A stretch of DNA of 22,543 bases, taken from a virus. The notes under the pieces were generated by a model. That model had not been told where the DNA came from. It made no database searches and was given only the letters and a program-made list of their open reading frames with translations. Location of the stretch: the IMG/VR virus record IMGVR_UViG_3300046777_002249, positions 1-22,543 of that record; one strand, 5' to 3'. Each line of letters starts with the position of its first letter. Positions within the stretch are counted from its first letter, which is position 1. A program made the translations under genes and the position numbers. Of this stretch, positions 1-22,543 are shown in pieces.

Positions 1-137
1 CTCCCTCACTACCCTAGCGCCTCACTCACAAACCGCCCCTGTAAGCCTCTCGTAACGCCTCAGGCCCATGTCACAAAAAACTAACACAATCCTTGACAAA
101 CAATACATATCCACATACATATAAATACACACCAAAA

Positions 138-219
138 TTCTTGGCGAACTATACATTAACACATACACGCCCGCACATATTATAAATAAATTTCTTGGCG
201 AACCATATGTTAAACATAC
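138..219. repeat. Two direct repeats, 54-bp period, starting TTCTTGGCGAAC
   Basis: The copies begin at 138 and 192. Both start TTCTTGGCGAAC and continue with similar AT-rich text ending in ACATAC. The core TGGCGAAC occurs again at about 2494 and 2524, around the start of the gene at 2523, so it may be a protein-binding motif of the plus-strand module. The repeat itself is directly visible; its role is unknown. Confidence 0.65.
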
Positions 220-616
220 GTGCGGGCGGGCGCATATACATACATATAAATATCCTCATACCCATACATATGTATCTTCGCCGTAACACCGCCTACGGCC
301 CTTGTCACGTTTGGCCTAGATTTTGCCTAGCTTTTGTGCCGATCTATTTGATCGGGAGCCCTTGACAAGCCTTAGCAGAGCATGGTATTCGTGCGCGAAC
401 CTTATATTTATACGCCGTGCGGGCGCTTGCCCTGTAGCTATGCCAGAAAGCCAAGCTTTAGCCCATATGTACCCGTAAGAACGTCCTACAATCGTCTACA
501 ATCAACAAAAACCTTTTCCCGCTATGATATAGCGCCCATTGTCTTATGTGTCTTATAGCGCCTCAGGGATCCATTTGCGAAAGTACAAAAAAATATGAGA
601 TTTTTTTAAAATAGAC

Positions 617-646
617 TTGCAAAGGCAAAAGCCAACCATGTATATT
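617..646 (+). promoter_or_regulatory. Sigma70-type promoter for the 257-residue gene
   Basis: A -35 TTGCAA (617-622) and a -10 TATATT (641-646) are separated by 18 bp, with an A/T tract immediately upstream that could act as an UP element. Transcription would begin near 653. A perfect 14-bp palindrome, CTTCCCTAGGGAAG (671-684), lies in the leader and could be an operator or a leader hairpin. The next coding start is at 728. Confidence 0.55.
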
Positions 647-727
647 TATTTCCACGGCAAGGCAAGCCGACTTCCCTAGGGAAGCTTTACCAGGATAACA
701 ATTTTCCTTTTGTTTGGAGTCAAAACA

Positions 728-1501
728 ATGTCAAATTTTCTTTCAATCATCAACAAGCCGACTGCTGAAAACGGTAGTTATAAGCGGGGCAATTGGGCCA
801 CGTATCTTAGGGAGTCTGTATTAGATGGGACCGTTACAGTTGATGAAACAGACGGAAAGATAACGTTAAATAACACAACCTTGTCATTTCCCGTCTGCCT
901 CGGTATGGCTCTTGAACCTGTTTTTTCGGGCGGATATTCTGAAGAACGTTTAAATACTTTTCTGGAATATCAGAAAAAAGAAGTCCTATCAAAGCTACAG
1001 GCAAATACTCAGGAAAAGGAAGGTTTGGCGGATTTTTCCGCAAACGTCCAAACAGGGAGAACTTCAGACGAATATCGTAGCTCTATTTTCCGCGAAAATT
1101 GTAACCGGGACAATGCCGCAAGCCTTGAAACCATTATCCTAGAGTACATGGGATTGGCTGAAAAATCCCAAACAAAGGCTCATTTTGGGGAACTATTGGA
1201 GAAAGTTTCCTTGATTCTCTTCCCTGAAGAAAAGCGGGAAGCTTACGCGGCGATGGCCGAACAGGAGAAAAAAGACGCCGCACAATGGGAATCTTTGACT
1301 TCCGCAGGGTTTGAAAAAATCCGCAAGGTTGACGGTACGGAAAATATTTCCGCGTTCCTTCCATTTGCCAAGGTATCAGACGCCATGCCGAAACTAATGG
1401 AGTGTGGCTTTGGTCCGGTAGGTAAGCCGATACCGGCGGATGATATGACGGGATTAATCGTAGTATTTTCGGCAATAAAGCAAGCGGAAAAACTTGCGTA
1501 A
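728..1501 (+). CDS. Hypothetical protein, 257 residues
   Basis: I do not recognise the family. The start chosen is ATG 728 because GGAG lies 8 bp upstream; a TTG at 710 would add six residues but has no ribosome site. The product is soluble with no membrane segment. The N-terminal part (about residues 1-70) looks like a compact mixed fold. The middle (about 75-190) is rich in charged, probably helical, segments, and the end is hydrophobic-alternating around LIVVFSAIKQAEKLA. It has its own promoter (617-646) and a strong terminator (1514-1547), so it is a single-gene transcription unit at the head of the accessory module. Arginine codons here are largely CGG, CGC and CGT, unlike the rep gene. 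It might be a phage early protein or plasmid accessory protein; nothing supports a specific role. Confidence 0.8.
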   Translation: MSNFLSIINKPTAENGSYKRGNWATYLRESVLDGTVTVDETDGKITLNNTTLSFPVCLGMALEPVFSGGYSEERLNTFLEYQKKEVLSKLQANTQEKEGLADFSANVQTGRTSDEYRSSIFRENCNRDNAASLETIILEYMGLAEKSQTKAHFGELLEKVSLILFPEEKREAYAAMAEQEKKDAAQWESLTSAGFEKIRKVDGTENISAFLPFAKVSDAMPKLMECGFGPVGKPIPADDMTGLIVVFSAIKQAEKLA

Positions 1502-1513
1502 ACCGTAAACCTT

Positions 1514-1547
1514 AAGGGCATATAGTATTATATGCCCTTTCTTTTTT
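1514..1547 (+). terminator. Rho-independent terminator
   Basis: A perfect 11-bp stem, AAGGGCATATA (1514-1524) with TATATGCCCTT (1529-1539), closes a GTAT loop and is followed by TCTTTTTT. It ends the transcript of the gene at 728-1501. The ribosome site of the 29-residue gene at 1559 begins immediately after it. Confidence 0.9.
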
Positions 1548-1558
1548 GGAGCGTAATA

Positions 1559-1648
1559 ATGAAAATAATAGCTTCGATAATTGAATGGGTTATCTTAATT
1601 GGTATCGGCGTACTTATTACGCTGGACTTAACCAGTATTGGCCTTTGA
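1559..1648 (+). CDS. Single-span membrane micropeptide, 29 residues
   Basis: The frame reads MKIIASIIEWVILIGIGVLITLDLTSIGL. GGAG ends 7 bp before the ATG. Residues 3-22 are almost all hydrophobic, so it is very probably a one-pass inner-membrane peptide with a short polar tail. It lies between the terminator at 1514-1547 and the next gene at 1658, which starts 9 bp after its stop, so the two may be co-translated. Short hydrophobic peptides in phages and plasmids include toxins of type I systems, lysis regulators and exclusion proteins; the sequence does not decide between these, and no antisense RNA was identified. Chance coding is possible because the gene is so short, but start, ribosome site and composition agree. 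Confidence 0.5.
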   Translation: MKIIASIIEWVILIGIGVLITLDLTSIGL

Positions 1649-1657
1649 GGTTACGCC

Positions 1658-2017
1658 ATGAAAAAAACAGTATTAAGCGAAATTATCCGCTTGTTTCCAC
1701 TAGACAAAACGGAGGAGCTTGAAAGAGTAATAAAAGAGCATTTACCATCTGGAAGCGGATTCGATAACGGGACTACATTAGACTTTTCAAAGTCTACTCC
1801 CGTTATAGACAAGTTTTGTAGGATTAAAAAGATTGTCTTTTCAACCTCTTTTCATCATATGAATGAGCATGGCTCCTATGATGGCTGGACCGAACATAAC
1901 GTTATAATTACTCCCGATTGGCATGGTTTCCACCTAAGGGTAACAGGGAAAGATAAAAACGGCATAAAGGATTATATTGCGGATTGTTTTCATAATGCGT
2001 TAATGAAGGAGTTATAG
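1658..2017 (+). CDS. Conserved-looking hypothetical protein, 119 residues
   Basis: This is a small soluble protein with two parts: a helical N-terminus (about residues 1-30) and a beta-rich C-terminal part with HHMNEHGSYDGWTEHNVIITP around residues 66-86, followed by FHLRVTGKDKNGIKDYIADCFHNAL. The motif of the type SYDGWTEH..V..TP....F.LR..G...N.IKDYIA..FH resembles, from memory, short accessory proteins found on many phages and plasmids of Gram-negative bacteria; no function is known to me for them. It starts 9 bp after the micropeptide stop. The next gene's ATG follows its stop by 1 bp, with AAGGAG inside its own 3' end, so it belongs to a tight cluster of small genes through 2723. Confidence 0.8.
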   Translation: MKKTVLSEIIRLFPLDKTEELERVIKEHLPSGSGFDNGTTLDFSKSTPVIDKFCRIKKIVFSTSFHHMNEHGSYDGWTEHNVIITPDWHGFHLRVTGKDKNGIKDYIADCFHNALMKEL

Positions 2018-2018
2018 C

Positions 2019-2234
2019 ATGGGCCATTATGTAATAATGGCAGACGGTAAGCAAATAAAGTCCTACCCTTACGATGGAGAAAATAAAGCCGAAATTGAAA
2101 AGTTAGCTCTAGAGTTTGCCGAAAATACTGTTAAAACAGAAACATTCGGAATTGTAACCGTGGAACGTTTCGATTCCGATTCCGCACCATTTCCATTTGA
2201 AACTTGCCCTATAGTTTGGAGGTTCAAAAGATGA
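2019..2234 (+). CDS. Hypothetical protein, 71 residues
   Basis: This is a small acidic soluble protein. The N-terminus GHYVIMADGKQIKSYPYDGE looks like a beta-hairpin, followed by a helix (AEIEKLALEFAENTVK) and a further strand pair. There is no membrane segment and I recognise no family. AAGGAG lies 8 bp upstream of the ATG. Its stop overlaps the start of the next gene at 2231 in an ATGA arrangement, which indicates translational coupling. Confidence 0.75.
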   Translation: MGHYVIMADGKQIKSYPYDGENKAEIEKLALEFAENTVKTETFGIVTVERFDSDSAPFPFETCPIVWRFKR

Positions 2235-2488
2235 TAAATCTATCCCGTATTGCCGCAATGTTTCCCGGCGAGTCCGTGCGCCGCGTAGGCTCGAAATCTT
2301 TATTTCGAGTAGGAGACAATAAAATTGTCTCATATACTACAATCATAGGCCGGAAGGTTGACGGTATATGGTACATACTTGAAAGCGGGATCTATTCCAA
2401 AACTACTTCCCGTCATTGTAATTACATGGCACGGGAGCTTAAGGAAGTCGTAAGAATTAAAAACTTTGGCGAGATACCAAAAACATAA
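2231..2488 (+). CDS. Hypothetical protein, 85 residues
   Basis: The start ATG 2231 is favoured over an upstream TTG at 2204 because GGAGG (2218-2222) sits 8 bp before it and it overlaps the preceding stop by 4 bp. The protein is basic. It contains a beta-rich stretch, NKIVSYTTIIGRKVDGIWY, then KTTSRHCNYMAREL, which looks like a helix. The pattern SY.T.......W......S.TTSRH.N recalls small orphan proteins common in phages and conjugative plasmids; this is from memory and no function is known to me. It sits in the compact accessory cluster. Confidence 0.75.
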   Translation: MINLSRIAAMFPGESVRRVGSKSLFRVGDNKIVSYTTIIGRKVDGIWYILESGIYSKTTSRHCNYMARELKEVVRIKNFGEIPKT

Positions 2489-2522
2489 GTTTTTGGCGAA
2501 CAACAAAACAGAGGATAAATTT

Positions 2523-2723
2523 ATGGCGAACGAAAAACGGCTTTTTGTTGACCAATTCGGGCAAAAATGGTATGCAAAAACGATAAGAGAGCTTCGGGAG
2601 CAAATACCGGGGAGGTGCGGGAAAATGTACGTAGACGGAAAAGATGGTAAAACCTATCACGTCGGATATGTGATCGGGAGCCTATGGCTCAGAATGTACA
2701 AACCCGTTAGGAACGCAGTTTAA
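2523..2723 (+). CDS. Hypothetical protein, 66 residues
   Basis: The ATG at 2523 is preceded by AGAGGA at good spacing. An in-frame TTG at 2466 would add 19 residues but lies inside the previous gene and has no ribosome site. The product is basic and small: a beta-hairpin (FVDQFGQKWYAKT), a helix (IRELREQIPG) and a second sheet (KMYVDGKDGKTYHVGYVIG). No family is recognised. Three TGGCGA-containing motifs (about 2466, 2493 and 2524) cluster around its start and echo the repeats at 138 and 192, so expression could be controlled there. Confidence 0.75.
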   Translation: MANEKRLFVDQFGQKWYAKTIRELREQIPGRCGKMYVDGKDGKTYHVGYVIGSLWLRMYKPVRNAV

Positions 2724-2738
2724 GCCGTTATGAGCGAC

Positions 2739-2782
2739 AAAACGAAGGAGACCGCTACTACCCTATATGGGCTCCTTCGTTT
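2739..2782 (+). other. Long-stem hairpin downstream of the accessory cluster
   Basis: AAACGAAGGAG (2740-2750) pairs perfectly with CTCCTTCGTTT (2772-2782) across a 21-base loop. No long T-run follows directly, so on its own it is not a classic terminator. It directly precedes the hairpin at 2793-2815, and together they probably end the 1559-2723 transcript or stabilise its 3' end. Confidence 0.55.
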
Positions 2783-2792
2783 CGCCTTATAC

Positions 2793-2815
2793 AAGGTTCC
2801 GGGAACCTTTCTTTT
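2793..2815 (+). terminator. Probable terminator after the accessory cluster
   Basis: AAGGTTC (2793-2799) pairs with GAACCTT (2803-2809) over a three-base loop, followed by TCTTTT. The stem is short but the placement after the gene ending at 2723 fits a terminator. Confidence 0.5.
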
Positions 2816-2855
2816 ATAACTTTTCGTTATAACCTTGTTTCTAAAAGTTATAAAA
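2812..2855. repeat. 13-bp perfect inverted repeat
   Basis: TTTTATAACTTTT (2812-2824) is the exact reverse complement of AAAAGTTATAAAA (2843-2855). A third GTTATAA lies between them (2826-2832). On the plus strand the second arm is followed by A's rather than T's, so this does not look like a terminator. It lies directly upstream of the weak promoter for the gene at 2922 and is more like an operator or protein-binding site. Confidence 0.5.
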
Positions 2856-2860
2856 AAAAA

Positions 2861-2888
2861 TGTACTTTCTCGCTGATTGTGGTAATAT
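2861..2888 (+). promoter_or_regulatory. Weak promoter upstream of the 57-residue gene
   Basis: A -10 TAATAT (2883-2888) follows a poor -35 TGTACT (2861-2866) at 16 bp. The ACTTTC text just after the -35 is shared with the promoter at 3098, suggesting two related promoters for two neighbouring small genes. Confidence 0.35.
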
Positions 2889-2921
2889 GGCTCCATGGTC
2901 CACACATTGAAGGAGAACGAA

Positions 2922-3095
2922 ATGACTAAAACAGAAACCTTTATCCTAAAGTTTATCAAAGACTTTGGAAGCCTTACGCTCTATAAAAGGGAGTCTTGTC
3001 GGGAATACAAGACTTTTCGACAAATGGAAAAAGAGTTATCAAACTTTTTCAAAGTAACTGAAAGCGAGAATTACATTACAATAAAGTTTAAATAA
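2922..3095 (+). CDS. Hypothetical protein, 57 residues
   Basis: The ATG at 2922 has AAGGAG 6 bp upstream; an in-frame ATG at 2895 lacks such a site. The peptide is basic and probably mostly helical (TKTETFILKFIKDFGS, then FRQMEKELSNFFKV), ending in a beta strand (NYITIKFK). The overall pattern could be a small winged or mixed alpha-beta DNA-binding fold, but I recognise no motif. It stands alone, with its own upstream promoter-like sequence and a new promoter immediately after it. Confidence 0.65.
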   Translation: MTKTETFILKFIKDFGSLTLYKRESCREYKTFRQMEKELSNFFKVTESENYITIKFK

Positions 3096-3097
3096 AG

Positions 3098-3135
3098 TTT
3101 ACTTTCCAACGGGAACCAAGTAGAATGGTTCCCGT
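3098..3135 (+). promoter_or_regulatory. Promoter with overlapping inverted-repeat operator
   Basis: A -35 TTTACT (3098-3103) and a -10 TAGAAT (3121-3126) are 17 bp apart. A perfect 10-bp inverted repeat, ACGGGAACCA (3109-3118) and TGGTTCCCGT (3126-3135), with a 7-bp centre, covers the spacer and the -10. The geometry fits a repressor-controlled promoter for the gene at 3164. A hairpin attenuator is less likely because the arms begin before the expected transcription start. Confidence 0.5.
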
Positions 3136-3163
3136 ATTTAATAACCATTATAGGAGTCTAAGC

Positions 3164-3367
3164 ATGGTTACTGAATCAATTACCGGTACGCTCTACCGTT
3201 TACGGTATGCCGTGGGTTGCCCAAACGCTTGGGCATTCAAGAAACACCACTATGGAATTCGGGACAACGACGCTGAGTTCCAGTGGTTCGATTCAAAGGA
3301 GGAGGCAACAAAATATGTGGGAACCTCTCCTTTCCTCGAAATTTTCGAGATCAGTTTTAAGGTTTAA
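3164..3367 (+). CDS. Hypothetical protein, 67 residues
   Basis: The start ATG 3164 has GGAG at suitable spacing; the upstream ATG at 3125 lies within the promoter. The product contains RLRYAVGCPNAWAFKKHHYGIRDNDAEF and WFDSKEEATKYV, suggesting an alpha-beta protein with a helix that starts at a DSKEEA cap. There is no membrane segment and no recognised family. It is the last accessory gene before the replication region, and its promoter carries an inverted repeat, so it is probably regulated. Confidence 0.65.
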   Translation: MVTESITGTLYRLRYAVGCPNAWAFKKHHYGIRDNDAEFQWFDSKEEATKYVGTSPFLEIFEISFKV

Positions 3368-3403
3368 TTCTTTACAACGGATATAAAGGGTAAGTTAAAC
3401 TTC

Positions 3404-3431
3404 TTTCCAGTCGCAGGGAAGCGACTATAAT
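3404..3431 (+). promoter_or_regulatory. Promoter with perfect -10 TATAAT
   Basis: TATAAT at 3426-3431 is a perfect -10. The -35 is weak: TTTCCA (3404-3409) at 16 bp. An inverted repeat, AGTCGC (3409-3414) and GCGACT (3421-3426), fills the spacer and touches the -10, resembling an operator. Transcription would begin near 3438. Confidence 0.45.
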
Positions 3432-3437
3432 ATATTT

Positions 3438-3590
3438 GGCACGAATGGTGCAAGGTACTTTCAGAGAAGGTAGGTCTGCGTATAACTTTAGATGGCGGAC
3501 GAGTTTAAAACCATATTCCTCCTATACAAAAAATAATTTCCTAAACACTTGCCGCGTAGCGGCATATCTTTGATATTTTTTTATATTTTT
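3438..3590 (+). ncRNA. Candidate small RNA upstream of the origin
   Basis: From the TATAAT promoter at 3426 a transcript of about 130-150 bases would run to a hairpin TGCCGC-GTA-GCGGCA (3550-3564) followed by a T-rich stretch ending in TTTTTTT. A small hairpin (GCAC..GTGC, 3439-3451) would lie at its 5' end, and CCTCCT, able to mimic an anti-Shine-Dalgarno, lies near 3518. A 42-codon frame (ATG 3445 to TGA 3573) also fits inside but has no ribosome site. Plasmids often place regulatory RNAs beside rep, but no complementarity to the rep leader is evident by eye, so this is a tentative call. Confidence 0.25.
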
Positions 3591-3854
3591 TATACATCCG
3601 CCACGACCGCCCTGCCCTACTGCGTAGCAAAGAAAGTTTCTTTCCTTGATCTTATGTACTATATAGTTTTATATAGTTTTATATGTGTTCTCGCTACGCT
3701 CGAAAGAAGAAAGGAACCATGGTTCTTTCTTTATATGGTTTATCAAATGAAGTTTATTTATAAATCTATAAAAGGATTTCTCCTGCATTTTTCGGTTTTA
3801 TGGTTCGGCATGGATAAGTGCTTGATTCGTAAGGGCTTTTTTGGCCTAAAGTAA

Positions 3855-3888
3855 CGGTTTACCGGCATTTGCGTAGCGATTTACCGGC
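3855..3888. repeat. Two iteron-like repeats, CGRTTTACCGGC, 22-bp period
   Basis: CGGTTTACCGGC (3855-3866) and CGATTTACCGGC (3877-3888) differ at one base and start exactly 22 bp apart, about two helical turns. This is the spacing typical of initiator-binding iterons. They lie just upstream of the rep promoter. Confidence 0.6.
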
Positions 3889-3915
3889 CTGGCCTGTCAG
3901 GTAGCACCGTAGGGC

Positions 3916-3944
3916 TTGCCTGTTACCTGTCAAAATGCTAGAAT
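3916..3944 (+). promoter_or_regulatory. rep promoter with flanking repeats
   Basis: A -35 TTGCCT (3916-3921) and a -10 TAGAAT (3939-3944) are 17 bp apart, giving a short leader to ATG 3970. CCTGTYA occurs three times (3893, 3919 and 3926), and CAGGTA (3899-3904) with TACCTG (3924-3929) forms an inverted repeat across the -35. Rep_3 initiators commonly repress their own promoter through such partial operators, which is the likely role here. Confidence 0.6.
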
Positions 3945-3969
3945 TCCCCTTTATTTTAGAGAAAACCTC

Positions 3970-4773
3970 ATGAATCTTGTACAAAAGAATATGTCTGAAG
4001 TCGAAGTAGCTATAGCAAACACTATCTTGAATAGTTGTTTTGAACTCTCAGTCGTGGAGAGGAATACTATATTCCTGACCTTAGCAGAAATGAGTAGAAA
4101 AGGGAAAGTTAAGGAGGTGGATTATACAAAATGGTATTACATGGAGGCTTCAGAATATGCTTCCCTCAGAAATATTAAACCTAAACACGCCTATGAGGTC
4201 TTGAAAACAGAAACAGCTAGGTTGTTTGATAGGTATATTGTTGTGAAGTACCCTGGAAAGACAACTTTACATAAGATTAGGTGGGTTACGGAAATAAGGT
4301 TTAACGATGAGAGACATAGGGTGGAATTGAGATGGAGTCAAACTATTGTTGAGTTTATATCTGCCCTATCGAAAGACTTTACCCGTTTTAGGGTAGAGGA
4401 TATTGTGAAGATTGATTCAAAGTATACCGCGAGGTTGTATGATCTTCTTCTTCAGAGGAAATTTAAGGGGTTAAAGGGAAAGATAAGGGTTCCAGTGGAA
4501 TGGATTATAGAGCATTGGTCAGTAGCGGAAAGTTCAAGAGAGTATAAGTTTTTAAAAAGTAGGGTTCTCGTACCGGCTATAAAGGAGTTAAAGAATAAAG
4601 GACTCTGTAATGTGGAGTTAAAAGATACAGGGCCGGGGTTAAGGGTTAGTAGGTTTGTGGAAAATGTTGAGTTTACATATGAGTTCCCGGAAAAAGAGAA
4701 GGAAAAAGATAAAGATGTTGAGGGGTTTGAAATGTTTGAACCGGACTTTGGGAGTTTATCATGGGGAGAATAG
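3970..4773 (+). CDS. rep: Rep_3 family plasmid replication initiator
   Basis: At 267 residues this matches the length and signature of Rep_3 (RepB-type) initiators, which bind iterons and open the origin for theta replication. Two winged-helix domains are expected: WH1 at about residues 15-110 (N-terminal ILNSCFELSVVERNTIFLTLAEM, then a helix-turn-helix around EYASLRNIKPKHAYEVLK) and WH2 at about 120-220 with the diagnostic FTRFRVEDIVKIDSKYTARL (about 137-156), which usually reads FTKYRLEDV..M.S.YS.RLYELL in the family. Start 3970 lies downstream of the promoter; the longer frame from 3916 begins inside the -35 and is excluded. The ribosome site is weak (AGAG). Nearly all arginine codons are AGA or AGG, unlike the genes at 728-2723, suggesting a different origin. 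The gene overlaps the next by 13 bp. Confidence 0.9.
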   Translation: MNLVQKNMSEVEVAIANTILNSCFELSVVERNTIFLTLAEMSRKGKVKEVDYTKWYYMEASEYASLRNIKPKHAYEVLKTETARLFDRYIVVKYPGKTTLHKIRWVTEIRFNDERHRVELRWSQTIVEFISALSKDFTRFRVEDIVKIDSKYTARLYDLLLQRKFKGLKGKIRVPVEWIIEHWSVAESSREYKFLKSRVLVPAIKELKNKGLCNVELKDTGPGLRVSRFVENVEFTYEFPEKEKEKDKDVEGFEMFEPDFGSLSWGE

Positions 4774-5105
4774 AGGAAAATGTCAGAAGTATACTTAATT
4801 TTATAGTTTTGAGGGAAATTTTGGAATATATTCCAGCGGAAGAAGGAGCCATTATGCCAGTAACGTATATCTTTGGCGCGAAATATCCTTCGACAACGGG
4901 ACAGTTGTTACAAAGAAGGGGTTGGTATAGGATGTTTAAGGGTATTCACGAGGTCTTTATAGAAGAGACAAAGAAAATTGGTGAAGATAAGGCTAGGATT
5001 ATGTTCTTAGCAAGGGTTATGCTTTTAGTGGAATATGTGAAGGAGAAATATAAGAGTGAGTTTGAAGAAAGTGGGTATAATTGGGTAGTTGGGAAGGTTT
5101 TTTAA
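4761..5105 (+). CDS. Hypothetical protein, 114 residues, overlapping rep
   Basis: The ATG lies inside the last codons of rep and is preceded by GGGAG at about 8 bp, so it is translationally coupled to the initiator. The protein is basic-acidic mixed and mostly helical: residues 1-25 (IEENVRSILNFIVLREILEYI), a central LLQRRGWYRMFKG segment, and a long helix with hydrophobic positions (KARIMFLARVMLLVEYVKEKYKSEF). Arginines again use AGG and AGA, so rep and this gene travelled together. I do not recognise the family. Genes in this position in other replicons include copy-number or partition helpers, but that is only context. The terminator at 5111 ends the pair. Confidence 0.75.
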   Translation: MGRIEENVRSILNFIVLREILEYIPAEEGAIMPVTYIFGAKYPSTTGQLLQRRGWYRMFKGIHEVFIEETKKIGEDKARIMFLARVMLLVEYVKEKYKSEFEESGYNWVVGKVF

Positions 5106-5110
5106 AGGAA

Positions 5111-5144
5111 AGAGAGGAGGGTTTATGGTCCTCCTCTTTTTTTT
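5111..5144 (+). terminator. Strong terminator ending the rep transcript
   Basis: AGAGGAGG (5113-5120) pairs with CCTCCTCT (5130-5137) around a 9-base loop, followed by T's to 5144. On the minus strand the same stem is followed by CTTTCCTTT, so it may also stop the structural operon converging from 5184. The T-rich gap 5145-5183 holds nothing else I can identify. Confidence 0.9.
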
Positions 5145-5183
5145 ATGTTTTATATATTTTTTTATATATTTTTGTTTTTTGTT

Positions 5184-5645
5184 TTATTCTAGTGTTATTA
5201 TGTGGTTTCCACGGGAAGATACCCAGGAGAGGATTTCGGGGGGTGCTGAAGCAACAATACTTTGTGCTTCTTGATCTTCAGGATTTTCCCTTAAAACATC
5301 CAATGCTCTTTCAACTTCACATATCTTCTGAAGTGTTTCATTTTCCTTCCTTATAATCTTTCCCCATTCCTTAGCTCCTACACAAGTTATTATATAATTT
5401 GTGACAGCTTCAATTTCCGCCCCATCGAGCCTAGCCGCTTCAGGATCAGATAAAAGAAGTCCCTTTATACTATTAAGTTCATCATCTTCTGGTAAAGACG
5501 CATACATTAAAAGTTTCGCTATAGCAATTCTCATAAAGATGAGTTCGTCTCGTATAGGGATATTTTTATGTATTAAGTTTTCCGTATACGTAATAATATC
5601 CGACTCACTCCAGGGTTCTTTCTCAGTTAAAAAATTAATAATCAT
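5184..5645 (-). CDS. Hypothetical protein, 153 residues, last gene of the structural operon
   Basis: The stop TAA of the big tail fibre abuts this ATG directly, indicating coupled translation. The protein is acidic and helix-rich (for example IRDELIFMRIAIAKLLMYA and GKIIRKENETLQKICEVERALDVL), with no membrane segment. Position directly after a long tail fibre is where many phages place a fibre-assembly chaperone or a small adhesin-associated protein. I do not see a recognised Tfa motif, so this is a guess from context. It is the final gene before the convergent terminator. Confidence 0.8.
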   Translation of the reverse strand: MIINFLTEKEPWSESDIITYTENLIHKNIPIRDELIFMRIAIAKLLMYASLPEDDELNSIKGLLLSDPEAARLDGAEIEAVTNYIITCVGAKEWGKIIRKENETLQKICEVERALDVLRENPEDQEAQSIVASAPPEILSWVSSRGNHIITLE

Positions 5646-8600
5646 TTATACTACCATTTGAGCTTGAATTTGAACCCAGGCTTGATAACCAGGAGCCACA
5701 GAGAATCGAATAGTTTCATTGAACCCATCGAAGAGTCTAACCCAATCCTTAGAAGAACCTTCTTGTTTCCTAACTCCCGCTACCATAACGGCTATAGCTT
5801 CATAACCTTGTGGAAGGATAAAGTCTAAGAAAGATACTTGAACGGAGTTATTAGTTGCTGAAGCTACAGAAGAAATATATCCAGTTGTGCTGGCAACATC
5901 GTTCAAAGTTGTGTTTGTGGTTATACCAGTACCAGAGATACGAGCACCCCTAACTGTAGTCTGTGCAGGAATAGAAAGTCCTGTTATAGAAGTTATAGCA
6001 GTATTTCCATTTGTAAGGTTAGCAGTAAAGCCTCCTACCCATTCAAATACAGAGAGTTGTGAGTTTACGTATGTTTGTTTTAGATTCTTCTCCGAAGGAA
6101 GCCTCTTTAAACCTATAGACGGGATAGAAATATCCACACCAGGGTTAGAGGTTATCCTAGAAGTAGCCTCAATAAACGATTTTACGTTTCCTTTAGCATA
6201 AGTACCTGCGGGAACGGTAATGGAACTTGTACGAATAAGACCATTGAACGTAGAATCGTATGTGTTAGACAGAACTTGGAGGTTATTATTAAACCCATCA
6301 TATGTTATGTCGTTTATAGTTTCTGCACTCGGCAAGGTTACTTGTGCTCCTGGAAGGAACATTTGTTTTTCTTGTAAGTACATCCAAATAGATTGCCCTA
6401 ATGTTGGTGCGTTACCCGAGAACTTTACCATTGTAATTGATCCAGGAAACGGAGCATCGAGAGTATAGCTATTACCAATAGTTAATGTAGCCAAACTATT
6501 GTTTAATGTTAATAGTGGGTTGCCCCGAGTTGTCGCTACTTCTAAACCATTTATACGAATAGATAACGTGCCATCAGTTGTATAAATAGTTTCTACTTTT
6601 ACCCAAGAATTATTATTGTAGGAGGAGCTAGTGGATACAGTACGCATTGTAGTGCCGTCGTAGGCGGTGGCGATAAAGTAACCAGTAACAGTTAACCCAA
6701 GTAAGACTTTTGGGCCGCTGGAATGTGTACGATCTATAATTGAAAACGGTACAACTTCTTGAACTGATACCGAGTCAACCACAACAGTTCCTGACGCAGT
6801 TGCCCCAATCCTGCAACTGGAATTTATACCAGCAGATTGGAGATAAAATGTATGCGTACCAACACCTAGCCCTGTTTTTGCATACCGTGCGTCTCCGCTA
6901 GTTGTCGTCCCGCAGTACGCAATCGCATTACTTCCAGACGATATAACAATCGTAAACTTAAACACTCTCCCAACTGTAGTTGGGAGAATATTCTGAGACA
7001 CAGAACTTCCGTTGGCAGTCAACGTGGCCTGACCGCCGGAAATGATCGCGTTTAGTTTTGTCCACGCGCTGTCGGTATCAAAACTTCCGTTAGTGAGTAG
7101 TTCCCCATATAAAGGGAGCATACTGTAGTCTGGTAAAGTCACCGGTACATTTACCCACGCCCCCACGTTCCACTCGCCTGTACCGAAATCCAAATCTGCG
7201 GAATATGTCTCTCTAATATAGTTATTATTAGACCATTCAGAGAACGCTACAAGTTGGGAACTAGGGGTTACAGACGCGCTTGTTAAAGTACCTGTAACAC
7301 TAGCACTGGCTCCTTTATAACTTCTATCATTTATAGTTCCAGTTATATTTCCAGAAGTAATGTCGGATAGATAACTTCTACGTATATCTCCAAACATCCA
7401 ACCTGTATTATAGGTGTTTGTGACCCTAGCCCCCAATCCCTTACCTATTGAAGAGGAATTGTTATAAGACAATAATAATAGATTTGCTCCTGTCCGAGCG
7501 TATTGAAAATTTCCCAAAGATATTAAGTTTTGAAGTGCCCCTGTTATAGCTATTTGTGGTGCTAAGGTAGAGGTAACTTGTGTTAAAGAACTAGCCGCTG
7601 TACCTCGAAGAGAAAGTGGATTATTTCCAAAATATAATGAAGAAGCATCTGTCCTGTTTGGAAACCATATAGCATCTTTTGTCAAAGTTACGCCCATACT
7701 TATAAACGCAACTGAAAAATACCATCTAGTACGGTCAGGCCAGAAAATTTGTACAAAACTTGAAGCTACCGCAACTGAAGGTATACGTAGACCGTTAGTA
7801 TCAATAGCTCCATCATTTAGAATACAAGGAGACGTTGCATAGATAGGGTTGTGAGTTAGAGGAGTTCCAGAGGTAGAAATTCTTTTATCTGTAGAAACAA
7901 TAGAAATACCATACTGAAGTTGTACAGTAGAAGAGTTTCTCCAAAGGATAGAATCTTCAGCCCAATTTATTTCAGCTAACCCTAAACTTCCACCTATCCA
8001 TAAACGAGCATTCAAAAAAGAAATTTGTTTAGGGTAGGCAGCACTAAAGGTTCCCCAAGGTATAGCACCAGTATTTACCAGACGTTTCCACATAGGGCGA
8101 CCTGGTTCGGTAAGATCATAGATTGTTACGTAGCTAACACTTCCCGAGGTTTCTCCGACAATAGCAGAAAGTTTAGGAAATGTGGCTTTATTTCCACGGA
8201 AAACTTCAATTGTTCCACTTGTGGAGTTTAGTTTGTAAAACTTTCCATCAGATGAAAGTTGAAAGTAATCATTAGTAGTAGCACTAGTAACAGCCCTTGC
8301 CGAAGATTCAGAAGGGTGTGCTCCCAACCATTTACCATTTAAACTTTCATTATACCAACTTGTATTCTGACAACGTTCTGTCCAAGCACCATTATCGCTA
8401 TCTAAAGATGTGTCGTATATAGCAATGCTAGTTACCTCATTAGGAGACCTATGTAATGCTTGAACAGAAACAGCAGAAATAGGGTCAACCCAAGAAGGGT
8501 CAATTTTTCCTGTAGAATCCGCTAAAGGAATCTTTCCAGGAGAAGAAATAAGACTTGCAGTTCCTCCAGTAACTACGGCAATGGCATTATCACTAGCTTG

Positions 8601-9353
8601 TTGGGCTACAAGAGAAGCGGCTATAGAGTTACCTGCCGCAGTACCAGAAACTACAGAAGAATTATAAGAGTTTGTTTCAGAAATAGAGGCTTTAGTCGCA
8701 TGATGTTTAGCTGAATATTCCAATCCATCCCCTTCCGGTACAGGAATATCTACAGTATAGTTTGCCCAATGTTCTGCCTCTAATGCGTCTGCCTCTACGG
8801 AAGAAAGATATGTTCCTGCTAAAATAGCGGAATCCGAAGCCTCTCCCGCCTTAGTTGTAGCTGTATTTGCAGCAGTTTCGGCAAGATTTTTATTATTTTC
8901 CGCAGTAGAAGCATAACCTTGAACAGTGGATTGAAGGGAAACTATGTTTTGTTCGATAGAAATAACATTATTTTCGATAAGTTCTGCGGAATTTTTAGCA
9001 TTTTCAGCAGAATTCTTATAGGATAAGGCAGAATTACTAGCAGATTCAGCCGAATTCTTATATCCTTCGGCTAAAGTTGCACTTTGACTAGAACTTTGAG
9101 CAAAAGATTCAGCAGAATTCTTAAAAGTTTCGGAAGAATTCTTATATCCTTCGGTTATAACCTCACTATTATGTGCATTTTGAGCACTTATAGAGGCTTC
9201 TCCCGCTTTATCTTCAGAAACTTCCGCAAAACCTTCAGCAGCATTCTTCGCGGCTACAGTTGCACTATATAAATCTTGCATTTCGGGAGTCATATCACCT
9301 ATAACAAGGTTATAGGTAGCTCCTTCATCCTCTACAATCAAATTATAACTCAT
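5646..9353 (-). CDS. Large tail fibre with coiled-coil, LamG-like and jelly-roll domains
   Basis: The protein has 1235 residues. Residues 1-25 form a short head. Residues about 30-265 are an Ala/Ser/Asn-rich helical stalk with near-repeats of YKNSAE, the style of lambda side-tail-fibre shafts. Residues about 280-690 contain W-rich beta text (WTERCQNTSWYNE, PMWKRLVNTG, GGSLGLAEINWAEDSILW) possibly forming a propeller-like body. Residues about 700-985 look like a LamG (concanavalin-like) lectin fold, FGTGEWNVGAWVN at the start and SWVKVETIYTTDGTLSIRING near the end, interrupted at about 751-868 by a carbohydrate-binding jelly-roll (LLTNGSFDTDSAWTK). The end (1106-1180) has a G-T-rich beta domain also seen in the tail tube. 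Role: host recognition. It overlaps the upstream gene by ATGA. Domain calls are by eye. Confidence 0.85.
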   Translation of the reverse strand: MSYNLIVEDEGATYNLVIGDMTPEMQDLYSATVAAKNAAEGFAEVSEDKAGEASISAQNAHNSEVITEGYKNSSETFKNSAESFAQSSSQSATLAEGYKNSAESASNSALSYKNSAENAKNSAELIENNVISIEQNIVSLQSTVQGYASTAENNKNLAETAANTATTKAGEASDSAILAGTYLSSVEADALEAEHWANYTVDIPVPEGDGLEYSAKHHATKASISETNSYNSSVVSGTAAGNSIAASLVAQQASDNAIAVVTGGTASLISSPGKIPLADSTGKIDPSWVDPISAVSVQALHRSPNEVTSIAIYDTSLDSDNGAWTERCQNTSWYNESLNGKWLGAHPSESSARAVTSATTNDYFQLSSDGKFYKLNSTSGTIEVFRGNKATFPKLSAIVGETSGSVSYVTIYDLTEPGRPMWKRLVNTGAIPWGTFSAAYPKQISFLNARLWIGGSLGLAEINWAEDSILWRNSSTVQLQYGISIVSTDKRISTSGTPLTHNPIYATSPCILNDGAIDTNGLRIPSVAVASSFVQIFWPDRTRWYFSVAFISMGVTLTKDAIWFPNRTDASSLYFGNNPLSLRGTAASSLTQVTSTLAPQIAITGALQNLISLGNFQYARTGANLLLLSYNNSSSIGKGLGARVTNTYNTGWMFGDIRRSYLSDITSGNITGTINDRSYKGASASVTGTLTSASVTPSSQLVAFSEWSNNNYIRETYSADLDFGTGEWNVGAWVNVPVTLPDYSMLPLYGELLTNGSFDTDSAWTKLNAIISGGQATLTANGSSVSQNILPTTVGRVFKFTIVISSGSNAIAYCGTTTSGDARYAKTGLGVGTHTFYLQSAGINSSCRIGATASGTVVVDSVSVQEVVPFSIIDRTHSSGPKVLLGLTVTGYFIATAYDGTTMRTVSTSSSYNNNSWVKVETIYTTDGTLSIRINGLEVATTRGNPLLTLNNSLATLTIGNSYTLDAPFPGSITMVKFSGNAPTLGQSIWMYLQEKQMFLPGAQVTLPSAETINDITYDGFNNNLQVLSNTYDSTFNGLIRTSSITVPAGTYAKGNVKSFIEATSRITSNPGVDISIPSIGLKRLPSEKNLKQTYVNSQLSVFEWVGGFTANLTNGNTAITSITGLSIPAQTTVRGARISGTGITTNTTLNDVASTTGYISSVASATNNSVQVSFLDFILPQGYEAIAVMVAGVRKQEGSSKDWVRLFDGFNETIRFSVAPGYQAWVQIQAQMVV
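6660..7200 (-). other. GC-rich patch inside the tail fibre gene
   Basis: By direct count, 60-base lines here reach about 47-57% GC, whereas sampled lines on either side (6541, 7201 and 7441) are about 28-35%. The patch covers the jelly-roll segment (6750-7103) and the adjoining parts of the LamG-like domain. A perfect 22-bp palindrome, TCTCCCAACT-GT-AGTTGGGAGA, lies at 6966-6987. It looks like a recently acquired segment. Confidence 0.6.
9000..9154 (-). repeat. Degenerate repeats encoding the fibre stalk
   Basis: The 19-base text GAATTCTTATATCCTTCGG occurs at 9052-9070 and 9136-9154, 84 bp (28 codons) apart, with further partial GAATTCTTA copies between and beside them. They encode the (EG)YKNSAE-type stalk units and probably arose by local duplication. 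Confidence 0.6.
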
Positions 9354-9712
9354 GTTTTTATACCTTTAAATCTAACAGAGCCTTCCATTAAACAGTGTTC
9401 AGGATAATCAGGAAGATCACAAAGCAAACACCATTCTCCGAATTCGTAAGGAAAGTTTAAGGTTACTTCAGGAAGGAAAATAACTTTTAAACTCGATGGA
9501 GACGTAATATCTACTCGTAATATAAATGATTCTTGTGAACAACCAAGATTTGAGGACGTTTTTGGAGCAAGTTTAGCCTTAAATGTAAGAGAAGATATCG
9601 AGGATATTGATAGGTCGGATAAAAAGTTTGACGGAAAAGTTACTTTTATATCCTTTGAGGCTTCTCTATACAGTTCAAGATTTAAAGTTGGCCCTATATT
9701 TGAAAGTTTCAT
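9350..9712 (-). CDS. Small beta-sandwich structural protein, 120 residues
   Basis: It lies between two fibre genes and overlaps the start of the large fibre by ATGA; AAGGA stands before its ATG. The sequence (LELYREASKDIKVTFPSNFLSDLS, then LTFKAKLAPK and GEWCLLCDLPDYPEHCLMEGSVRF) resembles the small Ig-like modules of phage baseplates and fibres of the type that read D..G.P.DLTG....F.G.Y.YD....D......G.I.V, but the match is loose. It may be a connector between tail tip and fibre. Four cysteines cluster near its middle and end. The function is inferred from context. Confidence 0.75.
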   Translation of the reverse strand: MKLSNIGPTLNLELYREASKDIKVTFPSNFLSDLSISSISSLTFKAKLAPKTSSNLGCSQESFILRVDITSPSSLKVIFLPEVTLNFPYEFGEWCLLCDLPDYPEHCLMEGSVRFKGIKT

Positions 9713-9721
9713 AAAAGTTCC

Positions 9722-11251
9722 TTATATAACTTCTACAGATTCAAGTGCGGCTACCCATCGAATTGTATCAGTAGAGGTTCCTGTGACAGTTATATCAAAT
9801 GTTTTAGCCGTATTGTCGATAGTACAAGCTATGGACCAAGAATTAGCTTCATTATCTCCGTGGGTTTTTGTCACTGTAGGACTACCTACTAGACGCATAG
9901 TTCCTGCTACGGAGTCATTTGTCACAACTGCTTCAATAGTCCACCCACTACACTTTCCAGCACTAGAACCGGAAGTTCCTTTTGCTATGACACTTCCTTT
10001 TATAATAGAAACTTGGCCGAAATCTAACTTAATTCTATTTGTAGAACCTATAGTTAAACCATTTGTGGTTAAAATGGTAGGTGTAGTTGTGTTAGTAGTA
10101 AGACCAGATAAAGGATAAAAGCCTTTCTGAGCTTCGCCCCTAGTATTTGAGAAAGGTGCTCCACCAGAAACAGCACCCATACCAGTTATACCTCTAGTTG
10201 TGGCTTGTTTACCTCCTGGAATCCAACTATTTTCTCCAGAACTGTGGTTTGAATAACCAGAGCCTACAAAGGAATAAGACCCTGCACAGTTATTAGCATA
10301 ACCAGCACCTATAAAAGAAGCAAATCCAGTAGCCGAGTTTAATTGTCCTGAAACTATAGCACTGTTCCCACCTATGCTAACAGTATTAGACTCTCCACAA
10401 AGAATCGCACTATAAGTAGATGCTACACTATTAGAGAGTCCAGAACCGATAATACTGGAACCTCCAGAGATACTGTTAGAGGAACCACTACCTATAAAAC
10501 AATTAGGATTAAAAATTGAGTTACTTTGACCCGAACCTATAGATGATTCAGTACCACCAGAGGAAATAGTATTATGACTGCCTGATAAAATAGACGATCT
10601 AGCCCCTCCTGCAACTTTAGTTGGGGAATTTCGTGTAGTTTGGAAATCTATTGAGCCCCTACCCCTTTTGTTTCCTCCACTATTTGCACTATCAGGGGTT
10701 TGTAAAGAGAAGGAACCTATACCTGTAGACCCATTTTTTGGAGCTAAAACAATATCAACTCCGTCTGTATCTGTAGATGTAGGAGTTAAGACTGCTACAG
10801 GTATTTGAGTATTGGGAGAAGCCGAAACTAAAGTACCATCCCAACCTACCGCAGAAGAACTTGTAAAACTAGCGTTTAAGACGCCACCCGTAATAGAGAG
10901 GTTTGTACCTATTGCTATAGGTCCTGCGGGATTAGAACCTTCTTGGTAATTCCCCAATAAACCTATAGAGTTCATAGTGGTAGAACCACCAAAACTAATA
11001 GTGGTAAATTCCGAAACCCCATCCCACTTTCTTGCAGTCCCATCAGGATCAGTCATAACTATAACAAGTTGCCCTGTAGGCCATACAGGAGAACCATTCG
11101 CTATATTTCCAAGTTCAACTTGAACCCAATCAGATAAATCAGTATCAGAAGGACAAAGGAGAAAAACTCCTGAAACCTTATTAACTTCGTCCGCTCGGAT
11201 AAGCGGAATGTAATCTTGTGTAGTTCCTAACGGACTCGAAACATTAGGCAT
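9722..11251 (-). CDS. Tail fibre/spike with Hep_Hag-type beta-roll repeats
   Basis: The protein has 509 residues. The N-terminal part (1-95) is a short attachment domain; VFLLCPSDTDLSDWVQVELG and TGQLVIVMTDPDGTARKWDG recall phage tail-tip adapters. Residues about 219-352 contain nine 14-16-residue repeats of the type S.IGSG.SN......, matching the YadA-head/Hep_Hag left-handed beta-roll found in trimeric adhesins and phage spikes. Residues 378-509 (PLSGLTTNTTT...IRWVAALESVEV) form a conserved-looking C-terminal beta domain that follows such rolls in many phage structural proteins. It is separated from the tail tube by a terminator (11266-11294) and has a weak AAGAGA ribosome site, so it is probably expressed less than the tube. 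Expected role: receptor binding as a trimer. Confidence 0.85.
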   Translation of the reverse strand: MPNVSSPLGTTQDYIPLIRADEVNKVSGVFLLCPSDTDLSDWVQVELGNIANGSPVWPTGQLVIVMTDPDGTARKWDGVSEFTTISFGGSTTMNSIGLLGNYQEGSNPAGPIAIGTNLSITGGVLNASFTSSSAVGWDGTLVSASPNTQIPVAVLTPTSTDTDGVDIVLAPKNGSTGIGSFSLQTPDSANSGGNKRGRGSIDFQTTRNSPTKVAGGARSSILSGSHNTISSGGTESSIGSGQSNSIFNPNCFIGSGSSNSISGGSSIIGSGLSNSVASTYSAILCGESNTVSIGGNSAIVSGQLNSATGFASFIGAGYANNCAGSYSFVGSGYSNHSSGENSWIPGGKQATTRGITGMGAVSGGAPFSNTRGEAQKGFYPLSGLTTNTTTPTILTTNGLTIGSTNRIKLDFGQVSIIKGSVIAKGTSGSSAGKCSGWTIEAVVTNDSVAGTMRLVGSPTVTKTHGDNEANSWSIACTIDNTAKTFDITVTGTSTDTIRWVAALESVEVI

Positions 11252-11265
11252 TTTATTTCTCTTTT

Positions 11266-11294
11266 AAAAAGGGTACACCCATAAGGATGTACCC
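11266..11294 (-). terminator. Intra-operon terminator between tube and fibre genes
   Basis: On the minus strand GGGTACATCC pairs with GGGTGTACCC (one G-T) over a TTAT loop, followed by TTTTTAAAAG. It lies just after the abundant tail-tube gene and before the fibre gene, and so may lower fibre transcript. Confidence 0.8.
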
Positions 11295-11308
11295 AAGGAG
11301 GTTTATCT

Positions 11309-13000
11309 TTAAGAGAGAGTGAACGTAGTCGGTGTGGGAGAAGCATTCGGGTAATCTTGTCTAAAGAATACCCAATCAACTCCACCATATGTTAGAGTTA
11401 CCGTAGAAACAGACGGGTCAGGGCTATTACCTGTATTAGAACCAGATAAACCTGCTCCACTCCAACCACCATAACCGATACCATCATAGAAATGAATACC
11501 AGAGCCATAAGCAGCAGCAGTTACAGCTACCCAACCATAGTTTCCACTTGTAGTAGTAAGACTAAACGAACCATTTCTACCATTAGTAGAACCAGTTACA
11601 TCAGTCATGGAGTTTAGAAGGGAAATAAGACCAGCTTGGTTAGATGCTAGAATTGCTCCGCCAATACCAAACTTAGGAGAAGTTGTCAAACTTCCACCAC
11701 CGCCACCAGTGCTAACAGTTTTAGCCGTAAAGGTAATAGAAGTAGTTCCACGATTACGGAACTTTAAATCCTGTGCAGCATATTGAGCGATTGTAGATGG
11801 TGTAATACCTACAAGTTCAAGTTTCTTAAAGTAAATAAGAACTGAACCCGCTGTCTGAGCATCTTCGGAATATTCCAACCAAAGAGAATGGTTCTCCTCA
11901 AGGTGGGAGTCTGGATTATAATTTGCAGAAGCCCTATCTTCTTGAATCGTAAAATTCACATCAGTAGGAACTGCACCCTTACTCCAAGAATCTACACAAG
12001 AGGTAAGATATCTATTGTATTCAAACCCCGGAAGGTTAGGAGCAGAAAGTTTATCAAAGCAAACAGTCTTTGTACCAGAAGCGAATACTGGAGCATTAAC
12101 TCCATTGTACAAAGAAAGTTGGGAGGTTTTAATTCCCGTAGCCTTCAAATTTGTTGCAATGTTAGTTTTTTGCTTAGTAAGCTCTGTAGTATCTGCTTCA
12201 AACCGAAGTTTGTCAAAAATACCACCAAAGTTACCCATAAAAGACCATTTAAACTTACCCTTTGCACCGATAACACCGTCAAAGTCAAGCATACCTCGGC
12301 AATCATACGAAAGATATGTCTTATGAATCGTCGTGTTATCTTGAGAAGAGCGCCTTACTTCAATAGTAAGGAAAGCATTACTTTGTACTTCATTTGTGAA
12401 TTGTACAGAACCCGAGTTATCAGCAGACAATACTGCCGCAAGTCCAGCACCTTCAAACCAAATAGGATAAGGAAGTTCTGTAACTGTAGGATTAGTACCA
12501 GAGATTTCTCCCAAAACAGGAACAAAGTTTTCAAAATCCATCTTACAGTATTTATCTGTGATGGTAGTTTGTTCGTCCCTATCTAGTTCATTCCCTACAT
12601 ATTGGGATGCTTCAGTAGAAAGTTCAGTCGAGTAGTTGAGGTTAATAACTGCTAGGCAGTTCTTAGGTCCCAAACCTATAGAAAAACCCGTACCAGTCAA
12701 CGCTACAGCCGCATTAGCTTCAAGAACTGCTACTGTATTACTTGTAATAGAAAGAACCCTACCTACAATCTGAGTTCCTGCGGCATTATAGATATATGCT
12801 CCAACAGTAAGTTCACCTAGACCATCACCCGCAACAGAACCATATTTAAACTTTGTACCGACGCCGGTAATAGTTGTAGAGTTTGTTGTAGTTGTGATAG
12901 TTCCAGTAACTTTAGTAGAATCTTTTACTGCACAGTTACCTTCAGAGTTCTGCTTTACGCCATAGATCGCTATAGCTTTCTCATGGAATTTAATTGCCAT
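11309..13000 (-). CDS. Major tail tube protein with two extra domains
   Basis: The protein has 563 residues, against about 250-400 for usual tube proteins. The core is residues 1-25 and about 112-425: MAIKFHEKAIAIYGVKQNSEG, then YVGNELDRDEQTTITDKYCKM, FENFVPVLG, and late LSAPNLPGFEYNRYLTSC and TIQEDRASANYNP, a pattern I know from phage tail tube proteins of this type. Residues about 29-110 are an inserted G-T-rich beta module (TITTTTNSTTITGVGTKF...RVLSITSNTVAVLEANA). After a GGGGG linker (432-436), residues 437-563 form an appended globular domain (GNYGWVAVTAAAYGSGIHFYDG). The gene overlaps the preceding stop as TAATG and has AAGGGG before it. The tube polymerises to form the tail shaft; the extras would decorate its outside. 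Confidence 0.75.
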   Translation of the reverse strand: MAIKFHEKAIAIYGVKQNSEGNCAVKDSTKVTGTITTTTNSTTITGVGTKFKYGSVAGDGLGELTVGAYIYNAAGTQIVGRVLSITSNTVAVLEANAAVALTGTGFSIGLGPKNCLAVINLNYSTELSTEASQYVGNELDRDEQTTITDKYCKMDFENFVPVLGEISGTNPTVTELPYPIWFEGAGLAAVLSADNSGSVQFTNEVQSNAFLTIEVRRSSQDNTTIHKTYLSYDCRGMLDFDGVIGAKGKFKWSFMGNFGGIFDKLRFEADTTELTKQKTNIATNLKATGIKTSQLSLYNGVNAPVFASGTKTVCFDKLSAPNLPGFEYNRYLTSCVDSWSKGAVPTDVNFTIQEDRASANYNPDSHLEENHSLWLEYSEDAQTAGSVLIYFKKLELVGITPSTIAQYAAQDLKFRNRGTTSITFTAKTVSTGGGGGSLTTSPKFGIGGAILASNQAGLISLLNSMTDVTGSTNGRNGSFSLTTTSGNYGWVAVTAAAYGSGIHFYDGIGYGGWSGAGLSGSNTGNSPDPSVSTVTLTYGGVDWVFFRQDYPNASPTPTTFTLS

Positions 13001-13188
13001 TACTTAGTCCCCTTCGATGTAGAAGTTTTTTTAACAATCTCTTCAACTGCGAGTGCAGCTTCAGCAGAACAATCAGGAAGTTTTACTTCAGGAATCGCAG
13101 TTTCAATAGATACTCTGATTTCATCAAGAGTTCCATCAGATTCCAAAAGTTCAAGAGTCCCGTCTGGATTTCTTTTATAAATAGCCAT
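13000..13188 (-). CDS. Small protein, 62 residues, before the tail tube
   Basis: The product reads MAIYKRNPDGTLELLESDG at the start and ends in a Lys/Thr/Ser-rich tail. It is acidic in the middle, likely one beta-hairpin then a helix (SAEAALAVEEIVKKT). It has TTAGGTAA before the ATG, the same ribosome-site type as neighbouring structural genes. Its stop shares a base with the tube start (TAATG), so it is coupled to the tube and may be a small chaperone or connector. No family is recognised. Confidence 0.75.
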   Translation of the reverse strand: MAIYKRNPDGTLELLESDGTLDEIRVSIETAIPEVKLPDCSAEAALAVEEIVKKTSTSKGTK

Positions 13189-13195
13189 AGTTTAC

Positions 13196-13603
13196 CTAAC
13201 TTATACGTGGAACGATTAATCCAATAATTTCAGACCACCAAACCCTTGAGCCTGAATTTCCTTTTTTCATTGCTTCCATAAAGAAAACAGAAGAAAAATC
13301 TGCATCATTTGGAAAAGGAGACCAACCAAAGTAGTCTTTTTTTATATTTTGCCTTACTTGTGGCCAAGCATCTTGTTGACAAAGATAATTTATTTCCGTT
13401 ATGAGGATTTCCTCATTATCAAGTTCTCTATATGCGTTCGCATATTCTTCTTGACCTTTTAGTTTTATCCCTAAATGTCCTACAAAGATAAGAGGAAGGG
13501 AGGAATTTACAGCAATTTGATCTACATTTTCAATAGGAGAAAGAGTAACACTATACCCTGTTTCCTCATGAAGTCTTATAGCTAAGTCTTGTTCACTATA
13601 CAT
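13196..13603 (-). CDS. Tail terminator-like protein, 135 residues
   Basis: ATG 13603 is used because AAGGA lies 9 bp before it; the TTG at 13609 would add two residues. Overlap with the preceding gene is 8 bp. The sequence has a helical N-terminus (MYSEQDLAIRLHEETG), then SSLPLIFVGHLGIKLKGQEEYANAYRELDNEEILITEINYLC. Short alpha-beta proteins of this size with the pattern LP.IFVG at this position (after connector, before tube) are typically tail terminators (gpU type) that cap the tube and join it to the head. The assignment rests on position and general pattern; the exact family is not established. Confidence 0.6.
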   Translation of the reverse strand: MYSEQDLAIRLHEETGYSVTLSPIENVDQIAVNSSLPLIFVGHLGIKLKGQEEYANAYRELDNEEILITEINYLCQQDAWPQVRQNIKKDYFGWSPFPNDADFSSVFFMEAMKKGNSGSRVWWSEIIGLIVPRIS

Positions 13604-13919
13604 TCTCAAGTTCCTTTATCGAGGCTTTTATCTCACTCCAACCAATTATACCGTGGGCTATGGCATCTACTTTAAATGTAAATGTTTGACGTGAAAGTTC
13701 AAAGGTAAAGTCCATACCAGAAACTATTTCATTATCCGTTATAAGCCAAGTAGCCGTTTTAAAAGAAAACTTCTGTACTTTTACATCATTTGGTGTTGTA
13801 AAACCTGGAACAAGTTCAATACCTTCCCCTGGAATAGCTAAAACAGGGCCAAAGGAAAAGAATAAAGGCATTCCGGCTATCTCAAGAACAAGATTAATCT
13901 GCTCTGTAGACTCTATCAT
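13596..13919 (-). CDS. Head-tail connector-like protein, 107 residues
   Basis: The protein is mostly beta: MPLFFSFGPVLAIPGEGIEL, KVQKFSFKTATWLITDNEIVSGMDFTFELSRQTFTFKVDAI. It resembles in size, position and strand pattern the gpFII-type connector of lambda-like heads (G.TL.IG...Y.V..I near the end), which closes the portal ring and docks the tail. The resemblance is weak in sequence, so the call is tentative. The gene follows the gpZ-like gene by a few bases and overlaps the tail terminator gene by 8 bp. Confidence 0.5.
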   Translation of the reverse strand: MIESTEQINLVLEIAGMPLFFSFGPVLAIPGEGIELVPGFTTPNDVKVQKFSFKTATWLITDNEIVSGMDFTFELSRQTFTFKVDAIAHGIIGWSEIKASIKELENV

Positions 13920-13922
13920 ACT

Positions 13923-14546
13923 TTATTTTGCCCAAATGTCATATAAATCTTCAATGATATAGGATTCGAGATTGTTGAGAGTTTGGCCTATCTTTCCATT
14001 ATTGTTTTTTACAACCATGGCAGCGAGTTCGGAAAGAGAAGGACCGAGGAGGAGTTTTAATGGTTTACGTTCCTTGCCTACCCTTTCTAACATCTGTCCA
14101 CCATAGGCTTTTCTTACAAGTTTTCCCCCACTTCGGGGAGTAAAACCACCATATTTGTGATTCCCATAGACTACTTTCTTTCTCCCTCTTACCACTTCAA
14201 CCGTATGTATCCAACCTTGTTTAAGTTTAGGTTGATACAAATTCCCCCACCGTATTGTGTAAGGGTATTTTGAGAGGTCTTTGGGTTTATATTTATAAGT
14301 TAAGGAGTTTCTTATAATACTTTTACCAAACTCAACAGAACTAGAGGGATTTTTCTCAAGAACCGAATCCAAGGCATTTGATTTTACGTTATATCGTTTA
14401 GTTACTTCAAACGATATAGCGGAATGAAATTCTTTTGTAAAGCGATTAAGCCCAAGGGCTATCCCCTTTTTAATTCTTTTAGAATCAAGGGCTTCTTGAA
14501 GCTCCTTTAATCCTTCAATAGCAGGGGAATAGTTTGCCTTGGGCAT
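13923..14546 (-). CDS. Minor tail protein Z-like
   Basis: The 207-residue basic protein has the layout of lambda gpZ (192 residues): KGIALGLNRFTKEFHSAISFEVTKRYNVKS at about 26-55 (lambda has A..INR....A.S...R...V..KLV), a central basic beta region, and PLKLLLGPSLSELA near 165. In lambda, gpZ acts in tail completion and in threading DNA end into the tail. Position after the major capsid gene and before connector and terminator genes fits. The short gap to the capsid stop has the hairpin TACTCT-AAA-AGAGTA, which lacks a T-run. I am fairly confident of family, less of mechanism. Confidence 0.7.
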   Translation of the reverse strand: MPKANYSPAIEGLKELQEALDSKRIKKGIALGLNRFTKEFHSAISFEVTKRYNVKSNALDSVLEKNPSSSVEFGKSIIRNSLTYKYKPKDLSKYPYTIRWGNLYQPKLKQGWIHTVEVVRGRKKVVYGNHKYGGFTPRSGGKLVRKAYGGQMLERVGKERKPLKLLLGPSLSELAAMVVKNNNGKIGQTLNNLESYIIEDLYDIWAK

Positions 14547-14558
14547 AATCTTACTCTT

Positions 14559-15794
14559 TTAGAGTACCTTCCAAGTAATAACGGAGTTGATATTGAGGGA
14601 AGTCATAACAAAGTTTGTATGCCATTCCCAATTCTCAACCCCACTCTTATCATCAATCCAACGGTTAATCCATCGTGCCATAGGAGCATAACGGGCTTTC
14701 TTATGTCGAATACGACCATAAGCCTTACCGAAGGAGTTTTGAGAAGGAATTACAGAAACAAAACCTTCAGGAATGAACTTTGTCTTGGTTCCCGTAACTC
14801 GATCATGGTAGATAGAACGGTTAATGTAAATCGGAAGAGTTACACCATTACCATTACCACCCGAAATAGAAATAACCCTTACCAAAGTAACACCATCAAT
14901 TACTTGAAGGCGCGGAAGGATTTCCCTACGAATCGAGTCCACTACAAGAGTCTCAAGGTTAGCAGCTTCCTTGTAGTTCTTTTCAATGTCATAGTTCAGC
15001 ATTTCATATGCTTTCGGAGACATTTGAATAGCCTCTGCTACTCCCCACTCATTACAAGTCTGGACCATCTTTACAACATCTTTATAAGGTGTTGCCTTGC
15101 CAGCATCAATATTGGTCTTAGTCCAAGACTTATCTCCTGCGGTATAGTCTCCAGAAGTCGCAATAACCGGCATAATGGTTAGAGACGAATCCCAAGGAGC
15201 AGTAACAGCAGAAGTGGTGAGGTTTACAGCAGGTACAAGTTCTTCGGCATTATCACCAAAGATTTGTGCCGCAGTTGTCATTGTGGTTCTACCCCACATA
15301 TAAGTAATATCAGGATGATATTCACTCTTAGAAGAATAACCACCGTACAACTGGTTATACGTAGCAACAAGTTCAAAAAGGTTCTCAAACCTTTGTTCTG
15401 CCATCATAAACTTCTGTTGAAGTCTGTAAGCATAGTTTGACGTATAATTTACGTTAAACTCTTGTCCCGCATACTGTCTTTCGTCAGCTAGAGTTTCATC
15501 ATCCTCATCACCGTCGGTTACAAATTCTTTAGCATACGAGAAATATGTCTCAATATGCCCAAAGTTCTGCAAACCTACCGGATTTACGTCTACTCTTGGA
15601 GAGGCAAACGTACCCATAATATTACGAATGGAAAACTGCTCATCAAAGTTGATAGTTTTACTATCTACCATCTTAGCAGCAGGATAGAAACTTTGCATAA
15701 ACAAAGGACGTTTGGGTACACCAGCATTCAAAGCCTGTTTCACACCGGAAACAATCTTATTAGCCTGGTAAGGGGTAGCAAATTCAAGTGCCAT
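14559..15794 (-). CDS. Major capsid protein, lambda gpE (Phage_cap_E) type
   Basis: The 411-residue protein carries the features of E-type capsid proteins: ANKIVSGVKQALNAGVPKRPLFMQSFYPAAK near the N-terminus, helical spine with FVTDGDEDDETLADERQYAGQEFNV, and C-terminal SVIPSQNSFGKAYGRIRHKKARYAPMARWINRWIDDKSG. Lambda gpE has 341 residues, so this one is about 70 longer. Start ATG 15794 is preceded by GGAGAGG at good spacing; a longer frame from 15827 would reach back into the decoration gene and is not favoured. It forms the HK97-fold shell and should be very abundant. It sits immediately after the decoration protein, the lambda D-E order. Confidence 0.88.
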   Translation of the reverse strand: MALEFATPYQANKIVSGVKQALNAGVPKRPLFMQSFYPAAKMVDSKTINFDEQFSIRNIMGTFASPRVDVNPVGLQNFGHIETYFSYAKEFVTDGDEDDETLADERQYAGQEFNVNYTSNYAYRLQQKFMMAEQRFENLFELVATYNQLYGGYSSKSEYHPDITYMWGRTTMTTAAQIFGDNAEELVPAVNLTTSAVTAPWDSSLTIMPVIATSGDYTAGDKSWTKTNIDAGKATPYKDVVKMVQTCNEWGVAEAIQMSPKAYEMLNYDIEKNYKEAANLETLVVDSIRREILPRLQVIDGVTLVRVISISGGNGNGVTLPIYINRSIYHDRVTGTKTKFIPEGFVSVIPSQNSFGKAYGRIRHKKARYAPMARWINRWIDDKSGVENWEWHTNFVMTSLNINSVITWKVL

Positions 15795-15795
15795 A

Positions 15796-16590
15796 TTAAT
15801 AAACCTCTCCAACATTTTGGAAACCAAGATCGGAGAAGCCAGAATCTTCTACGAACTTCTTTTTAAGATCATTAGTAGTTGCGCCGGTATAGTAATCGGT
15901 ACAAGCTACAGTCGTGCCGTCGGGTTTTTCTACAAAATCAGTAACGGGATTATTACTCCACTTCAATGCGTTAGCATAGAAACTACCATTTTTGTAGACA
16001 GATACCGTAACATCACCCGAAGAAGCATCTACATCATACATAGTTACTCCTGCAATCTTCTTTTGTGGAGAATTTACAGAAGTAACAGTTACGGTAGAAG
16101 CATCACCAGTTCCGGTTACTGTTAGATCAGTTACACCAGCATTAGGTGTAGTAGAAATAAACAAAACCGCACCAGTTGTAGAACTCTTAACTGAATTATA
16201 CCCGGTAAGAGTACCAGCAGTAAAAGTACCACCTACAGGAGAAGTCAACGCATTAGCTTGTGCCGCAGTAGTACCAGCAGTAAGACCACTCCAAGCATTA
16301 ACTAATGCAGCTTGAGATACAGCAGCAGCACCCGCAGTAAAGGTAAGTCCTGCAATAATAACTGTCTCAGTTGCATCAATCTTTGTAGGGAAAGTAATTA
16401 GAGCCTTTTCATTCAAACCAGAATGAGCAATCAACTTTCCATCAGCATCACTTTCAAGAAAGGTACGTTCTTTTAGAACCTGACCACTCTTAATAGTTAC
16501 TTGCTTAGAGTCATACGGCTTCGCTTTAAAAAAGACATTTGTTTTAGTCTTTGCCGGATAACTCTTAAAACCACCATTATACTCTGTCAT
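15796..16590 (-). CDS. Head decoration protein, gpD-like, with an inserted domain
   Basis: The protein has 264 residues versus 110 for lambda gpD. Residues about 1-63 (KSGQVLKERTFLESDADGKLIAH...) and 177-264 (IAGVTMYDVDASSGDVTVSVYKNGSFYANALKW..., ..KKKFVEDSGF) match the two halves of the gpD fold, in lambda ending with TFYKSGTFRYEDVLWPE. Between them, residues about 64-176 form a separate T-A-G-rich domain (VIIAGLTFTAGAAA..., VLFISTTPNAGVTDLTVTG), of the kind that appears in large surface adhesins. The gpD trimer stabilises the capsid at threefold positions, so the extra domain should be exposed on the virion surface. TAAGGTAA precedes the ATG. The assignment to gpD is by eye but consistent with position. 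Confidence 0.75.
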   Translation of the reverse strand: MTEYNGGFKSYPAKTKTNVFFKAKPYDSKQVTIKSGQVLKERTFLESDADGKLIAHSGLNEKALITFPTKIDATETVIIAGLTFTAGAAAVSQAALVNAWSGLTAGTTAAQANALTSPVGGTFTAGTLTGYNSVKSSTTGAVLFISTTPNAGVTDLTVTGTGDASTVTVTSVNSPQKKIAGVTMYDVDASSGDVTVSVYKNGSFYANALKWSNNPVTDFVEKPDGTTVACTDYYTGATTNDLKKKFVEDSGFSDLGFQNVGEVY

Positions 16591-16601
16591 ATTCGTTTAC
16601 C

Positions 16602-16976
16602 TTAGAAATTAAAAGTTTCAGAACCAGCCGCTTCAGAAATCTTAATAAATTGCTCGAAGCAATTAGGTTCTTTATTCGAACCTTCAATATTTTCAGAAGC
16701 AGTACGTTCAGAAGCAGGAACCTTCGGAGAAGGGTTATTCATTTGAATAGCTTCTTTGATACCTTCAAACATTTCTACAGTATCTTCATAGGAAGTTCCA
16801 GCAGAAATACGTTTCTGAACAATGTCATTACTCAGGCCGAAAGTCTTTCCAGCTTCCATGATCTTAATAACTCGATCACGTTCACTTTTAATTGCATTTA
16901 CAACCTGAACTTTAGAGTCGGCCTTAAGACCCGAAATCTCTTCTTTCAAACTCACATTCTCTTCTTCAAGATTCAT
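16602..16976 (-). CDS. Nested scaffold protein, Nu3-like, 124 residues
   Basis: The in-frame ATG at 16976 (Met292 of the protease) begins MNLEEENVSLKEE and is preceded on the minus strand by GAGG 9 bp upstream. Lambda makes scaffold Nu3 by an in-frame internal start in gene C. The product here has a charged amphipathic helix followed by residues about 35-124, ending PNCFEQFIKISEAAGSETFNF. It should fill the procapsid and be removed by the protease. Independent translation is inferred from the ribosome site and the lambda parallel. Confidence 0.6.
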   Translation of the reverse strand: MNLEEENVSLKEEISGLKADSKVQVVNAIKSERDRVIKIMEAGKTFGLSNDIVQKRISAGTSYEDTVEMFEGIKEAIQMNNPSPKVPASERTASENIEGSNKEPNCFEQFIKISEAAGSETFNF

Positions 16977-17849
16977 TGATACAGTCCTCAAATTATTTAC
17001 CGATGTTTTAGTAGATGAACTAGCCAAATCCTCTAAAGCAATATCAAAAGATTCAATAAGTTTATCTGCTAAGCCTAAGTTAATTGCTTCCCTACCTAAA
17101 ACAGTACGTCCTTTTAATTCCTTAATACTTTCTATCGAAAGAACAGACCTGTTTTTAGAAACAAGAAGGTTCATTTCTGTATCTAATTCCATTACTTTGT
17201 CAGTTACGGACTTTAGAAGTTTCTCATTAAACCCTTCGTGAGCAGAAGCTAGAGCTTTTTCATCTTTTGAGCGGATTACTTTAAACTCTACTCCATCTTT
17301 TTTATCTTTTTGAGATAAATCTACAAGTGTAGCGAGAACACCGATTGACCCTACTTCACTAGAAGGTGTAACCCATATCTCTTGACAAGAAGAAGCAAGG
17401 GTATAGCCAGCAGAACAAGCAGGACCATCAATCAATGCAATGGTTCGGACTCCTTTATTCCGTAAAGAATAAATATAAGAACAAAGTCCAAAGTTTCCAC
17501 TGGCTTCTCCACCGTATGACTTTATCGAAAGAATAATAGTTGAAACTTTTTTCTCAAGTGAGTAACGAATTTCGTTACTAATAGACATATAACTACGAAC
17601 ACCACTATCTCCAGCGGCATTATGGGAAACTAAAGTTCCGTGAACTGGAATAATAGAAATTCCATTTTGTACGCCAAAAAAACTATTTCCAACGTAGGTT
17701 GTAGAAATTTCAGAACCGGAATCAAGTTTCTCTACTGTCTCTCCTGCCACCAACTTCATCGAGACATTATTTGTAATAATGTCAAGTTTACTTCCCTCTA
17801 ATAAAAGAGGGGTATTTAGCAGTCGGGATAAAATTAATGGGTATTGCAT
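16602..17849 (-). CDS. Prohead protease, S49 (SppA/gpC type), with scaffold domain
   Basis: The 415-residue protein has an S49 peptidase domain at about residues 60-270. The nucleophile is probably Ser146 in DGPACSAGYTLAS, matching the D..A.SAGY motif. A lysine at 195 or 198 (RSKDEK) is the likely partner of the Ser-Lys dyad. As in lambda gpC, the C-terminal part (about 290-415) is the scaffold, with a helical charged segment (LEEENVSLKEEISGLKADSKVQVV) and an acidic tail. An internal start at residue 292 gives a separate scaffold product. AAGG precedes ATG 17849. A promoter directly upstream (17877-17905) begins the block of protease, decoration and capsid genes. Role: procapsid assembly and maturation. 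Confidence 0.85.
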   Translation of the reverse strand: MQYPLILSRLLNTPLLLEGSKLDIITNNVSMKLVAGETVEKLDSGSEISTTYVGNSFFGVQNGISIIPVHGTLVSHNAAGDSGVRSYMSISNEIRYSLEKKVSTIILSIKSYGGEASGNFGLCSYIYSLRNKGVRTIALIDGPACSAGYTLASSCQEIWVTPSSEVGSIGVLATLVDLSQKDKKDGVEFKVIRSKDEKALASAHEGFNEKLLKSVTDKVMELDTEMNLLVSKNRSVLSIESIKELKGRTVLGREAINLGLADKLIESFDIALEDLASSSTKTSVNNLRTVSMNLEEENVSLKEEISGLKADSKVQVVNAIKSERDRVIKIMEAGKTFGLSNDIVQKRISAGTSYEDTVEMFEGIKEAIQMNNPSPKVPASERTASENIEGSNKEPNCFEQFIKISEAAGSETFNF

Positions 17850-17876
17850 GGGTGTAAACCTTATGATACGTATGCG

Positions 17877-17905
17877 ATTATGTCATTATCTTAAACCCTT
17901 GTCAA
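17877..17905 (-). promoter_or_regulatory. Near-consensus sigma70 promoter in the head operon
   Basis: Reading the minus strand, TTGACA (17905-17900) and CATAAT (17882-17877) are 17 bp apart. This lies in the only long gap (70 bp) of the head genes, between the portal stop and the protease start. No terminator is visible ahead of it. Confidence 0.65.
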
Positions 17906-17919
17906 GTATTTTTTATACC

Positions 17920-19380
17920 TTATAGGGTAGTCGAATTAGAGTTAGCCTCCGTATTTGTAGTTTGGTCTCCTTTCTTTGTCGAAGATATTAGGTCCAAACC
18001 AAACTCATCAAGTAAACTCTTACGTTTCCGAAGGTCCTCTTGAAGTTCTTCAAATGTCAAATGACGTTCGTTTAACTTATCTTTCAAAAGGCCAAAACCA
18101 TTTTGCATTTCAAGTTGATCTGCTTGGGCTTCTTTAAGGTCATCAACTCCACGAAACATAGGAAATTGAAACGTAGGAATAGCGTTAGAAAAGGCTTCAC
18201 CTTTTATGTATACCGAAGCTAGTTCTTTAAAATACTTCGTAAGAGGATACATTTCAAGAGGAATCGTATAGAAATGATGGATATATTCTATACGGTTACG
18301 GAGTTCTATAAGGATCCCTCGAAGGGTTGAGAAGTCTATACCTTTATAATCCCCGGTCACTTGATGATAAGGAGTGTCACAAGCGGCACAGATTTTTCTA
18401 AGTTCAATTTCAATTAAACCAAGAAGATTATTTCCAATATCTGCACCTTGAAATACATTTACATTTTCACCTTTCTTTGGGTATATTACATTTGTACCAG
18501 TAGTCCGAAGTTCTATCTTCTCATTTTCTGACGAAGAATCTTCATCAATTTCCCTATTCATAGCTTCGTCTATTTTTCTAATTCCACCGATAGGAAGTTG
18601 ATTTAAAGGAGAACCCCCTGTGACGATAATAGAGATAGCTTGTGAAGTAGCTTGTTTTGCTACGGTTACATCAACAAGGTCCTCTATTTTATAAAGTGAA
18701 ACAAGAATAGCCGCTAATTCAGGTATACCAATCCACTGTCCTGGAGAGGTTCTTATAAAAGAATGAAGAAGTTCTTTAGCGGGAATAGTTACAGGGTCGA
18801 TTGTGTTAATATTTGCTTTATAAGGAAATTCTTCAAAAAGGTCTAAACGGAAAAAATAATTCTCAGGCTTAGAATCCGAAAATTGAATACCGAATTTTAC
18901 ATCTGTTTGACTATTTACACCGAAATAAGAAATATCGTGTAAACGGGATGAGATATTTTCCAGTTTAAGGGGAATTTTGTTCTTATTACCTTTTCTTCTG
19001 ATATGGAGTCTCGTAAAACTTGCCCCAGTAAGGAATCTTGAAAAGTTAGAAACACTTTGCCAAGTTTTTAAATCCCCATAACCATCCAGCATAGGATTAC
19101 TTGCAAACTCTTCCCAAAGTTCTTGCATTTCTTTTACAGGTTCTTTTGTATTCTTATCTATCCAATGGACTTGTAAAGAACCGAGGTTTGTTACATACTT
19201 ATTTACTGCGGTCTTTGCATAACCGGAATTCCTATAGGCATGGGCTACTCGAAGTTGTAGAAGAAGAATCTCATTTACCGCAACTTGGTCCGGGGTTCCA
19301 TCATAAAGTCTCTGTCTATCTTCCTTATATTTTGCAACAGAGCCTTCGTAAGCGGATTTATTATAATAAACTTTAGTCAT
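17920..19380 (-). CDS. Phage portal protein, lambda gpB type
   Basis: The 486-residue protein matches the lambda-type portal in length (lambda gpB has 533), position and text: an N-terminal HAYRNSGYAKTAVNKYVTNLGS, which recalls the RA.RN.p.a..av......VG motif, a long centre with clip-like SQAISIIVTGG, and YHQVTGDYKGIDFSTLRGILIEL, equivalent to the LP.d...Y..aN.SS.R..LLE region. Twelve copies form the ring at one capsid vertex through which DNA enters. TAAGGTAA stands before the ATG. The C-terminus is charged and flexible (STKKGDQTTNTEANSNST). The upstream neighbour is the gpW-like gene 9 bp away; downstream is the internal promoter. Confidence 0.85.
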   Translation of the reverse strand: MTKVYYNKSAYEGSVAKYKEDRQRLYDGTPDQVAVNEILLLQLRVAHAYRNSGYAKTAVNKYVTNLGSLQVHWIDKNTKEPVKEMQELWEEFASNPMLDGYGDLKTWQSVSNFSRFLTGASFTRLHIRRKGNKNKIPLKLENISSRLHDISYFGVNSQTDVKFGIQFSDSKPENYFFRLDLFEEFPYKANINTIDPVTIPAKELLHSFIRTSPGQWIGIPELAAILVSLYKIEDLVDVTVAKQATSQAISIIVTGGSPLNQLPIGGIRKIDEAMNREIDEDSSSENEKIELRTTGTNVIYPKKGENVNVFQGADIGNNLLGLIEIELRKICAACDTPYHQVTGDYKGIDFSTLRGILIELRNRIEYIHHFYTIPLEMYPLTKYFKELASVYIKGEAFSNAIPTFQFPMFRGVDDLKEAQADQLEMQNGFGLLKDKLNERHLTFEELQEDLRKRKSLLDEFGLDLISSTKKGDQTTNTEANSNSTTL

Positions 19381-19389
19381 ATTCTTACC

Positions 19390-19641
19390 TTATTTAGTCC
19401 CGGTTATCCGAAAACAAGCATTATTTCTGAATGTCGGAGAAGTATCTTCTAAAGAATGTTTCATCATAAGAAGTTCATCCCGATATTCTTTTAATGCCTC
19501 AAGAGTTACTTCCCCATATTTATAGTACCGGAAAAAGTCTCCTGACCCTACTCGAAACTCGGTAAGGGATTTTCCTTGTACAAGTTTTTCAATAGCGTTA
19601 TTTACATCACTTAACGCTTTATTTATTTCACATAATTTCAT
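19390..19641 (-). CDS. gpW-like head-tail joining protein
   Basis: The start is set at 19641 because its ATGA overlaps the stop of the methyltransferase-like gene; an in-frame ATG at 19653 would add four residues. The 83-residue product (LSDVNNAIEKLVQGKSLTEFRVGSGDFFRYYKYGEVTLEALKEYRDELL) follows gpW of lambda (68 residues), with a helix, a basic/Gly beta-hairpin and a second helix, and sits where gpW does, between terminase and portal. gpW is a connector that stabilises DNA in filled heads. Similarity is short but the position is exact. Confidence 0.75.
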   Translation of the reverse strand: MKLCEINKALSDVNNAIEKLVQGKSLTEFRVGSGDFFRYYKYGEVTLEALKEYRDELLMMKHSLEDTSPTFRNNACFRITGTK

Positions 19642-20237
19642 TGTAAACCCCATTGAGTTGCCATTGCTAATGCGACCCCTTCAAAAGTTTTACTCCTTAC
19701 TTTTGCTCTTTCTTTTATAGGGAGTTTAGCAGTATCATAAAACCACTTATCATACCTATTTTTACCCTTGCAGACAATTTGTCTAGTAACTATGTTCGTT
19801 GGGACTAATAAAGGCAAACCTTTTAACCATAAACAAGTAGATTTTTGAACTGGATGACCGAATTCATAAGGTTGGATTATTTGGTCCGGTTTCCTATACT
19901 TAGATGACATAATACCTATAGGATTTTCTATAGCTACCTTTGGTATGTGAGGAAGATTTGTAAATTTCAAAAAGAAATTTATACTTCTCTGTTGCCTACC
20001 ATCTTCAATTTTTTTACTAAAATGCCTTGCCCCTGAAACGGCTAAATCTGTACAAGGTGGGAAAGCGATAACCATATCCCAATTTTCTTTTAATAGTGGT
20101 AAAACATCTTGTTCTAAATGCCATTCTGGATTTTTTCCAGAGGTAGGAACCAAGTCACAAGAATAAGTATCATGCCCTATATCTCTAAATGCTTTACAAA
20201 CTCTCTGTGACTCTTCACAGGCTATTAAAATTTTCAT
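19638..20237 (-). CDS. DNA cytosine-C5 methyltransferase-like protein
   Basis: The 199-residue protein belongs to a phage family related to C5-cytosine methylases but much shorter than the usual 300-400 residues. Visible motifs are ILIACEESQRVCKAFRDIGH at the N-terminus (SAM-site position), FPPCTDLAVSGA with Pro60-Pro61-Cys62 as the catalytic-cysteine motif, VAIENPIGI near 101-109 (motif VI, ENP), and QPYEFGHPVQKSTCLWLKGLP at 122-142, the hallmark of the family, followed by SKTFEGVALAMATQWG. A target-recognition domain is missing, so specificity would need other determinants. Overlap with the terminase stop (ATGA) and with gpW places it inside the packaging operon, an unusual site. Likely role: modification of phage DNA, unproven. 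Confidence 0.75.
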   Translation of the reverse strand: MKILIACEESQRVCKAFRDIGHDTYSCDLVPTSGKNPEWHLEQDVLPLLKENWDMVIAFPPCTDLAVSGARHFSKKIEDGRQQRSINFFLKFTNLPHIPKVAIENPIGIMSSKYRKPDQIIQPYEFGHPVQKSTCLWLKGLPLLVPTNIVTRQIVCKGKNRYDKWFYDTAKLPIKERAKVRSKTFEGVALAMATQWGLQ

Positions 20238-21616
20238 GAGAAATACCTTTCAAGATTCTGCCAATGGCTATTTGTGTAATTATGCAGTCCCATAGCCCTA
20301 GAAGCATGAAGGGCTAACTTTTCACAGTCCATTGCTTCTTTTCTCTTACCAGGGATAAGTTTGTAAATACTTCTAGCATTCCCGCTTCTATCTTGCTCTA
20401 TGAGTTTACGGCAAGAAACCATTTGTTCCTCATACATACCATATTCAGTAGCATTCCAATAAAATAGATCACTCTTATATTGTGTATTAGAACCCGATCT
20501 TACTTCTTCCTCATGGGCTAGTTTTGTAAGCATAATCCTACGAAGAATTTCATCATGGGCTTGATGAGCACCGACATTATATACTGTTACACCCATTCTT
20601 TCCGCTAGAGTTTTTCTAGCTTTTTTTGCCGTATCTACATCAAACTGTCCTGGTTCTTTATAAATATCATCTTCAGAATATCTGAGGTCTCGAACACCCT
20701 TACAAGCCAGAACGGAAACTCCAGAATATTCTAGCATATTTTGAGAGAAAGTGTAAACAAGTTCTGTATTATCTGCGGCATCGAGACTGGTATAAGAGAT
20801 ATATATGTCTTTTCCAGAAGAATGTGTAATCGGAGTTATTATTTCATGTTCTAACTCTTTCCATACATCGTCGTCTTTATTCCTTATATCCCCAAAAACT
20901 TCTTTCCAAGATATAAGCCAAGATACTCCATTTCTTCCCCAAGCACGAATTACCCTAGCATAGCGATTATCTTGGAAATCCACTCCCATGGTAAGTACAA
21001 GACCTTCCATTGGAACAATATTTTCAGCATAGTTTCTTCTATAAAGTCTCATTTCCTCAACTTCCATGGAAGAAACACCGCTGGCAAAAGGTTGGCCTTT
21101 TTTATTATTTACATATGACTTCATTAAAAGTTCATTACCAATCTCAAGTTCTTTTTTGGCTACAATCTCCGCTTTAGCGAGTTCGGTAAAATGACTTCCA
21201 TCAAAAGGAGAGAGGAGTTCTGAGAAAGAAAAACCAAATACATCGGAGACTTGAGGTTTTAAAGGATGCCAACCTTTAGAGAAATTACCTGTATGGTCGG
21301 TGAAACCATGTTTTTTTCCATTTATGATATTTTGGTTTTTTTCTTCAAAAGTCCAGGGTTTATCACAAAGATGACATACGAATATTGTACTATTTGGGTC
21401 ATATTTCCCATAAACGTCATCTATGAACTTATTTGGATATTCTTGATAACGAAGGTTATCAAATCCCGTATGGTCCATAGAAACAAGTCCACCGCAATGA
21501 TGGCATTCTGCTTTAAAGACAAGATGATTACTTGCTTTAAGAGCCTTTTCTACACGAGAAGTCTTTAAACGTCGGTGTACCTCCAAAGATAAACTTTTTC
21601 TTTGTAGTGGGTACAA
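20234..21616 (-). CDS. Large terminase, C-terminal part (nuclease), out of frame with the N-terminal part
   Basis: This frame holds the C-terminal two thirds of a lambda gpA-type large terminase. Homologous text begins at about residue 20 (SRVEKALKASNHLVF); residues 1-19 are shift artefact. Residues 38-41 (CHHC) and 81-84 (CHLC) form a zinc knuckle as in gpA. LTMGVDFQDNRYARVIRAWG near 209-226, with Asp213, matches the nuclease motif of the family, followed by SLDAADNTELVYTF. The stop overlaps the methyltransferase-like start by 4 bp. If a 2-base loss in the sequence is corrected, it continues the ATPase frame at 21537-22226 to a total of about 664 residues, close to the 641 of lambda gpA. As drawn, the protein would not be made in one piece without a frameshift. 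Confidence 0.8.
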   Translation of the reverse strand: MYPLQRKSLSLEVHRRLKTSRVEKALKASNHLVFKAECHHCGGLVSMDHTGFDNLRYQEYPNKFIDDVYGKYDPNSTIFVCHLCDKPWTFEEKNQNIINGKKHGFTDHTGNFSKGWHPLKPQVSDVFGFSFSELLSPFDGSHFTELAKAEIVAKKELEIGNELLMKSYVNNKKGQPFASGVSSMEVEEMRLYRRNYAENIVPMEGLVLTMGVDFQDNRYARVIRAWGRNGVSWLISWKEVFGDIRNKDDDVWKELEHEIITPITHSSGKDIYISYTSLDAADNTELVYTFSQNMLEYSGVSVLACKGVRDLRYSEDDIYKEPGQFDVDTAKKARKTLAERMGVTVYNVGAHQAHDEILRRIMLTKLAHEEEVRSGSNTQYKSDLFYWNATEYGMYEEQMVSCRKLIEQDRSGNARSIYKLIPGKRKEAMDCEKLALHASRAMGLHNYTNSHWQNLERYFS

Positions 21617-22226
21617 GTTTTTGACGCTCTTTTAAGTTAGCAAAAGTATCACCTTGCCCGCTTACATCATCTTTTGCATCATCGGGTTCTTCAATCTCAA
21701 TATATTCGTAATTATTACTTTTTTGGTTAGAAATACTCCCCAGTGTGACAAGTCGCAGACTTCCATTAGGGAAAGAATAGTCAAAAATACTTTTCTTATT
21801 CTCTGCCACACCTACGTCAATAATATTTCGGAGGGCTTCTACACCTTCAAGGAAGAACTTCCACTTATTCTTTGCAAAATCTCTTGCGGCTTCTTTTGTA
21901 GCAAAACCAAGAAGCATAGCCGTAGGATCAATTTCGATTCTTTTTCCACGGTAGTTGTTTAAGGTTTCTGTCCAAGCAATACGGGCAGATTTCATAGCTA
22001 CGATGTTTGGGATATATGGATTGTCCAAACATTCATAGACGTATTCCATATAAGGAGTTCGTCCTGTATCAAAAAATCCTACACCAAAGGAAGTTTCCTT
22101 TGAAGTAATAATCCTTCGACTCTTTGCCCATTCTGGTGTAGAAACATAAGGGGCCTTATAAAAAAGAGAGAGAAGAGTCCCAATGAACTTTCGTTCGGGA
22201 ATATTGTAGATGTTTCGTAAAGACAT
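21537..22226 (-). CDS. Large terminase, N-terminal part (ATPase), broken
   Basis: This frame carries the ATPase part of a gpA-type terminase. Residues 79-86 (KSARIAWT) match the deviant Walker A motif of lambda (KSARVGYS). YIEIEEPDD near 175-183 is the Walker B region, followed by VSGQGDTFANLKERQ and KFIFGGTPTFKDFS. The frame then ends in CRKGS and a stop. The expected continuation (SRVEKALK) is found in another frame from about 21560 downwards, so the gene is split. AAGGA precedes ATG 22226. Terminase cuts concatemeric DNA and pumps it into the procapsid. Whether the split is real, a sequencing error or a programmed shift cannot be told from one read of the DNA. Confidence 0.8.
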   Translation of the reverse strand: MSLRNIYNIPERKFIGTLLSLFYKAPYVSTPEWAKSRRIITSKETSFGVGFFDTGRTPYMEYVYECLDNPYIPNIVAMKSARIAWTETLNNYRGKRIEIDPTAMLLGFATKEAARDFAKNKWKFFLEGVEALRNIIDVGVAENKKSIFDYSFPNGSLRLVTLGSISNQKSNNYEYIEIEEPDDAKDDVSGQGDTFANLKERQKLVPTTKKKFIFGGTPTFKDFSCRKGS

Positions 22227-22229
22227 AAC

Positions 22230-22376
22230 TTATTCCTTTAAAATATCTAAGACGAATTCAAGACAATCTACCCAACCATCGTAATAACTAGAATCTTGCT
22301 TTTTTCTAACAATATCTCTTTTTTCCGTTCTTTTTTCTAGTTCTTTTTCTAAAACTTCAATGAGTTTATCATTCAT
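22230..22376 (-). CDS. Small helical protein, 48 residues
   Basis: The frame reads MNDKLIEVLEKELEKRTEKR and ends with DGWVDCLEFVLDILKE. The ATG follows an AAAAGGG stretch and overlaps the end of the upstream frame by 8 bp. The first two thirds form a strongly charged helix that could be a coiled coil; the end is amphipathic. Its stop is 3 bp before the terminase ATG, so it is coupled to it. It might be part of the terminase complex or a head-assembly helper. No family is recognised. Confidence 0.6.
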   Translation of the reverse strand: MNDKLIEVLEKELEKRTEKRDIVRKKQDSSYYDGWVDCLEFVLDILKE

Positions 22377-22543
22377 CCCTTTTCTCCGGTATAAATTGAA
22401 GTTCTAACATATCATCATCCAATCCTTTATCCATCATTTCACCAACAAAGTCCTCAATGTCGGTTTCACTTTGTTCAAGGATTTTCTGACCAAACTTATA
22501 CCAATTTTCAAGAATCTCATCAACTTTTTCTCTAACTTCGGGA
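22369..22543 (-). CDS. Partial gene at the window edge; possible small terminase subunit
   Basis: Only the last 57 residues are in the window (22542 down to the stop at 22369): an acidic helical stretch (REKVDEILENWYKFGQKILEQ, then DIEDFVGEMMDKGLDDDML) ending in LQFIPEKRDE. In lambda-type operons the small subunit (Nu1) lies directly before gpA, and its acidic C-terminus contacts gpA. Here the 48-residue gene intervenes. The call is from position only; the DNA-binding N-terminus lies outside the window. Confidence 0.45.
   Translation of the reverse strand, partial: PEVREKVDEILENWYKFGQKILEQSETDIEDFVGEMMDKGLDDDMLELQFIPEKRDE

Follow-up and report, generated by a model that had tools for sequence, protein, structure and literature searches.

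The insertion of carbohydrate-binding modules (CBMs) into phage adhesins and the shuffling of domains among such proteins are already known. In the "evolved Dit" of lactococcal and lactobacillus siphophages, a CBM is inserted in the galectin domain of Dit, and a role in host binding has been reported (PMC6669499, PMC9692632). Receptor-binding proteins show domain mosaicism, with unrelated virion proteins sharing recently exchanged domains (Smug et al. 2023, PMC10684548). In T-even phages, conserved motifs are described as the sites between which recombination swaps the distal tail fibre/gp38 adhesins (Tetart et al. 1998, as cited in PMC3797505), and in coliphage tailspikes, motifs have been proposed at the recombination hotspots of the receptor-binding protein (PMC10408124).

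The locus considered here lies in a stretch of 22,543 nucleotides (the window), which is the IMG/VR virus record IMGVR_UViG_3300046777_002249, and encodes a tail fibre referred to below as Q. A segment nested in the LamG domain of this podovirus-like fibre is very probably an exchangeable jelly-roll module of carbohydrate-binding type (J1), sitting in one socket (slot C) of a scaffold that offers at least four (A to D, two of them inside LamG), and in which modules are exchanged as whole units. The features are collected in Table 1.

The tail fibre gene and its surroundings

The product of the fibre gene gives a weak tail-fibre match in PHROG, and the T7 gp17 chain is also matched weakly. Degenerate 21-nt repeats (window 8982-9266) encode an N-terminal repeat of NSAE/ESF type in the fibre, which is probably a coiled coil. 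A 509-aa protein of the structural region (window 9722-11251, minus strand) has as its sole match a weak one to a beta-roll (LbR_Ice_bind). Beside the phage structural genes lies a plasmid-type replication initiator of the Rep3 family (PF01051, E 5e-23; window 3916-4773, plus strand), and given this neighbourhood, the virus may be a phage-plasmid.

Table 1. Positions of the fibre gene, its LamG parts, slots and compositional segment in the window
Feature	Position	Strand	Observation
Tail fibre gene (P0001), 1235 aa	5646..9353	-	open frame; homologues in 101 other fibres
Slot A, empty in Q, between residues 353 and 365	8262..8294	-	one or two modules in 19/89 fibres with both sides present
Slot B, empty in Q, between residues 670 and 676	7329..7343	-	filled in 76/84 fibres with both sides present
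LamG N-terminal part, residues 676-744	7122..7328	-	aligns with the uninterrupted LamG of L012, L021 and L102; Laminin_G_3 profile from 10 when joined
Slot C insert, residues ~745-871: J1 jelly-roll module (749-869) and short linkers	6741..7121	-	absent at the same point in L012, L021 and L102; CBM hits; GC3 z 4.7
LamG C-terminal part, residues 872-990	6384..6740	-	Laminin_G_3, 44.4 bits against a cutoff of 27.6
Slot D, empty in Q, second position inside LamG, ~ residues 946-950, after RGNPLL	6504..6515	-	J2 in six relatives, e.g. L047, L049, L061, L053, L112
Raised-GC3 segment, residues 692-912	6618..7280	-	change-point scan

A carbohydrate-binding-type module nested in LamG

On native Q, the Laminin_G_3 profile (PF13385) is matched over positions 37-145 only, with a score above the curated cutoff, while removal of residues 745-871 makes the match continuous over positions 10-145 and raises it to 51.1 bits. 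Q thus carries a Laminin_G_3 domain that is unbroken once the insert is omitted, and the insert-free relatives L012 and L021 match the profile over 4-149 and 9-149, respectively. AlphaFold models consist of beta-sandwich folds, both for residues 672-995 (mean pLDDT 79) and for the insert alone (pLDDT 88, one beta-sandwich). Searched with Foldseek, the model of the insert matches solved CBMs (E 6e-6 to 6e-5, query-normalised TM 0.65-0.75), namely a porphyran-binding CBM (8xmz), a hyaluronan-binding module (4d0q), two CBM4 structures (1gui and 2y6j) and a CBM16 (2zex), and J1 therefore has, by structural match, the beta-sandwich fold of CBM type. The phage tailspikes 5w6h and 8iq9 are matched as well. 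The earlier note had claimed that a jelly-roll interrupts a LamG-like fold and had proposed structure prediction as a check; on both the profile and the models, this claim holds. With Foldseek, the whole model also matches (clostridial) toxin binding domains, and J1 alone matches Cry-type domains; both sets of matches were set aside as shared lectin-like folds and not kinship.

At the level of sequence families, the J1 of Q matches no Pfam family at E values up to 0.1, including CBM_4_9 (PF02018) and related CBMs. CBM_4_9 is weakly matched by 4 of 63 J1 modules and BppA domain 1 (PF22637) by one (1.4e-5), and in the LamG region of L061, CBM_4_9 is found above cutoff at the filler of slot D. 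The predicted CBM fold and the class of protein in which it stands suggest that the J1 of Q is a carbohydrate-binding-type module that would bind a sugar, possibly a host glycan, and that it could affect host range through a changed range of adsorption.

A family of fibres with fixed sockets

Scans of viral contigs and GTDB genomes yielded 102 distinct fibres, including Q, that share conserved scaffold segments S1 to S5. Four sockets are defined on this scaffold, slot A between S1 and S2, slot B between S2 and S3, slot C between S3 and S4, and slot D inside S4, after RGNPLL. Each is either empty or occupied by whole jelly-roll modules of about 120-150 aa, single or in series, the fillers being mainly of two types, J1 (ELVTNGxF...DNxSVxEV) and J2 (NLLxxSExF...GNGWYRC...WGAQLE). 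Accordingly, the lengths between scaffold segments are quantised: across up to 102 fibres, the interval at slot B measures -1 to 9, 119-149 or 258-265 aa, and that at slot C 20-44, 145-220 or 514 aa. Among fibres in which both sides of the slot are present, 23 of 79 have a filled slot C and 6 of 78 a filled slot D; Q has slot C filled only. Differing module types (J1, J2, or serial sets) are found in slot C across the family, and despite these differing modules, most filled members have in common a linker before (PxTLPxxSFPxxG) and a linker after (GPxxIxDRAYSSGP).

The bacterial genomes that hold relatives of the fibre are Proteobacteria. Against named phages, tblastn searches with the fibre, with its LamG/J1 part or with the J1 of Q alone returned no match, the only modules found there being those of the relative L061. 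A six-member J1 alignment proved too divergent as a scan query, and a further scan with the C-terminal tail returned mostly contigs already in the set, none of them closer to Q by identity. Outside the family, several virion proteins (L153, L146, L198, L191, L192 and L195) have five to seven J1/J2 modules in series, and in this external set, 70 of 172 neighbouring module pairs are separated by almost no spacer. The middle of S2 (around residues 420-620 in the window fibre; nt 2384-2663 of the L047 fibre gene, with the matching part of L049) is unalignable between fibres whose S2 ends are more than 85% identical, and forms another variable block.

Base composition of the module

The GC content is 46.7% in the insert, 44.4% in the N-terminal and 40.1% in the C-terminal part of LamG, and 38.8% and 39.6% in the rest of the fibre. 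The raised GC reported in the earlier note is therefore real for the insert, which stands against about 39%, but its size was overstated, as the 28-35% given for the outside came from picked lines. Scored against the codon use of the fibre itself, with correction for amino acids, the module alone has a GC3 of 0.39 for an expected 0.21 (z 4.7). Similar departures are frequent in the family: 43% of J1 and 43% of J2 modules lie more than 3 SD off the codon use of their own fibre, and the same threshold is exceeded by 0, 5, 6, 7 and 4% of the scaffold segments S1 to S5, respectively. High-GC fibres tend to have modules whose GC3 is too low, while that of Q is too high. The J1 of Q is compositionally foreign to its fibre.

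Did the module arrive alone, or together with the LamG domain around it? In a change-point scan, the segment of highest anomaly in Q reaches z 6.66, beyond the maximum of 5.83 among 500 simulated genes, so that the codon-use check proposed by the earlier note does return an anomaly, one that is wider than the insert: the best-likelihood segment spans residues 692-912 (left edge 681-729, right edge 900-920) and exceeds the insert on both sides. Because the GC3 anomaly spreads into LamG, the tract imported into Q may exceed the module, and a tract slightly larger than it is possible. A stronger version of this reading, in which homologous recombination brought in LamG together with its nested J1 from a relative of higher GC, with no separate exchange of the module in this lineage, draws on the same change points outside the insert, on the better fit of a one-level model over 692-912 than over the insert alone, and on the GC of 0.59-0.67 of several relatives with the nested state. 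It nevertheless seems rather unlikely, given that z reaches just 1.6 and 1.9 in the LamG flanks, a mild rise next to the value of the module, that the raised GC3 of S3 in Q is on the trend of the fibre family, and that the module of Q does not resemble the modules found in the relatives of higher GC.

Turnover at slot C

In a LamG tree (short search, without bootstrap), a single clade of 28 (support 98) contains every one of the 23 fibres with slot C filled, along with 5 empty members, and the filled and empty states at slot C require 6 changes. The sister of Q in this tree, L021, is empty at slot C (support 91, from the same short search), and sisters of which one is filled and the other empty are met again in L010/L102 and L012/L109. 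The comparison of homologues with and without the segment, which the earlier note had called for, thus finds both states at one and the same point. Among filled sisters, the content differs: the modules in slot C are 38% identical in L047/L049, 36% in L037/L112 and 35% in L088/L091, for LamG identities of 92%, 90% and 87%, respectively. The LamG flanks of Q are 56-67% identical to those of its nearest relatives, and its C module is 12-29% identical to the slot C content of relatives when identity is taken from the A5 alignment, or 23-39% when the sequences are aligned two by two. The best matches of this module (37-40%) are J1 modules in unrelated virion proteins; a transfer from slot A of its sister was considered and found unsupported, these best matches lying outside the family.

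As 23 fibres of the clade of 28 fill the socket with mutually dissimilar modules while 5 leave it empty, and as modules of the same kinds are found at the three other sockets, the event is a turnover of module content at a shared socket. The domain-in-domain acquisition put forward in the earlier note is thus upheld as regards a foreign nested module that some relatives lack, whereas the socket itself is not new to this phage. What Q has in this old socket is a putative binding module obtained by horizontal exchange, so that its nested domain is no single invention of this phage. Its own swap is not directly caught, because the collections searched yielded no DNA-level donor of the module, the best match being at about 40% aa identity.

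The unit of exchange and its junctions

Module comparisons were retained when both DNA flanks were at least 78% identical and no such match spanned the module. In the 65 comparisons obtained, many of which share lineages and are thus not independent, the junctions fall just inside the module, at a median of +19 nt from its 5' end and -14 nt from its 3' end, 87% of them within 45 nt, with the conserved module ends drawing the BLAST alignments slightly into the module. A single pair of fibres may differ at several sockets, as between L047 and L049, whose modules differ with junctions at the ends in slots A (two modules), B and C, the filler of D being shared. Modules also cross sockets: the one in slot B of L049 is 73% identical in nucleotides, over 359 nt, to the one that L063 has in slot A. 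Outside the family, L198 and L189 share a module that is 97.4% identical over 350 nt and bounded +3/-1 nt from the module ends, within unrelated flanks (35% and 23% identical), and modules are shared in the same manner, at 83-89% nucleotide identity, in L135/L126, L130/L156 and L146/L163.

These data also bear on whether J1 could be a portion of the domain that is passed on vertically and evolves fast, its low identity in slot C reflecting divergence and not exchange. The J1 modules of slot C do share a fold-level family and a weak sequence similarity, as such descent would have it, but this account is very improbable: one slot holds J1, J2 and serial sets, identity between sister fibres drops from 87-92% to 35-38% at the module ends, module composition departs from that of the fibre, and the near-identical module of L198/L189 between unrelated flanks contradicts it.

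Could the mosaics instead be due to metagenome assembly joining contigs at the conserved ends of J1? Most loci are metagenome contigs, and conservation at the module ends is strong enough for assemblers to be misled. An artefact is hardly credible, however, as the slots are always in the same four places, as the composition of Q shows the effect without any comparison, and as filled and empty versions of slot B occur in an isolate, Pararhodobacter aggregans D1-19. In this strain, two related fibre loci are found on different contigs, slot B being filled in one (L117, 385 nt) and empty in the other (L118, 16 nt). Both loci are presumably prophages, judging from their fibre genes, and they provide a natural filled/empty pair in one strain.

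How modules may be exchanged

Among relatives, modules are replaced, lost or gained as complete units, with junctions at their own ends. The simplest route would be homologous recombination anchored either in the scaffold on both sides or in the short conserved motifs at the module ends (ELVTNGxF ... DNxSVxEV), and recombination anchored in this way would leave the slot edges in place. As for the T-even type of exchange, conserved motifs are found at the exchange points, and the junctions lie at the module ends. Within the family, J1 modules share synonymous codons in excess at their two ends alone (mean z 5.0 at one and 5.7 at the other, with 0.09 in the interior; p 2.5e-7), a pattern that agrees with anchoring at the ends. 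A weaker form of it persists when different slots are compared, or the family with unrelated proteins; the bootstrap 95% intervals of ends minus interior are 0.08-0.28 for slots A-B, 0.02-0.23 for C-B and 0.10-0.21 for family-external comparisons. Because the inherited scaffold segments show a synonymous excess of the same order, that of the J1 ends may partly reflect descent of the slot edges. The 5' module end of Q itself lacks the end codons preferred in the family.

End-precise exchange, together with a synonymous excess that is confined to the ends and common to different slots and unrelated proteins, would also be expected if a dedicated mechanism, such as a phage recombinase or a diversity-generating element, moved the modules. 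Such a mechanism is improbable, since no template repeat is present near the variable segment within the window (a DGR was set aside on this ground), no target-site duplication is seen in the filled/empty pairs, and the data are equally explained by ordinary recombination where the ends are conserved. End-anchored homologous recombination likely drives the exchange. More tentatively, and with some doubt, J1 and J2 might constitute a shared mobile pool of domain cassettes whose DNA ends are maintained for recombination, and from which many unrelated phages draw adhesion modules into standard sockets.

Comparison with known systems

Exchange at sockets could let phages change what they adhere to in single steps. 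Given sockets and an exchange unit that are both well delimited, an isolate that shows the filled as well as the empty state, and ends that are testable as anchors, the shuffling of adhesin domains becomes measurable. A word of caution also follows: where one domain is nested in another in a single phage fibre, the inner one may be what a long-standing socket happens to contain at present, without being newly invented.

Like evolved Dit, Q is a phage adhesion protein in which a CBM-type domain interrupts a second beta-sandwich domain, and in both cases some phages have the insert and others lack it. It does not belong to that group, being a tail fibre whose host domain is Laminin_G_3 (LamG/ConA-like) and not a Dit with its galectin domain, and its family differs further by at least four sockets, two of them inside one LamG, by interchangeable modules and by end-precise junctions. 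Relative to the mosaicism described by Smug et al. (2023), the unit, its ends, the sockets and their filled and empty states are resolved here within one fibre family. As in the T-even adhesins, in the account cited above, short conserved motifs flank variable specificity segments; unlike what that account describes, the family of Q exchanges an entire CBM-type module, which folds independently and is also found beyond the fibre family. In coliphage tailspikes, conserved motifs likewise adjoin exchangeable receptor-binding domains, but it is the C-terminal receptor-binding domain that is exchanged, whereas the family of Q uses several internal sockets. What this locus adds to the known systems is thus a set of fixed sockets in one fibre, two of them inside one LamG, with quantised filling, exchange of whole modules with junctions at the module ends, and a pool of modules shared with unrelated virion proteins; multi-socket, end-precise exchange inside a LamG domain is a new form of these known processes.
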